This document shows, in pieces, positions 1-64,000 of a stretch of 64,000 nucleotides of DNA. Position numbers and translations under genes: made by a program. This DNA is from Candidatus Nitronereus thalassa (GTDB lineage: Bacteria; Nitrospirota; Nitrospiria; Nitrospirales; UBA8639), in assembly GCF_032191465.1 (NCBI RefSeq), contig NZ_JAQOUE010000001.1:62001-126000 (forward strand), read 5' to 3'. Position 1 is the first letter of the stretch. The number at the start of each line of letters is the position of its first letter. A model generated the notes under the pieces. That model worked only from the letters and a program-made list of their open reading frames with translations, made no database searches and was not told the DNA's origin.

Positions 1-336
1 TTGGTATGTCAGAACGATCGGCTCGTAGGAATCATGACAGAGGTCGATGTCGTGAGAAAAGCTGAATTGGGCGAAGCCGCCTGGAATGAACCAATTCAAC
101 AATGGATGACCCGTGCACCCGTTTCGATTGCTGCCAACGCCTCCATCTGGGATGCGGCCAAGGCCATGAAAGATGGTGGGTTTCGTCATTTGCCGGTGAT
201 TGATGGTGAAGGGAACCCCATGGGGTTCATTTCCATCCGAAATATCGTGACCTACTTGGCGGATCAATTTCCGGACACGGTGTATACGCTTCCACCCGAC
301 CCGGACAAAATTCCCGGAACGCCGGAAGGAGCCTGA
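1..336 (+). CDS. CBS-domain protein, 5'-truncated by the window edge
   Basis: The visible part holds the end of one CBS motif (LVGIMTEVDVVRK) and a complete second one (residues about 35-85, with FRHLPVID followed by GFISIRNIV). CBS pairs bind adenosyl ligands such as AMP or ATP and usually sense energy state. The first CBS repeat is incomplete, so the TTG at position 1 is very unlikely to be the true start and the gene probably begins upstream of the window. Its stop lies only 5 bp before the 2-oxoacid oxidoreductase alpha gene, so the two are probably co-transcribed. A second CBS protein follows the beta gene, which suggests nucleotide-linked control of that enzyme. That link is inferred from position only. 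Confidence 0.8.
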   Translation: MVCQNDRLVGIMTEVDVVRKAELGEAAWNEPIQQWMTRAPVSIAANASIWDAAKAMKDGGFRHLPVIDGEGNPMGFISIRNIVTYLADQFPDTVYTLPPDPDKIPGTPEGA

Positions 337-341
337 TTCCA

Positions 342-2195
342 ATGTCTTCCGTCGAAACCAAACAAAAACCTCAACAGGAAGTGGCCGCTATCACCATTCG
401 CTTTGCAGGCGATTCCGGGGATGGCATGCAACTCGCAGGTGAGCGCTTTTCCGCGGAAACAGCCCTTGCCGGTAATGACCTTCGAACCTTTCCTGATTTT
501 CCCGCAGAGATTCGCGCTCCTGCCGGAACACTCTCAGGGGTAAGCGGATTTCAAATTAGCTTTGGATCGCAGGAAGTGTATACGCCTGGGGATGCTCCCG
601 ATGTACTTGTGGCGATGAACCCCGCTGCGTTGAAAACCAGTGTTTCCGCATTAGACCCCGGTGCTATCATTATTCTGAATGAGGATGGCTGGACGGATAC
701 GAATATCAAAAAGGCTGGCTACGACTCCGACCCGCTTTACGATGGCAGCTTAACAGGATACCGCGTATACCCCGTCCCTATCAGTCGGCTCAATGACGAA
801 GCGCTTCGAACATCCCCGTTGAGCACTAAGCAAAAAGGTCGATGTAAGAATTTCTTCGCGTTGGGCTTGTTGTCCTGGATGTACAGCCGTCCGGTGGAGA
901 AGACTTTCCATTGGATTCAAGAAAAATTTTCACGCAACCCGGACATCGCAAAGGCCAATACGCAGACATTTAAAGCGGGGTACCATTTCGGGGAAACGGC
1001 TGAACTCTTTACCTCGCAATTCGTCGTGTCCAAGGCCAAGATCGCGCCTGGGTTGTATCGAAAGATTAGCGGGAATGAGGCGATGGCGCTTGGATGTATT
1101 GCCGCGGCCCAACGAGCCGGCAAGTCTTTGGTGTATGCGAGCTACCCCATTACCCCGGCCTCCGATATTTTGCACAAGTTGTCCCAGCATAAGGCCTATG
1201 ATGTGCGCACGTTTCAAGCCGAGGATGAAATCGCCGCGGTGTGTGCCGCGATTGGCGCATCCTTTGCGGGAGCGTTGGGCGTCACCGGGACCAGTGGACC
1301 GGGTTTGGATCTCAAGGGTGAGGCCATTGGGCTGGCTGTGATGGCCGAACTGCCATTGGTCATCATTGATGTCCAACGTGGGGGCCCCAGTACAGGGCTT
1401 CCCACCAAAACCGAACAAGGCGATTTGCTGCATGCCATGTTTGGGCGTCACGGGGAATGTCCCTTGGTCGTGCTTGCCTCCAAGACACCAGGAGATTGTT
1501 TCGACACCGTGTATGAGGCGTTTCGACTGGCTACCAAATACATGACTCCGGTCATCGTGCTCTCGGATGTCTATCTCGCGAATGGAACAGAACCATGGAA
1601 GATTCCCATCTTTGATTCTCTTCCCAAGCTCGATATCGTTCATCCCACAGCTATCAAAGACGATCATCCCTTTTATCCATATAGTCGGGATGAAGTGACG
1701 GGAGCGAGACCTTGGGTTATTCCGGGAACGCCCGGGCTTGAACATCGACTGGGTGGTTTGGAAAAAGAGCATTTGACTGGGAACGTATCGTACGATCCTT
1801 CCAATCATGAGCGCATGGTGAGGTATCGGGCCGAAAAAATTAACGGCGTCACCGCAGACATTCCACCGCTGACGGTTCATGGCCAACCCGAGGGTCAGCT
1901 TTTGGTCATCGGATGGGGGAGCACATATGGAGCGATCACCGCAGCCGTGTCGAAAGCTCAGGAGGAAGGATGCTCGGTGTCGGCTGTTCACCTCCGGCAT
2001 CTCCATCCGTTCCCATCTAACCTGGGCGAGATTCTGTCTCGATTTCAATCCGTGCTCGTGCCGGAACTCAATACGGGACAACTGCGTTTTCTGCTACGAG
2101 GACATTTTCTCATTGATGTGCACGGCTTAAATAAAATCCAGGGACAACCTTTTAAGGAATTGGAGATACTGGATGCGATTCGTCAGCTCACCTGA
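342..2195 (+). CDS. korA: 2-oxoacid:ferredoxin oxidoreductase, fused gamma-alpha subunit
   Basis: With the following beta subunit this forms a two-subunit 2-oxoacid:ferredoxin oxidoreductase, which interconverts a 2-oxoacid plus CoA with the acyl-CoA, CO2 and reduced ferredoxin. The first 190 residues or so match the gamma domain (FAGDSGDGMQLAGERF near the N-terminus). The pyrimidine-binding alpha domain starts around residue 245 (ASYPITPASDIL, then FQAEDEIAAV and GTSGPGLDLKGEAIG), and the C-terminal domain follows. The 617-residue length fits fused KorA/OorA-type subunits. The substrate is not fixed by sequence alone: 2-oxoglutarate is likely, but pyruvate or other oxoacids are possible. It sits in a tight CBS-korA-korB-CBS operon. 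Confidence 0.88.
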   Translation: MSSVETKQKPQQEVAAITIRFAGDSGDGMQLAGERFSAETALAGNDLRTFPDFPAEIRAPAGTLSGVSGFQISFGSQEVYTPGDAPDVLVAMNPAALKTSVSALDPGAIIILNEDGWTDTNIKKAGYDSDPLYDGSLTGYRVYPVPISRLNDEALRTSPLSTKQKGRCKNFFALGLLSWMYSRPVEKTFHWIQEKFSRNPDIAKANTQTFKAGYHFGETAELFTSQFVVSKAKIAPGLYRKISGNEAMALGCIAAAQRAGKSLVYASYPITPASDILHKLSQHKAYDVRTFQAEDEIAAVCAAIGASFAGALGVTGTSGPGLDLKGEAIGLAVMAELPLVIIDVQRGGPSTGLPTKTEQGDLLHAMFGRHGECPLVVLASKTPGDCFDTVYEAFRLATKYMTPVIVLSDVYLANGTEPWKIPIFDSLPKLDIVHPTAIKDDHPFYPYSRDEVTGARPWVIPGTPGLEHRLGGLEKEHLTGNVSYDPSNHERMVRYRAEKINGVTADIPPLTVHGQPEGQLLVIGWGSTYGAITAAVSKAQEEGCSVSAVHLRHLHPFPSNLGEILSRFQSVLVPELNTGQLRFLLRGHFLIDVHGLNKIQGQPFKELEILDAIRQLT

Positions 2196-2223
2196 ATAAG
2201 ATAGGGATACGCGAAAACCCACA

Positions 2224-3246
2224 ATGAGTCCATCAATGTCCACAGTTCCAATGCTCTCTCGAAAAGATTTCATTCCCGATCAGGAAGTGCGCTGGTGTCC
2301 GGGGTGTGGTGATTATTCCATCCTGGCCCAGATGCAAAAGGTCCTCCCCACATTGGGTATTCCTCGGGAACAGTTCGTGATTATTTCTGGCATTGGGTGT
2401 TCCAGCCGCTTCCCGTATTACCTGAACACCTATGGGTTCCACACGATTCACGGTCGTGCACCTGCGGTGGCCACAGGGTTAAAAATTGCTCGTCCCGATC
2501 TCTCCGTGTGGGTGATCACGGGAGATGGTGACGGCCTCTCTATCGGTGGCAACCATCTCATTCACATGCTTCGACGGAATCTCGATATTAAAATTCTCCT
2601 CTTTGATAACCGGATCTATGGACTGACCAAAGGGCAATATTCCCCCACCTCGGAACTCGGGAAAAAGACAAAGTCCTCTCCCATGGGAACGATTGAATCT
2701 CCAATTCGACCGATCGAGCTGGCGTTAGGAGCGGAGGCTACCTTTGTGGCTCGTACCGTGGATACCGACATGCCACATCTGGGGGACATTTTACGACGGG
2801 CAGCTCAGCACAAGGGCTCGGCCCTCATTCACATTTTGCAAAACTGTCCGGTCTTTAATGATGGCGCGTTTGAATCCGTCCGCGACCGTATGGAGCGGAT
2901 GGAACATGGCCTCTACTTAACCCATGGGAGCCCTCTCTTGTTTGGAAAAGACAATGAAAAAATGATTGTGCTTGATGGGGTGGAGCCAAGGGTTGAGACC
3001 CTGACTTCTTCGAATCATGACCAGGTGCTTATCCATGATGAACACGCCTCACAACCCTCCTTGGCTTTTCTCCTGAGCCGATTACCCTATCCCGATTTCC
3101 CGATTCCCATGGGAGTCTTCCGGGACATCACCAAACCCACTTATGATACCGCGTTGGTCGGCCAGGTTGAAGAGGCCAAACGACGAATCGGTAGCCCGGA
3201 TATCCAAACGTTACTCGAAGGCCCCGAAACATGGAGAGTGGAATAA
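2224..3246 (+). CDS. korB: 2-oxoacid:ferredoxin oxidoreductase, beta subunit
   Basis: This is the thiamine-diphosphate-binding catalytic partner of the preceding subunit. The N-terminal WCPGCGDYSIL supplies cysteines typical of the beta-subunit Fe-S site. The ThDP/Mg motif is visible as GDGDGLSIGGNHL followed by ILLFDNRIYGLTKGQ at about residues 98-140. At 340 residues it has normal length for this family. It starts 28 bp after korA and its stop directly abuts the start of the next CBS gene, so all four genes probably share one transcript. Known roles are 2-oxoacid oxidation or, in reductive TCA organisms, CO2 fixation; the direction used here cannot be read from the sequence. Confidence 0.88.
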   Translation: MSPSMSTVPMLSRKDFIPDQEVRWCPGCGDYSILAQMQKVLPTLGIPREQFVIISGIGCSSRFPYYLNTYGFHTIHGRAPAVATGLKIARPDLSVWVITGDGDGLSIGGNHLIHMLRRNLDIKILLFDNRIYGLTKGQYSPTSELGKKTKSSPMGTIESPIRPIELALGAEATFVARTVDTDMPHLGDILRRAAQHKGSALIHILQNCPVFNDGAFESVRDRMERMEHGLYLTHGSPLLFGKDNEKMIVLDGVEPRVETLTSSNHDQVLIHDEHASQPSLAFLLSRLPYPDFPIPMGVFRDITKPTYDTALVGQVEEAKRRIGSPDIQTLLEGPETWRVE

Positions 3247-3774
3247 ATGGGTGTTAAGATCATTTTGTGTCCTGATTGTGAAAAGGAGAATCTCCCGGGC
3301 GCGGATCTTTGCGAGTCTTGTTCGCATGATCTGACATATTTGAATCGGCAGCGTGAAACCGCGCCAATCCAGAAACGGATCATACAAGACTCCATTGCTT
3401 TACTTTCGCTTCGTGCCCCTATTGTTGTACAACCGCAAACCATTCTTTACGAGGTTCTCAAAAAGATGCGCGAAAAAACAGTTGGAGCGGTGGTGATAAA
3501 GGAAGGCCAACATATCACCGGCATTTTTACGGAACGGGATTTTTTGTATCGTATTGCCTTACACAATCTGGACCTCAAAGATATTCCCATTGGAGAAGTG
3601 ATGACGCCCTCCCCAGTTTTGGTCAACCTGTCGCACTCTCTGGCCTTCGCGCTTCGCGAAATGGCAATGGGGCGATACCGCCATCTGCCTGTGATGGATG
3701 ATCAAAACCAGTGTGTCGGCATTCTTTCAGCCGACGGGATCTTACGGTATCTGATTGACCACTTAGAGGAGTAA
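3247..3774 (+). CDS. Zinc-ribbon plus CBS-pair protein
   Basis: The N-terminus carries a small treble-clef-like zinc ribbon (CPDCEKENLPGADLCESC, residues 8-25). A Bateman module of two CBS motifs follows at residues about 58-110 and 120-172 (TGIFTERDFLYR and RHLPVMDDQNQCVGIL). This architecture suggests a nucleotide-sensing regulatory or scaffolding protein in the cytoplasm. The start codon immediately follows the korB stop, implying translational coupling and possibly joint control of the oxidoreductase by adenine nucleotides. No enzymatic domain is visible, so the function remains inferred from domains and context. Confidence 0.8.
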   Translation: MGVKIILCPDCEKENLPGADLCESCSHDLTYLNRQRETAPIQKRIIQDSIALLSLRAPIVVQPQTILYEVLKKMREKTVGAVVIKEGQHITGIFTERDFLYRIALHNLDLKDIPIGEVMTPSPVLVNLSHSLAFALREMAMGRYRHLPVMDDQNQCVGILSADGILRYLIDHLEE

Positions 3775-4217
3775 GTGCAACCTTGAGGGTGTTACTTTAT
3801 TGTTGGGGCTTTCTGCTCATCTGCCTGTCAGTTGAAGAAGCCAGAAACCTAGCTTTTCATGCAAAGGCAGGTTGTGTACGGGCCTGTTGAATATTCCTGG
3901 CCCATGACGCAAATCTGCTCTAGATAAGATGACCAGTACCGGTGGTTCAAAAACGCATGCTGGGTCTTTCCGAAGGGGCCGCCTGCCTGCGCGAAGCCGC
4001 TTCGGCGGAGGGTCCAGCAAGGCCAAATTCGTCAGGGGTGATGCGTAAGGCGTGATGAGTTGGAATGGAAGGGAAAAGTCAAACAGCTCTCCCGCTTCAC
4101 GTATCACGGTTCACGTCCTCAGAGAACGCCACTGGCGGCTTTTTTCACATTCCCATAGAGGGAGAAAAGTTATGAAGCCCGGCTTCATGGCCAGAATCAC
4201 ATGCAGGGAGGTTCTTT
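3775..4217. other. Intergenic region without a convincing gene
   Basis: About 440 bp with no credible reading frame. It contains a GC-rich self-complementary stretch (GCGAAGCCGCTTCGGC near 3,991) and a run of short similar words (TCACGTATCACGGTTCACG near 4,095) that resemble degenerate intergenic repeats. A strong Shine-Dalgarno sequence (AGGGAGGT) at its right edge belongs to the next gene. Confidence 0.5.
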
Positions 4218-4580
4218 ATGAAGAGGAATATGGTGGGGATAGTGTTGGCTGGAGTTGTAGGGCTCCTGGGACCAGTGGGTTGTGCCATTGATTCTCCACG
4301 CGAGATGCTAAATCGCAACGATCATACGGTTCTGGCGGCCTGGTACAAAAATGAAGCGGATAGTCTTCGGTCGCGGGCGGAGGAGATGCGTCAAATGGCC
4401 GAATGGTTTGCAGTCGCGAGATTACAGTCTCCTCCACCATTCCTGGAGAACGTCAATCCGGGTCAGTCTAAGCTGAGTATGGTGGTGCATTGCCGAGATC
4501 TCGCCCAGGCGTATGAAGCAGCGGCAGAGGAAAACGCCGCCTTGGCCGAAGCGCATGCGGAACAAATGGTTCGTCAGTGA
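4218..4580 (+). CDS. Small lipoprotein, paralogue 1 of 3
   Basis: An N-terminal signal peptide ends in a lipobox (GPVGC, lipidated Cys22), so the product is probably anchored to a membrane facing the periplasm. The body is predicted helical and rich in Ala, Glu and Arg. A signature is shared with two other genes in this window (starts at 6,464 and 9,803): a D/N-H motif, then LAAWY..EA..LR.RA.EM, and later a conserved H-C-R core followed by EA.ALA..HAE. No enzymatic motif is visible. The AGGGAGGT ribosome site just upstream supports this start. The function is unknown; repetition among stress genes suggests an envelope-stress role. Confidence 0.75.
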   Translation: MKRNMVGIVLAGVVGLLGPVGCAIDSPREMLNRNDHTVLAAWYKNEADSLRSRAEEMRQMAEWFAVARLQSPPPFLENVNPGQSKLSMVVHCRDLAQAYEAAAEENAALAEAHAEQMVRQ

Positions 4581-4759
4581 CTCGATTACCAAGAAAGCCG
4601 CTTTGGATTTGAGGGGACTCAATAATCATTCCGAGCCCCATTCACTGAAGGAAGGAAAAAGGGATGATTCCAAGTAACAAACAATATCCTCACAGTTCCC
4701 CATGGCTCTTTGGGTTACCCATGCAGAATGAAAATACTCTGGGCCATCCGGGCACGTCT

Positions 4760-4828
4760 CCTGTAGCTGCGCCATCTCATGGCGCCCCTGACGAGGGAGA
4801 AGGCAGCATAAGATGCTGCAGCTACAGG
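4760..4828. repeat. Nested inverted repeats in a gene-poor stretch
   Basis: CCTGTAGCTGC (4,760-4,770) is the exact complement of GCAGCTACAGG (4,818-4,828). Inside lies another perfect hairpin, GCGCCAT-ctc-ATGGCGC (4,769-4,785). Downstream, GGGGTGCGCCCC (4,870-4,881) can also fold. The 4,581-5,016 interval has no convincing gene, so this may be a small structured RNA or a remnant of a palindromic repeat element. There is no T-run to make it an obvious terminator. Confidence 0.5.
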
Positions 4829-5016
4829 TGGGACAACTATTTTCGAAGCAGAAGCGCCAGTATTTCATGGGGTGCGCCCCTAGCAAATCAAAAGGAAATG
4901 ACACTGTTGGCGAATCGGAAATGTGGCCTTTGTCATAGCACTCAAGCGCCCATTTCTTGGAGTCTCGGCCAGCGTCTTACCGGGAATTTCGTTCAAAGGT
5001 TGGGGAGGTTAACGCA

Positions 5017-5148
5017 ATGATTGAATTCCTTCAGGAAAATGTATTTTTCATTGTCGTGGTCGTTCTAATGTTCTGGTGTCATGTATCGCATCATGGCCAT
5101 GGGGGACATGGTGAAAAAAACCCTCCTGATGGGAGAAACCCAAAATGA
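5017..5148 (+). CDS. Small single-span membrane protein with His-Gly tail (DUF2933-like)
   Basis: This 43-residue protein has one transmembrane helix (residues about 9-22, FFIVVVVLMFWC) followed by a His/Gly-rich tail (HVSHHGHGGHGE) and a polar end. The start is supported by GGGGAGG 7-13 bp upstream; an in-frame start at 4,957 would add residues without a ribosome site. The last four bases (ATGA) overlap the next gene, so the pair is translationally coupled. Short membrane proteins with such His-rich tails are often grouped as DUF2933 and sit near YHS and metal-transport genes, suggesting metal binding at the membrane. That role is inferred. Confidence 0.65.
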   Translation: MIEFLQENVFFIVVVVLMFWCHVSHHGHGGHGEKNPPDGRNPK

Positions 5149-5624
5149 AAACCTTAAACCTTTTTGTCGTGACGTGGTCTTTGGCGTCCTTCTGCGCCCT
5201 TTCGTTCACCATCTGTGTGATCTATGGCTTGCTGACTCCCCATAGTCTGCACATGCATGAATTTTTAGAAATGGTGCTTCCTGCTTATGAGTGGGGAAGT
5301 TTCCCACTATTTTTTGTGGGGCTTGTGGAAAGCTTTTTGTATGGGGCTTATGCCGGATTGGTGTATGTGCCGATCTATAACTTTTTTCTTAAAAAATGGG
5401 ATCCTGAAAGCAACCATACTCAATATAGGGAGGAAAAGGGGTTTCGCACGACTGCAAAAACAGAAATGGACAGAGTGTGTGGAATGTGGATTGAGACCGA
5501 GGCAGCTAAGGGTACCAGTTTTTACAAGGATGAAACGTATTATTTCTGCACGGAAGAGTGTAAGGCCAAATTTGACCAAAACCCTGACTACTACATGGTA
5601 GGGGTTGAAGGGAGGAAACCTTAA
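5145..5624 (+). CDS. DUF5676-like membrane protein with C-terminal YHS domain
   Basis: Two transmembrane helices occupy residues about 5-35 and 45-80, resembling the DUF5676 membrane domain. A YHS domain follows at about residues 108-150 (DRVCGMWIETEAAKGTSFYK, then YYFCTEECKAKFDQNPDYY). YHS domains bind metal, typically through Cys residues like these, and accompany copper-handling ATPases. Overlap of its ATG with the preceding stop links it to the 43-residue His-rich protein, and together they look like a two-part membrane metal-handling unit. Metal specificity cannot be deduced. Confidence 0.75.
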   Translation: MKTLNLFVVTWSLASFCALSFTICVIYGLLTPHSLHMHEFLEMVLPAYEWGSFPLFFVGLVESFLYGAYAGLVYVPIYNFFLKKWDPESNHTQYREEKGFRTTAKTEMDRVCGMWIETEAAKGTSFYKDETYYFCTEECKAKFDQNPDYYMVGVEGRKP

Positions 5625-5687
5625 TTTTTTAGGTTTCGGTCACTTAATAATGATAAATTTGTCTGAAATAAAAAAAAGGGGTAGGAA

Positions 5688-6344
5688 ATGCATAGTGATA
5701 CACCGGCTGGAGGAGTTTGGGGTCTCACGGCTGTCATGGTCGTCATCGCGTCGTGGATTTTATACCGGTACGTGGCCCCACGTCGCTGGCGGGAGTGGTC
5801 CCGCGCTGGGTTAATCCAAGCATTCATCATTGCCTTATATGCGGAAATGTACGGGTTTCCGCTCACAATCTATTTGCTGAGCGGGTTTCTGGGCTTTGAC
5901 ATTCCCTGGCTTCATCAAAGTGGCCATTTGTGGGCCACCCTGTTCGGGTGGGGTCACACCGGGGCTATGCTGGAAATGCTAGTTGGGTATGCCATTGTCT
6001 TTTTTGGGATTTCATTATTAATTGAAGGATGGCGGGAAGTCTATCTCGCAACCCAAGGCAACCAACTCGCGACGCACGGACTCTACGGATTGGTCAGACA
6101 TCCTCAGTATACGGGGATTTTCCTCGCCATCTTTGGGCAATTAATTCACTGGCCAACGATCCCGACCTTATTGTTGTTTCCGATTGTTGTTTGGGCCTAT
6201 TACCGCCTCGCCAAGAAGGAGGAACAGGGCATGATGGATAAGTTTGAAACAGAGTATCGGAATTATCAAAACGCTGTTCCAATGTTTTTCCCTCGCATGG
6301 CCAACTGGAAGCGCTTCCTTGGTTTCCAGCCGGTGGCGGAGTAG
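5688..6344 (+). CDS. Isoprenylcysteine carboxyl methyltransferase-like membrane protein
   Basis: An integral membrane protein with about five hydrophobic helices and the ICMT/PEMT-like signature near its C-terminal half: a glycine-rich turn followed by LVRHPQYTG (residues about 137-146) and a late E-x-x-Y-x-x-Y segment. Bacterial members use S-adenosylmethionine to methylate lipids or other small acceptors, and most are uncharacterised. An adequate purine-rich ribosome site (AGGGGTAGG) precedes the ATG. It lies between a YHS membrane gene and a lipoprotein. The substrate is unknown. Confidence 0.75.
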   Translation: MHSDTPAGGVWGLTAVMVVIASWILYRYVAPRRWREWSRAGLIQAFIIALYAEMYGFPLTIYLLSGFLGFDIPWLHQSGHLWATLFGWGHTGAMLEMLVGYAIVFFGISLLIEGWREVYLATQGNQLATHGLYGLVRHPQYTGIFLAIFGQLIHWPTIPTLLLFPIVVWAYYRLAKKEEQGMMDKFETEYRNYQNAVPMFFPRMANWKRFLGFQPVAE

Positions 6345-6463
6345 GACCAACTTCGGTTAATCAACGCGGCAGAGATACTGGGAAACACTCGTTGCAGGAA
6401 AACCATTAATAAGATCGAGAGCACTCTCACTCAAAGGTGAAAGGTTACGAAAGGGAGGTCTTG

Positions 6464-6796
6464 GTGAAACAACGGATTTGGTTAGTTTTGTTGGGCTCAC
6501 TATTCCTTATGATTTTGACAAGTTGCGTATCGACTTCTCCACAGGAATTGCTGAAGCAAGAAGATCATAAAACCTTAGCCGCCTGGTACCAGCAAGAAGC
6601 GGCAAGCCTCCGTACGCGTGCAAAGGAAATGCTTCAGTTGGCTAAGAGGTATGAGTATTACTATCGGGACGGGGACTATTTTACTCGGATGCGAATATTG
6701 AAGCACTGCCGTTTCTTGGTTGAAGAATACACAACAGCGGCAACGGAAGCTGATGCGCTTGCGAAGGCCCATGCAGAAGCCAATAGACCTGAGTGA
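6464..6796 (+). CDS. Small lipoprotein, paralogue 2 of 3
   Basis: A 110-residue lipoprotein starting at a GTG preceded by AAGGGAGGT; an upstream in-frame GTG at 6,437 has no ribosome site and would spoil the signal peptide. The lipobox is LTSC. The mature part shares the LAAWYQQEAASLRTRAKEM core and the KHCR..VEEY..AA.EA.ALA.AHAE ending with the two sister lipoproteins. This copy has more aromatic residues in the centre (YEYYYRDGDYF). The function is unknown. Confidence 0.75.
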   Translation: MKQRIWLVLLGSLFLMILTSCVSTSPQELLKQEDHKTLAAWYQQEAASLRTRAKEMLQLAKRYEYYYRDGDYFTRMRILKHCRFLVEEYTTAATEADALAKAHAEANRPE

Positions 6797-6924
6797 GGTG
6801 ATTTACAGGTTTTGTCTCAAGAAAAAAAGAACTGGAGCCACTATTGAAGATTTCAATTTTCCAGACTGTACACGGGTTTTCAAATCCTTGTTTCTAAAAA
6901 ATTATTTGAAAGGAGGTTTGTGAA

Positions 6925-7782
6925 GTGAACCATCAAAGTAATAGAGAAAAGGGATTGGACGTGAAAAACATATTTCATCCCTCAGATTTTACTGAGGAAA
7001 GCGAGGTGGCATTTGCGCATGCACTGAAAATTGCGTTACCTGCCAAAGCCAACCTGAGTATGTTTCATGTTCACGAAAAGCGGGATGACGAAGAGTGGAC
7101 AGAATTTCCTGGCGTTCGGAACCTTTTGGTTCGCTGGAAGCTCATTCCAGAAGGAAGTTCACGTGATGAGGTGAGAAAGCTCGGGTTGGGTATTCAAAAG
7201 ATTCAGGGCATGCGGGAAGATCCCGTTGCCTCAATTTTAGGTTACCTGGAAAGCACTCCGAATGATCTGATTGTTCTGACAACCCACCAACAAAAAGGGA
7301 TCGATCGTTTGTTGCACAAAGCGATAGCAGAACCTGTTGCCCGAGAATCAAAACAATTGACCCTCTTCATCCCACAGGAACAAAAGGGATTTGTGTCACT
7401 CAAGGATGGAAAGGTGAGTCTGCAACGAATTCTTATACCTGTTGACCAAAACCCGCTTCCCCAAGCGGCTATTGATGCAGCCTCTGGTCTGGTCCATTTG
7501 CTCAATGGCAATAGAACGGAATTTACGATCGTTCATGTCGGTTCTCATAAAACGCTCCCGCCTTTTCACTTATCGAATGGTCATGACTCGAAATGGAAAA
7601 CTATTGTCTCCACTGGCAATGTGGTTGAACAAATTCTCAAAATTGCAGAAGACCGTGCGCCGGACCTCATCGTCATGGCGACCCAGGGTCATCAAGGATT
7701 TTTGGATGCTCTTCGTGGCAGTACGACTGAGCGAGTGTTGAGGGCAGCGTCATGTCCAATTCTTGCGGTTCCAGTTGAGTAA
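6925..7782 (+). CDS. Tandem universal stress protein
   Basis: Two UspA folds in tandem: residues about 12-150 (KNIFHPSDFTEESEVAFAHA) and 168-285 (QRILIPVDQNPLPQAAIDAA). The second domain retains an ATP-binding loop of the ATQG-9x-GS type (MATQGHQGFLDALRGS), while the first lacks an obvious glycine loop, so it may be structural. The GTG start follows a strong AAAGGAGG. Universal stress proteins accumulate under energy, oxidative or nutrient stress. Its placement directly before the YHS-glucan phosphorylase gene suggests shared stress induction. Confidence 0.85.
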   Translation: MNHQSNREKGLDVKNIFHPSDFTEESEVAFAHALKIALPAKANLSMFHVHEKRDDEEWTEFPGVRNLLVRWKLIPEGSSRDEVRKLGLGIQKIQGMREDPVASILGYLESTPNDLIVLTTHQQKGIDRLLHKAIAEPVARESKQLTLFIPQEQKGFVSLKDGKVSLQRILIPVDQNPLPQAAIDAASGLVHLLNGNRTEFTIVHVGSHKTLPPFHLSNGHDSKWKTIVSTGNVVEQILKIAEDRAPDLIVMATQGHQGFLDALRGSTTERVLRAASCPILAVPVE

Positions 7783-7841
7783 AAATGGGAATTTGAAGCG
7801 TAAAGCAAAGATTGAATGATCAGGAAAAGGAAGCACGCAAT

Positions 7842-9695
7842 ATGAATATGGTTAAGGACCTAGTTTGCGGCATGATGGTGGACGAAGAAAAAAGTCTTAC
7901 GATGCTTTTTCATGAAGAGGCATTACATTTCTGTTCAGAACTTTGCCGGAATACCTTCTTAGAAGATCCGGAAAGTTTTGTGGGTCGGCTGGGGGCTTCC
8001 ATCTCGGATTTTGGAAAAATCTCTCGACGAATTGCCTATTTTTCGATGGAGGTGGGCATGGAGTCCGACATGCCCATTTATAGTGGAGGTTTAGGGATCC
8101 TGGCTGGTGATACCTTAAAGTCTTGTGCAGACCTTAAAGTTCCGACGGTAGGTGTCAGCTTACTTTATACTCACGGGTATTTCGACCAGAAACTGGATGA
8201 ATGGGGCAATCAGCAGGAATTGCCCATGACATGGGACCCCTCTCGCTTTGCTCGTCTTCTTCCCGTGTCGATTCAAGTGCCTATCGAGGGTCGAATGGTT
8301 GTCGTTCGTGCTTGGCAATATGACATTGTAGGTTCCAGCGGCTTTACAGTTCCCCTCATTCTTCTTGATACCAACGTGAATGGAAATTCAGTGTCTGATA
8401 GGGAGTTAACAGGATGGCTCTACGGTGGGGACGATCGGTATCGGATAGCCCAGGAAATCGTGTTGGGCGTTGGAGGAGTACGCATGCTTCGAGCGTTAGG
8501 ATACACGGAACTCGAACGCTTTCATATGAATGAAGGACACGCAGCCTTTTTGATTTTAACGCTTTTGGAGGAACATGGGAGTCGGGGATCATTGGACTGG
8601 GACTTTTCGGGCATTCGCAATCAATGCATTTTTACCACCCACACACCGGTTCCTGCTGGCCACGACCGCTTTTCCTACGATCTGGTGAAGGAAGTATTAA
8701 GAGAACCCCTGCCTTTGGAACTCATTCAAATGCTTGGGGGAAACGACCAGCTGAACATGACGTCTCTTGCGTTGAACATGAGCGACTATGTCAATGGTGT
8801 TGCCAAGAGGCATGGGGAAGTGTCCCAAGAAATGTTCCCAGGTTACGCCATCGATTCTATTACCAATGGCGTGCATTCAACTACTTGGACCTGTGAGAGC
8901 TTCAAGGCTTTGTATGATCGGTACATCCCTGGGTGGATAAAGGACCCGCTTTCCCTTCGGCATGCGATCAGCCTTCCGAAACAAGAAGTATGGGATGCCC
9001 ATGTGGAAGCTAAGGCGCGGCTTATTGAGGAAATCAACCGTCGAACTCAATTGTCTTTCAATACCGATGTGCTGACCCTGGGCTTCGCACGACGAGCGAC
9101 GCCGTACAAACGAGCCGATCTGATCTTTTTCGATCCTGACCAGTTGGCGGACATTGCAAAGACAGTAGGACCGATTCAACTCATCTTCGGGGGCAAAGCG
9201 CATCCACGAGATGGTGGGGGCAAGGATATGATTCGACGGGTGGTCCAATTTACGCGGCAACTCAAGAACGACGTGTCAATCACCTATCTTGAGAATTACG
9301 ACATCGCGTTAGCCAAACTCCTCACATCCGGGGTTGATCTCTGGCTGAACACCCCTCATCGACCCTTGGAAGCATCGGGAACCTCGGGAATGAAAGCCGT
9401 CCATAACGGGATACCCAATTTCAGTGTGTTAGACGGATGGTGGATTGAAGGCCACATCGAGGGTGTGACGGGTTGGTCCATCGGACCGACAACAGAACCT
9501 CTGGCCCAATCGAAAACAGAGGATCAAGAAGATGCTCAAGAACTGTATCAGAAATTGCGCACCGTAATCGTGCCCATGTTTTACCAGGAGCGGGACCAAT
9601 GGATTGATGTAATGCGCCAATCCATAGCCTTCAACGCGTCCTTTTTTAACACGCATCGAATGGTGCAACAGTATGCAGCCAATGCTTATGTATGA
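7842..9695 (+). CDS. glgP: Alpha-glucan phosphorylase with N-terminal YHS domain
   Basis: This enzyme releases glucose-1-phosphate from glycogen or maltodextrins using pyridoxal phosphate. The catalytic part (from residue about 55) shows RIAYFSMEVGMESDMPIYSG near its start, HMNEGHAAF, and the PLP-lysine region SGTSGMKAVHNG near residue 520. The first 45 residues form a YHS domain (DLVCGMMVDEE, then LHFCSELCRNTFLEDPESF), which is unusual for a phosphorylase and suggests metal sensing or targeting. The ATG at 7,842 is chosen over the TTG at 7,812 because it is the commoner codon; neither has an ideal ribosome site. The length fits the short bacterial/archaeal phosphorylase type. Confidence 0.87.
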   Translation: MNMVKDLVCGMMVDEEKSLTMLFHEEALHFCSELCRNTFLEDPESFVGRLGASISDFGKISRRIAYFSMEVGMESDMPIYSGGLGILAGDTLKSCADLKVPTVGVSLLYTHGYFDQKLDEWGNQQELPMTWDPSRFARLLPVSIQVPIEGRMVVVRAWQYDIVGSSGFTVPLILLDTNVNGNSVSDRELTGWLYGGDDRYRIAQEIVLGVGGVRMLRALGYTELERFHMNEGHAAFLILTLLEEHGSRGSLDWDFSGIRNQCIFTTHTPVPAGHDRFSYDLVKEVLREPLPLELIQMLGGNDQLNMTSLALNMSDYVNGVAKRHGEVSQEMFPGYAIDSITNGVHSTTWTCESFKALYDRYIPGWIKDPLSLRHAISLPKQEVWDAHVEAKARLIEEINRRTQLSFNTDVLTLGFARRATPYKRADLIFFDPDQLADIAKTVGPIQLIFGGKAHPRDGGGKDMIRRVVQFTRQLKNDVSITYLENYDIALAKLLTSGVDLWLNTPHRPLEASGTSGMKAVHNGIPNFSVLDGWWIEGHIEGVTGWSIGPTTEPLAQSKTEDQEDAQELYQKLRTVIVPMFYQERDQWIDVMRQSIAFNASFFNTHRMVQQYAANAYV

Positions 9696-9802
9696 ATAAG
9701 ATATCCCAACCATGCGCATAATAAGCTACCAACTTGCCTTAGCCCTCAAGTTGGTCGTGAATTTACAATGGGAAGGGCCATCATCTATTGAGGAGGTGCA
9801 GG

Positions 9803-10138
9803 ATGAAGAACAGATCAAGCTGGAAAATGTTAGTGGGAGCGGTATTGGTTACCATACTGGTCGGCTGTGCGACCGTTTCTGGTCCCCCCAGCCAGCTGGT
9901 GCAACAAAACGATCATGCAGGGCTGGCCGCTTGGTACGAACAAGAAGCGGGTAATCTCCGTGCACGGGCTGAAGAAATGAGACAAATGGCCAAAAGCTAC
10001 GAGCAGCGAATGAGCAAGCCAAAACAACATTCCGTGTTGGTTCAACACTGCCGCAATTTGTCGGAGAAATATTCCAAGGCGGCTGAAGAGGCTGAAGCTC
10101 TGGCGAAATTGCATACTGAACAGCAAAAGGGGCAATGA
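9803..10138 (+). CDS. Small lipoprotein, paralogue 3 of 3
   Basis: A 111-residue lipoprotein with signal peptide and lipobox LVGC. The mature region has the family core (NDHAGLAAWYEQEAGNLRAR, EEMRQMAKSYEQR) and the conserved QHCRNLSEKY..AAEEAEALAKLH ending. The ATG is preceded by AGGAGGTG four bases away; an earlier in-frame codon at 9,788 precedes that ribosome site and is discounted. The predicted structure is an amphipathic helical hairpin. Three diverged copies in 6 kb suggest local duplication with retention. Function unknown. Confidence 0.77.
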   Translation: MKNRSSWKMLVGAVLVTILVGCATVSGPPSQLVQQNDHAGLAAWYEQEAGNLRARAEEMRQMAKSYEQRMSKPKQHSVLVQHCRNLSEKYSKAAEEAEALAKLHTEQQKGQ

Positions 10139-10310
10139 AGACTTTTTATTGCATTTAAGATCGCTGCCAATCCACTTCGACAGTCAGGTACAACAGAAGT
10201 CTGTTTAGTTTGGGCAAGCTCCTGGGGAACAAGGGGACATAGAGAGAATAAATCTTCTGAAATACAATCGATGACGGAAGCTTCATCAACCTAAACATCG
10301 AGGAACCCCC

Positions 10311-11174
10311 ATGACAAGTTCCGGAGAAAGAGTTGAAAATTGTATGCAGCGGGATCTTGTCACGGTCAAGGATGGGACCAACCTCGTCGTAGTAGCCAAA
10401 ACTATGACTGAGCAGAAAATTGGATGCGTCCTGATTCACAGAGAAGGAGGCTCTTCCCAAAATTTCAAAATGATTGGGCTGCTTTCGGAAGCTGATCTTG
10501 TTCGGAAAGGCCTGGCCCAAGGTCTATCTCTTTCGGACACCATGGTAACCCAGATCATGGCACCCACCCTGCTGACCATTCCTATTCAGTCTACTATGCT
10601 GGAGGCCAGCCATGTCATGGAGCAGTCAAGGGTTCGTCATCTTTGCGTGGCCGATGTGGCCGATGAGGACGAAATCGTTGGACTGATTTCCATTCGTGAT
10701 TTGGTGAAACATTTTGTGCATGCAACGTCAGGGCCCATTCGGGATTTGGATGATGTCTATCGCCCCTTAAGTGTCCTCATGCAGACGGCGATGGAAAAAA
10801 TAGACCGAGAGGAAACCTTATCAATGGCCTCCACATTGATGGCTAACAAACACATCGGCTCGTTGTTGGTGATGCAAGGGGGGAAAGTCGTGGGGATTGT
10901 GACGGAACGTGACCTGGTTCAAAAAGGAATAGCTCTCGATCACGATCCCAACCACGTCACAGTGGGTACGGTAATGAGATCCCCCCTCATTGACATCGAT
11001 ATCAATCGAACGGTGCATGATGCCAGTGATCTCATGGCGGAACAGGGCATTCGTCACTTACCGGTGACCGAAAACCACGCCATTGTAGGAATCCTGTCTG
11101 TCCGGGATCTCATTCGGATGATCTCGGTTCGCGACCGTCCACGGTTCTTGCGTGACAAACGAGAGCACGATTAG
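10311..11174 (+). CDS. Four-CBS-domain protein
   Basis: Two Bateman modules, meaning four CBS motifs, fill the whole 287 residues. The signatures are MIGLLSEADLVRKG, IVGLISIRDLVKHF, VVGIVTERDLVQKG and IVGILSVRDLIRMI at the ends of the successive repeats. No catalytic or membrane domain is present, so it is a stand-alone adenine-nucleotide sensor. It stands between lipoprotein and nhaA genes in a stress-related block. A target protein cannot be named. Confidence 0.85.
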   Translation: MTSSGERVENCMQRDLVTVKDGTNLVVVAKTMTEQKIGCVLIHREGGSSQNFKMIGLLSEADLVRKGLAQGLSLSDTMVTQIMAPTLLTIPIQSTMLEASHVMEQSRVRHLCVADVADEDEIVGLISIRDLVKHFVHATSGPIRDLDDVYRPLSVLMQTAMEKIDREETLSMASTLMANKHIGSLLVMQGGKVVGIVTERDLVQKGIALDHDPNHVTVGTVMRSPLIDIDINRTVHDASDLMAEQGIRHLPVTENHAIVGILSVRDLIRMISVRDRPRFLRDKREHD

Positions 11175-11270
11175 GGATGAATCAGGAGAGCCCCAATCAA
11201 GACACCAAATCCCTGTCGTCCAAATTATGTGAAACCAGGCCTCTCTGTTACGGGACTCTAAGGATTAGGA

Positions 11271-12446
11271 ATGCCAAATAAAGGTCATCTGTTGCACCCT
11301 GAGCAGGCTGCTGGTCTCCTTATGATTGGGGCTATGGCGTTAGCACTGGCAGCAGCCAATTCGCCTCTTCAACCAATGTATCAAGCAATCCATCATACCC
11401 CAGTTCACGTTCGATTTGGCGCTTTAATTATTGATAAACCGCTGGCTGTATGGATCAACGAAGGGCTCATGGTCATTTTTTTTCTTTTGGTTGGACTCGA
11501 AATCAAACGTGAACTGCTCGAAGGACAACTCAGGGCTCCGGCTCTCTTTGCCCTTCCAGGCTTAGCCGCTCTGGGTGGTATGGCACTCCCTGCCGCCATT
11601 TACTCAACCATAAATTGGACTGATCCAAAGTTACTTCATGGATGGGCAATTCCTACTGCCACCGATATCGTGCTCGCCCTCGGTATCTTGTCTTTTTTCA
11701 ATGCCCGAATACCTCATAGTCTCAAGGTCTTCCTCATGGCCGTTGCGGTCTTTGATGATATTGGCGCCGTCTTCATCATTGGACTTTTCTATGGTCAAGA
11801 ACTGGCTTTTTTTCCTTTAACCATGGTGGCAATTGGAGGAGCAGTATTAGCGGGCCTCAACATCTTTCACATTGTTAGACCCGCCGCTTATGTATTCGTG
11901 GCATTATTTCTCTGGGTCTCGACTTTGAAAGCAGGAATTGAACCCGCTTTGGTTGGCGTGCTTATCGGACTTGCTGTCCCCTTACACGTCCCAGATCGAG
12001 CGAACTATTCTCCACTTGGTGAAACGGAAAGACAGTTACGACCTTGGGGGCTTTTTTGTGTCGTTCCCTTATTTGCCTTCTTCAACGCTGGCGTCTCTTT
12101 TTCTGGTGTCCAGCTTGAGACTCTCTTCAACAAGGCATCGGTTGGGATCATGGCAGGGTTGTTTCTTGGCAAACAACTCGGAATATTTGGGACGGCATGG
12201 ATAGCGGTGAAACTGAGGCTTGCGCAACTACCTGATGACATCAAGTGGTCGCAACTCTATGGAGTAGCGTTGTTGGGGGGAATAGGCTTCACCATGAGCC
12301 TGTTTGTTTCTTCGCTGGCCTTCACCGATTCTGGCCTGATTCAATCTTCGAGATTCGCTATCCTGATAGGTTCGTCCTTATCAGCCGTAACCGGAATGGT
12401 GATCCTTTACCATTCGACCATGAAAGAAAATTATGAAAAAGGTTGA
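11271..12446 (+). CDS. nhaA: Na+/H+ antiporter NhaA
   Basis: An inner-membrane electrogenic antiporter of normal length (391 residues, compared with 388 in E. coli) with about twelve transmembrane helices. The functional acidic residues are present: TATDIVLALG (Asp132) and the Asp162-Asp163 pair in AVAVFDDIGAVF, which bind Na+ or Li+ in the characterised protein. It exports Na+ at alkaline pH in exchange for protons. Its neighbours are a CBS sensor and a trehalose synthase, consistent with a salt and osmotic stress block. Confidence 0.93.
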   Translation: MPNKGHLLHPEQAAGLLMIGAMALALAAANSPLQPMYQAIHHTPVHVRFGALIIDKPLAVWINEGLMVIFFLLVGLEIKRELLEGQLRAPALFALPGLAALGGMALPAAIYSTINWTDPKLLHGWAIPTATDIVLALGILSFFNARIPHSLKVFLMAVAVFDDIGAVFIIGLFYGQELAFFPLTMVAIGGAVLAGLNIFHIVRPAAYVFVALFLWVSTLKAGIEPALVGVLIGLAVPLHVPDRANYSPLGETERQLRPWGLFCVVPLFAFFNAGVSFSGVQLETLFNKASVGIMAGLFLGKQLGIFGTAWIAVKLRLAQLPDDIKWSQLYGVALLGGIGFTMSLFVSSLAFTDSGLIQSSRFAILIGSSLSAVTGMVILYHSTMKENYEKG

Positions 12447-12484
12447 TTCTTAACCAAATAAATCGATTAGAAAGGTAGTTCATC

Positions 12485-13735
12485 ATGCTCTCGAAAGTAT
12501 CTATCGGAAAACATTGCTGTGCCGCCTCCACCAATCTTGAAAACTACCGGCCCCTTGTCGGAGACGAAATTATTGATGAAATTCAAACCCTAGCCAATCA
12601 GCTTAAGGGAGTCCGGATTTGTCATTTGAATTCCACAGCCAATGGGGGAGGAGTGGCAGAACTCCTTTCTCGCTATCTCCCGCTAGTTCAGGCTCTCGGC
12701 GTCTCAGCCGAATGGCGTCTCATTCACGGGCAACCTGAATTTTTCACGGTGACGAAGGCTTTTCATAATGGGTTGCAGGGGGGCCATTATGATTTGCGAG
12801 ACCCGGAGCACGATTTGTATTTAGATGCCAATGAACAAAGCGCTAAGCTTATGTCCACGGAATATGATGTCTTTATTGTCCATGATCCACAACCCGTGGC
12901 CATTCGACATTTTAGTGGACCGCGAAATGCAAAATGGATTTGGCGCTGTCACATTGATAGCTCTGCTCCCGACCCTAGTGTCAGTGCTTTTTTGACCCCA
13001 TTCATTCAAGAATACGATGCGTTCATCTTTACAATGCCAGGATTTTTGCTGCCGAGTCTTCCAAAAAACAAAGCCCATTTTATCGCTCCAGCCATTGAGC
13101 CTATGGCCACGAAAAATATGGACCTTCCATTGGATGTCTGCAAACGGGCCGTTGCAGACTCCGGCATGGCTCTCACTCGTCCCATTTTGCTCCAAGTTTC
13201 CAGGTTTGACCCCTGGAAAGATCCCCTTGGAGTCATTCAAGCCTACCGATTGGTCAAAGAAGAAATTCCAGGAGTTCAACTCGCCTTAATTGGGGCTATG
13301 GCCGGAGATGACCCAGAAGGCTGGGCGCTTCTAGAAAAAGTTGAAGAGGAAGCTGCCAATGATTCGGACATTTTCATTTTCACGAATTTAGGAGGGGTCG
13401 GAAGCATGGAAGTGAACGTGTTCCAGCGAGCCTGCGATGTGGTCATTCAAAAATCCTTACGTGAAGGCTTCGGCCTCGTGGTCTCAGAAGCACTATGGAA
13501 GGAAAAACCCATAATCGCAGGAAAAACTGGTGGTATTCCCATGCAGGTTCCCAAAGGTTTTGAACATAACTTGGTGGATACCATTGAGGGTTGTGCTGAA
13601 AGAATCCTTCATCTTCTGAAGCACTCTGGAGAACGAGGCGATTATGGACGTGCAGGTCGAGAACATGTGCGGCGGAACTTTTTGTTACCTCGTTTGGTGC
13701 GAGATGAATTACAGCTCATTAATTCCTTGATTTGA
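12485..13735 (+). CDS. treT: TreT-type trehalose synthase, GT4 glycosyltransferase
   Basis: A GT-B glycosyltransferase closely resembling trehalose glycosyltransferring synthase/trehalose phosphorylase proteins. The N-terminal part has the glycine-rich acceptor loop (LNSTANGGGVAELL), then FIVHDPQP and WRCHIDSS. The donor domain has LLQVSRFDPWKDPLGVI and the sugar-nucleotide motif SLREGFGLVVSEALW. TreT makes trehalose from an NDP-glucose and glucose. Downstream of nhaA and near a glucan phosphorylase, it probably serves compatible-solute synthesis. Other disaccharide synthases share this fold, so the product is likely rather than certain. Confidence 0.8.
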   Translation: MLSKVSIGKHCCAASTNLENYRPLVGDEIIDEIQTLANQLKGVRICHLNSTANGGGVAELLSRYLPLVQALGVSAEWRLIHGQPEFFTVTKAFHNGLQGGHYDLRDPEHDLYLDANEQSAKLMSTEYDVFIVHDPQPVAIRHFSGPRNAKWIWRCHIDSSAPDPSVSAFLTPFIQEYDAFIFTMPGFLLPSLPKNKAHFIAPAIEPMATKNMDLPLDVCKRAVADSGMALTRPILLQVSRFDPWKDPLGVIQAYRLVKEEIPGVQLALIGAMAGDDPEGWALLEKVEEEAANDSDIFIFTNLGGVGSMEVNVFQRACDVVIQKSLREGFGLVVSEALWKEKPIIAGKTGGIPMQVPKGFEHNLVDTIEGCAERILHLLKHSGERGDYGRAGREHVRRNFLLPRLVRDELQLINSLI

Positions 13736-13864
13736 AAACTTCTAAAGATTCAGAATGTAAATATTCCAACACTAAATCAATAATGGTTAGAAAAAAAATA
13801 GGTTACTCCTAAATTTTAAAAAACCAAAAGCATTAAAGGGGACTCTCCTCTCTGGTTGACTGCC

Positions 13865-16354
13865 ATGAATCTGAATGAAGAAGGAAACCGACACAATTCA
13901 TTGATCCCTTTGAATCATGCTGATGAAGGAGCTACCAAAGATCCAGTGTGTGGGATGACGGTAGATCCACGAACTTCCAAGTTGACTCAAGCCTGGAGTG
14001 GCACGGTTTTTTATTTCTGCAGCTCGCACTGTCTGGAAAATTTTCGAAGCAATCCTAACTCTTTTTTAGCTAGAGAAAATAAATCCCCGCATCCCACCTC
14101 GCCGAACCACACCCGTAATTTATTCACATGCCCCATGTGTCCTGAGGTACAGCAAGACAAGCCCGGGCCTTGCCCTTCCTGTGGCATGGCTTTAGAGCCT
14201 GCTCCTGCAACACTACAAACTTCCCACACAAAATATATGTGTCCCATGCATCCAGAGATAGTTCAGGATACCCCTGGATCCTGTCCTATTTGTGGGATGG
14301 CCTTAGAGCCTCAAACGGCTGCGATTGAAGAAGAAGTCAATCCAGAGCTGGTCGATATGCAAAAGCGCTTTTGGGTAGGCCTCGTTTTGGCAACCCCCGT
14401 TTTATTTTTTGCAATGTCCGAAATGATTCCGGGACTCAAATTAGAGAGCTTTATAAACGGAAAATTGCTTGGCTGGATTCAACTCGTATTTTCTACTCCT
14501 GTGGTGTTGTGGGCAGGGTGGCCTTTCTTCCAACGAGGGTGGGCTTCCATGGTCAATCGAAGCCTCAACATGTTTACCCTTATCGCAATCGGAACTGGCA
14601 CTGCCTATGTGTATAGCGTGGTGGCAACCCTTTTGCCGGAGCTCTTTCCTGCATCATTTCGCGGCCCAAGTGGAGAAGTCGCGGTGTACTTCGAAGCGGC
14701 CGCCATCATAATTGTATTGGTCTTATTAGGCCAAGTTATGGAACTGAAAGCTCGGAGCCAGACTAGTAGCGCAATCAAAGCTCTCCTGGGCCTCGCACCA
14801 AAAACGGCACGTATAGTTTTTGAAGATGGGCGGGAAGAAGATATTCCAATCGATCAAGTACAGCTTGGAAATCATTTGAGAATCCGGCCTGGTGAAAAAA
14901 TTCCAGTCGATGGCGTGGTTTTGGAAGGACAAAGCTCAGTGGATGAATCAATGATTACTGGAGAACCAATCCCTGTAGAAAAAATAAAAGGAAACAAAGT
15001 GACGGGCGGAACCGTAAATGGGACAGGTTCATTAGTCATGATGGCAGAACGAGTCGGCAGTGAAACGATGCTTGCTCAAATTGTACGAATGGTCAGCGAA
15101 GCTCAAAGAAGCCGAGCTCCCATCCAACGATTGGCAGATGTGGTCTCCAGTTATTTCGTTCCCGTGGTCCTATTAATAGCAATCCTTACCTTCATCATAT
15201 GGGCTGTGTTTGGCCCAGAGCCTCGGATGACCTTTGCCCTCGTAAACGCGGTCGCTGTATTAATCATCGCGTGCCCTTGTGCATTGGGATTAGCCACGCC
15301 AATGTCCATTATGGTGGGAACGGGACGGGGTGCAACCGCAGGTGTCTTGATAAAGAACGCGGAAGCCTTGGAAATAATGGAAAAGGTTACCACTTTAGTT
15401 GTAGATAAAACAGGAACGCTGACAGAGGGAAAACCTCGCGTGACATCTCTTCTTCCCCTTAATGGATGGGATGAGAAATACCTTCTTCAACTAGGAGCCA
15501 GTTTGGAGCGAAACAGCGAGCATCCCCTAGCAGCAGCCATCCTAGCTGGTGCAAAAGAAAAGAAACTTGAATTATCCGAGGTAAGGAACTTCCGCTCTGT
15601 TACTGGAAAAGGTGTTATGGGAAAAGTGAAGAATAAGGACGTGGCTCTTGGGACTAGGCTATTCCTCGAAGGAGAAATTGGCATAGCATCAGACAAACTC
15701 AAAAAAATTAATGCCCAAGTTGATGGTCTCCGCGAGGAAGGTCAAACGGTGATGTTTGTCGCTGCTAATGATGAATTGGCAGGCTTAATTGGAGTCTCTG
15801 ACCCTATAAAAGCTTCTACCCCAGAAGCTGTTCAAATGCTACATGACAACAAGGTTCGTGTGGTCATGCTGACTGGTGATAATAAAAAAACTGCACAAGT
15901 TGTGGCACGCAAACTGGGTATCGATGAAGTTATTGCTGAAGTTCTTCCAGAAAACAAAGGGCAAGAAGTCAAAAAACTGCAAAACCAAGGTCAGGTAGTA
16001 GCAATGGCGGGCGACGGAATTAATGATGCACCTGCCTTGGCCCAGGCCAACGTAGGAATAGCCATGGGCACAGGAACAGATGTAGCCATGGAAAGCGCGG
16101 GGGTTACATTAATCAAAGGAGACCTGAGAGGAATTGCACGCGCACGACGTTTAAGCCAGGCCACCATGCGGAATATCCGTCAAAACATGTTCTTCGCCTT
16201 CATATACAATAGCCTTGGAGTTCCGGTAGCTGCTGGAATCTTGTACCCAGTATTTGGAATCCTCCTTAGTCCCATCATCGCAGCAGCAGCGATGACGTTC
16301 AGTTCGGTCTCAGTAATAACCAACGCACTAAGATTGCGAACCGCTAAACTCTAA
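13865..16354 (+). CDS. copA: CopA-type heavy-metal P1B-ATPase with YHS and heavy-metal-binding N-domains
   Basis: The N-terminus carries a YHS domain ([12 protein letters not shown], then [16 protein letters not shown]) and two short heavy-metal-binding modules (FTCPMCPEV...[10 protein letters not shown] and YMCPMHPEI...[10 protein letters not shown]). The P-type core follows: actuator loop [11 protein letters not shown], the transmembrane metal-binding CPC in [13 protein letters not shown], phosphorylation site DKTGTLTEG, the His-Pro element [10 protein letters not shown] and the hinge [13 protein letters not shown] marks class 1B-1 pumps, which usually export Cu+ or Ag+. The ATG is used in place of the TTG nine bases upstream. 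An inverted-repeat-bounded mer cassette begins 20 bp after its stop. Confidence 0.92.
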
Positions 16355-16373
16355 TGCATCCATTCGGGGATGT

Positions 16374-16412
16374 TTGGGTACTACGCGTATTCCTGCGAAA
16401 TTGTGCGCTAAG
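16374..16412 (+). repeat. Left terminal inverted repeat of the mer cassette (short end)
   Basis: It reads TTGGGTACTACGCGTATTCC followed by TGCGAAATTGTGCGCTAAG and is complementary to 18,363-18,401 with three internal mismatches. Homology stops after about 38 bp, unlike the right end, where a related sequence continues for about 175 bp. Confidence 0.75.
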
Positions 16413-16803
16413 AAGTGGGGCTACCTTTTGGGTTGGAGCGTAGTTCGCTTTTGTTCCCTTTTACGATGATGGTTCCCCGCATAATCGGATGGAGACGGCA
16501 GAAATACGGATACGTACCGGGTTTGATATGAGAAAGGGTAAAACTTTCTCCTGGGGCTACCGCACCGGAGTCAAACATACACCCTTTTTGGTTCAGACAA
16601 TCATCGTGCGTAATGGTGTGGACGGTGGCCGTTTTGTTATCCCACTGAACTGGTGATCCAGAAGGAACGTTTGCCAACACAGGAGAATAATACGGGGCAG
16701 GTTGTTCCATGGTAATGTGATAGGATCTCGGACCTTCTGCTAACACAGTCGTCCTGAAAAGGATAATCCCGCACAAAGCCACGATCGTTGAAGTCCATCG
16801 CAT
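16408..16803 (-). CDS. Exported type-1 copper protein (cupredoxin)
   Basis: A signal peptide (residues 1-22) precedes a small beta-barrel copper domain. Type-1 copper ligands are recognisable: His in TVHTITHDD, then the Cys-His-Met cluster in YFCRLHPIMRG near the C-terminus. Such periplasmic proteins transfer single electrons or bind copper. The ribosome site GAGGAGGG is close to the start. It is the last gene of the mer-like operon and ends inside the cassette's terminal repeat. A blue-copper protein is not a usual mer component, so it may widen the cassette's metal range. Confidence 0.82.
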   Translation of the reverse strand: MRWTSTIVALCGIILFRTTVLAEGPRSYHITMEQPAPYYSPVLANVPSGSPVQWDNKTATVHTITHDDCLNQKGCMFDSGAVAPGESFTLSHIKPGTYPYFCRLHPIMRGTIIVKGNKSELRSNPKGSPTS

Positions 16804-16850
16804 GCCTTCCCTCCTCAGAAGAAGGCCTCGGATTTCTCACTTTCCTATTC

Positions 16851-17066
16851 TCAGGTTGGTGACTGCTGAATGGGTGGGCACGGGACATCCCCATACGAAC
16901 AGAACACACAACAATCACCGGCCTTCGGTCGAAGGATCGTTTGGCAACTTTGGCAGTCATAGACCACCCGGCAGGAATCAGTGGGCATCGTTTCCGTATT
17001 TTTAAATCCGCACTCCGGGCACGTAATAGTTGACTCAAGGTTAAAGTCGGACGTCTTCGTCGTCAT
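16851..17066 (-). CDS. GDCCVxC-domain small metal protein
   Basis: A 71-residue cytoplasmic protein with eight cysteines: an N-terminal CPECGF knuckle, a central CQSC, and the signature GDCCVFCSYGDVPCPPIQ. This matches the family named for its GDCCVxC motif, some members of which carry selenocysteine; here both motif positions are ordinary Cys codons. The family often travels with mercury-resistance genes. Its start overlaps the merP 3' end by 26 bp, showing co-translation. Binding of Hg(II) or another soft metal is likely but inferred. Confidence 0.82.
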   Translation of the reverse strand: MTTKTSDFNLESTITCPECGFKNTETMPTDSCRVVYDCQSCQTILRPKAGDCCVFCSYGDVPCPPIQQSPT

Positions 17067-17361
17067 CAGACTGATCCTCCCTATTTAAGGTCGAGGGAAA
17101 TCCTGCATTGGTAGTGGCTGTAATTAAGGTTTCCACATCTACGCTTTCGTCGTCGAAGCTCACCACAGCCTTCTCTGTTTCCAGAGACACATGGGCTTCA
17201 TGAACCCCCCCGACAGCCTTTAATGCCCTTCTCACCGTCAATGGACATAACGTACAAGTCATGTTTTCCACGGGAAGAGTGATGGTTTTGTCTTCTGCCA
17301 ATGCGGTCCCGCTTGACGTTAACAAAACACATATTGTGAGAATGACAAAAAATCTTTTCAT
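17041..17361 (-). CDS. merP: MerP-like periplasmic mercury-binding protein
   Basis: An exported HMA-fold protein: signal peptide MKRFFVILTICVLLTSSGTA, then the metal-binding loop ENMTCTLCPLTVRRAL, where the two cysteines of MTCxxC bind the metal. The 106 residues fit MerP with a short acidic tail (DQSDDDEDVRL). The start at the Met after AAGGA is preferred to an in-frame extension that would bury the signal peptide. Periplasmic MerP hands Hg(II) to MerT, encoded 11 bp upstream. The tail is unusually acidic for MerP. Confidence 0.85.
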   Translation of the reverse strand: MKRFFVILTICVLLTSSGTALAEDKTITLPVENMTCTLCPLTVRRALKAVGGVHEAHVSLETEKAVVSFDDESVDVETLITATTNAGFPSTLNREDQSDDDEDVRL

Positions 17362-17372
17362 GAAAACGTTCC

Positions 17373-17717
17373 TTACAATAAAATAGCTCCAATCCATTCC
17401 ACACCTAGAGCGGTTACAATGAGGAGCGTTGCTGTCCACAAAGCGACTTTGACAGCTTTATCTGACCGAGATGGGCCGCAAGTAGCACTCTCTGCACAGG
17501 TCGCTGTGGCCTTTCCGTACACCTTCCAAAATCCTGCTCCTAAGAACCCAAGGCTAATAAGAAGGAAAAAGGGTTGATACGGAGCCAAAGCGGTCAGGTA
17601 ACTAATCCACGCACCACTAACACCTAAAAGCAGGAAGACAAAGGGTGCAATGCAGCATGTAGAGGCTAACACCGCTCCAATGAGGCCTCCGGTGGCGTAA
17701 ATTCCTTTTCCTTTCAT
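17373..17717 (-). CDS. merT: MerT-like mercury transporter
   Basis: An inner-membrane protein with three predicted helices. The first contains the vicinal Cys pair STCCIAP, and the cytoplasmic loop has a second pair, ATCAESATCGPSRS, as in characterised MerT. It imports Hg(II) received from MerP. The start chosen is the Met eight bases after GGAGG; several upstream Met codons in frame would add a non-membrane extension. It is the first gene of the operon driven by the MerR-type promoter at 17,743-17,773. No mercuric reductase follows, so imported metal must be handled otherwise or by a merA elsewhere. Confidence 0.83.
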   Translation of the reverse strand: MKGKGIYATGGLIGAVLASTCCIAPFVFLLLGVSGAWISYLTALAPYQPFFLLISLGFLGAGFWKVYGKATATCAESATCGPSRSDKAVKVALWTATLLIVTALGVEWIGAILL

Positions 17718-17742
17718 GATCATTTCCTCCATGTCTGCAATC

Positions 17743-17773
17743 ATGATAAAACCTGTAGTGACTACAGGTGCAA
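17743..17773 (-). promoter_or_regulatory. MerR-type promoter/operator for merT
   Basis: On the minus strand a -35 TTGCAC and a -10 TATCAT are separated by 19 bp, the over-long spacing typical of MerR-regulated promoters. The spacer contains a perfect dyad, ACCTGTAGT-G-ACTACAGGT (17,751-17,769). The site lies between merT and the divergent merR, so MerR probably activates merT and represses its own gene from here. Confidence 0.85.
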
Positions 17774-17795
17774 GAGATTTTTGAGGAGGAAAATT

Positions 17796-18185
17796 ATGTT
17801 GATTGGAACCCTTTCGCAAAAGACCGGATGCCATATTGAAACGATCCGGTACTATGAGCGGATAGGTCTTCTTCCAAAACCCTTGCGGACGGAAGGGGGA
17901 CGGCGAGTTTATAACAACGAGCAAATAAAACGGTTAGGGTTTATCTGTCGGAGCCGGGAATTGGGGTTTTCATTGGATGAAATTCGGACCCTTCTCCGAT
18001 TGGTTGATGGGAAAAAATATACGTGTCAAGAGGTCAAAATCATAACGGAGAACCATTTGAAAGATGTGAACAAGAAAATCACTGATCTGCGGCGGCTTCA
18101 AAAAACGCTTGCGGATATTTCTTCCCAGTGCAAAGGGGGGCAGGTTCCAGTGTGCCCTATTATTGATGTGTTATTTGAGGAATAA
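17796..18185 (+). CDS. merR: MerR-family regulator, mercury type
   Basis: A 129-residue regulator: N-terminal winged helix (IGTLSQKTGCHIETIRYYER), dimerisation helix, and three C-terminal cysteines at residues 77, 112 and 120. This spacing matches the three Hg(II)-binding cysteines of classical MerR (82, 117 and 126), including the PVCPII ending. The ATG follows GAGGAGG; an in-frame start 15 bp upstream overlaps that site. It is divergent from merT and flanks the dyad operator. Hg(II) is the likely inducer. Confidence 0.87.
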   Translation: MLIGTLSQKTGCHIETIRYYERIGLLPKPLRTEGGRRVYNNEQIKRLGFICRSRELGFSLDEIRTLLRLVDGKKYTCQEVKIITENHLKDVNKKITDLRRLQKTLADISSQCKGGQVPVCPIIDVLFEE

Positions 18186-18224
18186 TAAATAACACCCCCT
18201 TGGGGAAATGAGAACGATTTTCAA

Positions 18225-18401
18225 AGTGGGAATGATGCAAAAAGGTTCCATTCTGCAACCAATTCCTATGCTCAATGAAAACAACGGCTTCCATGTTGCA
18301 CAAACCAGTTGCAAAAATATCTGATGAAAATTTAGGTCAGGTTGCCATCTCAAGACAGGTCGCTAAGCGTACATTTTCGCAGGAATACGCGTAGTACCCA
18401 A
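18225..18401 (-). repeat. Right end of the mer cassette (long end, about 175 bp)
   Basis: Read on the minus strand from 18,401, the terminal GGGTACTACGCGTATTCCTG repeat continues into a segment homologous to 22,176-22,352. Shared landmarks include TTGCAACTGG, TGTGCAACA, GTTGTTTTCATTGA and several TGCAAC boxes at similar spacing. Both copies also hold a short open frame encoding a similar FLQL..CAT....LFSL peptide (here 18,171-18,353). The boxes look like multiple transposase-binding sites of one element end. Confidence 0.7.
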
Positions 18402-18545
18402 TGTTGGCTCTTACCCTTTTTGAGGTGAAGCGGTCAGAAAACATTTAGAATTCAAAAAATTCCCTTTTATTCTAAATTTAATTATTTGAAGTAGCTAAGA
18501 TTTGATCGTACAGCTATCCTTCCTCACACAATTAAAATGAATAAA

Positions 18546-19160
18546 TCACGACCGAGGCATCATATTTTCCCGCTCGTAGCGAGCATCGCTTAAGATCGTA
18601 AGACCTCCTCTCAAAACGACCAGGATAATTAGAGTGCCGATCAACAAGTCAGGCATTCGAGAATCAAGAACGTATACCAAGATGCCCCCAAGAATAACGC
18701 CGGTATTCGCAATCACATCGTTCCTCGAGAAAATCCAGCTGGCACGCATATGGATTTCACCATCCCGGTGTTTTGAAATTAGGGCTAGGCATAATATATT
18801 TGCGATCAAAGCGAGGATGCTGACACTGATCATGTAGAGTGGTTCCGGCTCGCTTCCCCAGATCAAGCGGCGTATGATCTCTATGGCAACACCCAATGCC
18901 AATACGATCTGAAAAATTTCGCTCAATAATGCTGCACGTATCTTTATGCCAGTCACTTTGCCCACCGCATAAAGGCCGAGAGCGTATACGGCTGCATCCG
19001 ACAGCATATCCAGAGAATCCGCAATTAGTCCAGTTGATTCTGCGATGATTCCCGTAATGATCTCTGCAACGAACATTGAAGCGTTAATTGCCAAAAGAGT
19101 CCAGAGGACACGGCTCTGCTCCCTAGATTCGAGTTTTACCGAACAATCGCAATCTGACAT
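18546..19160 (-). CDS. Short CDF-family cation transporter
   Basis: A 204-residue membrane protein with about six helices and the cation diffusion facilitator signatures: DSLDMLSDAAVYAL in helix 2 and SRNDVIANTGVI in helix 5, which supply the metal-site Asp/Asn residues. It lacks the cytoplasmic C-terminal domain of full CDF proteins, as in the short group found with heavy-metal genes. Cys residues near the N-terminus (MSDCDCSVK) may help bind metal. It probably exports a divalent cation using protons; the metal is unknown. Confidence 0.8.
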   Translation of the reverse strand: MSDCDCSVKLESREQSRVLWTLLAINASMFVAEIITGIIAESTGLIADSLDMLSDAAVYALGLYAVGKVTGIKIRAALLSEIFQIVLALGVAIEIIRRLIWGSEPEPLYMISVSILALIANILCLALISKHRDGEIHMRASWIFSRNDVIANTGVILGGILVYVLDSRMPDLLIGTLIILVVLRGGLTILSDARYERENMMPRS

Positions 19161-19261
19161 AGGCTACAGCATCGTTTTAGCGTGCATCGCAAGCTCACTA
19201 TGCAATGAGAAAATTTTTTCACCTATTAACTAGTGGTAAAATCCTTAAACAGGGTTCCCAA

Positions 19262-19441
19262 TCACATCTCTGCCAACTCACCTGCACGAATTTTTTTCAC
19301 TAATGTGTTCCAGGCCTCTTTGTTTAGCTTCGTCAAATTCCCTTCTTCTCCAATTAAAACTTCTTCTGAACGTTGGTTGAGAACAACTTCAGGACATGCT
19401 CCACATGCTGGACATAATGAAACTCGCTTTGAGTCGCTCAT
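19262..19441 (-). CDS. 59-residue CPxCGxCP protein coupled to merR2
   Basis: A small protein beginning MSDSKRVSLCPACGACPEVV, with three closely spaced cysteines, followed by a mostly helical basic/acidic segment ending GELAEM. The start has AAAGGAGGG at good spacing, and its ATG overlaps the stop of the upstream MerR gene (ATGA), so the two are translationally coupled. The CPxCGxC cluster suggests metal binding; it may be a metal sink or chaperone controlled by the neighbouring regulator. No named family is recognised. Confidence 0.7.
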   Translation of the reverse strand: MSDSKRVSLCPACGACPEVVLNQRSEEVLIGEEGNLTKLNKEAWNTLVKKIRAGELAEM

Positions 19442-19866
19442 CTCATGACCCTCCTTTGTTTAGGTTTACGTTGTATTTTGGGGCAAATAGCTGATCCGCT
19501 TGGTTTGAAATCCGGTGGACACTTCTGACGCATGGCACCCACGAGCTTCTTTTCGATTTCTTTCAAGTCGGCAATCTTCCGACGAAGTCCTTGAAGGCTT
19601 TGCTTGAGTGTGTGTTGCACATGGCCGCATGGACAATGTCCCCGGTCAGCCAGGTCTAAGAAGGTTTTAATATCCTTTAGCGTGAGCCCAAGGGTTTGGG
19701 CTTTCTTTATAAACATCAGACGGTCAATTATGGGGAACGCATAAGTCCGATATCCTGCTGAAGTGCGTACTGGTTGGGGAAGCAATCTTACCTCCTCATA
19801 GTATCGGATGGTTTTTATGGGTACCCCCGCCTGTTTAGCGATAGTTCCAATGAATAAAGTCTTCAT
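19438..19866 (-). CDS. MerR-family metal-responsive regulator
   Basis: A 142-residue MerR protein: N-terminal helix-turn-helix (IGTIAKQAGVPIKTIRYYEE), coiled dimer helix, and metal-site cysteines in RGHCPCGHVQ, QKCPPDF and AICPKIQ. The CPCGHV pattern is typical of Zn/Cd/Pb/Hg-type regulators rather than CueR. It is preceded by its own 19-bp-spaced MerR promoter, implying autoregulation. The effector metal cannot be settled from sequence. Confidence 0.83.
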   Translation of the reverse strand: MKTLFIGTIAKQAGVPIKTIRYYEEVRLLPQPVRTSAGYRTYAFPIIDRLMFIKKAQTLGLTLKDIKTFLDLADRGHCPCGHVQHTLKQSLQGLRRKIADLKEIEKKLVGAMRQKCPPDFKPSGSAICPKIQRKPKQRRVMR

Positions 19867-19875
19867 ATTTTTGTA

Positions 19876-19906
19876 GTATAAACCCTCCAGCTAAGTGGAG
19901 AGTCAA
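19876..19906 (-). promoter_or_regulatory. MerR-type promoter of the second merR
   Basis: On the minus strand TTGACT (-35) and TTATAC (-10) are 19 bp apart, with the dyad CTCCA-cttagc-TGGAG between them and a following GGGT, much like ZntR/PbrR operators. The -10 ends about 10 bp before the start codon, so the transcript has a very short leader or none. Confidence 0.8.
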
Positions 19907-20000
19907 GGGCGATTTGGAAAATAATTTTCCCGAGGGTTTCGACATAGATTGAATTGGACTCCTTCATTTTTCCTTGCGGAAGCAGCGTTGCGGGAATATA

Positions 20001-20372
20001 ATGAAAAACAATATGAGAAACTCACGAAGAATTTTAATAGTGTTTCTTGTTGGTCTCTTTCTTTCCCTCAGCTTCAATGCCTATGCTTGCCTTGTTCCGA
20101 TTTATGGCGGCATGAAAGTGAGCCACGGGAGTGATTGCACCACCCCGGGGGAAGAACCAGCTTCGCAATTTTGTCAGGGGTTTAAATCCCTCGCGGTCCA
20201 ATCCGGACCGGATATTTCCTCTCCAGACATTCCAAATTTGGTACTTGCTGAGAAAGTTCCTTTTTTCTTTCCCGGTTTTGTTACGAGTAGTCAATTCTTC
20301 CCCATAGCTACAAGAGGGCAAGTTGTGCCCCCGAAGGATACTCTTGTCCTCAATTCAGTTTTTCGTATTTGA
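20001..20372 (+). CDS. Small exported protein of unknown function
   Basis: From the Met at 20,001 the product has a clear signal peptide (hydrophobic core ILIVFLVGLFLSLSF, then AYAC). The mature part of about 95 residues has Cys residues (SDCTTPGEE and FCQGFKS) and no known domain. An in-frame start 27 bp upstream is less likely since it only adds charged residues. It precedes a TolC-type gene in the same direction, so it may be a periplasmic accessory of a metal efflux system. Function unknown. Confidence 0.6.
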   Translation: MKNNMRNSRRILIVFLVGLFLSLSFNAYACLVPIYGGMKVSHGSDCTTPGEEPASQFCQGFKSLAVQSGPDISSPDIPNLVLAEKVPFFFPGFVTSSQFFPIATRGQVVPPKDTLVLNSVFRI

Positions 20373-20526
20373 TACCCTCCTCGTTTTCCCTTCACACCCC
20401 TAATTGTTTGAGTTAACAGATTACAAGCCAATCTTTCTGTTGTATCAGGAAAGATTTTCGAGGCTAGGTTTCTCTTTTCCCCAGTTTTTCAAGGTGGAGA
20501 AGAGCTGGGTCGGATTGGAGCATCAT

Positions 20527-22164
20527 ATGAAACTAGTACAAAGAATTTGCTGGAAGTGTTTGTTGCTCAGCACCTTTTTTCTTGGACTGTCTTGGCCCAT
20601 CTCGGCAGGGGCTCAGATTTCAAGCAACGAGATCATACAACTTGGTCCACTCATTCAAGAGGCGCTTCAAAACAATCCGGAATTGGTAGCGGAACAAGCC
20701 CTGGTTGAAGCGATGATTGAGCGGGTTCCGCAAAGCAAATCTTTGGAGGATCCCGAATTAACTCTTCGCCTATGGAATACACCAAACTCATTGGATGTGA
20801 CACGGTCGGACAGAACCATCATTGGACTCGGCCAACAATTTCCTTATCCCGGTACCTTATCTCAGCAGGAACACATTGCTGAGAAAGTGGTGGAACAAGC
20901 TGAACAACGCTTGGCGGGGAAGAAACGCGAAATTATTGCGGCAGTGAAGGTAGCTTACTATGAATTGTTTTATGCCCACCAAGCCATTGAGATTCATCAT
21001 CAGGAGGCCAAGCGTCTCAAGCAATTTTTTGATGCGGCGACAGCCAAATTCCGTGTTGGCAAAGGGACCCAAGTGGATGTATTAAAAGCTCAAGTCGAAC
21101 AGTCGAAGTGGTTTCAGCACCTTCCAATTCTTGAACAGCAAAAGCAGACAGCTCGGGCGCACCTCAACACGATGTTAAATCGTGATGCTGAGGCTTCGTT
21201 GGGGGTCCCCCTCGAACCGATGAGTGAGCCAAAGCCCCTTTCATGGGAGCATCTTCAAAACCAAGCTGTTCAGCAGCGGCCGGAAATCCTCGAAGCTGGG
21301 TTGGCAGTGCAGCAATTCGATTCCACGATCAAACTGGCAGAACTCCAAACCTATCCCCACCTTCGCGTGGAGGCGCAGCGCTGGCTGAACCGCAATGAAG
21401 AAGATGGATTCGGCGGCATTGTGTCCATCAACCTTCCGTTTGCCTTTTGGACGAAGCCCAAAATTGAAGTGGAGTTATTAAAAGTTCAAAAAGAAATGAC
21501 GAGCGCTCACAATGCTGTTTTTGTAGCGAGGGCGTCCTTAAACTCCCTCACAGGAAAGCCTTTGGAAACACAATTTAAGATTCAAGGAAGCTTTAAATCA
21601 TGGTCCGAAGATATGAATCTCAATACCCTGATCACACAAGCCCTTCACCAACATCCCACCCGAGAGAAATTTCAGAAACTCCTCGCGCAAGCCCAACAAC
21701 GTCTTAGGGAAGAAAAACTCACACGGGTTCCCAATGTCACTCTCAGCGGCTCCTATGAACGCGATGCGGGACGTGAGTCCTTCTTAGGAGGGCTGACCGT
21801 GCCTCTTCCCCTTTGGTATCAGCGTGAGGGAGAAATTGCTAATGCGTTAGGCACACAACATGAAATCGAAGCAGATCTTTTAAAATGGAAAAACGACACC
21901 ATGAAAGAAGTGACTCAGAACTTCCATCAGTCACAGGCTAATGCGGCGCAAATCAATACCTATAAAAAAGGCCTTCTCAAACAAGCAGAAGAAGCCGTAC
22001 GAATTGCCCGAGTCAGTTTTCAATATGGCCAAGCGAGTCTTCTGGAAATGCTAGATGCGCAACGTGTTCTATGGCACACCATCCTGGAGTACACAAAAGC
22101 TCAATACGACCTTTCAATTGCCCTTACGGAACTTGAGCGGTCAATAGGTGGGGAAATCTTGTGA
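20527..22164 (+). CDS. TolC/CzcC-type outer-membrane efflux protein
   Basis: The 545-residue product starts with a signal peptide (MKLVQRICWKCLLLSTFFLG). Two OEP repeats follow, each with long coiled-coil helices and a characteristic FR.GKGTQVDVLKAQVEQ / FQYGQASLLEMLDAQR motif about 330 residues apart. TolC-type trimers form the outer-membrane duct of RND metal pumps. The Met at 20,527 is chosen because upstream codons precede the signal peptide. No membrane-fusion or RND pump gene follows; instead a repeat-bounded element starts 12 bp after the stop. The partner pump must be elsewhere or lost. Confidence 0.85.
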   Translation: MKLVQRICWKCLLLSTFFLGLSWPISAGAQISSNEIIQLGPLIQEALQNNPELVAEQALVEAMIERVPQSKSLEDPELTLRLWNTPNSLDVTRSDRTIIGLGQQFPYPGTLSQQEHIAEKVVEQAEQRLAGKKREIIAAVKVAYYELFYAHQAIEIHHQEAKRLKQFFDAATAKFRVGKGTQVDVLKAQVEQSKWFQHLPILEQQKQTARAHLNTMLNRDAEASLGVPLEPMSEPKPLSWEHLQNQAVQQRPEILEAGLAVQQFDSTIKLAELQTYPHLRVEAQRWLNRNEEDGFGGIVSINLPFAFWTKPKIEVELLKVQKEMTSAHNAVFVARASLNSLTGKPLETQFKIQGSFKSWSEDMNLNTLITQALHQHPTREKFQKLLAQAQQRLREEKLTRVPNVTLSGSYERDAGRESFLGGLTVPLPLWYQREGEIANALGTQHEIEADLLKWKNDTMKEVTQNFHQSQANAAQINTYKKGLLKQAEEAVRIARVSFQYGQASLLEMLDAQRVLWHTILEYTKAQYDLSIALTELERSIGGEIL

Positions 22165-22175
22165 TCTTTATATAA

Positions 22176-22352
22176 TTAGGGTACTACGCGTATTCTGGAG
22201 AAATTGTACGCTTAGAAACGGATCTAGAGATGGAGCCCAGACCCAATTTTTATCGGATCTTTCTGCAACTGGGTTGTGCAACAACGAACCTGTTGTTTTC
22301 ATTGAAGAGTAAAGTCAGTTGCAATAAGGATCAGTTTTGCAACATCTCTTTA
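22176..22352 (+). repeat. Long end of the DUF3147 unit
   Basis: Homologous to the minus strand of 18,225-18,401 over about 175 bp with substitutions and small gaps. It includes GGGTACTACGCGTATTC, GAGATGG, CTGCAACTGG, TGTGCAACA and GTTGTTTTCATTGA. The spaced TGCAAC/GTTGCA words at matching positions in both copies suggest protein-binding sites. Confidence 0.7.
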
Positions 22353-22391
22353 TTTTCCAGGGGTAGCTCGACCCCTTTGTTAGAAGGAAGC

Positions 22392-22742
22392 TTACAGTTT
22401 GACTCCAAAGTGATCGAGCACGGTGACCATTAGCCAATAGCAGAGAACCGTTAAACTGATACTCATTGCCATGCTCAGATAAAAATTTACTCCAGCTTTG
22501 AGCAATAACGGTAACACAAGAAATAGTGGCAAGGAGGCTAATACGAGCCAAAAGATACTGTTGGAGAGTGCGGTGATTTTTAAAGCGTCTCGTGTATCGA
22601 TATACAGCCACATCATCGCAAGGACCGAAACAAGTGGTGCAGAGGCCAAAATCGCACCAATGAATGAACTGCGTTTCGATATTTCGGATATGAGAACAAT
22701 CAGGAGCGTGGTGATGATGAGCTTTATAATGTAATAGGACAA
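22392..22742 (-). CDS. DUF3147-family membrane protein
   Basis: A 116-residue protein with four predicted transmembrane helices, matching the DUF3147 pattern: an early RSSFIGAILASAPLVS motif, an aspartate/arginine turn (YIDTRDALKI) and a C-terminal hydrophobic pair. The family has no assigned function, though it recurs near metal and efflux genes. It is the only gene in its repeat-bounded unit. Confidence 0.75.
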   Translation of the reverse strand: MSYYIIKLIITTLLIVLISEISKRSSFIGAILASAPLVSVLAMMWLYIDTRDALKITALSNSIFWLVLASLPLFLVLPLLLKAGVNFYLSMAMSISLTVLCYWLMVTVLDHFGVKL

Positions 22743-22789
22743 GGTAAAATTCCTTTAAAAAATAGAGTCTACCAAAAACAGGAAACCCT

Positions 22790-22827
22790 TACCGTACATT
22801 TTCACACCAAAACGCGTAGCACCCTAA
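22790..22827 (-). repeat. Short end of the DUF3147 unit
   Basis: On the minus strand it reads TTAGGGTGCTACGCGTTTTG followed by GTGTGAAAATGTACGGT. About three quarters of the positions match the other three ends over 34 bp. Confidence 0.6.
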
Positions 22828-23018
22828 CCACCAAAGTTTGGATTCCTGAATTCTCCATTGGCCTCTCAATTATTGCTTTTACGAAAACCAAAAATTGGAA
22901 AACCTACAAAATCAATAGGTTACACAGAAAAAGGCCCATTGGATTTTTGGTTTTCAGAGAATAAAGGCAAAAGCAAAAATAGAAAACCAAGCTGGGACAA
23001 ACTGCATGTCCGCTTTGT

Positions 23019-23045
23019 GGTGAGTTCAACCGGTCGCTGCAACAC
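23019..23045 (+). repeat. IS30-family left inverted repeat
   Basis: Reads GGTGAGTTCAACCGGTCGCT then GCAACAC. It pairs with 24,219-24,245 at 20 of 27 positions. Confidence 0.85.
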
Positions 23046-24186
23046 AGGCATGGAATTTCTCTGCTGGTGTTTCGTAGTCTAAAGTTTTTCTCGGGCGTTC
23101 GTTCAATTGCCGAGCCACTGTATTCAGCTGGGCTTGCGTGTGTCTGGATAAGTCGGTTCCCTTGGGAAGGTACTGCCTGAGCAGTCGGTTCGTATTCTCA
23201 TTGGATCCCCGTTGCCACGGACTCTTCGGATCACAAAAGTATACGGCAATATCCGTGGCAAGGGTGAAATGCTGATGCTTCGCCATCTCGGTGCCTCGGT
23301 CCCAGGTCAACGATTGATACAGTTCGGTGGGGAGGCGCTGGGCATGCTTAATGAGGGCCGCCGCCACGGTTTCCGCATCCTTCTTTTCTATTTTGGCCAA
23401 CATGACATACCGCGAATGGCGCTCAACTAACGTCGCAATATAACTGTTGTGGGTTCCGCCAATGAGGTCGCCTTCCCAATGCCCAGGGACCGCACGATCT
23501 TCGACCGAGGCGGGCCGGTCCTTAATCGAGACGGCATTGGTGATTTTCCCCAATCCTTGGCGCTTCAGACTCGCATGCTTCGATCGGCGAATGGCTCGTT
23601 GGGTTCGGAGACAGGCCTGCAGTTCCTTTTTCAAGACGCCTCTCGCCTGAATATACAGACTGCGATAGATGGTTTCGTGGGACACGCGTTCGTGTTCTCG
23701 ATCAGGATGTTGTCTCTTCAACCACCCAGCGATTTGCTGGGGGGACCACTGCTGTTGCAGTTTGGCCGCAACCACTTTTGCTAAAGAGCGACGGCGAGCA
23801 AGCTTGCAGCGTTTGGGTCGGTGAGCGCGATCCCAGGCGGCTTGATCTGCTGCCGAAGCTCGATAGCTATCATACCCCCCATTGCGAGTGAGTTCACGAC
23901 TAATCGTTGAGGGCGATCGTTTGATCTGAAGAGCAATGCCGCGAATAGATTGCTTCCTGGCGACCCCACGGGAAATCTCTTCGCGTTCCGACAAGCTCAG
24001 GGCGAATCGTGACCGCTTTCTCGTGGGAGGGCGAATTCCCCCGCTCGACGCAAGAATAGGATAAATCGAGGAGGACTCTCTCTCAAAGAGGCGGCCAATT
24101 GAACTCATGGATTCGCCATGCTGCCATCGATCCCAAATGTCCGCTCGCTGTTCAGCACTAAAGTAAATGCGGGTTCGGTGTTTCAT
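23026..24186 (-). CDS. IS30-family transposase
   Basis: The N-terminal helix-turn-helix region is duplicated (HGESMSSIGRLFERE and QSIRGIALQIKRSPSTISRE). A DDE core follows: GHWEGDLIGG (Asp), LTWDRGTEM (Asp) and QRGSNENTNRLLRQYLPKGT (Glu), the IS30 arrangement. At about 386 residues it has normal length without internal stops. The ATG at 24,186, seven bases after GGAG, is preferred to a GTG six bases earlier. Probably active or recently so. Confidence 0.92.
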   Translation of the reverse strand: MKHRTRIYFSAEQRADIWDRWQHGESMSSIGRLFERESSSIYPILASSGGIRPPTRKRSRFALSLSEREEISRGVARKQSIRGIALQIKRSPSTISRELTRNGGYDSYRASAADQAAWDRAHRPKRCKLARRRSLAKVVAAKLQQQWSPQQIAGWLKRQHPDREHERVSHETIYRSLYIQARGVLKKELQACLRTQRAIRRSKHASLKRQGLGKITNAVSIKDRPASVEDRAVPGHWEGDLIGGTHNSYIATLVERHSRYVMLAKIEKKDAETVAAALIKHAQRLPTELYQSLTWDRGTEMAKHQHFTLATDIAVYFCDPKSPWQRGSNENTNRLLRQYLPKGTDLSRHTQAQLNTVARQLNERPRKTLDYETPAEKFHACVAATG

Positions 24187-24218
24187 CGTCACACTCCATC
24201 TCTAGAAGATAAGATAAA

Positions 24219-24245
24219 GTGTTGCGTTGATCAATTGAACTCACC
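24219..24245 (-). repeat. IS30-family right inverted repeat
   Basis: The minus strand reads GGTGAGTTCAATTGATCAAC then GCAACAC. It lies 33 bp upstream of the transposase start and may also host its promoter. Confidence 0.85.
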
Positions 24246-24644
24246 GTCGGTAGCGGTCGGAGAACGAAAACTCTGCGATGACGTCAAACGAATTGTTATA
24301 TTACTAGACCGCCTCCAAATGACTAGTCTTTCCTCGATGCTGTCTTAAATCACGCTATGTAACAGAATATCGTAGTCGATTACATTAAGATCAAAGGAGA
24401 AAGGAGTCCAGCCCAATTCCCAGAAATAGATCTAAAACAGGTTTTTTCCCGAACAGGGTCTTGGCGAGAACCACCCAAGTCGTTGAGAAAGGTTGTGGGT
24501 CGTAGAGGGATCGAAGCCGTGGCCTGCGCTGATTAAGTGTTAGTCGAAGGATTAAATAGTTGAGTAAAGGACTCGATCCACCGTATGGAAGTGCCCCATT
24601 GCGCAATTCAATAGTCTGTGTTATACATTAAGTATAATTAAATA
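24246..24644. other. Gene-free stretch between the IS and the phage-like module
   Basis: No convincing gene on either strand. The right end is A+T-rich with a consensus -10 (TATAAT, 24,633-24,638) that could serve the structured segment downstream; its -35 (TTCAAT) is weak and the spacing long. An attachment site of the serine-recombinase element could lie here but was not recognised. Confidence 0.45.
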
Positions 24645-24800
24645 AGTAGCTTGTGCTGATGGACCAATCTCTAGTCCTGGACGAACCAGGAACTGCCATC
24701 AGCCAGTGAGGGCGTGATGCCCGGAGGAGCTCATACCAATCGATTGATCGAATCAATCGGGCGGTAGGGACAAGCTTGTCCGGCGTCGCGTCTTTTTTTG
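24645..24800 (+). ncRNA. Candidate structured RNA upstream of the phage-like module
   Basis: Downstream of a TATAAT box there are successive self-complementary segments. CTGATGG (24,656-24,662) pairs with CCATCAG (24,696-24,702) around an inner TCCTGG-acgaa-CCAGGA (24,675-24,691). Next is CGATTGAT-cga-ATCAATCG (24,741-24,759), and then GGACAAGCTTGTCC (24,768-24,781), followed within about 10 bases by a T-rich run. Promoter, several stems and a possible terminator suggest an RNA of about 150 nt. It matches no RNA family I recognise. Alternatively these are protein-binding palindromes. Confidence 0.4.
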
Positions 24801-24842
24801 TCTTTTCAGGCGAGGCTCCCCGGTTCCAAAAGGAGTTTCGCC

Positions 24843-25088
24843 ATGCACTACGTTCAGTTCACTCTTCTTCATCCTCATCCCCTCGACACGTGCGTTTCTT
24901 CGCTGTCGTTCCTGCTCCTCGTGTCGATCTCTCTTTGCTCATTCTCCTTCTTGGGACCGCCTTCAGTTCTTCATTTATTCATTATTCATTCCGGCTGCCC
25001 ATCCATGCAGGTCAATAAGACCCTCATGTGGATGGGGCTCAGCCACAAGCAGGAGAAAGGAAATTATCATGAAACACTGTCTGCGTGA
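24843..25088 (+). CDS. Possible small hydrophobic protein overlapping the methyltransferase start
   Basis: An 81-codon frame starts at an ATG seven bases after AAAAGGAG and runs 20 bp into the methyltransferase gene, a typical coupling arrangement. The product has one hydrophobic stretch (VSSLSFLLLVSISLCSFSFL). The region is pyrimidine-rich, which favours chance open frames on this strand, and no family is recognised. Conservation in related elements would decide. Confidence 0.3.
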   Translation: MHYVQFTLLHPHPLDTCVSSLSFLLLVSISLCSFSFLGPPSVLHLFIIHSGCPSMQVNKTLMWMGLSHKQEKGNYHETLSA

Positions 25089-26391
25089 CATACACATCAA
25101 TCATCAGCTTATTGAGGCCCTCCATCCCTATTCTCGCAATCCACGAACGCATAGCAAGAAACAAATCCAGAAACTTGTTGATAGCATCCGGACCTTTGGA
25201 TTCACGAATCCTATTCTTATTGATGCAACTAAGCGAGTCATCGCTGGCCATGGGCGACTCGCAGCCGCGAAACTTCTTGGATTGGAAACCGTTCCGACGA
25301 TCTGTCTGGAGTATCTGACCGAGGAGCAGGTTCGAGCCTATGTAATCGCCGACAATCGTTTGGCCGAATTGGCTGGTTGGGATAGGGAGCTCTTAGCCCT
25401 TGAACTTCAATATTTAGACGAGTTGGAAATCGACTTCGATCTCACCATTACCGGATTCGACACGTCAGAAATTGACGTGATGATCGAGGGTCTTGATCCC
25501 GTGGGCAACGATGACGAGGCGAATGAGATTCCCGCTATGGATACCGCCTTGCCGCCGGTTAGTCGAGAAGGTGATCTGTTTCTGTTAGGCCCTCATCGCT
25601 TGTTGTGTGGTGATGCGAGACACAAAGAATCCTATCAGCAGTTGATGGGATCACATCCGGCACACATGGTCTTTGTTGATCCGCCCTACAACGTGCCCAT
25701 GGCCGGGCATGCCGTGGGTCTTGGCTCTATCCAGCATCACGACTTCGCTATGGCTGCTGGCGAAATGTCTGAAGGCGAGTTCACGGCATTTCTTCAAGCG
25801 CTGTTTAGTCATCTGACGGCCTTCAGTCAGGATGGTGCCATCCACTTTATCTGTATGGATTGGCGGCATCTGTATGAATTGCTCACCGCAGCTCGGTCCG
25901 CGTACCACGAAATCAAGAATCTGGTTGTGTGGAACAAAAGTAATGGAGGCATGGGTTCGTTCTATCGGTCCAAACATGAACTGATTCTTGTCGCAAAGAA
26001 TGGGCCACAACCACATATCAACAACTTTGAATTGGGCCAGCAGGGTCGCTACCGCACAAACGTCTGGGACTATGCCGGAGTCAATGCCTTTCGCGAAGGG
26101 CGGCTCGAGGAACTTTCCATGCACCCCACAGTGAAGCCCGTGGCCCTAGTCGCTGATGCTATCAAAGATTGTTCGCATCGAAATGGGATCATCCTGGATT
26201 GTTGTGCGGGGAGTGGCACGACCCTGATGGCCGCGGAACAAACCGGTCGCAAGGCGTATGTCATGGAGCTAGATCCAAGGTACGTCGATACCGCCATCCT
26301 GCGCTGGCAGTCCTACACCGGATACGAGGCGTTTCATGCCAAGACTGGGCAGACCTTCGAGGAACGACGAAAGGAGGTGGGCCATGAATGA
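25069..26391 (+). CDS. ParB-domain DNA adenine/cytosine-N4 methyltransferase
   Basis: Residues 1-100 form a ParB/sulfiredoxin-like domain (PNRVIAGHGR-type motif RVIAGHGRLAAAKLLGLE). Residues 170-430 form an N4/N6 methyltransferase with the catalytic DPPY at 204-207 first and the SAM loop LDCCAGSGTTLMAAE near residue 367, the order of class beta. A substrate segment VVWNKSNGGMGSFYRSKHE lies between. It methylates DNA exocyclic amines. Phages and mobile elements commonly encode this fusion beside terminase genes to evade restriction. It opens the phage-like module here. Confidence 0.87.
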   Translation: MKHCLRDIHINHQLIEALHPYSRNPRTHSKKQIQKLVDSIRTFGFTNPILIDATKRVIAGHGRLAAAKLLGLETVPTICLEYLTEEQVRAYVIADNRLAELAGWDRELLALELQYLDELEIDFDLTITGFDTSEIDVMIEGLDPVGNDDEANEIPAMDTALPPVSREGDLFLLGPHRLLCGDARHKESYQQLMGSHPAHMVFVDPPYNVPMAGHAVGLGSIQHHDFAMAAGEMSEGEFTAFLQALFSHLTAFSQDGAIHFICMDWRHLYELLTAARSAYHEIKNLVVWNKSNGGMGSFYRSKHELILVAKNGPQPHINNFELGQQGRYRTNVWDYAGVNAFREGRLEELSMHPTVKPVALVADAIKDCSHRNGIILDCCAGSGTTLMAAEQTGRKAYVMELDPRYVDTAILRWQSYTGYEAFHAKTGQTFEERRKEVGHE

Positions 26392-26869
26392 GAATCCTGA
26401 ACACAGCATTCCTGATTATAGAGATAGTGATCACGATGCCTCGATAGAAGATCCGTCAATAGTAGACTATGAGGTGGGATACAAAAAGCCACCGAAGTCT
26501 ACGCAATTTCAGAGAGGGCAATCCGGCAACCCGCAAGGCCGTCCCAAGGGCACTAAAAATTTTAAAACAGATCTTCAGGAGGAACTCCTCGAACAGATTC
26601 GCGTGACGGAAGGCGGAAGGACCGTGGTGTTGTCGAAACAGCGCGCGATGCTCAAGCGTACGGTCGAGTTGTCCTTGAAAGGCGATATCCGAGCGACCTC
26701 CCTGTTAATCCGCTTAATCTCGGTTCATTTGGTGCTGGACGAACAGGAGGAGAACCCTACCCCGTTGAGTCAGGAAGATCGTGCGATTTTAGAGCGATTC
26801 TTTGCGGGACGCGGGGCAAGGGAACAGGAGACGTCAACACAACAGGGAGGTCGCCATGATGTCGGATGA
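26384..26869 (+). CDS. DUF5681-domain protein
   Basis: Contains the conserved FQRGQSGNPQGRPKGTKN motif (residues about 47-64) defining DUF5681, followed by a helical region. The family sits directly upstream of terminase large subunits in many prophages, so a small-terminase or packaging-accessory role is plausible. The start follows AAAGGAGGTGG and overlaps the methyltransferase stop by 8 bp; its 3' end overlaps the terminase gene. The tight overlaps show a single operon. Confidence 0.82.
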   Translation: MNENPEHSIPDYRDSDHDASIEDPSIVDYEVGYKKPPKSTQFQRGQSGNPQGRPKGTKNFKTDLQEELLEQIRVTEGGRTVVLSKQRAMLKRTVELSLKGDIRATSLLIRLISVHLVLDEQEENPTPLSQEDRAILERFFAGRGAREQETSTQQGGRHDVG

Positions 26870-28271
26870 TGAGAAGAGAGTATTTCATGCGCTTCTGCGT
26901 GCGGATTTGGAAGCCTTCATTGCCAAGGCTTTTCAGATTGTCTCACCGGGGGACGTCTTTTTATCGAATTGGCATATTACCGTCATTGCTGATTTTTTGA
27001 TGCGAGTCTATCGCGGTGAGATCACGCGGTTACTAATTACCATGCCGCCGCGCAGTCTGAAGTCCATCTGTGTGTCGATCGCGTTTGTGGCGTGGCTCTT
27101 AGGCAAAGATCCCACGAAACGCATCATCAATGTAAGCTATGGGTACGAACTGGCCTCTAAGCTGGCGCGGGATACCCGCGCAGTCATGGAGAGTGAGTTT
27201 TACCGCCAGGTGTTTCCATGGACGCAGCTGATGCGTAATGCCGAGCTGGATCTGGAAACCACGCAAAAGGGGATTCGGTATGCCACGTCGGTGGGAGGCT
27301 CGCTCACGGGACGTGGTGGCAACCTACTCATTATTGATGACCCGGCGAAACCGCAGGACATGTTATCCAAAGTGAAACGAGATACGCTGAAGCAATGGTA
27401 TGACGGGACCCTCTACTCCCGACTGGATAACAAAGTCGAAGGAGCCATCATTCATGTGATGCAACGATTACATGTCGATGATTTGGTCGCTCATGTGTTA
27501 GGGAAAGAACGCTGGGTGCATCTCAACTTACCCGCCATTGCTGAATTCCCTCAATCCTTTACGTTGTCAGATGGACGCATTTGGAAACGAAAACCAGGTT
27601 CCCTTCTGCACCCGGAACGTGAATCGATGGAGGTGCTTGAGGCGATCCAATCCATGATCGGGAGTTATAACTTTTCCGCTCAATATCAGCAGCAACCCGT
27701 GCCTGAAGACGGCAACCTCATCAAGTGGAAGTGGTTTCAACGATACGATACGCCACCGGCCTTTGAGCGGGGGGATAAAATTGTCCAGTCGTGGGACACG
27801 GCGTCGAAAGCGGCGGAGCTTGCGGATTACTCCGTGTGTACGACCTGGCATCAGAAGGGTGATGATTACTATCTTCTGGAGGTCTTGCGACTGCGCTTGG
27901 ATTATCCAGATCTTCGAAAAATGGTGATTTCTCATGCCCAGAAGTTTTTTACGCACACGCTTTTGATTGAAGATACGGCGTCTGGGATGGCTCTCATTCA
28001 AGACATTCGAGATATGCGGATTGATAACTTCCCACGGCCCATTGGCATTAAGCCGCAAGGAGAAAAAGTAATGCGGCTCTCGAATCATTCGGCCACGATT
28101 GAAGCGGGTCATGTGCATCTGCCTCAGAAAGCGTCCTGGCTTGAAGAATTTAAAGCCGAGTTTTTAGCCTTTCCGCAAGCTCACTACGATGACCAAGTGG
28201 ATAGTGTGTCGCAATTTCTCACGTGGCAGGTGGAACGGCGTCGTCACTATATTGCTCAGGGGGACTTTTAG
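26856..28271 (+). CDS. terL: Phage terminase large subunit
   Basis: An ATPase-nuclease for DNA packaging. The N-terminal motor has a deviant Walker A (TMPPRSLKS, residues about 64-72) and Walker B LLIIDDPAKP. The C-terminal part (residues about 315-470) contains VQSWDTASKAAELADYSV, the start of the RNase H-like nuclease, then IEDTASG and HYDDQVDSVSQF, which provide metal-binding Asp residues. At 471 residues it is apparently intact. No portal, capsid or tail genes follow, so a packaging or other role here is unexplained. Confidence 0.87.
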   Translation: MMSDDEKRVFHALLRADLEAFIAKAFQIVSPGDVFLSNWHITVIADFLMRVYRGEITRLLITMPPRSLKSICVSIAFVAWLLGKDPTKRIINVSYGYELASKLARDTRAVMESEFYRQVFPWTQLMRNAELDLETTQKGIRYATSVGGSLTGRGGNLLIIDDPAKPQDMLSKVKRDTLKQWYDGTLYSRLDNKVEGAIIHVMQRLHVDDLVAHVLGKERWVHLNLPAIAEFPQSFTLSDGRIWKRKPGSLLHPERESMEVLEAIQSMIGSYNFSAQYQQQPVPEDGNLIKWKWFQRYDTPPAFERGDKIVQSWDTASKAAELADYSVCTTWHQKGDDYYLLEVLRLRLDYPDLRKMVISHAQKFFTHTLLIEDTASGMALIQDIRDMRIDNFPRPIGIKPQGEKVMRLSNHSATIEAGHVHLPQKASWLEEFKAEFLAFPQAHYDDQVDSVSQFLTWQVERRRHYIAQGDF

Positions 28272-28389
28272 AGGGTAATGAGAGAAATTCGCCCTAACGA
28301 GCCAGGAAAGGGGAATTCTGGAGGAAAAGGACTTGACTTCAGCTGCCTCAGCAAGCGTCCATGGGAGAGACTATCGGAGCTAGCTTGTT

Positions 28390-28839
28390 GTGCCATCTTC
28401 TCATCTTTCCATCGATTCGCTGTATCATAAGTCCACACCTGAACTGCTGCAGATCTGGACCAATGTGGTTGGCCCACCCCCGAGATGTACTAGTGCTCGA
28501 GAATTCCTGTTGCTGGGATTAGCCTGGCAACTGCAAGCTCAGCAATGTGGAGGACTGGTTCCTTCCGTGCAACGACGCTTGAAAACACTCCAGAAAAAAG
28601 TTCGTGCGAACGATTCAACCCACGTTCAGAACACGCCTTCCCGCTTTCAACCTGGAACTGTTTTAGTCAAGGAATGGCAAGGCCGACGCTATACCGTCAT
28701 GGTGCAGGACCGCGGCTTTGCCTATAACGGCACAACGTATCAGAGTTTATCCGCCATCGCCCGATTGATTACGGGCACCCGCTGGAATGGTCCGGTCTTT
28801 TTCGGCTTACGGCAACCATCACAAAAGAAGACACAATAA
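28390..28839 (+). CDS. DUF2924 protein
   Basis: A 149-residue basic protein matching DUF2924: an N-terminal helical part with REFLLLGLAWQLQAQ, and a C-terminal LVKEWQGRRYTVMVQDRGF followed by SLSAIARLITGTRWNGPVFF. The family is almost always next to a serine recombinase, as here (12 bp upstream of it), and probably assists recombination or binds DNA. The GTG start is used because it gives the expected family length. Confidence 0.82.
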   Translation: MPSSHLSIDSLYHKSTPELLQIWTNVVGPPPRCTSAREFLLLGLAWQLQAQQCGGLVPSVQRRLKTLQKKVRANDSTHVQNTPSRFQPGTVLVKEWQGRRYTVMVQDRGFAYNGTTYQSLSAIARLITGTRWNGPVFFGLRQPSQKKTQ

Positions 28840-28851
28840 CTCTTCGCTGCC

Positions 28852-30549
28852 ATGACCACACGCAACGCCAAACGGACGACTTCACAGAAGAGCGCCAAAG
28901 ACCAAACCCATCGGAAACCGCCTCGTCTTTGGTGTGCGGTCTATACCCGAAAATCGTCGGAAGAAGGATTGGATCAAGCCTTCAACTCCCTTGATGCCCA
29001 ACGGGAGGCGGGCGAAGCGTATGTGAAAAGTCAGGCCCCGGAAGGCTGGTGTCTTTGTACGACACGGTATGATGACGGGGGATATTCTGGCGGAACGCTT
29101 GAGCGACCGGGAGTCCAACACTTGCTCACGGATATCCAAGCCAAACGCATTCAGATTGTCGTGGTCTATAAAGTAGATCGCTTGACCCGGTCGTTACGGG
29201 ACTTTGCCAAACTCGTGGATCTCTTTGATACCCATGGCGTCTCTTTTGCCTCGGTCACGCAGCCCGTGAATACCACCACCTCCACGGGTCGACTCATGCT
29301 GAACGTGCTCTTATCATTTGCACAGTTTGAGCGGGAAGTCACGGGAGAACGCATTCGTGACAAGGTCTTGGCCTCAAAGCAAAAAGGATTGTGGATGGGC
29401 GGGTTTCCGGCTTTGGGCTATGACATTCAGGAGCGAACGCTTGTGGTAAATGAAGCAGAAGCTGAGGTAGTTCGACATATTTATGAGAAGTATGTGGCCT
29501 TAGGGTCTGTGGGGGTATTGAGAAAAGAACTCGAGGCCAAAGGATATCGTTCGAAACGCTATCAATGTCGTGGAGGACAAATCGTCGGGGGAGGAACATT
29601 TTCTCGTGGGCATCTGTATCGGATACTTCAGAATCGTTTGTATCGGGGAGAAATCGAACACAAAGGACAGATCTATCCAGGTGCACATCACGCCATCATA
29701 GATGAGCGCTTGTGGGAGAAGACCCAGGCCTTGCTGGAAAGCCATCGTCAGGAGTTTCTCACTGATGCGCGGGTGGCTTCCCCATCATTGTTGAAGGGCT
29801 TGCTCTATGACGATGTCGGCAATCGGATGAGTCCGAGTCACGGACGCAAAGGGTCACGCCGCTATCATTATTATATAAGCCAGGCCGTACTGCAGTATCG
29901 AGAACATGAGGCGGGGAGTGTGGCTCGCTTGCCATCCCACGAGCTTGAGCAACTGGTAAACAATCAGGTGATCGGAACATTGACCAAGGAGGACGGTTCG
30001 CAAGAACTGGCGAAGCGACTTGTTCGCATGTCGGATCAGGAACAGTGCCAGGTGTTACGTCGGATTATTCAAAAAGTGGTGGTGAGTCGGAACAAGGTTC
30101 GTATCACGCTGAACCTCACCGGTGGACTGTCTCTGCTTGATCTGACACAGGACATTAACAATGAAGAGGATGCGCATCCTCTGCAATTAGAAGTGCCCTT
30201 TACACTCGTGCCGCGTGGAGGGAAGCACCACATTCTCGTCAACGGCTCAGGTGATGGTGTCAATGCCAAGCCGAATGCTGTCCTCGTCCGAGCAGTGGTT
30301 CGTGGCTATCACTGGCGGGAACAATTGCTCACGGGTTCGAACATTTCTCTCAAACAGTTCGCCAAAGAACAAGCGGTGAAGGCTCGGTACATGATGCGAT
30401 TGCTCCGGGTCAGTTTTCTTGCGCCGGATATCATTGAGGCGATTCTCAATGGGACGCAACCCGTCACTATGACCTTGGAACGATTTCGCCGGCCCATTCC
30501 TCTCGATTGGGCCACACAACGCCAACTCTTTGGATTCCCTCCACGCTAA
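28852..30549 (+). CDS. Large serine recombinase
   Basis: A 565-residue integrase/excisionase. The resolvase catalytic domain (residues about 27-180) contains the nucleophile region AVYTRKSSEEG (Ser35 or Ser36), VYKVDRLTRSLRDFAKLVDL and FAQFEREVTGERIRDK. A recombinase domain (GGFPALGYDIQERTLVVNEA) and a zinc-ribbon-type region follow, then a long C-terminal DNA-binding part. It most likely moves the module starting near 24.6 kb. Its attachment sites were not identified. Confidence 0.9.
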   Translation: MTTRNAKRTTSQKSAKDQTHRKPPRLWCAVYTRKSSEEGLDQAFNSLDAQREAGEAYVKSQAPEGWCLCTTRYDDGGYSGGTLERPGVQHLLTDIQAKRIQIVVVYKVDRLTRSLRDFAKLVDLFDTHGVSFASVTQPVNTTTSTGRLMLNVLLSFAQFEREVTGERIRDKVLASKQKGLWMGGFPALGYDIQERTLVVNEAEAEVVRHIYEKYVALGSVGVLRKELEAKGYRSKRYQCRGGQIVGGGTFSRGHLYRILQNRLYRGEIEHKGQIYPGAHHAIIDERLWEKTQALLESHRQEFLTDARVASPSLLKGLLYDDVGNRMSPSHGRKGSRRYHYYISQAVLQYREHEAGSVARLPSHELEQLVNNQVIGTLTKEDGSQELAKRLVRMSDQEQCQVLRRIIQKVVVSRNKVRITLNLTGGLSLLDLTQDINNEEDAHPLQLEVPFTLVPRGGKHHILVNGSGDGVNAKPNAVLVRAVVRGYHWREQLLTGSNISLKQFAKEQAVKARYMMRLLRVSFLAPDIIEAILNGTQPVTMTLERFRRPIPLDWATQRQLFGFPPR

Positions 30550-30832
30550 TTCATCAAAATTCTCTCCTAGATGTTACTCAGGAATTCTCCGGTCCCTATT
30601 CTGAATAGGACGAAAGGCCGCAATCCATGCGCTTTTTCTCTCTGATGATCAGAAGCGAGGCTTGGAAGGACCGGGGAAATGGCCAGTAGAGATTTGGTGA
30701 ATAAAGTGCTGGAATGAAGGACAGATTTGACGATGAGAGAGAAGGAAAATGTGTACGTGTCCCGACTAACGTTTGAAAATCTTAGGGAATTTTTGAAAGA
30801 CCAGAGAACCCAGCAGTTTGCTGGTGACTAGC

Positions 30833-30920
30833 TGGCGGAGGGGGTGGGATTCGAACCCACGGTGGCTTGCACCACGCCGGTTTTCAAGACCGGTCTATTC
30901 GTCCACTCTAGCACCCCTCC
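30833..30920 (-). tRNA. tRNA-Ser(UGA)
   Basis: On the minus strand a complete class-II tRNA: acceptor GGAGGGG pairing with CCCCTCC, anticodon loop CTTGAAA (anticodon TGA), a long variable arm, T-loop GTTCGAATC and an encoded CCA end. It lies about 280 bp beyond the serine recombinase gene. Confidence 0.95.
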
Positions 30921-30929
30921 GAGAAGATT

Positions 30930-31166
30930 CTATTGTGCTTGTTCTTCGATGAGAAACCAGCCTTTGCGTTTCATGCATACGTCAAATCCTGCTTGTCCTC
31001 CAAGTCCGGTAATGCCTTGGTCTACTTCGCATTCGGCTTGATCCCGTTCGAATTCCCCGGGTTGTGCGCCAGGCTTTGACCAAGAGGTTTGGATGGTCGG
31101 AAGGTTGCAAGCTGTCATTGTCAGGTAGCCTGTCACAATAATAATGAAGCCAATTGAGTGTTTCAT
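30930..31166 (-). CDS. Small lipoprotein
   Basis: 78 residues with a signal peptide and lipobox LTMTAC. The mature part begins NLPTIQTSWSKPG and has a DQAECEVDQ segment and a second Cys in FDVCMKRKGW, a pattern seen in small uncharacterised lipoproteins. The Met at 31,166 is preferred because the upstream extension would place charged residues before the signal peptide. It lies between tRNA-Ser and serS. Function unknown. Confidence 0.65.
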   Translation of the reverse strand: MKHSIGFIIIVTGYLTMTACNLPTIQTSWSKPGAQPGEFERDQAECEVDQGITGLGGQAGFDVCMKRKGWFLIEEQAQ

Positions 31167-31238
31167 GTTTTCACCCTGCTGCTTGTGTGAAAGAATTGCC
31201 AAAGGTTTCTAGTCGATTGGAAGTTTGGTAAGCCGCCC

Positions 31239-32522
31239 TTATTGAGTTTTGGGTCGTGTGATGAATTCAACTCCATACATATAAGGTTGAAGCGCTTTGG
31301 GAATTTTTACAGAACCATCTTCCTGTTGAAAGTTTTCTAAAATCGCCACTACGGTTCGTCCAAGCGCTACGCCAGAGCCATTTAAAGTATGAACGGGTTC
31401 AGGCTTTCCCCCCTTAGGCCGATAGCGAATATTTGCGCGTCGTGCTTGAAAGGCTTCGAAATTGCTGCATGAGGAAATTTCCCGATATTTCTCCTGTGAG
31501 GGTAACCACACTTCAAGGTCATAGGTTTTTGCGGCAGAGAATCCCATGTCTCCGCTACACAAGGTCACCACTCGATAGGGTAACTCCAGGGATTGCAGGA
31601 TGGATTCCGCCGAATTGGTGATGCGTTCGAGTTCGGTATACGAATGATCGGGATGGCTGAACGCGACAAGCTCCACTTTATTAAACTGGTGCATCCGAAT
31701 GAGACCACGTGTGTCTTGGCCATAAGAACCGGCTTCGCGACGAAAGCAGGGTGTATGAGCGACATGCCGGATAGGTAGAGCCGTGTCTTCCAAGATTTCG
31801 TCCCGATACATATTCGTCACGGGGACTTCAGCCGTGGGAATGAGAAAAAAATCATCGTCTTTAAGTTGAAAAAGGTCCGTTTCAAATTTTGGAAGTTGCC
31901 CGGTTCCCGTCATGGAGGCCCGATTCACAAGGTAGGGAGGCAAGACTTCCGAATAGCCATGAGCTTGGATGTGGACATCCAGCATAAAGGTGGCCAACGC
32001 TCGTTCGAGTTGGGCACCCAGACCCATGGCAATGGAAAAACGTGCGCCGGCGATTTTCGTGGCTCGTTCAAAGTCTAAAATGCCAAGGGATTCCCCGAGT
32101 TCCCAATGCGGTTTGGGTTGAAAGGAAAAGGTTGGTATCTCGCCCCACCGCCGAGTTTCAACGTTCTCGCTGGCCTGGGTGCCTTGAGGCACCGTAAAAT
32201 GCGGGATATTGGGAATTCGAAGCGCGATATCTTCGAGTTGCTCCTCGAGGGTGCGGAGCTGTTCTTCCTGTTTTTTAATGCTGTCTCCAACCGCTCGCAT
32301 GGAGGCCATGGCATCTTCTGCAGGTTGTTTGGCTCGTTTGAGCTTGGCTACTTCTTCAGAGCCCTTTTTCAGTTGGTGTCGGAGGGCTTCAACCTGGGAA
32401 ATCATTTCGCCTCGGTTGTAGAGTAATTTCTCCAGTTCCGGCCAGGGCACATCCTGTCCCCGGGGGGCGAGTTGTTCTTGAATGGAATCGAATTGGTCTC
32501 TGAGGGTGCGAAGATCGTACAT
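31239..32522 (-). CDS. serS: Seryl-tRNA synthetase
   Basis: A class II aminoacyl-tRNA synthetase of 427 residues. The N-terminal coiled-coil arm (residues about 25-100) grips the long arm of tRNA-Ser. The catalytic core shows class II motifs: [34 protein letters not shown] (motif 2) and [17 protein letters not shown] (motif 3). The Met beginning [10 protein letters not shown] is chosen because it aligns with the usual MLD..LLR start; a Met 45 bp earlier would add an atypical leader. Confidence 0.95.
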
Positions 32523-32644
32523 AGGGCTCGTACTCAAGTCATTGAAATTGCGGTTGAAATTTAACACTTGTCACTAGGCCAGTCAATGGAACGCGAGCGA
32601 GAATTGACTTGCGAGTCCAAGAGTATTTCACATAGGCTCTGAGC

Positions 32645-32818
32645 ATGCCATATGTGTTTCCCTATGAAAACGTATTTATGGGAGGGATAGCGATCTTGAT
32701 CGTGGCGTTACTGATTTTTCGTGTGAAGTTGGCACGACAGCAGCGACGTCGAACGGATGGGGAACGCTCGGTGAGTCCTTCCACTGAAATGGACAAAGAC
32801 TCCTTCCCGCTGGTTTGA
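32645..32818 (+). CDS. Possible 57-residue membrane protein
   Basis: An ATG-initiated frame encodes one transmembrane helix ([15 protein letters not shown]) followed by a basic stretch ([15 protein letters not shown]), which would place the tail in the cytoplasm. It lies between divergent serS and rph. The ribosome site is poor and there is no known family, so confidence rests on the clear helix/positive-inside pattern. Confidence 0.4.
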
Positions 32819-32874
32819 TCTTTGTTTCTTTCAGCCACTATAATCGGCCTCTTTTTGAGCAGGGAGTGAACTAC

Positions 32875-33612
32875 ATGAATGGGGCTGAAAAATTACAACG
32901 GACAGATGGGCGACGACGAGATGAAATTCGACCGGTAAACGTGGTGCGACCATTCATCAAATATGCAGATGGATCGGTCCTCATGGAAATGGGTGATACC
33001 AAAGTCATTTGTACGGCTTCCATTGAAGAGAAGGTGCCTCCATTTTTACGGGATAAAGGAAAAGGCTGGGTGACGGCTGAATATGCGATGTTGCCCCGTG
33101 CCACGCATGAGCGAACCCAACGCGAAGCCTCTCGTGGGAAACAGGGTGGCCGCACTTTAGAAATTCAGCGGCTGGTGGGGCGAGCGCTTCGCGCCGTGAC
33201 GGATATGAGCGCCATGGGAGAACGCACGATTTGGATTGACTGTGATGTGATTCAAGCGGACGGAGGGACGCGGACCGCCTCGATTACTGGAGCCTTTATC
33301 GCGTTGGCTGATGCGTTTGCCAAACTGATCGATCAACAAAAGTTAAAGAAAATCCCATTGACTGATTACCTGGCCGCTGTAAGTGTTGGAAAAGTTGGTG
33401 GGGAGTCCATGGTGGACCTCTGTTACGAAGAAGATTCAATGGCTGAGGTAGACATGAATCTTGTCATGACCGGGCAAGGCCGGTTGGTCGAAGTGCAAGG
33501 AACGGCCGAACGGGGTACATTTGGTAAGCATGAGCTTGATGATTTTATGGCCTTGGGGTGGGATGGGATTCAACGATTGGTCAAAATGCAAAAAGAACTG
33601 GTGACGGTGTAG
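32875..33612 (+). CDS. rph: Ribonuclease PH
   Basis: A 3'-5' phosphorolytic exoribonuclease that trims tRNA 3' ends. Family features are visible: RRRDEIRPV near the start, [39 protein letters not shown] and [20 protein letters not shown] (the phosphate-binding and catalytic region). The ATG after CAGGGAG gives 245 residues, close to the usual 238-240. It pairs with the downstream rdgB, an order common in bacteria. Confidence 0.95.
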
Positions 33613-33621
33613 GCTCGACCG

Positions 33622-34221
33622 GTGTTGGAATTAGTACTCGCCACAGGAAATCGCGATAAGCAAAAAGAAATGGTGGCGTTGTTAAGTGATTTACCGATTA
33701 CCATTCGTACCCTTAATGAGTTTGAGCCTGTGCCACCAATTATTGAAGATGGAGAAACCTGCGAAGCCAATGCCATGAAAAAGGCGACGATAATTGCCAA
33801 CCATACAGGCTGCTTGGCATTAGCCGATGACACCGGGCTGGAAGTCGAGGCCCTTGGGGGTCGGCCAGGTGTCTATGCCGCACGATATGCCGGTGAGGAT
33901 GCGACGTACGAAGATAATTGTCGTAAATTGTTAAAAGAAATGGCTGGAGTGCCGGTAGAAAAACGGAGTGCGCGGTTTGTCACCGTGGTTGCGATCGCAG
34001 ACCCGTCGTCTTCCGTACAAGTGGTGGAAGGGGAACTGAACGGCATGATTGCCGAAGCCCGTTCTGGCAATGACGGGTTTGGGTATGATCCAGTATTTCT
34101 GGTTCCCGAGTTTGGAAAAACCTTGGCCCAGATGACACTTGAAGAAAAGAATCAAATCAGTCATCGTGGACGAGCATTGGTTAAAGCCAAGGCGGTGCTT
34201 CACCAGAAAATCCAACAATAA
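33622..34221 (+). CDS. rdgB: XTP/dITP pyrophosphatase (RdgB/HAM1)
   Basis: Hydrolyses non-canonical purine nucleotides (XTP, dITP, ITP) to keep them out of nucleic acids. HAM1 motifs: LVLATGNRDKQKEM, ADDTGLEVEALGGRPGVYAA and GFGYDPVFLVPEFGKTLAQM, ending ISHRGRALVKAK. The GTG start is ten bases after the rph stop and aligns with the family N-terminus. 199 residues is normal. Confidence 0.95.
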   Translation: MLELVLATGNRDKQKEMVALLSDLPITIRTLNEFEPVPPIIEDGETCEANAMKKATIIANHTGCLALADDTGLEVEALGGRPGVYAARYAGEDATYEDNCRKLLKEMAGVPVEKRSARFVTVVAIADPSSSVQVVEGELNGMIAEARSGNDGFGYDPVFLVPEFGKTLAQMTLEEKNQISHRGRALVKAKAVLHQKIQQ

Positions 34222-34228
34222 ATAGAGT

Positions 34229-34306
<78 letters not shown>

Positions 34307-34416
34307 TCTTTTCAACCACTTACGTCTCCCCACTCACGGCCTCTTTTCCCTTTGTCCCGGTTTTAGTCAAGGTTGGGATCCAATCCCTGACCTTCTGACT
34401 CTCCTCAGTTGCCGCA

Positions 34417-35045
34417 TTATCCGGTTCCGTCTTGTGTTTCCCAAAACGGCCCACCCCTTCCACGGTCTCTGCTGACTTTTGTCAGCTTCACGCGAATAAA
34501 AGGATTTCGGTCCAGTTTCCCATCGCGAACTGCGAGGTTCAGCACATGCCGCATGAATTTCATGTCGTGGACAATGGTTTGAGCCGAATACCGTTTCCGT
34601 TTTCCATCCCCATTCGTTTGCCCATACTCATGGGTAACCAACCTCTGTTTGGCCTCATCCAGCAGGGCAGGGGTGATATGGTGCAACTGTTTACCTTTCA
34701 ATCGGATTTTCCGCCATTTTCCATACAGCTGTTCATCCCGAATGGTTTTTATGGTCTTGCCCGAGGATGGGAGGGGCGCCAGATACTGGTCGATGGTGTT
34801 TTCCATCGTTTCCCCTTGGCCCGTCTGATACCGTTCAGGGAAAAACCGTCCGCCCATTTGTTCTTGTTTCGCCTCTCATAGAAATCCCGGGCCTGGGTTT
34901 TTGTTTTAAACGACCAGAAATTGCGTTCTTTTCCTTCGTGGTACAGGCGGACACCCCAACCAAATATTTTCCCCTCCTTGTTTTTAATAGGTTTCAGACC
35001 CCGATCAAGTCTTCCTTTACGAGCCGCTGTGATGACCCCCTTTGG
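34417..35045 (-). pseudogene. Tyrosine integrase remnant (frameshifted, truncated)
   Basis: The upstream frame (about 35,045-34,860) encodes a typical phage-integrase N-terminal arm-binding region (WGVRLYHEGKERNFWSFKTK, then QARDFYERR). The sense continues in another frame from about 34,870 (GGRFFPERYQTGQGE, then the core-binding SAM-like domain with RHVLNLAVRDGKLDRNPF), so there is a frameshift at the junction. The frame ends at 34,417 without any R-H-R-Y catalytic domain. It adjoins tRNA-Pro, as expected for the integrase of this island. Non-functional. Confidence 0.75.
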
Positions 35046-35351
35046 TGGGCAGTTCTTTTGAAAGCCCGCGTTCTAACAAGGTCCGAATGTAGCCGCTGGC
35101 GGTATACCCTTGTGTTTGCAAACCATCCAATTTCGGTTTCAATGATTTAGGCAATCAAATCATCAGTTATTCCACACAGATCACCCCTTTTCGACCTAAA
35201 ATCACTTAGATATCAAAACGGTCATCTGATAGTACACTAATTAAGCATATTCTTGATGCTATGAGATGATAGTGCTAGGCTATCTTGCCTGGCACGAGAA
35301 TCAGCAGAAAGTACAGGCGCCTGGAACTTTCGGGATATTCCGAGAGGGTTG

Positions 35352-35474
35352 ATGGCCAAAGTTAAGATGGCGGCCGCTTATGAGCGAAAGACGGTCAAAC
35401 GATTTTTGATGGATTTAGCAAGGGAGCGCATTCGGGAATTGGAGAAGCGGGGGATTGTGCCGAAGGGGAAATGA
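35352..35474 (+). CDS. Possible 40-residue protein in the island
   Basis: A short frame after AGAGGG encodes a highly charged, helical peptide (MAKVKMAAAYERKTVKRFLM, then ARERIRELEKRGIVPKGK). It resembles small DNA-binding or antitoxin-like proteins in composition only; no family match can be claimed. The rest of 35,150-36,008 has no convincing gene. Confidence 0.3.
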   Translation: MAKVKMAAAYERKTVKRFLMDLARERIRELEKRGIVPKGK

Positions 35475-35583
35475 GTCCCCTCAGAAAGGATATGGAATAT
35501 TGCCCACAAACTGCTTTCGGACTACTTTTTTTGTGCTTCTAGGTTGTACTTATGAGGGATAGTTATGGAAGCGCTAGGATAAC

Positions 35584-35637
35584 AGCAGCTAACTCTTAAC
35601 TAGCGGATCACAGGTTCAATCCCTTTACGACCCACCA
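35584..35637 (+). pseudogene. tRNA-Lys(CUU)-like 3' remnant
   Basis: The segment runs from AGCAGCTAACTCTTAACTAG through GGTTCAATCC to GACCCACCA. It reproduces the anticodon arm (CTT in the loop), T-arm and CCA end of a tRNA-Lys, but the D-arm and 5' acceptor strand are not recognisable upstream. It looks like a displaced 3' half, the usual scar of integration into a tRNA-Lys gene elsewhere. Confidence 0.6.
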
Positions 35638-36008
35638 TCTTTTTCATTCTGTCCCTTCCTTAAATTCGTCCCCATTGAAACACTTGCATTTTTAGATACC
35701 GCAAAGTTGGATAACTTTGTTGACCATAAGGCCACCACCCATTCTAACGACACCCACCATCACAGGCAATTGTACGACAACGCCCCGAAGGATGAATTTT
35801 CAGAAGGGACTAAGTGATTGATAGGGGATAAAGCACACGGTCCGCATAGTGACTCCCACCCCGTATTTTTGCACGCGGGTTTCGAGGAATAGGAATTTTA
35901 AACGGCCTTTTTGACTGGACGGCAAAGTACCAAATAACTCGGTGAAGGGTCATTCCGTAGGAATAAAGTTAACTGCCAGAAGCTGAAGTTGCTTCGAATC
36001 CGGGCCTG

Positions 36009-37304
36009 CTACGATGACTCGGAGAGTACCTCTTCGAGATCGTCGATCGGGATGTCCGTTAATGCCCCCTTGAACGAATGGTGCTCCGATTTCTCGACCT
36101 GTTCGATGAAACTCCGCATCGCCTGCAGCACGGGGACTTCCTCTCGATTATAAACTTCGCCCTGAAGCAGCTGGAGTACCTGCAGGCGGTGTCTCTTCGA
36201 GCTGATGAAGTATGTGAACAACGGTAGAAGCTTGTAGTAGAGACGAATAAACTCGTACCACACTTCGGTTCCGGTTCGGAGTTTGGTTTCGTAAGGCTTG
36301 AGAAACGCCTGGCTGAAGTCGTCTTCCTTGAAGGCCGCGCGCAACTGCTCTGAAGCGAACTTCGCACTGGACAAAGCCACACTGACGCCGGACGAAAAAA
36401 TCGGATCGACGAATCGCGCCGCATCGCCAATCAACAACCAACCATTACCGACGAAATCCGTCATGCTGTAGCTGTAATCGCCCTCGGATTTGTATTCGTT
36501 TACGCGCCTCGCGTTGCGCATCGCGTGCGCGAGATTGCCGTTAGTTTGTACATGCGTTTCGAAGTATTTATCGATGTCCATCCGGGATTCCCGAAACACT
36601 TCGCGCTCGGTGACGACGCCCACCGAGGTAATCCTGTCGTCGATGGGAATCTGCCACACCCAGCCCCGCTCCACGGGAAGAAAATAGATGTGGATGTGTT
36701 CTTTATCCTCCGCAGTGCCTCGGTCCAGTCCCTCGTACCATGCGTGAACGGCGTATTGATTAAAAATAGGGTCCTTCTTCATCAGCTTCAACTGGTGGCC
36801 TATGAGCGTCTTCCGACCTGTCGCATCCACGACGAACTTGCAAGGTAGATCGACTTCCTTACCGTCGATATTCACTTTCACTCCGCAGGCTTTGCCATTC
36901 TCCATAAGGACTTCCCTGGCATGTACGCCCTGGATGACCTTACTACCGAGGCCCTCCGCATGCTTCAACATGAGCATGTCGAATTTCGCGCGGTCGACGT
37001 GATACGTATAATCCTGGTCGACGCCCTCCTGCGGAAATTCGCTGAACAGAATCGAGAACGTGTTCTTCGCCGCAGGCGCGTGCCAGCTTGCCCCGTACTT
37101 TTTTACGAAGCCTTCGCGCTCCATCGTCTCAAGAAAACCAATTTCTTTGAAGATTCGCGTCGTCGACGTAACCAGAGATTCGCCCACATGAGGCCGAGGA
37201 TGAAACGCGCCTTCAATGATCGTGTTGCTGATCCCTGCCATCGAGAGATAAGATCCCATCGTCGAGCCCGCAGGGCCACCGCCAATAATAATTACGTCGC
37301 TCAT
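36009..37304 (-). CDS. Flavin-dependent halogenase-like monooxygenase
   Basis: 431 residues. An N-terminal FAD-binding Rossmann motif (VIIIGGGPAGSTMGSYL) is followed by HVGESLV. The halogenase-diagnostic W-x-W-x-I-P occurs as GWVWQIP (Trp215, Trp217, Pro220). A C-terminal GDAARFVDPIFSSGVSVALS matches phenol/pyrrole-type halogenases. These enzymes use FADH2, O2 and chloride or bromide to halogenate aromatic substrates, often carrier-bound. The carrier, flavin reductase and other biosynthetic genes are absent from the island. Some related FAD oxidoreductases share parts of this pattern, so activity needs testing. The only intact enzyme gene of the tRNA-Pro island. Confidence 0.78.
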   Translation of the reverse strand: MSDVIIIGGGPAGSTMGSYLSMAGISNTIIEGAFHPRPHVGESLVTSTTRIFKEIGFLETMEREGFVKKYGASWHAPAAKNTFSILFSEFPQEGVDQDYTYHVDRAKFDMLMLKHAEGLGSKVIQGVHAREVLMENGKACGVKVNIDGKEVDLPCKFVVDATGRKTLIGHQLKLMKKDPIFNQYAVHAWYEGLDRGTAEDKEHIHIYFLPVERGWVWQIPIDDRITSVGVVTEREVFRESRMDIDKYFETHVQTNGNLAHAMRNARRVNEYKSEGDYSYSMTDFVGNGWLLIGDAARFVDPIFSSGVSVALSSAKFASEQLRAAFKEDDFSQAFLKPYETKLRTGTEVWYEFIRLYYKLLPLFTYFISSKRHRLQVLQLLQGEVYNREEVPVLQAMRSFIEQVEKSEHHSFKGALTDIPIDDLEEVLSESS

Positions 37305-37365
37305 TTGACTCTCCCACCGGAAGGACTAGATTCGACACTTTCCAAGCGAATAATCCGACCGTACC

Positions 37366-37440
37366 TTATCACCAACATAAGTAAACTGCATTATCACCAA
37401 CATAAGTATACTGCATTGTCACCAACATAAGTATACTGCA
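37366..37440 (+). repeat. Three tandem 25-bp repeats upstream of the halogenase gene
   Basis: Three consecutive copies of a unit close to TTATCACCAACATAAGTATA-CTGCA, differing at one or two positions each, end 62 bp before the halogenase start on its upstream side. Each contains a TTAT...ATAAG half-palindrome. They look like iteron-type regulator-binding sites. Confidence 0.8.
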
Positions 37441-37456
37441 TCTTGCGTAGAAAGCT

Positions 37457-37499
37457 ACTTAGTCAATGTCATACAAGAATTGAATAACATTGACTAAGT
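37457..37499. repeat. 13-bp inverted repeat
   Basis: ACTTAGTCAATGT and ACATTGACTAAGT are perfect complements separated by 17 bp. There is no T-run directly after, so it may be an operator or a cruciform rather than a terminator. Confidence 0.65.
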
Positions 37500-37781
37500 T
37501 AGGGTTCCTAATGGGGGAAGTGGAAGGCGGGGGCGGCCAGGGTACCGCCCCCCCAAGTAGTTCATGAGGCTACCCGTTACCTTACTACGTGTTAGACTCT
37601 GCGTAGTTCAGTTCCGGTTTTTGGCACGGTTGGAATTTAAAAACCACGATTTTTGTCACGGTCACGCAATGCTATAACAGTTAACGCAGATTCACAAGGA
37701 ACAACGAAACGCCTTGCTGGATGCGGATTTTGTATGGTATCGTGTGGCACCGTGTTGACTGGTGTTGCAAAAAGCAATGAA

Positions 37782-37827
<46 letters not shown>

Positions 37828-37908
37828 TTTTCAATGTTCCTATCTCCATGTCGGGCTTAATCATGAATGCTCGAATCATACCTATTACCATTTCCTTCTT
37901 CTTCATGA

Positions 37909-40680
<2,772 letters not shown>

Positions 40681-40710
40681 GCTAGAGTTTTAAATTTAGA
40701 ATTGTACAAA

Positions 40711-40742
40711 CGAGCCCTGGCAACCTGTGTTGTCAGGGCTCG
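40711..40742. terminator. Likely terminator after icd
   Basis: CGAGCCCTGGCAAC and GTTGTCAGGGCTCG form a 14-pair stem (one G-T pair) with a CTGT loop. Only a short T-containing tail (TTTGCTT) follows, so efficiency is uncertain. Confidence 0.6.
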
Positions 40743-40850
40743 TTTGCTTGGAATTGAGTTCTCTCGCATTTTCTCTGATAGAGTGCATTCTTCCACTGAG
40801 AGGCCATACTGTTTTTGTAGTTAAACGCCAGAAGCCATTGGATCGCTGTT

Positions 40851-41222
40851 TTATTCTTCTTGGTGGCAATCTGTAATGCTGTCCATTTTTTCAGGGTAAA
40901 AGCTCAAGTAATTTTTGATGAGTGCGACTGAATCAATTGGAGCTTCATAGGTCCAGACAGCATCCTTTGCGGTGCTTCCCTTCACATTCACAGAATAATA
41001 GGATGCGTCTCCCTTGAACGGGCAATGGGTGGAATGGGTCGTTCGTTCAAGGTGGGACATTTGTACGTCTTCTCGGGGAATATAGATGGCCGGGGGCAAG
41101 GGGCCTTCCTTGAGAATGAACGCCCGTGTAGTATCGGCGATCACTGTTCCGTTAAACGTGACGGTTATGCGATGATGTGTTTTCTCAATGGAAATGGCAT
41201 GGGCGTGACCGGGTGCACTCAT
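40851..41222 (-). CDS. DUF427 protein
   Basis: A 123-residue single-domain protein matching DUF427: RAFILKEGPLPPAIYIPRED, then HCPFKGDASYYSV and a late YEAPIDSVALIKNYLSFYP. The fold is a small beta barrel and its function is unassigned. It stands alone on the minus strand between icd and a DUF2784 gene. Confidence 0.85.
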   Translation of the reverse strand: MSAPGHAHAISIEKTHHRITVTFNGTVIADTTRAFILKEGPLPPAIYIPREDVQMSHLERTTHSTHCPFKGDASYYSVNVKGSTAKDAVWTYEAPIDSVALIKNYLSFYPEKMDSITDCHQEE

Positions 41223-41352
41223 GAGACTGGTCCTTTCATGAAATGTCTAAAACCTATCATAGGAAAATTTGTAATCGTTTATGGGGTTATTGGTCAAACC
41301 TTGGTTTTAAAATTTATTCGAGAACCTCCCCTCTGGATTTTGTGAGTAAGGC

Positions 41353-41721
41353 ATGAACCTTGGATTCTCCATTGTAGCGGATCTTCTTGTCCTTCTCCAT
41401 TTTTCCTTTGTTTTCTTTGTGATGTTTGGAGGGCTTTTCGTCTTACAGTGGAGGTGGATGATGTGGATTCATCTGCCTGCCGTTTTGTGGGGTGCATTGA
41501 TCGAGTTTGCTGGTTGGGTCTGTCCACTGACGCCTCTCGAAAACTGGTTTCGAGAGAATGCAGGAAGCACAGGGTATTCATCAGGTTTCATTGAGCATTA
41601 TGTAATGCCGGTGCTGTATCCTTCCGGGTTGACTCGTGAAATCCAGATTGCTCTAGGAGTGTTTGTTATTGTTGTCAATGCCGGATTCTATGGGTGGGTC
41701 CTCCGTCGTCACAAGCGATGA
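41353..41721 (+). CDS. DUF2784 membrane protein
   Basis: 122 residues with about four transmembrane helices and the DUF2784 pattern: ADLLVLLHFSFVFFVMFGG at the start, a central HLPAVLWGALIEFAGWVCPL, TPLENWFRENAG and the HYVMPVLYP motif. Function unknown. The family is widespread and usually monocistronic, as here. Confidence 0.85.
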   Translation: MNLGFSIVADLLVLLHFSFVFFVMFGGLFVLQWRWMMWIHLPAVLWGALIEFAGWVCPLTPLENWFRENAGSTGYSSGFIEHYVMPVLYPSGLTREIQIALGVFVIVVNAGFYGWVLRRHKR

Positions 41722-41795
41722 TGAGGAAGAGAAAAAAAGGTGCCAACAAAGAGGGAGGCCAAGTCGTTGGAGTGACAAACCTGGCTGAAATAACT

Positions 41796-43709
41796 TCAGA
41801 ATAAAGGTGGAGAAGATGGCTGTTGTGATAATGAAATGGCCCTGCCTCCGCGTCGTTGGTCGGCAGCCCCGTATTGTGTCCCACTCGATTCGTCGATGAC
41901 CACAGCTTGCACGGCTCCAATTTTCTGCTGGGCTTTTTTGTCAATGTTGTGTCCTAAGGCCTGTAATTGATTCGCGAAAACAGGATTAAATTGTCCTTCC
42001 AAAATAAGAGATCCATTCGCACTGGTTTGAGAAAGTCGGGGAGCATCGATGGCCTCTTGGATGGACATGTGATGATCTATTAAGTTGATGGTGACATTCA
42101 CCACGGAATTAATAATGGTTGGACCGCCTGGTGAGCCGTATGCGGTGATCGGTGTGTTTTCTTGAAAAACAATAGTCGGAGCCATGCTGCTTCGTGGTCG
42201 TTTACCTGGTGCAACATCGTTGGCGCCGGGATTGAAATCCTGTTGGTCGGTATTCAGTGTTGGAACAAGGTTAAAGTCGGTAAGCTCGTTGTTGAGCAAA
42301 AATCCGTACCCGGGCACCATGAGTCCCGTTCCCCAGAGAGATTCAATGGTATTCGTATAGGTCACGATGTTGCCAACATGGTCGATGATGGTGAAGTGGG
42401 TGGTGTGCAGTCCTTCATGCACTGGCGGTGGACTTTCCTGAATTTTCAGAATGTGGTTTCCCTGAGAAGTGGCAAACGTAAGAGGATTTCCCGCAGTGAT
42501 TGTCGGTTGTCGCTTTTCTGGATTAATCCTTCCTGACCGTGAAGTGATGTATTTCGGATGCAATAATCCCTCGATGGGAACGGGAACGACATCTCCATCC
42601 CCCATCCAAACCGCACGATCCGCAAACCCTAGGCGCATGGCCTCTAGTAGCACATGAAATGTGCGAGCAGATTCATTGCCAAACCCTTGGGTCTTGTCCC
42701 CCAAAGGAAATCGTTCGAGGAGCTTGAGTATGTAGAGAAGCGTCAGGCCTCCGGAAGAGGGCGGAGGGGCGGAGGCGATTCGGTATTTCCGATACATGCC
42801 TTCAACGGGTTTCCGAATGACTGGCCGATAGTTTCGCAGATCTTGTGTGGTCATACGGCCCTGTAGCTTTTTCTGATTTGCTGGATTGGAAGTAGTCCGA
42901 GCGTGGCGTTGTGTGGCGACAATGGCCTTTGCCATCTCGTCGGTATAAAAGGTGTCGACTCCGTGCTGGGCGATGAAGCGAAAGGTGTTGGCTAAATCCG
43001 ATTGCACGAGCATATCATTTTGTTTCAAGGGAATTCCTTTTGGGGCAAACACCTTTCGAGCTTCTTCGAACGCCGCGTTGCCTGGTTCGTGTGCCAGGCG
43101 ACCATTTTTCAGGCCCATGTGAATATCCTCAGCGAGGTGGTGGCTGATGCGAAAGCCTTCCGACGCCAACTGTATGGCAGGTGCCAGGGCTTGGGCTAAC
43201 GACATGGTGCCCCATTTTTCAAGGGCCAAGGCAATTCCTCGAACCATTCCAGGAACGCCAACCGAGATGCCACTGGTGGATGCCACTGCAAAAGAAAATG
43301 GATGGCCCTTGATATCTAAAAACATATTTGGGTCGGCTAAGGCTGGCGCGGTCTCGCGGGAATCAATCACCAGGGTTTCTTTGGTTTTGGCCAGATACAC
43401 CATCATAAACCCACCACCGCCGATTCCCGAGTTCTGTGGCTCCACAACATTAAGGGCAAAGGCCACGGCCGCGGCCGCATCAATCGCATTGCCTCCTTGG
43501 CGAAGAATGGTGGCTCCCACTTTGGTGGCTTCCTCTTCACTCGTGGACACGACTCCTCCATGGACGCCTGGAACCCCAATGGAATGATCGTGGACTCTGG
43601 CCTCAACGCTACTGCTGCCTAAGACCGAAATCGTTATTAGAAGATAAAAGACGGACAGCCGTGGTGCCCTGGACTTTTTTACTCGAAATGAAAACCGCGT
43701 TGTGGTCAT
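41796..43709 (-). CDS. ggt: Gamma-glutamyltranspeptidase
   Basis: A periplasmic Ntn-hydrolase, made as a precursor that cleaves itself before a catalytic Thr. That residue is visible in GLHTTHFTIIDHVGN (residues about 430-445), followed by NNELTDFN and GKRPRSSMAPTIV. An N-terminal hydrophobic signal segment (LSVFYLLITISVLGSSS) and GIGGGGFMMVY support the call. It cleaves gamma-glutamyl bonds of glutathione and transfers the glutamyl group. 637 residues is slightly long, owing to N- and C-terminal extensions. Confidence 0.92.
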   Translation of the reverse strand: MTTTRFSFRVKKSRAPRLSVFYLLITISVLGSSSVEARVHDHSIGVPGVHGGVVSTSEEEATKVGATILRQGGNAIDAAAAVAFALNVVEPQNSGIGGGGFMMVYLAKTKETLVIDSRETAPALADPNMFLDIKGHPFSFAVASTSGISVGVPGMVRGIALALEKWGTMSLAQALAPAIQLASEGFRISHHLAEDIHMGLKNGRLAHEPGNAAFEEARKVFAPKGIPLKQNDMLVQSDLANTFRFIAQHGVDTFYTDEMAKAIVATQRHARTTSNPANQKKLQGRMTTQDLRNYRPVIRKPVEGMYRKYRIASAPPPSSGGLTLLYILKLLERFPLGDKTQGFGNESARTFHVLLEAMRLGFADRAVWMGDGDVVPVPIEGLLHPKYITSRSGRINPEKRQPTITAGNPLTFATSQGNHILKIQESPPPVHEGLHTTHFTIIDHVGNIVTYTNTIESLWGTGLMVPGYGFLLNNELTDFNLVPTLNTDQQDFNPGANDVAPGKRPRSSMAPTIVFQENTPITAYGSPGGPTIINSVVNVTINLIDHHMSIQEAIDAPRLSQTSANGSLILEGQFNPVFANQLQALGHNIDKKAQQKIGAVQAVVIDESSGTQYGAADQRRGGRAISLSQQPSSPPLF

Positions 43710-43895
43710 GGTGGGGTCCTCTAGAACATCTAAGTCATTCCTGCTATAGTGTTTTACCTACGCATGAAGCAGTAGTCAAAAATTCTCATAGTCCTCGCAG
43801 AAAGAATCTGGCAGGACCATTTTACATCATGAAAAAGAAGTCCCGTGTGGTTCGAGCCATCGGAAAATCTTTTTCCACGGAAGGAGGGAGATTCT

Positions 43896-44855
43896 ATGGA
43901 AACGCGTGCTTATCTGAAGGTCTTGGTGTTAGGGCTACTTTGTATGAGCGTCTTTGTGACTGGTTGTTCACGGCAGCTGTATACCGCCATGGTCAGTAGT
44001 GACAAGGGGTTAAATGGAAAATTAGCTAGCCTCTCATCTCCAGGCTTGGCCAATCAAGGCCTTGATGGTGCCCAATCTCACGGGGTCGGCAGCGATGTAT
44101 TAGGAGCCGCTGCAAATTCCCGTCAATCACCGGTCTCAGCAAGGAAGAAGGGAGAGATTCCTTTGTCTCAAGAATTAGGCAAGACTCAAGGGGAACTTGC
44201 CAATAGCAACTCGGAGAAAGGCCACCCCAGAAACGATCTTCATGCCAGGAATTCTGATGGCTTGACTTCCAATGATTTGACAAATGCAGGAAGCGCACCA
44301 ACATCAGGTTTTGGAGAGCGCGGTGCTGATTCCCGTATCGAAAGTAGTCAGGAATTTTCTGCTCCTTTGGAGGACATAACGCCTTTGCAGGACAAGAAAT
44401 TTTTGACTGAAATGGCGGCAGCTTCAGCAACTGGAGAGTTTCCCTTAGATACTCATGGTGGGACTTCTTCTCACGGAAAGGGGAGTGAGTTCATGCCTTT
44501 GGGGGATGAACTCTTTGTACAGGGGACATTGGGAGATGTCTTTTTCGATTATGATGCGGCTTCGATCAGATCAGATGCTGCACCGGTTCTCCAAACGAAT
44601 GCTCAGCTGCTAAAATCACGGTTTGAAAATCGTCAAATCATCATCGAAGGTCATGCGGATGAGCGAGGGACGGTGGAATATAATTTGGTACTCGGTGAGC
44701 GTCGCGCACAATCGTCTAAACAATATCTCGTAGATTTGGGTGTTTCGCCATCAGATATTCAAACCATCAGTTATGGAAAGGAAAAACCCTTTTGCCATAC
44801 TTCCAATCCTGACTGCTGGAAACTCAATCGCCGTGGGCATTTTGTGCTGCAATAA
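43896..44855 (+). CDS. Pal/OmpA-family lipoprotein
   Basis: A lipoprotein (lipobox FVTGC) with a long, low-complexity Ser/Asn/Gly-rich linker (residues about 25-200) and a C-terminal OmpA-like peptidoglycan-binding domain: VFFDYDAASIRSDA, IIIEGHADERGTVEYN and LGERRAQSSKQYL. The start follows GAAGGAGGGAG. Pal-type proteins tether the outer membrane to peptidoglycan. The domain matches Pal closely, but no tol genes are adjacent, so the specific Tol-Pal identity is not claimed. Confidence 0.88.
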   Translation: METRAYLKVLVLGLLCMSVFVTGCSRQLYTAMVSSDKGLNGKLASLSSPGLANQGLDGAQSHGVGSDVLGAAANSRQSPVSARKKGEIPLSQELGKTQGELANSNSEKGHPRNDLHARNSDGLTSNDLTNAGSAPTSGFGERGADSRIESSQEFSAPLEDITPLQDKKFLTEMAAASATGEFPLDTHGGTSSHGKGSEFMPLGDELFVQGTLGDVFFDYDAASIRSDAAPVLQTNAQLLKSRFENRQIIIEGHADERGTVEYNLVLGERRAQSSKQYLVDLGVSPSDIQTISYGKEKPFCHTSNPDCWKLNRRGHFVLQ

Positions 44856-44918
44856 TTTTGATGTTGTCGCGGTCGCAACAACCAGTTTCTTTAAAAGAAG
44901 CATAAAAATTTCCGGAGA

Positions 44919-45107
44919 TTAATCGTGTTCGTGGAGTCCATCAAGGGTGGCGGTGCTCCCACCCTTGATGCATCCATAAGGGACAATTTGAATTCTCTTG
45001 CAACGCTTGCATTTAATTTCAATGCCACTGTCCAATCGTTTCAATAGCAATTGACCACATGGACAACGTGTTTCCGGAATGAAGGGTTCTGTCTTGAGCG
45101 GCGCCAT
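44919..45107 (-). CDS. Com-like zinc-ribbon protein 1
   Basis: A 62-residue protein with two CxC/CxxC knuckles: ETRCPCGQLL and IEIKCKRCKRIQIVPY. This resembles the phage Mu Com translational regulator, which binds mRNA. The Met at 45,107 has GGAG upstream and gives a size similar to the paralogue at 50,805; a longer frame would start inside the PIN-TRAM gene. It lies 34 bp after that gene on the same strand. Target unknown. Confidence 0.7.
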   Translation of the reverse strand: MAPLKTEPFIPETRCPCGQLLLKRLDSGIEIKCKRCKRIQIVPYGCIKGGSTATLDGLHEHD

Positions 45108-45141
45108 GTTCAAGGGCTCCAATCCTGAAGGTGAATGGTGT

Positions 45142-46161
45142 TTACCCGAAACTGGCCTGAAGTCTTCTGGTGTTTTCACCGACGCTGGAAAAAATCATGC
45201 GTCCTGCGCTGGTCTGAATCACACTCGTGACCACAACCTCGACATATTTTCCAATCCATCGTTTCGCGTGATCGACAACAACCATTGTCCCATCATCCAA
45301 ATGGGCCACCCCTTGGCCAGCTTCTTTACCTTCCCGTAATAAAAAGACTCGTAATGATTCACCTGGGATTACGACAGGTCGAATTGCCTTTGAGACATCA
45401 TTGGCATTCAGGACTTGTATCCCTTGCAGCGAGGCGACTTTGTTGAGATTCATATCCGTGGTGATAAGTTTGGCCTCGAGTTGCTTCGCTAGGGCCACCA
45501 ATTTCGAATCGACATCCGGGATTTGAGGAAAATCATCATGAACAATATTGACATCAATGGACTCCGTGTTTTGTATGGTGTGCAGAATATCCAGCCCTCG
45601 TTTGCCGCGAAGACGTTTATGGGTATCTGCGGAATCTGAGATGCGGTGAAGTTCAAAAAGAATGAATTGGGGCACGATTAATGGTCCTTCCAGAAATCCT
45701 GTCTGGCATAAATCGGCAATTCGCCCATCGATTATGGCGCTCGTATCTAAAATTTTTGGTTTTGGAATTTGGGTTGGTGGGACTGTTGGTTTTTGCCCTT
45801 GTTTCAGGAAGGGCATTTGACTTATCCGGAAGCCAAAAGTGGTTCCCAGGTAACAAAATCCAAAAAGCGACACAAAGGTCAATATTTGTGTCACATCTGG
45901 GGAGTGAATGAAAATGTGTTGACTGACCAAGCTGGTGAGGCCACACAGGATCAGGCCGAATGAAAAACCAACCAAACTTCCTACCGTTTCGACCGGTTTG
46001 ATGGGAAAGACTTTGTATTCAAGCCAAATTAGGACGAGGCTTGCGCAGAACATCAATCCTGCTCCGAAAAGGCCGTCAAGAAACGATCCTGTTCCGAATT
46101 TTAATCCGAGTGCCACCCCAGCAAATATGCTTCCGATGATAAAGAGACTGTGAAAAACCAT
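45142..46161 (-). CDS. PIN-TRAM membrane-anchored ribonuclease-like protein
   Basis: 339 residues: four N-terminal hydrophobic helices (to about residue 115), a PIN nuclease domain (ILDTSAIIDGRIADL, IVPQFILFELH, LITTDMNLNKVA, with the conserved acidic residues) and a C-terminal TRAM RNA-binding domain. This is the YacL/PilT-like architecture of Gram-positive and other bacteria. The intact acidic residues suggest Mg-dependent RNase activity at the membrane; the substrate is unknown. Confidence 0.87.
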   Translation of the reverse strand: MVFHSLFIIGSIFAGVALGLKFGTGSFLDGLFGAGLMFCASLVLIWLEYKVFPIKPVETVGSLVGFSFGLILCGLTSLVSQHIFIHSPDVTQILTFVSLFGFCYLGTTFGFRISQMPFLKQGQKPTVPPTQIPKPKILDTSAIIDGRIADLCQTGFLEGPLIVPQFILFELHRISDSADTHKRLRGKRGLDILHTIQNTESIDVNIVHDDFPQIPDVDSKLVALAKQLEAKLITTDMNLNKVASLQGIQVLNANDVSKAIRPVVIPGESLRVFLLREGKEAGQGVAHLDDGTMVVVDHAKRWIGKYVEVVVTSVIQTSAGRMIFSSVGENTRRLQASFG

Positions 46162-46185
46162 CTGGTGTTTCCTTTCTTTTCTATG

Positions 46186-47010
46186 TCAATAGGCCATGAC
46201 AGATTTACTGAACAGAGATTGGGTTACCTCAAGAATATTCCTGAGGTGAGGATCAGCACAGGATTTGTAGGGGATCTCTGGGGTGGCGGTATTCTTGTGA
46301 AGGATCAGAAAAATTATATGGGTTTTCATTGAGGAACGATGATGTCCTTTCCCAGACCAAAATTTTTGAGGTATATCCTGGAAGGAAAAAGATGGCTCCC
46401 ATTGGGAATAGTTATCGATAAGGACCTGAACTAGCATGGGGTCAAAACGAGTTCCTGCCAATGTCCGGAGTATGCGAACCAATGTGTCAATTTGCTCAGT
46501 TATGGGTTGGTCGTGTTGAGTGAGTAATTGGTCTACGGTATCGGCTATGGAGAGAATTCTTGCTCCCAGAGGAATCATGGAACCTCGCATTCCCAATGGA
46601 AGGCCGTGGCCATCCCAACGTTCATGATGCAGGGCAACAAGTTTGGAAATCTCCTTTAGTCCAGGCCATGCGGATAGGATATCGGCGCCTGCTTGTGGAC
46701 TACATTCTGTCATGAGGTAATCTCCAATCATTGAATACCCATGTTGGTAAACAATCTCATTTGGGAGAGAAAGTTTTCCGAGATCATGGAGCAAGGCTGC
46801 ATAACATATATCTGAAAGGTCATCGCTTGGTAGATTCAAAGCTTGGCCTAGGAGTAGGGAATAAAGGGCCGTCCGCTTTCCATGTTCAACGAGCGAAGGA
46901 TCATGGCGTCTCATGGCTTCCACAAAATGCCTAATGGTGTGGCTTTTAAGACTTTGGTTGTGTTCCAAAAGGCGTAATGCTGGGATTGTATTTTTGTGAA
47001 GTTTGGACAT
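46186..47010 (-). CDS. HD-GYP-like phosphohydrolase
   Basis: An HD-domain protein with HDLGK at residues 75-79 and the second signature HHERWDGHGLP at 128-137, where the usual GYP is GLP. Metal-binding His and Asp residues are kept. HD-GYP proteins hydrolyse cyclic di-GMP, but the altered GYP leaves the substrate open. No receiver domain is fused; the 35-residue N-terminal part is helical. A strong Fur-box match lies 49 bp upstream, so expression may follow iron. Confidence 0.8.
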   Translation of the reverse strand: MSKLHKNTIPALRLLEHNQSLKSHTIRHFVEAMRRHDPSLVEHGKRTALYSLLLGQALNLPSDDLSDICYAALLHDLGKLSLPNEIVYQHGYSMIGDYLMTECSPQAGADILSAWPGLKEISKLVALHHERWDGHGLPLGMRGSMIPLGARILSIADTVDQLLTQHDQPITEQIDTLVRILRTLAGTRFDPMLVQVLIDNYSQWEPSFSFQDIPQKFWSGKGHHRSSMKTHIIFLILHKNTATPEIPYKSCADPHLRNILEVTQSLFSKSVMAY

Positions 47011-47058
47011 TGTGGTTCTCCTATTATTTTAATGGGTAGTTTTTTTGTGAATAAAAAT

Positions 47059-47077
47059 GATACTGATTATGATTATC
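47059..47077. promoter_or_regulatory. Fur box
   Basis: The minus strand reads GATAATCATAATCAGTATC, matching the 19-bp E. coli Fur consensus at 17 positions. It lies in an A+T-rich segment upstream of the HD-GYP-like gene. A fur gene is present about 11 kb away. Confidence 0.7.
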
Positions 47078-47293
47078 AATTGCATTTAAATTTGTCAATA
47101 GTTTTTTAAACTTTTGATATGTGTAGGGAGATCAGGGAAATTAAATGGAATGATTCTGACCGAAAAAATAAAAGAAAGGGTTTTAGAGGTGGAAAAAATG
47201 AATTGTTTTATGATGTTGGGAAGATGTCCGTTTCCATTTTTAAGTTGATTTGCACCAACCAAATCCAAATAAATTTTTGAGAATATTTGGGGG

Positions 47294-47327
47294 CCGGGAG
47301 GCTATTCAGGAGTTAATAGCCTCCCGG
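47294..47327. repeat. Perfect 13-bp hairpin in an intergenic region
   Basis: CCGGGAGGCTATT and AATAGCCTCCCGG flank an 8-base loop. No T-run follows on either strand. It may be a second transcription stop or an RNA-processing signal between the convergently spaced transcripts. Confidence 0.55.
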
Positions 47328-47371
47328 GGAAAGAAGGGGGAGTCCCGAATGGTACACCGCGCTCCCTTCCT

Positions 47372-47412
47372 GAAAAAAAAGAGCCCAAGATTGACAAGCA
47401 TTCTTGGGCTCT
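47372..47412 (-). terminator. Rho-independent terminator of the flavin electron-transfer operon
   Basis: On the minus strand AGAGCCCAAGA-loop-TCTTGGGCTCT is followed by TTTTTTT. It lies about 60 bp after the stop of the four-helix membrane gene and so ends that operon. Confidence 0.85.
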
Positions 47413-47472
47413 GGACTGAGGGTCTCTGGCCTTACAAGGCTGATGATGAAGTATATTTAACTCTTTGGGTCT

Positions 47473-47985
47473 TTATTTTGGATCACCTCGCATCATAAAG
47501 GGATGATTGAGAACCCACATTTCATACATGGGGATGGCAAACATCACCAGAAAACTTATCAGCATAAGGAAATCACCGGTCAACATAGTTATTACAAAGA
47601 GAGGCGAAACATAGGTGATTAAAAAGGGAGATATCAAATCCAAAGTGACGCCAAGGAACGAAGCCCAGGTGGTCACGATTTTTATGGTCGGGCTCGCCAT
47701 CGTGAGGTACAACACATGGACCAAGATCATGAATACAACGGGCATGGTGAATAGGTGAAAATGTGCGGTTTCGGCTAGGTGGCCAAAAGTCATGGGCTCA
47801 CCAAAGTTTGCATCAGAACCTCGATAATGTTGGGCAATGCCCTTTGGGGTCAACTCGGTCATGTCATGTGCCCATACGAAAGTAAATACAAACCCAACTA
47901 ACATTAAAAGTAGGAACCATGTGTACACCAATCGAATTTGTTTGTCGGTGTCACGAAGCCGAAATCGAGTATTGAAATTCCGCAT
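47473..47985 (-). CDS. Four-helix membrane protein, partner of FMN-binding protein
   Basis: 170 residues with four predicted transmembrane helices. Several His residues cluster around helix 2 (ETAHFHLFTMPVVFMILVH), and a periplasmic segment carries AQHYRGSDANFGEPMTF. The histidines could bind haem or a quinone, but no cytochrome family is certain. It starts 7 bp after the FMN-binding gene on the same strand, so the two probably act together in transmembrane electron transfer. The product has no established name. Confidence 0.7.
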   Translation of the reverse strand: MRNFNTRFRLRDTDKQIRLVYTWFLLLMLVGFVFTFVWAHDMTELTPKGIAQHYRGSDANFGEPMTFGHLAETAHFHLFTMPVVFMILVHVLYLTMASPTIKIVTTWASFLGVTLDLISPFLITYVSPLFVITMLTGDFLMLISFLVMFAIPMYEMWVLNHPFMMRGDPK

Positions 47986-47992
47986 TCCACAC

Positions 47993-48706
47993 TTACAGTC
48001 CTAAGATGGATTCAAAAAACCCTTTTTCACTTTTGCCAGCAGCAACGATTTCAGTGCCGAGGCCACGTGGCTTTAAATAGAATTCATTGACGAGGACTAA
48101 TACGCGCTTAACTCCAGCACTTGATGACCGAACCGACATGGTGGCCCCGGTAATATTGATAATATCTCGATTGATTCGAATGGGGTCATTCACATCCTTT
48201 CCTTCATACTGAAAGTTAAAACGCTTGGTGGCGATTTCGTTGCCTCGTGCCTCTCGATATACGAGAACCTCAAAATTCATACATTCGCCCGAAGGATCAA
48301 CGCCCACCATGTAGGTAATGGGGCGATGTTTGCCAATGGTGTTTTGCACCATGGCATAACCATCAATTTTTCCCTTCGTTTCTCCAATATAGACATCGAA
48401 AGAGGTTTCAGGAAATTTCCAGCCTATGGTTTGCTCAACCATAGTTTTTTGCGCAGGCGTTAAGGTTAAAACTTCTTTTCGAATCTTTTCAGACTCCGGA
48501 AACATGACCTTGGCGGCTTCTTCTTCGGTAAAATAAATTTCCAAATGACCTAGTTCTTCAGCGTTAAGCCAGCGCTTGAGCTCATGGTCCCAGATTTTTT
48601 CCTGAGGAGGTTCCTCAGCAAAGCCAGTAGACGAAGATAGCACCATGCAAAGACCGTAGATGGTAGAAATTTTGAAGAATGTGTTAATTAGCTGAGAATA
48701 GCGCAT
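47993..48706 (-). CDS. Periplasmic FMN-binding-domain protein
   Basis: An N-terminal signal segment precedes a C-terminal FMN-binding domain of the RnfG/NqrC/NosR type, with the flavinylation motif ITGATMSVRS (residues about 193-202). In this family ApbE attaches FMN covalently to the hydroxyl residue at the end of S/TGATx(S/T), here Ser. A conserved VGVDPSGECMNFEVLVYRE lies before it. An apbE gene is encoded 3.2 kb away on the other strand. It overlaps the upstream lipoprotein gene by 19 bp. Likely a one-electron carrier in the periplasm. Confidence 0.82.
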   Translation of the reverse strand: MRYSQLINTFFKISTIYGLCMVLSSSTGFAEEPPQEKIWDHELKRWLNAEELGHLEIYFTEEEAAKVMFPESEKIRKEVLTLTPAQKTMVEQTIGWKFPETSFDVYIGETKGKIDGYAMVQNTIGKHRPITYMVGVDPSGECMNFEVLVYREARGNEIATKRFNFQYEGKDVNDPIRINRDIINITGATMSVRSSSAGVKRVLVLVNEFYLKPRGLGTEIVAAGKSEKGFFESILGL

Positions 48707-49161
48707 CCCTTGGCCCTCAATTGATTAGATATTCTATTAGATAGCCGTTGTTCCTCTTCTGCAATCGGTGGAATTCGCCTCCATGGATTAGATTGAGACT
48801 GGACGCCCATCGAGGAAAAGAATTCTCTATTTTGCTGCACTGCGATAAGGATTCCGTTGGATTGGGTAGAGATGTTTATAAAAAACTTAGCTCGCTCTTG
48901 ATTAGAATCGCGCGCAAAGCTTTCAAAGAGAGAAAACCCTGATTTCGTCTTGGATGCTAAGCCTATCCACTCAGTTTCGATGAGACCATTTTCTTGGTCA
49001 ATTCGTCTGAGTTCAAATTCATCAACACTCGCTAGGGCCACCGACCAGGTCTGATCGAACGAACATGAGGTGGTGACCTTGGGGGTGTTAAACATACCTA
49101 CGCACCCCAAGGTCACCAAAAACACGCTGAGAAATAATATGTTCACGTAATCTTTTCGCAT
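48688..49161 (-). CDS. Lipoprotein in the flavin operon
   Basis: 157 residues with a signal peptide and lipobox VTLGC. The mature part has a beta-strand-rich region (FELRRIDQENGLIETEWIGL) and no recognised domain. It overlaps the FMN-binding gene and follows the porin gene by 37 bp, so it belongs to the same transcript. A structural or assembly role for the electron-transfer unit is plausible. Confidence 0.65.
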   Translation of the reverse strand: MRKDYVNILFLSVFLVTLGCVGMFNTPKVTTSCSFDQTWSVALASVDEFELRRIDQENGLIETEWIGLASKTKSGFSLFESFARDSNQERAKFFINISTQSNGILIAVQQNREFFSSMGVQSQSNPWRRIPPIAEEEQRLSNRISNQLRAKGCAILS

Positions 49162-49198
49162 AAAGATTCTTTCTCAGCTTTTCGGCAATCCTCGTCGT

Positions 49199-50629
49199 TT
49201 AGAAATATGTGGCAGCCCCGAATTGCCAACCATTATTCGAAGCCGCACTTCTTGAATCAGAGATGGCTTCGTCATTAATCGTGTAGGCGAATTTGATGAC
49301 GGAATCCTCAACAGGTCTGAAATTGACACCGAACGTCACGCGCTTTAAGTCGTTGGTATTGTTGCTGACATTAGCGTTGGTATCCGCTTCGCCATAACGA
49401 ACAATCGCGGTAAAGGTGGAGCCCTGAGAGAAGTGAGTGGGCGCCATCTTTTGGAGAAATTCTGGCATGAAATGGTAATTGCCCTGGACATAGAATCCTT
49501 CCATCCTAGCAGGGGGAAGACCGGAGGAGGCCAACGTGTTCCCTCCCTCAATGTTCACCCATGCGGCTTCTCCCTGGATTTCGAATGGGCCACGCTGAAG
49601 GTTTCCATCCACGGCGAGGATGGTCAAATAATTGTTGTCCGCGTCATCCCACGTTCCATGGTGAATGGAGCCTGCGACTTCGACACCAAGAATGGGACTG
49701 ACAGCAATGCGGGAGACAATCGCTTTGTTATCATTATTGTCCGTCTGGAGACTCCCTCTAATTGACCGTAGGCCATTGGCCGCGGTGAAAACAGATGAAG
49801 TCGCGCGGGAAACAATGCCCGTCATTGCCGCTACCGTGTCTGTTGTTGTGGTGTCGCTTCCATCGAATCCTTGCGTGATGTAAAATTCATAGTCAACTTT
49901 GGAGAGGCGAGTTGGATAAAAGGTTCCATAAAGCCCAAGCCCCGATTCGGCAAAAGTTGATGGAATAATCAAACGACTAACCATGGGTCTCAGAGGAAGG
50001 TCGTTCAATGGTGTGTCATGGATCAAGTTAAACCGACCCATCGGGACCAGAAGAATGCCTCCACGAAGGTTGATCCAGTCTTCAATCCGATAGTCCATGG
50101 TGGCGAATTCAATTTTGACATCTCCATCCCCTTGATTGCCTTGTGGCCCACCATGTTCAATCTCTAATTCCACAGCCACACTGACACGGTCAGTGACCTG
50201 TGAATAGAAAAACGGCACAAAACGTTCTTGATCGAATTCAAGGCCATCGCGACAATCTCGGGCCGCTCCCGCGCAGTCGGTGACGATGAAATCGATGTAA
50301 CCACCGACGATAGTCTTGGGGGCTTTGACAAAGGGTTTCGCGTAAATGGTTCGACCACCCTGCAGGCCACTTCCACCCGTGAATGTATCCCCAAACCGTT
50401 GTACTTGTTGCTTGGTATCACCCAAGGCAGGCATTTGTTCTGAAAGATCAAGAGTTGGTGGATCAATTTGGGTCATCCCTCCGCCTCGTAGATTGTCTTG
50501 AATCATTTTTCGAATCTGTTCACGTTGAGCAGGAGTGAATTCTTCAAATTCATCCCCGTCGGCCCAAACATTTGCTTGGGGTACAATCATGAGAGCCATC
50601 ATCGCCCCCGCGATCAACAATCGTTTCAT
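49199..50629 (-). CDS. Outer-membrane porin-like beta-barrel protein
   Basis: 476 residues with a signal peptide (MKRLLIAGAMMALMIVPQAN), a short helical, charged segment (FTPAQREQIRKMIQDNLR), and a long region with the alternating hydrophobic pattern of outer-membrane strands ending in an aromatic residue (GAATYF). It resembles phosphate-selective-type porins in overall form; substrate specificity is not deducible. The start follows GGAGGT; an in-frame Met 54 bp earlier lacks a signal peptide. It heads the operon with the lipoprotein and FMN-binding genes. Confidence 0.8.
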   Translation of the reverse strand: MKRLLIAGAMMALMIVPQANVWADGDEFEEFTPAQREQIRKMIQDNLRGGGMTQIDPPTLDLSEQMPALGDTKQQVQRFGDTFTGGSGLQGGRTIYAKPFVKAPKTIVGGYIDFIVTDCAGAARDCRDGLEFDQERFVPFFYSQVTDRVSVAVELEIEHGGPQGNQGDGDVKIEFATMDYRIEDWINLRGGILLVPMGRFNLIHDTPLNDLPLRPMVSRLIIPSTFAESGLGLYGTFYPTRLSKVDYEFYITQGFDGSDTTTTDTVAAMTGIVSRATSSVFTAANGLRSIRGSLQTDNNDNKAIVSRIAVSPILGVEVAGSIHHGTWDDADNNYLTILAVDGNLQRGPFEIQGEAAWVNIEGGNTLASSGLPPARMEGFYVQGNYHFMPEFLQKMAPTHFSQGSTFTAIVRYGEADTNANVSNNTNDLKRVTFGVNFRPVEDSVIKFAYTINDEAISDSRSAASNNGWQFGAATYF

Positions 50630-50804
50630 TGAACGACCTCCATCAATTGTTGTTGGGGACTCTAGTTTGGTCCTCGAAGTCACTAAAGGGACTCTTGTGG
50701 TCCTCAGATTAAATTGAGTGTTCTAGCGTATTGTGAAAACCTCTTTGTTATTAATATTTGACATGAAAAAAACGGCTGTATTGTCACGGCCTCTTGCTAG
50801 GGTT

Positions 50805-51002
50805 CTAATTTTCGCAAGTCGATATGCTCACTTCATGATCCTTGATGCGATCATAGGGAATGGAGACAATCCGTTTACAGCGTTTGCATTTCAGTTCAAG
50901 ATTATCTCCCCGAATTTTTGCGATAAGATGCCCGCATTCACATCTAGCCTCGCTACGCTTCGGTGCGGGTTTAGGTAGAACGCTTTTGCCTTCGAAGGTC
51001 AT
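50805..51002 (-). CDS. Com-like zinc-ribbon protein 2
   Basis: 65 residues with ARCECGHLIAKI and LELKCKRCKRIVSIPYDRIK, clearly paralogous to the protein at 44,919: the KCKRCKRI..IPY core is nearly identical. Four cysteines should bind zinc, as in the phage Mu Com protein, which controls translation. It lies just upstream of the porin gene, same strand, so it may regulate that operon's mRNA. A Fur-box-like site lies about 75 bp upstream. Confidence 0.72.
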   Translation of the reverse strand: MTFEGKSVLPKPAPKRSEARCECGHLIAKIRGDNLELKCKRCKRIVSIPYDRIKDHEVSISTCEN

Positions 51003-51075
51003 GGAAAATAACGAGATTCAGATGATTCTTGAATATCTAGTAAAAATAAGTATGATATTTGTTTTCATCAATATT

Positions 51076-51094
51076 GATTTTGATAACTATTATT
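51076..51094. promoter_or_regulatory. Fur-box-like site (weaker)
   Basis: GATTTTGATAACTATTATT matches the 19-bp Fur consensus at 14 positions. It is in the A+T-rich divergent region between the Com-like/porin operon and the lipoprotein-apbE genes, so it could control both. Weaker than the 47,059 site. Confidence 0.45.
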
Positions 51095-51288
51095 AATATA
51101 AAATTTCACGGGGCCGTGTCAATATCACGCACAAAAAGAGTATGAGCTTCCTAAGTCTTTGATTTATTGTCATAAGTCGAGAGGGAGGGACGCTAAATAG
51201 CCATCCACTGTCATATCTGTTAGAAATATTTATATACTTTTTCCGATGACGAGGCATGGTTGAGCGACATTGAGGGTAGGAAGATCTC

Positions 51289-51879
51289 ATGAGCATAAAT
51301 GTTGTATTGACGCTGTCTAGCCTTTTTCTCGTACTTGTCATAGGCGGATGTACGAAAGTCGTAGATCCGAATTTTGCTCAAGATCAAGATGCTAATGAAT
51401 TGGTGTTTGGATACATTCAGGTCGAGACTGACGGTTCCAATCCGCGTGGATATCCTACCCATGTCAGATTTATTGCAATGACTGAAACAACAACAAGGGA
51501 AAGATTCAGGGTGGATGTGCGCTCAGATTCCGATGTATTTTCCCTCAGGTTGCCGGTGGGCACGTACAGCGTTGACCGTGTGCAATTTAATGAAGGTCCA
51601 TTTATGTATGAATCTCATGTCCAATTAGAATTTCATGTGCCTGAAGGGAAGGCGGTGTATTTAGGAGTCTGGCAGTTTGATGTAGAGACGCCGCGCACTA
51701 TTCGGCATATGCGTATTCAGGTTGCTGAAGGCGATCAAGAGTTACCGATGCTATTTTCTGCGAATCTTGTGACAGACTCTACGCCAATTACTACAGTCTT
51801 ACCGAAGCCAGAGGTGTTTGAAACTCGTGTGTTTACGGTTGCCCCTTATCCAAAAATCAAATATTTCTATCGTCAATAA
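51289..51879 (+). CDS. Lipoprotein upstream of apbE
   Basis: 196 residues with lipobox VIGGC and a mature beta-rich domain (YIQVETDGSNPRGYPTHVRF, then FSLRLPVGTYSVDRVQF) suggestive of a carboxypeptidase-regulatory or transthyretin-like sandwich fold; that assignment is tentative. The start lies eight bases after GGAAGAT-type purines. It precedes apbE by 15 bp in the same direction, so the two are co-transcribed. Confidence 0.65.
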   Translation: MSINVVLTLSSLFLVLVIGGCTKVVDPNFAQDQDANELVFGYIQVETDGSNPRGYPTHVRFIAMTETTTRERFRVDVRSDSDVFSLRLPVGTYSVDRVQFNEGPFMYESHVQLEFHVPEGKAVYLGVWQFDVETPRTIRHMRIQVAEGDQELPMLFSANLVTDSTPITTVLPKPEVFETRVFTVAPYPKIKYFYRQ

Positions 51880-51894
51880 CCCGCAAAGGTTCCA

Positions 51895-52926
51895 ATGAGA
51901 TACTTTTCGCCGAGAGCATTAATATTTACATGGAGTTTGTGTGTTTTTGCGACATTTTTAGGGACGATCGTATGTGCGACATCTCCCCATTTGGTCAAAC
52001 GTGGCCAAATGCATATGGGCACCCTTGTCTTTCTCACGGCAGTGGCACCGGAGGAAAAGGTGGCGCATGCCGCTGTCCAAGCCGGGTTTTCGGAAATTCA
52101 CCGCTTAGAGGAAATCCTGAGTACTTGGATTCCTGAAAGCGAACTTTCCCAAGTCAATGCCAGTGCTGGGCGAAGCGCGGTTGCCGTTAGTCCTGAGACC
52201 ATTGAGATCTTGAGCAAATCTTTGGAAATGGATCGTTTGACTGATGGTGGATTTAACATTGCCATTGGTCCTGCTGTCGAAGCCTGGAATGTGAGTCGAG
52301 AAGGTCGGATTCCGTCACAGGAAGAGTTAGAGGCCCTTCGACCTTTAATGAATCTAAAGAATCTTCAAATTGATCGAGAATCTGGAAACGTGTTTCTTCG
52401 TGTCGCGGGAATGCGCGTAGATATTGGCGGGATTGGTAAGGGGTATGCTGCGGATCTTGCCGCTCGCGTGATGAAGCAATCCGGCGCTACCGCAGGTGTG
52501 GTAGCCATTTCTGGAGATATTAAAACGTTTGGTCGGATGCCGGATGGTGAACGGTTTGTGTTTGGTATTCAACATCCTCGACAGGAAGGAAAGTTATTGG
52601 GGCAGCTGGAACTTGAAGATGAGGCCGTGTCTACAGCCGGGGATTATCAACGATATTTTATGAAGGACGGTATTCGATATCATCACATTCTTGATCCCAA
52701 TACTCTGCAACCCGCCCGGTTATCGCAGAGTGTGACCGTTGTGGCTAAAGAAGGGGTTCTGGCTGATGGTTTAGATACTGGAATTTTCGTGATGGGACCG
52801 GACAAAGGACTGGCGCTCATTGAGAGCCTAAATGGAGTTGAAGGTATTATTGTGGGAATTGACGGAAATGTGTTGATTTCTTCGGGTTTGAAAGGACGAT
52901 TGCGTTCAATAAACTCTAAGCCTTGA
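51895..52926 (+). CDS. apbE: FAD:protein FMN transferase ApbE
   Basis: An exported flavin transferase: signal-like N-terminus, FAD-binding core with VDIGGIGKGYAADLA, EAVSTAGDYQRYF, YHHILDP and ADGLDTGIFVMG, the motifs containing the catalytic Asp/Thr and Mg ligands. It moves FMN from FAD onto Ser/Thr of target proteins in the periplasm. The FMN-binding protein at 47,993 is the obvious substrate. A bidirectional hairpin follows. Confidence 0.92.
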   Translation: MRYFSPRALIFTWSLCVFATFLGTIVCATSPHLVKRGQMHMGTLVFLTAVAPEEKVAHAAVQAGFSEIHRLEEILSTWIPESELSQVNASAGRSAVAVSPETIEILSKSLEMDRLTDGGFNIAIGPAVEAWNVSREGRIPSQEELEALRPLMNLKNLQIDRESGNVFLRVAGMRVDIGGIGKGYAADLAARVMKQSGATAGVVAISGDIKTFGRMPDGERFVFGIQHPRQEGKLLGQLELEDEAVSTAGDYQRYFMKDGIRYHHILDPNTLQPARLSQSVTVVAKEGVLADGLDTGIFVMGPDKGLALIESLNGVEGIIVGIDGNVLISSGLKGRLRSINSKP

Positions 52927-52950
52927 TAATGTTTAAGGGGCATATAAATG

Positions 52951-52980
52951 AAAAAAGGGGCCAGGATCGGCCCCTTTTTT
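52951..52980. terminator. Bidirectional terminator
   Basis: AAAAAAGGGGCC-aggatc-GGCCCCTTTTTT is symmetrical with a T-run on both strands, between convergent apbE and the Spy-like gene. It serves both. Confidence 0.92.
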
Positions 52981-53004
52981 ATTGCATGGGTTTCAGTTTG
53001 GAAA

Positions 53005-53736
53005 TTAGTAATTGCCTTTGTCTTTTCCAGCTCGGGAATACCCGCTGGCGTGGGCAGGGTTTCCGCCATGAGATTTGATGCGCTCATGAATTTTTTCCAT
53101 CCGCGACTGTTGTTCTTCTGACAACACGCCCTTGGCATCGCGTTTGGCTTTAATGGATGCCATGAACAGGTCCGCTTTTAAGGCATGAACATTTTTCAGG
53201 TCTCGCTCGATGTCGGACAAGTTGGCGTGATCATCCCGGAGTAATTCATGCAGGTCAATATTCGCTAGTTGGACGGTGGCTTTCATCTTGACGCGTTCTT
53301 TTTTGTAATTCGTTTTGATGTTGCGAAGTTTTTGTTCTTGTTCATCGGTGAGGCTCATCCCCTCTTTGAATTTCAAAATATGATCAATGAATTCAATAGC
53401 GCTTTGATGGGCGCCGGGATGGGTTGAGCCCTGTCCTCCATGACCCATCGTTGGATGTGCGCTGCTATGCCCCGTCATTCCTTTGCCATGGTGGAAGTCT
53501 TCCGTGCTGGGGTAACCTTTGGAATGGTGTTTATCCCCATGAATGCTCGCTTCCATATGGGTTGAGCCATGGATGGAATGATGGGCGCCGGAATAACCGG
53601 AACTGCCATGTGGAGATTTATGGATCGAGCTGTGTGGATCATTGGCCCAGGCTGGGCCTGCGAGGGCAATAACCAATAGGCTACTAAGTGAACACATGGT
53701 CAACGAGGAAGGTGTTGTGACTCCAGTGAACTTCAT
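53005..53736 (-). CDS. His-rich Spy/ZraP-like periplasmic protein
   Basis: 243 residues: signal peptide, then a His/Gly/Ser-rich segment (residues about 30-120) with many HH and HG motifs, and a C-terminal helical domain resembling Spy/CpxP/ZraP chaperones (SLTDEQEQKLRNIKTNYKKE and LRDDHANLSDIERDL, then GVLSEEQQSRMEKI). The His stretch should bind Zn or another metal. The start follows AAGGAGGAC. Such proteins sense or protect against envelope metal stress. Confidence 0.78.
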   Translation of the reverse strand: MKFTGVTTPSSLTMCSLSSLLVIALAGPAWANDPHSSIHKSPHGSSGYSGAHHSIHGSTHMEASIHGDKHHSKGYPSTEDFHHGKGMTGHSSAHPTMGHGGQGSTHPGAHQSAIEFIDHILKFKEGMSLTDEQEQKLRNIKTNYKKERVKMKATVQLANIDLHELLRDDHANLSDIERDLKNVHALKADLFMASIKAKRDAKGVLSEEQQSRMEKIHERIKSHGGNPAHASGYSRAGKDKGNY

Positions 53737-53915
53737 GATCGAGTCCTCCTTGTTATTCAAGTAAGTAAGTGAATGAGAGAGTAGTCATTGTTGTATTGAG
53801 GGTCCTTAGGGAAACGCTTATTTGTATTATAAATCTCTGAGCGCGAAGAAGCGAATGCTTTACTTTTTCCATTATAGCCTCAATCGTGGTAATTCCAAGC
53901 CGAAATGGAGATTTT

Positions 53916-54989
53916 TTAGGAATCCTGAGCCCGATCGAAAAGGACGATATGAGGAACCACAATTTTGAGGGCGACCTGAGTGCCAACCGCATGAATTTGA
54001 GTCGAAGATTCGCTTGAGTGAATGAGGCGTCCCGACTTGAGGCGTATCCCGTATAGATTCTCGGATCCCCGAAATTGGCGTGTTTCAATCCGGGCTCCGG
54101 TACTCTCGGCTCCACAAATTTTAATGTCATCCGGTCGGATCATCACGTCGACGTGCTCGGAACCCTGATAATGGTTGGGAAGAGGCAGGTGGCCAAGTTC
54201 CGTAACCACATAATGTTCATGAATTTCCCCGGGAATGAAATCCGCCTGGCCAACAAATTCTGCCACAAAGCGGGAGTTCGGCAAATGATAAATGGTTTCT
54301 GGTGAAGCAAATTGTTCAAGTCGCCCTTGGTGTAACACCGCGACCTTATCGGCCATGGTAAATGCTTCTTCATGATCATGGGTGACTAAGACAGCGGTGG
54401 TTTGAGTGTTCTTCAGGACTTGGTGGAGTTCCCCACGCATCTTGTAAGTCATATCCGGGTCAAGATTGCTGAACGGTTCATCCAATAAAAGGAGGACCGG
54501 TTGCGGGGCAAGAGCTCGAGCCAGCGCTACTCGTTGTTGTTGTCCTCCGGAGAGTTCGTGGGGATAACGTCGCCCGAAATCCGATAACCCTGTCAGAGAG
54601 AGCATCTCTTCGACGCGCCGCCGCCGATTCTCCGCGGCCAATTGGTTTAGTCCAAACCCGACATTATCGTTCACGCAAAGGTGAGGAAATAGCGCGTAAT
54701 CTTGAAATACCATTCCGACCCGCCGTTGCTCGGGAGGCACGTGATGGTTGCCGTCGGCCACCATTTTCCCATCTAAGCGCACAGAGCCTTCGAGCACCGA
54801 TTCAAAGCCCGCGATTGCCCTTAGTGTCGTGGTTTTCCCGCAACCGGAAGGCCCCAACAAGCAAATGATATCCCCTTTCTGCACGGCAAAAGAAATGTCC
54901 TGAACCGCTGGACGGCCTGGTTCATACGAGCAGGTGACTTTATGGAGTTCAAGAACGATTGGTGGGCTGGCTGTGGGTGTGGTCGTCAT
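53916..54989 (-). CDS. fbpC: Fe(3+)-type ABC transporter ATPase
   Basis: The cytoplasmic ATPase of an iron importer. Walker A GPSGCGKTTTLRAIAG, Q-loop VFQDYALFPH, signature LSGGQQQRVALARAL, Walker B LLLLDEPFSNLD and switch TVLVTHD-like AVLVTHDHEEAF are intact. The C-terminal beta domain (residues about 235-350) is of the TOBE type found in FbpC/PotA. It is last in the fur-fbpA-fbpB-fbpC operon. Confidence 0.9.
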   Translation of the reverse strand: MTTTPTASPPIVLELHKVTCSYEPGRPAVQDISFAVQKGDIICLLGPSGCGKTTTLRAIAGFESVLEGSVRLDGKMVADGNHHVPPEQRRVGMVFQDYALFPHLCVNDNVGFGLNQLAAENRRRRVEEMLSLTGLSDFGRRYPHELSGGQQQRVALARALAPQPVLLLLDEPFSNLDPDMTYKMRGELHQVLKNTQTTAVLVTHDHEEAFTMADKVAVLHQGRLEQFASPETIYHLPNSRFVAEFVGQADFIPGEIHEHYVVTELGHLPLPNHYQGSEHVDVMIRPDDIKICGAESTGARIETRQFRGSENLYGIRLKSGRLIHSSESSTQIHAVGTQVALKIVVPHIVLFDRAQDS

Positions 54990-55111
54990 GGAGAAATCGT
55001 CATAGGGGATGCGTCACGCGTGAGAGACAACAACCAGAAATTGGCAGGAAAGTCCTTCTATTGATAACGCTTAACTCTACAGACCTCACGTCTTACAGTT
55101 GACGCATTACG

Positions 55112-56731
55112 TTAAACAGTGTGTTGTCCCTTTTTCATTAATAGTAAGACGACTGGAATCGTGAGGGCGACGATAAGCAGGGCCGGAGGGGCGGCCAATT
55201 GATAGAGCTCTTCACTCGCTTCCAGCCAAATGCGTATGGCGAGTGTATCGAACCCGACAGGACGCAGCAAGAGTGTGGCAGGCAGTTCTTTTAAGCATTG
55301 AATAAAGACCAAAATCCATGCACTCATGAAACCGCCACGAACCAACGGCAAGGTGACAGAAACAAATGTTCGGTAAGACCGTGCACCTAAACTCTTCGCG
55401 GCTTCTTCGAGATTCGGGGAAAGTTGTTGAAGTGTGGATTCCATTCCCTGCAGGCCGACGGGAAGAAAGTGAACGAGGTAGGCGATGAGGAGCACCACGA
55501 TGGTTCCATACAGTTCAGGAATAAGTTGAGAAACGAGGACAAGGACTGCAAGAGCCGCCACAGGACCCGGCAGAACATACCCGGTGTAAGCGCCTTGAAT
55601 ACAGAGAAGACTGGACCATGTTTGTTTCTGGCAGGCCAGATAGGCCAAGGGTATCCCAAAGATGATGGTCAACGTGGCAGCGATTCCCGCCAGCCAAAGA
55701 CTGTTTCCAAAATGATTCCAAAATCCGGTCGAGATAGTGCCTGCCGCCAAGGCGTCCATGGTCCATTGAATAAGCAGGAGAAGGGGAAGACCAAAGGCGG
55801 CGCCTACAATCAGCAAGAGGTATCCTGAAAAGGTGATAGTTTGGATCGTGGTGCATGCTTGTGGAATGTGTTTCCGAAAACGACCAGTCGTTTGATAAAA
55901 CCGGCTTCGCTGTCGAAACCAACGTTCGGCCAATAAAAACAGAAACGTTCCCGAGACGAGGATCATACTTAAGCAGGCAGCTGCGGTATTATCGAAGCGT
56001 CCAGTCATTTGGTGATAGATGGCAAACGTAAACGTCTGAAATCGCAACATGGAGACAGCGCCAAAGTCGGAAGCCACGTAGAGAATGGCTAAGAAAAGCC
56101 CGGCAAACAGCGAAGGGCGAATCATGGGAAGCGACACGCGAAAAAAGGTGGTCAGTCGACTGGCTCCTGTTGCGCGAGCGGCTTCTTCATAGGAGATATT
56201 GAAATTTTTAAAGGCCGATCGCGCCAACAGATAGACAAAGGGAAAGGTATTGAGCGACATCACCAGAGTGGCACCAGAAAAACTAAAGGGCGAAAAAATT
56301 TGGGCGTCCGCCCCCGCCAGCACCTGCCACGCCTGTTCCAAAGCCCCATTTCTTTGAAGGAGGTAGGTGTAGGTGTAGGCCAACACATAAGAAGGAATGG
56401 CTAAAGGGAGAATGAGCAACCAATCCCAAAGAGTAGAACCGAAAAAACGGTAGCGAGTCAGGATCCATGCAAGAGAAACGCCAAGAAGCAGGTCAATGAA
56501 GGCGACACTGATTGCCAAGGTAAAGGTGTTAAATAGCAATTCCGGGATGCGCGTGGTCCAAAGCCGTCGCCAGACAGCCCCATCGGCGGTGAGGGCCGAG
56601 AAGATGACATAGAGGAGGGGAAGAGTGATGAGTCCGGCAAGGATAAAGGCGAGAATGATGAAGGGGGAGGGCAGGCGCACACCCCAACGGGGCAATGTGG
56701 TGAGGGAATTAGCGGAGGCCAACGTGCTCAA
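55112..56731 (-). CDS. fbpB: Fe(3+)-type ABC transporter permease
   Basis: 539 residues made of two fused permease halves, each with six helices and an EAA loop: EEAARATGASRLTTFFRVSL (residues about 180-200) and EEAAKSLGARSYRTFVSVTL (about 440-460). These loops contact the ATPase. The duplicated form is typical of FbpB/SfuB/HitB. It overlaps the fbpA 3' end by 23 bp. Confidence 0.92.
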   Translation of the reverse strand: MSTLASANSLTTLPRWGVRLPSPFIILAFILAGLITLPLLYVIFSALTADGAVWRRLWTTRIPELLFNTFTLAISVAFIDLLLGVSLAWILTRYRFFGSTLWDWLLILPLAIPSYVLAYTYTYLLQRNGALEQAWQVLAGADAQIFSPFSFSGATLVMSLNTFPFVYLLARSAFKNFNISYEEAARATGASRLTTFFRVSLPMIRPSLFAGLFLAILYVASDFGAVSMLRFQTFTFAIYHQMTGRFDNTAAACLSMILVSGTFLFLLAERWFRQRSRFYQTTGRFRKHIPQACTTIQTITFSGYLLLIVGAAFGLPLLLLIQWTMDALAAGTISTGFWNHFGNSLWLAGIAATLTIIFGIPLAYLACQKQTWSSLLCIQGAYTGYVLPGPVAALAVLVLVSQLIPELYGTIVVLLIAYLVHFLPVGLQGMESTLQQLSPNLEEAAKSLGARSYRTFVSVTLPLVRGGFMSAWILVFIQCLKELPATLLLRPVGFDTLAIRIWLEASEELYQLAAPPALLIVALTIPVVLLLMKKGQHTV

Positions 56732-57737
56732 TCACCGTCATGGTGGGGTCGCGAAGTTCTGAGAGGCGAGCCAGTGGCACTTGGGCGACTTGAAAACTTT
56801 TCAATGGACGAAGACCAGGGTCCGCATCCACACTGGTGTTGAGCGGATATTCTTTATTGCTATTGGCAAACATTTTTTGGCCCTTGGGGGAAATGAGAAA
56901 TTGTACTAAGGCTTTGGCTTGTGCGAGATGTTTGCTCTGTGCCGTAATGCCTACACCCGCGGCATTTAAGACGACGCCCATGCCCTGTTTTTCTTGGTCA
57001 GGCAAGAGTTGTGCGATGGGGGCATCCGGATGTTTCGCAAGATGCCGACTGATATAATAATGATTCACCAACCCTACTGCGACTTCTCCCCGAGCGACTG
57101 CCGCCACGATTTGTCGATTTTTTCCAAAGACAGAAGTGCCAGCATTTTCTTTGAGGCCTTTGAGAAACTGTTTGGTCATGGCCTCGCCCTTTATCTCGCG
57201 AATGACCGATACCCCGGTTTGAAGATACTCGCTTCCGGCAGTGGGAATAGCGACTTTGCCTTTCCATTTGGGTTGGGCCAAATCCAAAATTGAAGAAATC
57301 TCTGAAGGTTTGACCATGGTGGTGTTATACACCATGACCCATATGCGTCCAGACAATCCGATCCAGCTATTATCGGAGGCGCGAAAGGTGGACGGAATAG
57401 CCGTCTCAATTCCAGGAATGTCTACGGCTTGAAGGAGGTGTAGCTCACGAGCGCGTTCAAGGGCTCCGGCATCATTGGTGAGCAAGATATCAGCCGTTGT
57501 GCGAGAACCTTCTAAATTGAGTCGATTGACGAGTGCCGTGCTATCAGCCGTCAGCATTTGGATAGATATTCCGGATTCGGCTTCAAAGGCATCGAGTACA
57601 GGCTTGATCAATCGTTCGGCTCGCCCGGAGTATACGATCAGTGATTCTTTGGCCATGGAAATTGAGGGGCCAACCAGGACCGAGACGATAACGAAAGCGA
57701 TATAAACAAGAAATTTACCAAACGATTGAAAAGGCAT
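56709..57737 (-). CDS. fbpA: Fe(3+)-binding periplasmic protein
   Basis: An extracytoplasmic solute-binding protein of the FbpA/FutA family: signal peptide, then ESLIVYSGRAERLIKPVLDA, LTADSTALVNRL, the iron-site YISRHLAKHP region and NAAGVGITAQSKH. It captures ferric iron for FbpB-FbpC. The Met at 57,737 comes nine bases after GGAG and five bases after the fur stop, which favours it over an in-frame codon inside fur. Confidence 0.88.
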   Translation of the reverse strand: MPFQSFGKFLVYIAFVIVSVLVGPSISMAKESLIVYSGRAERLIKPVLDAFEAESGISIQMLTADSTALVNRLNLEGSRTTADILLTNDAGALERARELHLLQAVDIPGIETAIPSTFRASDNSWIGLSGRIWVMVYNTTMVKPSEISSILDLAQPKWKGKVAIPTAGSEYLQTGVSVIREIKGEAMTKQFLKGLKENAGTSVFGKNRQIVAAVARGEVAVGLVNHYYISRHLAKHPDAPIAQLLPDQEKQGMGVVLNAAGVGITAQSKHLAQAKALVQFLISPKGQKMFANSNKEYPLNTSVDADPGLRPLKSFQVAQVPLARLSELRDPTMTVIEHVGLR

Positions 57738-57742
57738 TAGTG

Positions 57743-58225
57743 TTATCTCCGTACGTCTTGATTGCTGAGGTCTTTTCCACAATTTTTGCACTCGCCACTC
57801 GAGAGCTGGACGGGATTGCCATACAGTTCCAGTTTATGGGTGCGAATGGTAAATCCATTTTTTCGTGCGACTTCTTCTTGGAGTTCTTCAATTTGACAAT
57901 TCTCAAACTCGATGATTTTGTCGCATGTGGTGCAAATGAGGTGGTCGTGATGTCCTTTGTGCGCTACATTATCAAACTGGGTTTGGGTGCCGAAGTGTTG
58001 TTCCTGGGCCAGGCCAGTTTCGCAGAGGAGTTTTAATGTCCGATAGACCGTCGCGAGGCCTATATGCGGATCTTTTTTGGCAAGCAGGCGATACATTTGC
58101 TCTGCCGTAACATGTTCCATTTTAAGAAACGTCGTGAGAATGTTTTCCCGTTGCCGCGTCAGCTTCAGATTATTCTTCGACAGATGATGTTTGAGAATGT
58201 CAAGTTCTTTGGTAGGTTTCGCCAT
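57743..58225 (-). CDS. fur: Ferric uptake regulator Fur
   Basis: 160 residues: winged-helix DNA-binding domain (LKLTRQRENILTTFL, then IGLATVYRTLKLL), metal-binding HHDHLICTTC and C-terminal CKNCGKDL. The His-His-Asp-His and two CxxC pairs are standard Fur ligands. It is the first gene of an operon with fbpABC, so it can control its own iron importer. No clear Fur box was seen directly upstream. Confidence 0.93.
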   Translation of the reverse strand: MAKPTKELDILKHHLSKNNLKLTRQRENILTTFLKMEHVTAEQMYRLLAKKDPHIGLATVYRTLKLLCETGLAQEQHFGTQTQFDNVAHKGHHDHLICTTCDKIIEFENCQIEELQEEVARKNGFTIRTHKLELYGNPVQLSSGECKNCGKDLSNQDVRR

Positions 58226-58475
58226 CAGTTGATTCTCTTTCTCAATTCACTTCCCTATTAAAACCAAATTATTAGGCAGGGGTCAAGCAGGAAAACGGAG
58301 GGCCATAAATGGGATTGTTTCATTGTGGTTGAATGAATATTGCCCGTGCACAGGCGATGTTTTTAAATTCTGTTGACGAGTCTCCCTGAGCCTCGATAGG
58401 ATCGCGCCCTTAAAACTTTACAGTTATGCGGTGTTCTTGACCCAGTGCAGGATGCCAATAGTTAGATAGAAAGCT

Positions 58476-59042
58476 ATGAGAAAACCCCACGATATCACCA
58501 TTGACCGCACCCTTCTTATCTATGTCCTTCACTTAGCAGAGTCGAAAGAGTTTTCGATGGTGAGTGATGTGAAGCTCCAGCATTTGGTGTTTTTGGCTGC
58601 GTTGCAAATGCTGGGGAAAGGATTGCGAGGATTTCATTATGAGTTTATGCGATACCCTTATGGGGTGTTCAGTAAAGATCTCGATAACGATTTGCTGGCG
58701 ATGAGGAAAAAAGAACAGTTGCAAAACTTTGATGTGGTGGGACAATCTGAAGACTGTTTGCCCCTCTTGGAAGCGGCTATTCCCGGGGTGGAGGCTCACG
58801 AGCAAATCATGGAGATTATTCAAACCGTGGTGGATACGTATGGTGGCCAAGATTTGGGCGAAATTGCCAAATCCGTGGAAAATGTGGAAATTAGCGCGGT
58901 GGATAAACCCGATGAAAAGTTATTGATTCTGGATATACCCTTTCACACGATGATGCTGGTGCCCTCTCGCATTGAGGTGACTGGTGAACTTACCCTCCCT
59001 CCAAAGACGATTTCTCAACTCAATCGTATGCTGAGTTTGTAG
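58476..59042 (+). CDS. Panacea/SocA-like protein
   Basis: 188 residues. Residues 10-70 resemble the Panacea (SocA, DUF4065) domain: LLIYVLHLAESKEF, VKLQHLVFLAAL and FHYEFMRYPYGVFSKDL, where KLQxLxF followed by Y..YP.G..S..L is typical. Panacea proteins act as antitoxin-type adaptors or proteolysis chaperones, but no toxin is adjacent. The second half is acidic and unassigned. The family call is moderate. Confidence 0.5.
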   Translation: MRKPHDITIDRTLLIYVLHLAESKEFSMVSDVKLQHLVFLAALQMLGKGLRGFHYEFMRYPYGVFSKDLDNDLLAMRKKEQLQNFDVVGQSEDCLPLLEAAIPGVEAHEQIMEIIQTVVDTYGGQDLGEIAKSVENVEISAVDKPDEKLLILDIPFHTMMLVPSRIEVTGELTLPPKTISQLNRMLSL

Positions 59043-59114
59043 GGCCTATAGTAGAGGACGGGGCCGCGTGAACAGTGCACTCGACCCCGTTAGGACCCTC
59101 CGCACAGGCAGGAA

Positions 59115-59435
59115 CTACTTGGCTGAAGTTGATTGAGTGGCGATCCCAATCGTGAGGTGCTCTTTGACCTTCGTGAGCTTCGCTTTGCCAATACCTTTCA
59201 CCTTGGTTAATTCCTCCACGCTCTTAAATGGACCCATGTCCTTTCGGTAGGAAATGATACGCTGGGCGATTTCCTTCCCAATGCCCGGGAGTTGTTCAAG
59301 TTGGGTAGCGCTGGCCGTGTTTAAATCAATTTTTCCTTCAGTCGCGAGTCCGAGACCAGGAAGACTCAAACACAACACGAAAGCCAACAGTCTAATAGTC
59401 ACGTAGGAGCGCGCCAATTGTTGTAAGGAATTCAT
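59115..59435 (-). CDS. comEA: ComEA-like helix-hairpin-helix DNA-binding protein
   Basis: 106 residues: signal peptide, then a pair of helix-hairpin-helix motifs ([20 protein letters not shown] and [18 protein letters not shown]). Periplasmic ComEA binds incoming DNA during transformation. No other competence genes are nearby. The Met after AAAGGAGGAAC is preferred to one 36 bp earlier. Confidence 0.88.
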
Positions 59436-59725
59436 ACACTGTTCCTCCTTTGAAAAAGAATGAATGATCATTTGCCAAACCTCCTGATAGTGTGAATAAA
59501 AGCAGAAACTGTGCCAGTTTCTGATGCTGTTATGCCTCCCCCTTCAAATACCTTGAATTAAAATAAGAAATTGAATCTATTATTACGTAGAACATCTGAG
59601 TTTTATGGCATAAGCAATCCTTCTCCAACTGTAGGTATCTGAATACGGTTTCGGGATTTACAAGATGGATTGCGAATGACCATGGGCCCAAAGACCTTGG
59701 GGGCGTATTCATTCTGAAATAGACC

Positions 59726-61063
59726 TTAGCATGGGTCATTTCCTGCACCTGGTGTTCCTCTATCGAGATTTATTCCAATGGTTGTCGTACTTGCACACCA
59801 ATTGGAAGCATCGTTGTTTTCTAGCGCATCAAAATTGTTCGGGTTCAGACTCAGTGATGCACCGTTGGGGATGGAAAACGAGGGCGTTTCATATTTCACC
59901 CGATCGATTTCCTCTCCATTGACGTCAAGAATTTTGATGGTGTCTCCGCCATTATTGAGGGTAATGGATGTGTATTTGTAGGCGACTGTAATTCCACCAT
60001 TGCTTGCAGAATCGTCATTGTTTCCGAGCACCAAAAAGCCGCCTTCCGGAATTACAATGGGATTGGTGTCTGGAATGACATGTGTGTTTCCACTTTCCTC
60101 TTCGATGGTCCAACCTCGCATGTCGATGGCTTCCTGACGTGTATTGAAGAGTTCGAACCATTCTCCGTTTCCATCAGTCACGGCCGAGGGGTTAATCATG
60201 AGTTCCGTAATGATGACATCTCCTGGATTCGCATCATTTAGAGCAATAGGAGGTGACGGTTCCGTTGATGGCGGTGGTGCTCCACATAGAATATTCCCAA
60301 TGGCATCGAAACCTGTGAGAAACTCCCCGGTCGGACATTGTTGACCAACCATGATGAGGGCTGGTGTGACGCCTTGCATGCCTTGAGGCCCTGGTGGACC
60401 AGGTAGCCCCCGAGGTCCTGGTGGACCTTCAATTCCCGGTTCTGCCGACAGCACTACTTCAATTTCCATAGGGTGGCTGGTGTCGTGATTTTCTTTACTA
60501 TCGATTTTGATCTTAAGGGGGTGGGAATGATCTGATACCAAAGCGATTCCAAAATTTGTAGCAGGGTGCTCGATCCATCCTTGAACAATGGTAGTCACAT
60601 CAAGAGTGATGAATTGATGTGTGTCAGATTTTTTGATGCTGAGACTGTCAAAAACAGGCGAAGTGGGTGGCGTTTGATCGCCACGAATCGTGCGTTCATC
60701 CCAGTCAGCCAAGATTTCGTGAAGGTGAAGTGTCCCTGACCTGTCTACCTGATTGAGCCACAACCGTAAGGTCGCGCGTTCGATGCTTTGATCGGAAGAG
60801 AGAGGCGAAAGATCAAACTTCACGAACCCTTGAGTTTCTTTTTTATGACCGAACCGTTGAATGGTGATGGTGCTGTGGTTGCCTCGATGAGCAAAATAAT
60901 TTCTTTGATGTGATCTCCAAGGGAAATGCTTATTTGGGGGGGAATGATGATCAATCTGTAGACTTCGATCATCGGTCACATGCAAGGTAATGCCATATGC
61001 GGAGGGAATTCCAAGACAGATTACTGAGGTCAGGATGATTCCAAGACGGACTGGGCAGTGCAT
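59726..61063 (-). CDS. Exported DNRLRE / collagen-like / lamin-tail-domain protein
   Basis: 445 residues with a signal peptide and three modules: a DNRLRE-type beta domain (residues about 40-210; FVKFDLSPLSSDQSIERATL, LDVTTIVQGWI, FGIALVS); a short collagen-like stretch (GIEGPPGPRGLPGPPGPQG); and a C-terminal lamin-tail domain (DVIITELMINPSAV, GEWFELFN, FLVLGNNDD). Such proteins are exported and bind surfaces or polymers; the function is unknown. The Met at 61,063 has GGAG at good spacing. The collagen-like triplets are unusual in a bacterium with no other matrix genes nearby. Confidence 0.78.
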   Translation of the reverse strand: MHCPVRLGIILTSVICLGIPSAYGITLHVTDDRSLQIDHHSPPNKHFPWRSHQRNYFAHRGNHSTITIQRFGHKKETQGFVKFDLSPLSSDQSIERATLRLWLNQVDRSGTLHLHEILADWDERTIRGDQTPPTSPVFDSLSIKKSDTHQFITLDVTTIVQGWIEHPATNFGIALVSDHSHPLKIKIDSKENHDTSHPMEIEVVLSAEPGIEGPPGPRGLPGPPGPQGMQGVTPALIMVGQQCPTGEFLTGFDAIGNILCGAPPPSTEPSPPIALNDANPGDVIITELMINPSAVTDGNGEWFELFNTRQEAIDMRGWTIEEESGNTHVIPDTNPIVIPEGGFLVLGNNDDSASNGGITVAYKYTSITLNNGGDTIKILDVNGEEIDRVKYETPSFSIPNGASLSLNPNNFDALENNDASNWCASTTTIGINLDRGTPGAGNDPC

Positions 61064-61360
61064 AGGTAGGCTCCTGTGAGTTCGTTGCAAATTTTCACGA
61101 GAATCACCCTGCCGTCCTGGCTTCCATGATTAACCATTCTTTGGTTTAGGTCACAACGATGTATCTCCTGATTGTGTTTGTTCTTCCCTCATCGATCTGA
61201 CGAAAGAGTGGATTGCGAAATATTCAAAAATCGTAAGCAGATTATGTGCCAATGAATGTACTCCCTGTTTCTAATGCGGAAAGGTTTTGTATTAGCTGGG
61301 ATATTTTGGAATCCCTTAGGAAAGAACGTTGAGGGGGAAATTATTATAGTTTTCCAAATA

Positions 61361-61694
61361 ATTTGAGAATCCGGTAGTGAGTGGGAATGGATGGGAAGAT
61401 GCGGAAAAACAAGAGGTTAGAGGCTTTTGAATTTCCATCTTGTTTGAAATAATTTGAGAAAGGGCGGTGGATAATGGGAATTTTGTGCATATAATTTGAG
61501 AAAGGTGGCAGCTCTATGCCGCGTTCATAAGTGTTGTTTAATTCAGTAGAAAATGGCCATTTAGTATGCCTTGACGACCTTTAAATTGGGCCAAAAGGCC
61601 AAATCCTAGTGCGGATCCCAGTGCGGCCTCTAAATACAACCCATCAAAAATCAATATTGTTCAATATTCATGGCCGCACTAGGCGATTTGAGAA
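61361..61694 (+). repeat. Four copies of ATTTGAGAA
   Basis: ATTTGAGAA occurs at 61,361, 61,452, 61,494 and 61,686, three of them within AATAATTTGAGAA-like contexts, all on the plus strand. Unequal spacing argues against simple tandem duplication and suggests binding sites. Confidence 0.6.
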
Positions 61695-61732
61695 CGGCTT
61701 AAATGAAGAAATTTTTTTAAATCCTAGTGCGG
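61601..61732. repeat. CCTAGTGCGG repeat cluster
   Basis: CCTAGTGCGG is at 61,605 and 61,723 (plus strand, within the 14-mer AAATCCTAGTGCGG both times) and at 61,674 in inverse orientation, with a near copy CCCAGTGCGG at 61,617. Mixed-orientation sites are what transposase-binding ends of Mu-like phages look like. Confidence 0.65.
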
Positions 61733-61874
61733 TGTTGTAACCCTTAGGTAGTGAAAAAATTTTGATGTTTTTTGAGCGATTTTCCACTTAACAGTAAAAA
61801 GCGGAAAGGTGGTTTTAGAGTTGACGATGGCTCTGTGCCGGGGCTTTGTTTGGGATTTCCTACTATGGTAGGGA

Positions 61875-62315
61875 TTATTCAGTTTTGATTGGTGTACACC
61901 ACCAGGTGGGAGAGGGAGAATGTCTGACGTCGGCGGCCAGGTGGTTGGCCAGCAATACCTCTCCGATATCCACCCCATCGGCAATGATTCGGGCATCGAT
62001 GCGGAAAAAATCATCGCGGGTGGCGTCACGGAGATGGATCACGCGAGCCTTGCTCAAGAGGTCGCGCACAAAGTTGCGGGCCTCAATGGCCAGGGTTTTT
62101 TCGCGCTCGCATTTGCCGCGAATTTCCGGGGCTTGCACGGGCTGGAGACGAATGGGCACTCGCTTGCCGAGCAGAGGATGAACACCAGGAATGGTCATGG
62201 TGCAAGTGTCGCCGTCATAACAGGTATGATAGATGACGTTGTCGAAATCAAAGCCGGCCAACGCGGAGGAGGGCAAGAGAAAGATAAAAGCCAACAAAAA
62301 TGAGTGAGGTTTCAT
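61875..62315 (-). CDS. Exported thermonuclease-like (SNase) protein
   Basis: 146 residues: signal peptide (LLAFIFLLPSSALA), then a staphylococcal-nuclease fold with TCYDGDTCTMTIPG, IRLQPVQAPEIRGKCEREKT and RIDARIIADGVDIGEVLLAN. The metal-binding Asp (DGDT) and a catalytic Glu/Arg region are present. It cleaves DNA or RNA with Ca2+, presumably in the periplasm or outside. It is the last gene of an operon starting with the phage CI-like repressor and overlaps the previous gene by ATGA. Confidence 0.82.
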   Translation of the reverse strand: MKPHSFLLAFIFLLPSSALAGFDFDNVIYHTCYDGDTCTMTIPGVHPLLGKRVPIRLQPVQAPEIRGKCEREKTLAIEARNFVRDLLSKARVIHLRDATRDDFFRIDARIIADGVDIGEVLLANHLAADVRHSPSPTWWCTPIKTE

Positions 62316-62665
62316 GGGCCAAGAATTTCTACCACGCGAATGGTCCAATTGGAAGGGGAATGTACCTTTAAATAAAACTCTCCTCCCACAAATTGCATAA
62401 GAAAGCCTCGCTTTCCCTCCTCTTGACTGAATCCAACCATTGGCAAATCTCCAATGCTGGAATGAACAAGCACTTGAAAAATCGGGCCATCGGCCTCCCA
62501 GTGAATTCCCCATCCAGACGGGACATGAAAGGTTTCCGTTTGTGTACTGCCTTGCCCTGTGAATTGAATCACCTCACGTTCCGAGGCAAGCCCTGGCCTC
62601 GGAAACAATGCGAGCAAGGTCAAGAGGCCAAAAAGTGCAACGAATTTACAGGTCAGCCGTTTCAT
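62312..62665 (-). CDS. Small exported protein with W..WEAD motif, copy A
   Basis: 117 residues with a signal peptide. The mature domain shows SGWGIHWEADGPIFQVLV, GGEFYLKV and NWTIRVVEIL, a pattern shared with the next gene (NWEIQWEADDNLSINI, GGKFYLEM, NWKVKVIQL). The two are therefore paralogues, probably small beta sandwiches. Function unknown. Coupled to the nuclease gene by ATGA overlap and 11 bp from copy B. Confidence 0.65.
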   Translation of the reverse strand: MKRLTCKFVALFGLLTLLALFPRPGLASEREVIQFTGQGSTQTETFHVPSGWGIHWEADGPIFQVLVHSSIGDLPMVGFSQEEGKRGFLMQFVGGEFYLKVHSPSNWTIRVVEILGP

Positions 62666-62676
62666 GATTTCCTCTG

Positions 62677-63003
62677 TCATTGCAATTGAATGACTTTCAC
62701 TTTCCAATTTTTGTACCCCTGCATTTCGAGATAAAACTTTCCACCCTTCGGATGGTAGGATGAGCCGGTTTTGGAACCTCCCGCGATATTGGCCAACTTC
62801 CCATCCGCACCCATAATATTGATTGAGAGATTATCATCAGCTTCCCATTGGATTTCCCAATTATCCTCAATGGTGAACGGTCTGAGGGTCTGAATCCCTG
62901 AGCCAGTATACTCGGTTTGCAGTGTTTCTACGCAGGCCCAGGCGGTGGTTGAGATGATCACCATGGCCAATGCCACAAGTATCATTGATGAGATTTGCTT
63001 CAT
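62677..63003 (-). CDS. Small exported protein with W..WEAD motif, copy B
   Basis: 108 residues with a signal peptide ending in AWAC, so possibly a lipoprotein. The mature part carries the WEIQWEADDNL and GGKFYLEMQGYKNWKVKV motifs shared with copy A. Its ATG overlaps the stop of the CI-like gene (ATGA), so production is tied to the repressor. Function unknown. Confidence 0.65.
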   Translation of the reverse strand: MKQISSMILVALAMVIISTTAWACVETLQTEYTGSGIQTLRPFTIEDNWEIQWEADDNLSINIMGADGKLANIAGGSKTGSSYHPKGGKFYLEMQGYKNWKVKVIQLQ

Positions 63004-63458
63004 TTTTTCCTCCTCTTTTTGGGCGGACTTTTCGAGCCTTTTACTATATCATATTCATGCCGCTTGAGGGTGGCACTCACTACAGCCTGGATCATATCTG
63101 GATCCTCCTCTAGCCGGATCGCCTCAATGCAGTTTTGCGCCAAACTCCGTTTGGTGCCATCGAGATTTTTCCACTCATTCAATAGTTTTTCAAATCCTTC
63201 CATGGCGTGGGTTCCATAGGCCGCCCTCGCCTCCGCCACCGCTTGATCCAAAAACTTCGGACCCTCTCCGGTTTTTAGCCATTCGATGCGGCACTGACTC
63301 TCGTAGGCCACTTTATACAACCACGCCTCAGGGATCTGTGCCCGTTTCAAGGTGGTCGAGATATTCGACGGCGTGGTGCCGAGAGTGGCCGCCAGATCTC
63401 GCTGGCTGGTCACTTTCAGCACCTCCATGATTCGTTTCAAAACCGCCGTATGTTTCAT
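63000..63458 (-). CDS. CI-like phage repressor
   Basis: 152 residues with an N-terminal helix-turn-helix (TSQRDLAATLGTTPSNISTT) of the bacteriophage CI type and a region ending in a basic tail (PPKKRRKK). A LexA-like peptidase domain is absent, so it is a short repressor. The Met at 63,458 is preferred because upstream sequence holds the operators. First gene of a four-gene operon with two small exported proteins and an exported nuclease. Confidence 0.78.
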   Translation of the reverse strand: MKHTAVLKRIMEVLKVTSQRDLAATLGTTPSNISTTLKRAQIPEAWLYKVAYESQCRIEWLKTGEGPKFLDQAVAEARAAYGTHAMEGFEKLLNEWKNLDGTKRSLAQNCIEAIRLEEDPDMIQAVVSATLKRHEYDIVKGSKSPPKKRRKK

Positions 63459-63466
63459 AAAAAAAG

Positions 63467-63509
63467 TTCGCAAAAATGTATTGACAAACTTCGCAAATGC
63501 GAATATATT
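63467..63509 (+). promoter_or_regulatory. Prophage early promoter with operator in the spacer
   Basis: TTGACA (63,481-63,486), a 17-bp spacer and TATATT (63,504-63,509) form a near-consensus rightward promoter. The spacer includes the perfect palindrome TTCGCA-aa-TGCGAA (63,490-63,503). A further TTCGCAAAA half-site lies at 63,467, beside the CI-like start. Repressor binding here would block the Ner-like gene. Confidence 0.85.
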
Positions 63510-63520
63510 CCGCTTCACCG

Positions 63521-63748
63521 ATGTTGAGAACTAAAAACCAGCACAGCCTCAGAATCCGCTCGGAACTCACTCGCCGCGGGTGGACTATGGCCGATGTCGC
63601 CAGGCGCGTAGGGTGTCATCGTAGCTTGGTGACACGGACCGTTTCTGGTGAAACCTACTCGCCAAGGGTGGTGCGCCTGCTGGCCAAAATCATCGGCGTG
63701 CCCAAGAAAGAATTGTTTCCTGGTCAGGTGCCGCCACGCTCAACATAG
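63521..63748 (+). CDS. Ner-like phage regulator
   Basis: 75 residues with a helix-turn-helix (TMADVARRVGCHRSLVTRTV) and the LLAKIIGVPKKELFP segment typical of Ner/Nlp DNA-binding proteins, early regulators of Mu-like phages. The Met at 63,521 is only about 12 bp after the -10 box, so the mRNA would be nearly leaderless; an in-frame codon at 63,497 lies within the promoter and cannot be used. Opposed to the CI-like gene. Confidence 0.75.
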   Translation: MLRTKNQHSLRIRSELTRRGWTMADVARRVGCHRSLVTRTVSGETYSPRVVRLLAKIIGVPKKELFPGQVPPRST

Positions 63749-63782
63749 GTGAATAAATTATAGGTTTCTCTTTGGCTTGACA

Positions 63783-64000
63783 ATGTCGAATTTTGAAAAA
63801 AAATTTCGTGATGACGTATCCAGGAAAGGGGAGTCCCAGGATGGTTCTTTTGAGGGGGCCTTTTCTTTGATCTCTCGCGATCTGCGTCAGGCGTTGGTGG
63901 GCGCCATTCGGCACTCCAATTTCAGCCGCTATGAAGTGGCGGGCCGGTTGAGTGAATTGTTGGGCCGCGAGGTCTCAAAATACGTCTTGGACCGTTGGCT
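63783..64000 (+). CDS. Mu-like phage early protein, 3'-truncated by the window
   Basis: The visible 72 residues include FSLISRDLRQALVGAIRHSN, then SRYEVAGRLSELLGREVSKYVLDRWL, a motif recalled from small proteins between Ner and the transposase in Mu-like phages. The frame runs off the window. The next genes would be expected to include transposase A and B homologues. Confidence 0.6.
   Translation, partial: MSNFEKKFRDDVSRKGESQDGSFEGAFSLISRDLRQALVGAIRHSNFSRYEVAGRLSELLGREVSKYVLDRW

Follow-up and report, generated by a model that had tools for sequence, protein, structure and literature searches.

A putative Fur-associated flavin module with a candidate new membrane partner lies beside ferric-importer genes in Nitrospirales

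The DNA analysed here, a window of 64 kb from Candidatus Nitronereus thalassa (order Nitrospirales), contains at positions 47473–52926 two gene groups that diverge from a shared promoter region. The reverse-strand group begins with a Com-like zinc-ribbon protein of 65 amino acids (50805–51002; CxCG..CxxC). It is followed by an outer-membrane porin with an N-terminal helical segment (49199–50632; assigned by comparing its AF2 model with the PDB), a lipoprotein of no confident family (LPP; 48688–49161; TLGC lipobox judged by eye), an FMN-binding protein with a TGATMS motif (47993–48706; PF04205, E = 1.7e-6, above the Pfam cut-off) and MEM, a 170-amino-acid four-helix membrane protein without a Pfam model, which we propose as the transmembrane electron-transfer partner (47473–47985). 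The forward-strand group comprises a second lipoprotein, of no family (LP2; 51289–51879; IGGC lipobox by eye), and ApbE, an FAD:protein FMN transferase (51895–52926; PF02424, E = 2.3e-80). Between the two groups lies a Fur-box-like site, GATTTTGATAACTATTATT (51076–51094), matching the E. coli consensus at 14 of 19 positions. The six open reading frames that an earlier sequence-only reading had assigned to a flavin module were all recovered with their coordinates and strands, as was its Fur-like site; the zinc-ribbon gene, which heads the porin operon, was missing from its gene list.

The wider island continues on the reverse strand. Between ApbE and fbpC sits a gene for a His-rich, LTXXQ/Spy-like periplasmic protein (53005–53733; PF07813, E = 5.7e-5, just under the cut-off), which is kept in 19 loci. 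Next come an fbpC-like ABC ATPase (53916–54989; PF00005 and TOBE_2), an fbpB-like permease (55112–56731; PF00528 in two stretches), an fbpA-like ferric-iron-binding protein (56709–57791) and Fur (57743–58225; PF01475, E = 4.4e-36). The top PDB matches of the fbpA-like product are ferric-binding proteins (E down to 1.5e-48), with the tyrosine pair of NHYY aligned, and those of Fur are ferric uptake regulators; profile and PDB matches thus confirm that fur and fbpABC adjoin the module. On the other side lies an HD-domain gene (46186–47010, reverse strand; PF13487, E = 3.5e-27), preceded by a strong Fur box (47059–47077; 17/19) outside the cited interval, for which about 0.02 matches are expected per 64 kb. 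No such box was seen upstream of other copies of the HD gene, and it is no general feature of that gene.

The ApbE and FMN_bind domains each occur once in the whole genome, in both cases at this locus, and the two proteins are therefore, as judged from sequence, almost certainly enzyme and substrate. The top PDB matches of ApbE are FMN transferases, with the HHILDP and ADGLDT regions aligned. In the FMN-binding protein, the TGATMS reported earlier was found at residues 186–191, and 72 of 73 genuine FMN-protein open reading frames among relatives carry [S/T]GATMS; the one exception (L137) has an apparently disrupted frame. The N-terminus resembles a signal peptide when inspected by eye, and similarity to RnfG is low, falling below the NCBIfam cut-off. 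In other orders of the class, a single fused protein combines ApbE with FMN_bind and is followed by MEM, with the porin and fur still nearby. The single-copy pair, the conserved motif and the fusions strongly support the covalent FMN postulated in the sequence-only reading.

The AF2 model of MEM has four transmembrane helices (pLDDT 80), in agreement with the four-helix protein predicted before. Searches of Pfam, NCBIfam and the PDB, the last by both sequence and fold, gave no meaningful match for the family; in Pfam, MEM and 14 relatives (15 in all) had no match to DUF4405 at E values up to 10, and plasmids searched with a divergent MEM as query yielded nothing. Since the genome lacks NapH-type (PF12801, Fer4_5 iron-sulfur membrane protein), MsrQ-type (PF01794, Ferric_reduct) and PepSY-type (PF03929, PepSY_TM) proteins as well as the NqrB/RnfD membrane subunit (PF03116), MEM is the best candidate for the membrane partner of the FMN protein. 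MEM itself matches none of the first three profiles, and no protein of the cluster matched the DsbD membrane domain. MEM was found in 46 of 49 family genomes and the FMN-binding protein in 44 of 49, and the two were co-present or co-absent in all 30 genomes checked.

The histidines of MEM are selectively conserved. H75 and H77 are invariant in 20 of 20 divergent homologues, while H90 is kept in the 15 copies without a haem-c loop and lost only in relatives carrying a haem-c motif in a loop; these distant relatives have respiratory-type gene neighbourhoods. Because H75, H77 and H90 all lie on one helix, a two-histidine haem would require a dimer or other ligands. A bis-His haem within the monomer was considered and dropped, as only the HxH of TM2 and H90 are conserved among the histidines. 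A tentative proposal, to which we give somewhat less than even odds, is that MEM is the first example of a hitherto undescribed class of membrane-spanning electron-transfer protein, whose four-helix, His-bearing core would feed either a separate covalent-flavin protein (the iron-linked copies with H90) or its own periplasmic-loop haem c (the copies without H90). Throughout Nitrospira, the flavin version would then serve to reduce iron in the periplasm under Fur control, with the Com-like zinc-ribbon protein as an additional regulator.

The porin proposed earlier is supported by the AF2 model, in which a general-porin fold is predicted; its PDB matches include general porins, OprO/OprP and DcaP (E down to 2.6e-12). 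It had no family match in Pfam or NCBIfam searches and is kept in 72 of 81 loci. LPP, kept in 62 of 81, gave only weak, sub-threshold matches to DUF3576 and Lipoprotein_18; LP2, kept in 22 loci, had none in profile searches. A CxCG..CxxC protein lies upstream of the porin in 55 of 59 loci and is present in divergent loci too. It matches a PHROG translational regulator (E = 5e-4), and its likeness to phage Com is weak.

Conservation of the module, beside fur and fbpABC, extends throughout the order Nitrospirales. Over two families the gene order is kept as fur-fbpABC-(ExbB-ExbD-TonB)-ApbE / porin-lipoprotein-FMN-MEM-(HD)-(bacterioferritin), where ExbBD-TonB and bacterioferritin are extra iron neighbours of Nitrospiraceae loci and the HD gene follows MEM in many of these. 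Among divergent loci, fur was present in 9 of 12 within the 5–12 kb flanks examined, fbp genes lie near several, and one (L170) has FTR1 and a cupredoxin as neighbours. Fur, FbpABC, TonB-ExbBD, ferritin and FTR1 thus recur as neighbours over two families and in other orders and classes.

Taken alone, the Fur-like site at 51076–51094 is marginal (p about 0.05 in its gap). It is conserved across the order, however, and orthologous sites score 15–16/19 in many relatives. A site of at least 15/19 precedes 25–33% of the genes of the divergent operons versus 1% of other genes, and in 38 of 55 gaps the site reaches significance, these counts covering related loci that are not independent samples. Similar sites are found in the distant loci L173, L178, L179 and L193.

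These results suggest a model, to which we assign a probability of about 0.6, whereby the locus encodes a system for reductive iron acquisition that is associated with Fur and relies on covalent flavin. The module appears to move electrons over the inner membrane via MEM and the covalent flavin, and these probably reduce iron and release it outside the cytoplasm. As the motif, the fusions and the single-copy pairing imply, ApbE would load FMN onto the threonine within TGATMS of the putatively periplasmic FMN-binding protein. MEM would draw electrons from the quinol pool, or from some other donor in the inner membrane, and hand them to this flavin. In the periplasm the flavin would reduce either Fe(III) or one of its chelates that had come in via the porin or a TonB-dependent receptor. 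Import of the freed iron would fall to FbpABC (in one relative to FTR1 and the cupredoxin) and storage to bacterioferritin; Fur and iron would probably repress expression. Since FbpABC and FTR1 are importers of Fe(III), reduction would be useful only if chelated iron is released and subsequently oxidised again. A search for an Fe(II) importer of the FeoB type found none. The iron link put forward in the sequence-only reading stands as an association over many genomes, accompanied by a conserved Fur-box-like site, whereas its ferric-reduction role is something we infer. Its statement that all necessary parts are present goes beyond the data, the electron donor and the cofactor of MEM being conjectural.

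Of the roles considered for the module, the reduction of ferric iron or ferrisiderophores is the one that we infer with the best support. Against it, neighbouring genes can be co-regulated without taking part in a common reaction, and the match of the Fur box in the window is modest at 14/19. Fur control would fit equally well if, under iron scarcity, the flavin carrier stood in for one based on haem or iron-sulfur, feeding a periplasmic oxidoreductase rather than iron assimilation. Flavin/cytochrome interchange has been described in other systems (PMC8238504), and the distant MEM relatives with a haem-c motif and respiratory-type neighbours are consistent with it. We nevertheless consider such iron sparing improbable: linkage to iron importers lasts over divergent orders, even where FbpABC gives way to FTR1 and a cupredoxin, the porin and lipoproteins in the operon suggest envelope transport, and the module contains no candidate acceptor enzyme.

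The same porin and lipoproteins might instead be taken to carry electrons beyond the outer membrane, with Fe(III) outside the cell or some other compound as acceptor. The sequence-only reading had likewise envisaged transfer to the cell surface, which finds no support here: the module revealed neither a multihaem cytochrome nor a surface redox protein, and the porin, having no haem motif, resembles ordinary diffusion porins. We regard this outward route as very improbable indeed. It is also conceivable that MEM carries no electrons and either serves as an anchor or support for the flavoprotein or holds a metal with its histidines, electrons being supplied by a partner encoded elsewhere. The lack of a known cofactor motif or fold match would be in keeping with this, and the conserved H75-x-H77 cluster could bind metal together with H90. 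Yet four known partner types are absent genome-wide (DsbD was looked for in the cluster only), MEM always adjoins the FMN protein, and a haem-c motif is found in distant MEM relatives, so that a non-carrier role seems unlikely.

The module that we favour, reductive iron acquisition through covalent flavin, resembles the ApbE/FMN-bind extracytosolic electron-transfer systems described by Meheust et al. 2021 (PMC8238504), with which it shares ApbE, an FMN_bind substrate with [S/T]GA[S/T] and an operon-encoded membrane protein. Their substrates are exported, and the window's FMN protein may be too, judging by eye from its N-terminus. Some of the published clusters have iron-transporter neighbours, as here, which provides a precedent. 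However, whereas five membrane-protein classes are described there (NapH-, MsrQ-, PepSY-, DsbD- and NQR/RNF-like), MEM fits none of them by Pfam; the main text of that study makes no mention of Nitrospira. P19-FTR1 clusters with an FMN-binding gene (PMC8238504) similarly tie an FMN-binding protein to iron assimilation, and FTR1 with a cupredoxin occurs in L170. In contrast to these clusters, no P19 was found in the window's module, MEM and a porin are present, and the importer next to it in relatives is usually FbpABC. The adjoining ABC genes of the window are of this ferric-importer type but are neighbours of the flavin module, not members. DUF4405 cytochromes and FezC (PMC10979944) are, like MEM, membrane proteins with conserved histidines tied to flavinylation or iron. 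DUF4405 proteins have six transmembrane helices and four central histidines, as against four helices and three conserved histidines on a single helix in MEM. FezC has been modelled as a haem-binding homodimer, and MEM, whose haem is hypothetical, would likewise need a dimer.

Nitrospira are major nitrite oxidisers, the comammox bacteria included, and their respiratory enzymes are iron-rich. A literature search found no description of flavin-based iron mobilisation in Nitrospira. If the model is correct, this conserved flavin module, linked to Fur and equipped with a membrane partner of an uncatalogued kind, would represent a further class of flavinylation system, and the alternation of haem c and flavin among MEM proteins would directly exemplify the replacement of one redox carrier by another. 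The module would also offer a pathway of reductive iron uptake in Nitrospira that experiments can test.

The six genes described in the sequence-only reading were all present, and their coordinates and strands were confirmed. Four are minus-strand genes, transcribed in the order porin (50632-49199), lipoprotein (49161-48688), FMN-binding protein (48706-47993; FMN_bind in Pfam) and a four-helix membrane protein of 170 amino acids, here termed MEM (47985-47473). Successive genes are separated by 37 bp, overlap by 19 bp and lie 7 bp apart, in that order, so we read them as a single operon. A second lipoprotein, LP2 (51289-51879), and the FAD:protein FMN transferase ApbE (51895-52926) occupy the plus strand, with 15 bp between them. 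In the module Pfam recognised FMN_bind and ApbE, and no family passed its cut-offs in MEM, the porin or the two lipoproteins; we assigned signal peptides and lipoboxes by eye, and the predicted porin model resembles solved general porins. Absent from the earlier list was a zinc-ribbon protein of 65 amino acids (50805-51002, minus strand) encoded upstream of the porin. Its gene occurs in 55 of the 59 loci, the window among them, whose upstream region could be read; it also precedes the porin in divergent loci, and across the order it is conserved as the gene that opens the porin operon. The window copy has a weak likeness to phage Com-type translational regulators (E 5e-4), and the protein is possibly a regulator of translation. 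A second Com-like zinc-ribbon protein (44919-45179, minus strand; PHROG gpCom, E 0.0013) lies about 6 kb off, unlinked to the porin.

The genome (4.0 Mb, 99% complete) encodes one FMN_bind protein and one ApbE, both within this locus. Of 73 genuine relatives of the FMN protein, 72 retain the flavinylation motif [S/T]GATMS, the sole exception appearing frame-disrupted; in 11 of 12 divergent ones it takes the form [S/T]GATLS (exception, L171). Loci L169-L175 and L177, from other orders of the same class, have the ApbE and FMN_bind matches on one ORF of about 490-600 amino acids (Pfam confirmed the two domains in L170 and L172), an enzyme joined to its likely substrate. MEM and the FMN protein co-occur or are jointly missing in all 30 genomes checked. 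ApbE is also missing in 12 of the 22 genomes lacking both; a further six have only a better-scoring ApbE resembling the second ApbE of genome G190, and four have one scoring like the module ApbE; one of these four genomes is 64% complete and another has its ApbE at a contig end. Genome G338 has MEM and the FMN protein, and ApbE was not found there. The second, distinct ApbE type (G190:C1:1898515-1899363; also G151, G260, G271, G312, G353 and G367) is present in some Nitrospiraceae, where the MEM-type FMN protein was not found.

Of the 49 genomes in the family, 46 have MEM and 44 have the FMN protein. The search for MEM covered Nitrospirota, plus plasmids. In the collection scan, its profile matched records titled Nitrospira (including Candidatus Nitrospira defluvii), Nitrospirales, Nitrospirae or Nitrospirota, with two odd titles (Nitrospinota, L073; Nitrosospira, L139). 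Across the phylum it matched 138 of 396 genomes, which include most of the order; outside the order the copies are divergent and scattered. ORFs of other genomes were called mechanically, and clusters were named from one or two members each.

The module of the window adjoins fur-fbpABC, and the best PDB matches of FbpA and Fur are solved ferric-binding and Fur proteins, respectively. Across loci the recurring order is fur-fbpA-fbpB-fbpC, ExbB-ExbD-TonB (in Nitrospiraceae), and ApbE divergent from porin-lipoprotein-FMN protein-MEM, with MEM often followed by an HD-domain gene and then a convergent bacterioferritin. A His-rich LTXXQ/Spy-like periplasmic protein (53005-53733, minus strand), which may bind metal, lies between ApbE and fbpC in many family loci. 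Among the divergent loci L169-L180, fur falls inside the fetched stretch in 9 of 12 (L170-L175 and L177-L179), fbp genes are found in L172, L173, L174 and L177, and L179 has a ferritin-like ORF, recognised by eye. In L170 (9588-10762) an FTR1 iron permease and a cupredoxin replace fbpABC beside fur, the porin, the ApbE-FMN_bind fusion and MEM. That the importer varies and Fur nonetheless remains beside the flavin module speaks for an iron role and against a chance neighbourhood.

Fur-like sites were scored against the E. coli Fur-box consensus. The window site between the divergent genes (51076-51094) is modest by itself (14/19), and relatives carry GATATTGATAACCATTATT (16/19) or GATATTAATAATCGTTCTC (15/19) in the corresponding gap; in 38 of 55 gaps a site was significant at 0.05 against dinucleotide shuffles. 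Sites of at least 15/19, counted between 250 bp before each gene and 60 bp into it, accompany 33% of ApbE, 29% of LP2 and 25% of porin genes versus 1% (5/352) of other genes, the loci being related rather than independent and porin and ApbE stretches often sharing one site. Similar sites occur in distant loci (L173, L178, L179, L193 and L194; against simple shuffles). The window's strongest box (47059-47077, 17/19) lies 49-67 bp upstream of the HD-domain gene (46186-47010, minus strand), and was not seen upstream of other copies of that gene.

Four long helices make up the AF2 model of MEM (pLDDT 80), and the PDB has no match to either the sequence or the model. H75 and H77 never vary among 20 divergent homologues, and the 15 copies without a haem-c loop all keep H90; five longer relatives (L181 and L184-L187) have M, I, L or G at that position and carry CxxCH in the periplasmic TM1-TM2 loop. 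Cytochrome-like and other respiratory-type ORFs lie alongside the latter, by eye. The positive-inside rule would put H75 and H77 towards the periplasmic side and H90 towards the cytoplasmic side, a placement that would be apt for passing electrons through the membrane. H77 and H90, however, are on different helix faces (220 degrees apart on an ideal helix), and conservation points to no second helix with a ligand. Binding a haem would take a dimer, as was modelled for FezC (PMC10979944), or further ligands; the site may also be one for a quinone or a metal. Four types of membrane partner sought across the genome (MsrQ/ferric-reductase, PepSY, NapH-type and NqrB/RnfD) are absent from it, and the cluster proteins gave no DsbD match, so that MEM is the leading candidate left for the electron-transfer step in the membrane.

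We propose that quinol, or another donor, would reduce MEM, which would pass electrons to the predicted covalent FMN and thence to a periplasmic Fe(III) chelate. Released iron would enter through FbpABC, or FTR1 with the cupredoxin, and be stored in bacterioferritin, with Fur repressing the system when iron is plentiful. The main weakness of this mechanism is that both FbpABC and FTR1 transport Fe(III), so that reduction would be sensible mainly for freeing chelated iron; no FeoB was found.

The module is missing from several near-complete genomes of the order, so that lineage's way of life does not depend on it. Flavinylation systems beside iron transporters have been described before, with five membrane classes (PMC8238504) and DUF4405/FezC as a further one (PMC10979944). 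MEM matched none of these in our tests, and we found no description of the flavin module in Nitrospira in the literature searched. We therefore regard the module as a variant on a known flavinylation theme, and there is a real possibility that MEM represents a new class of membrane redox protein.
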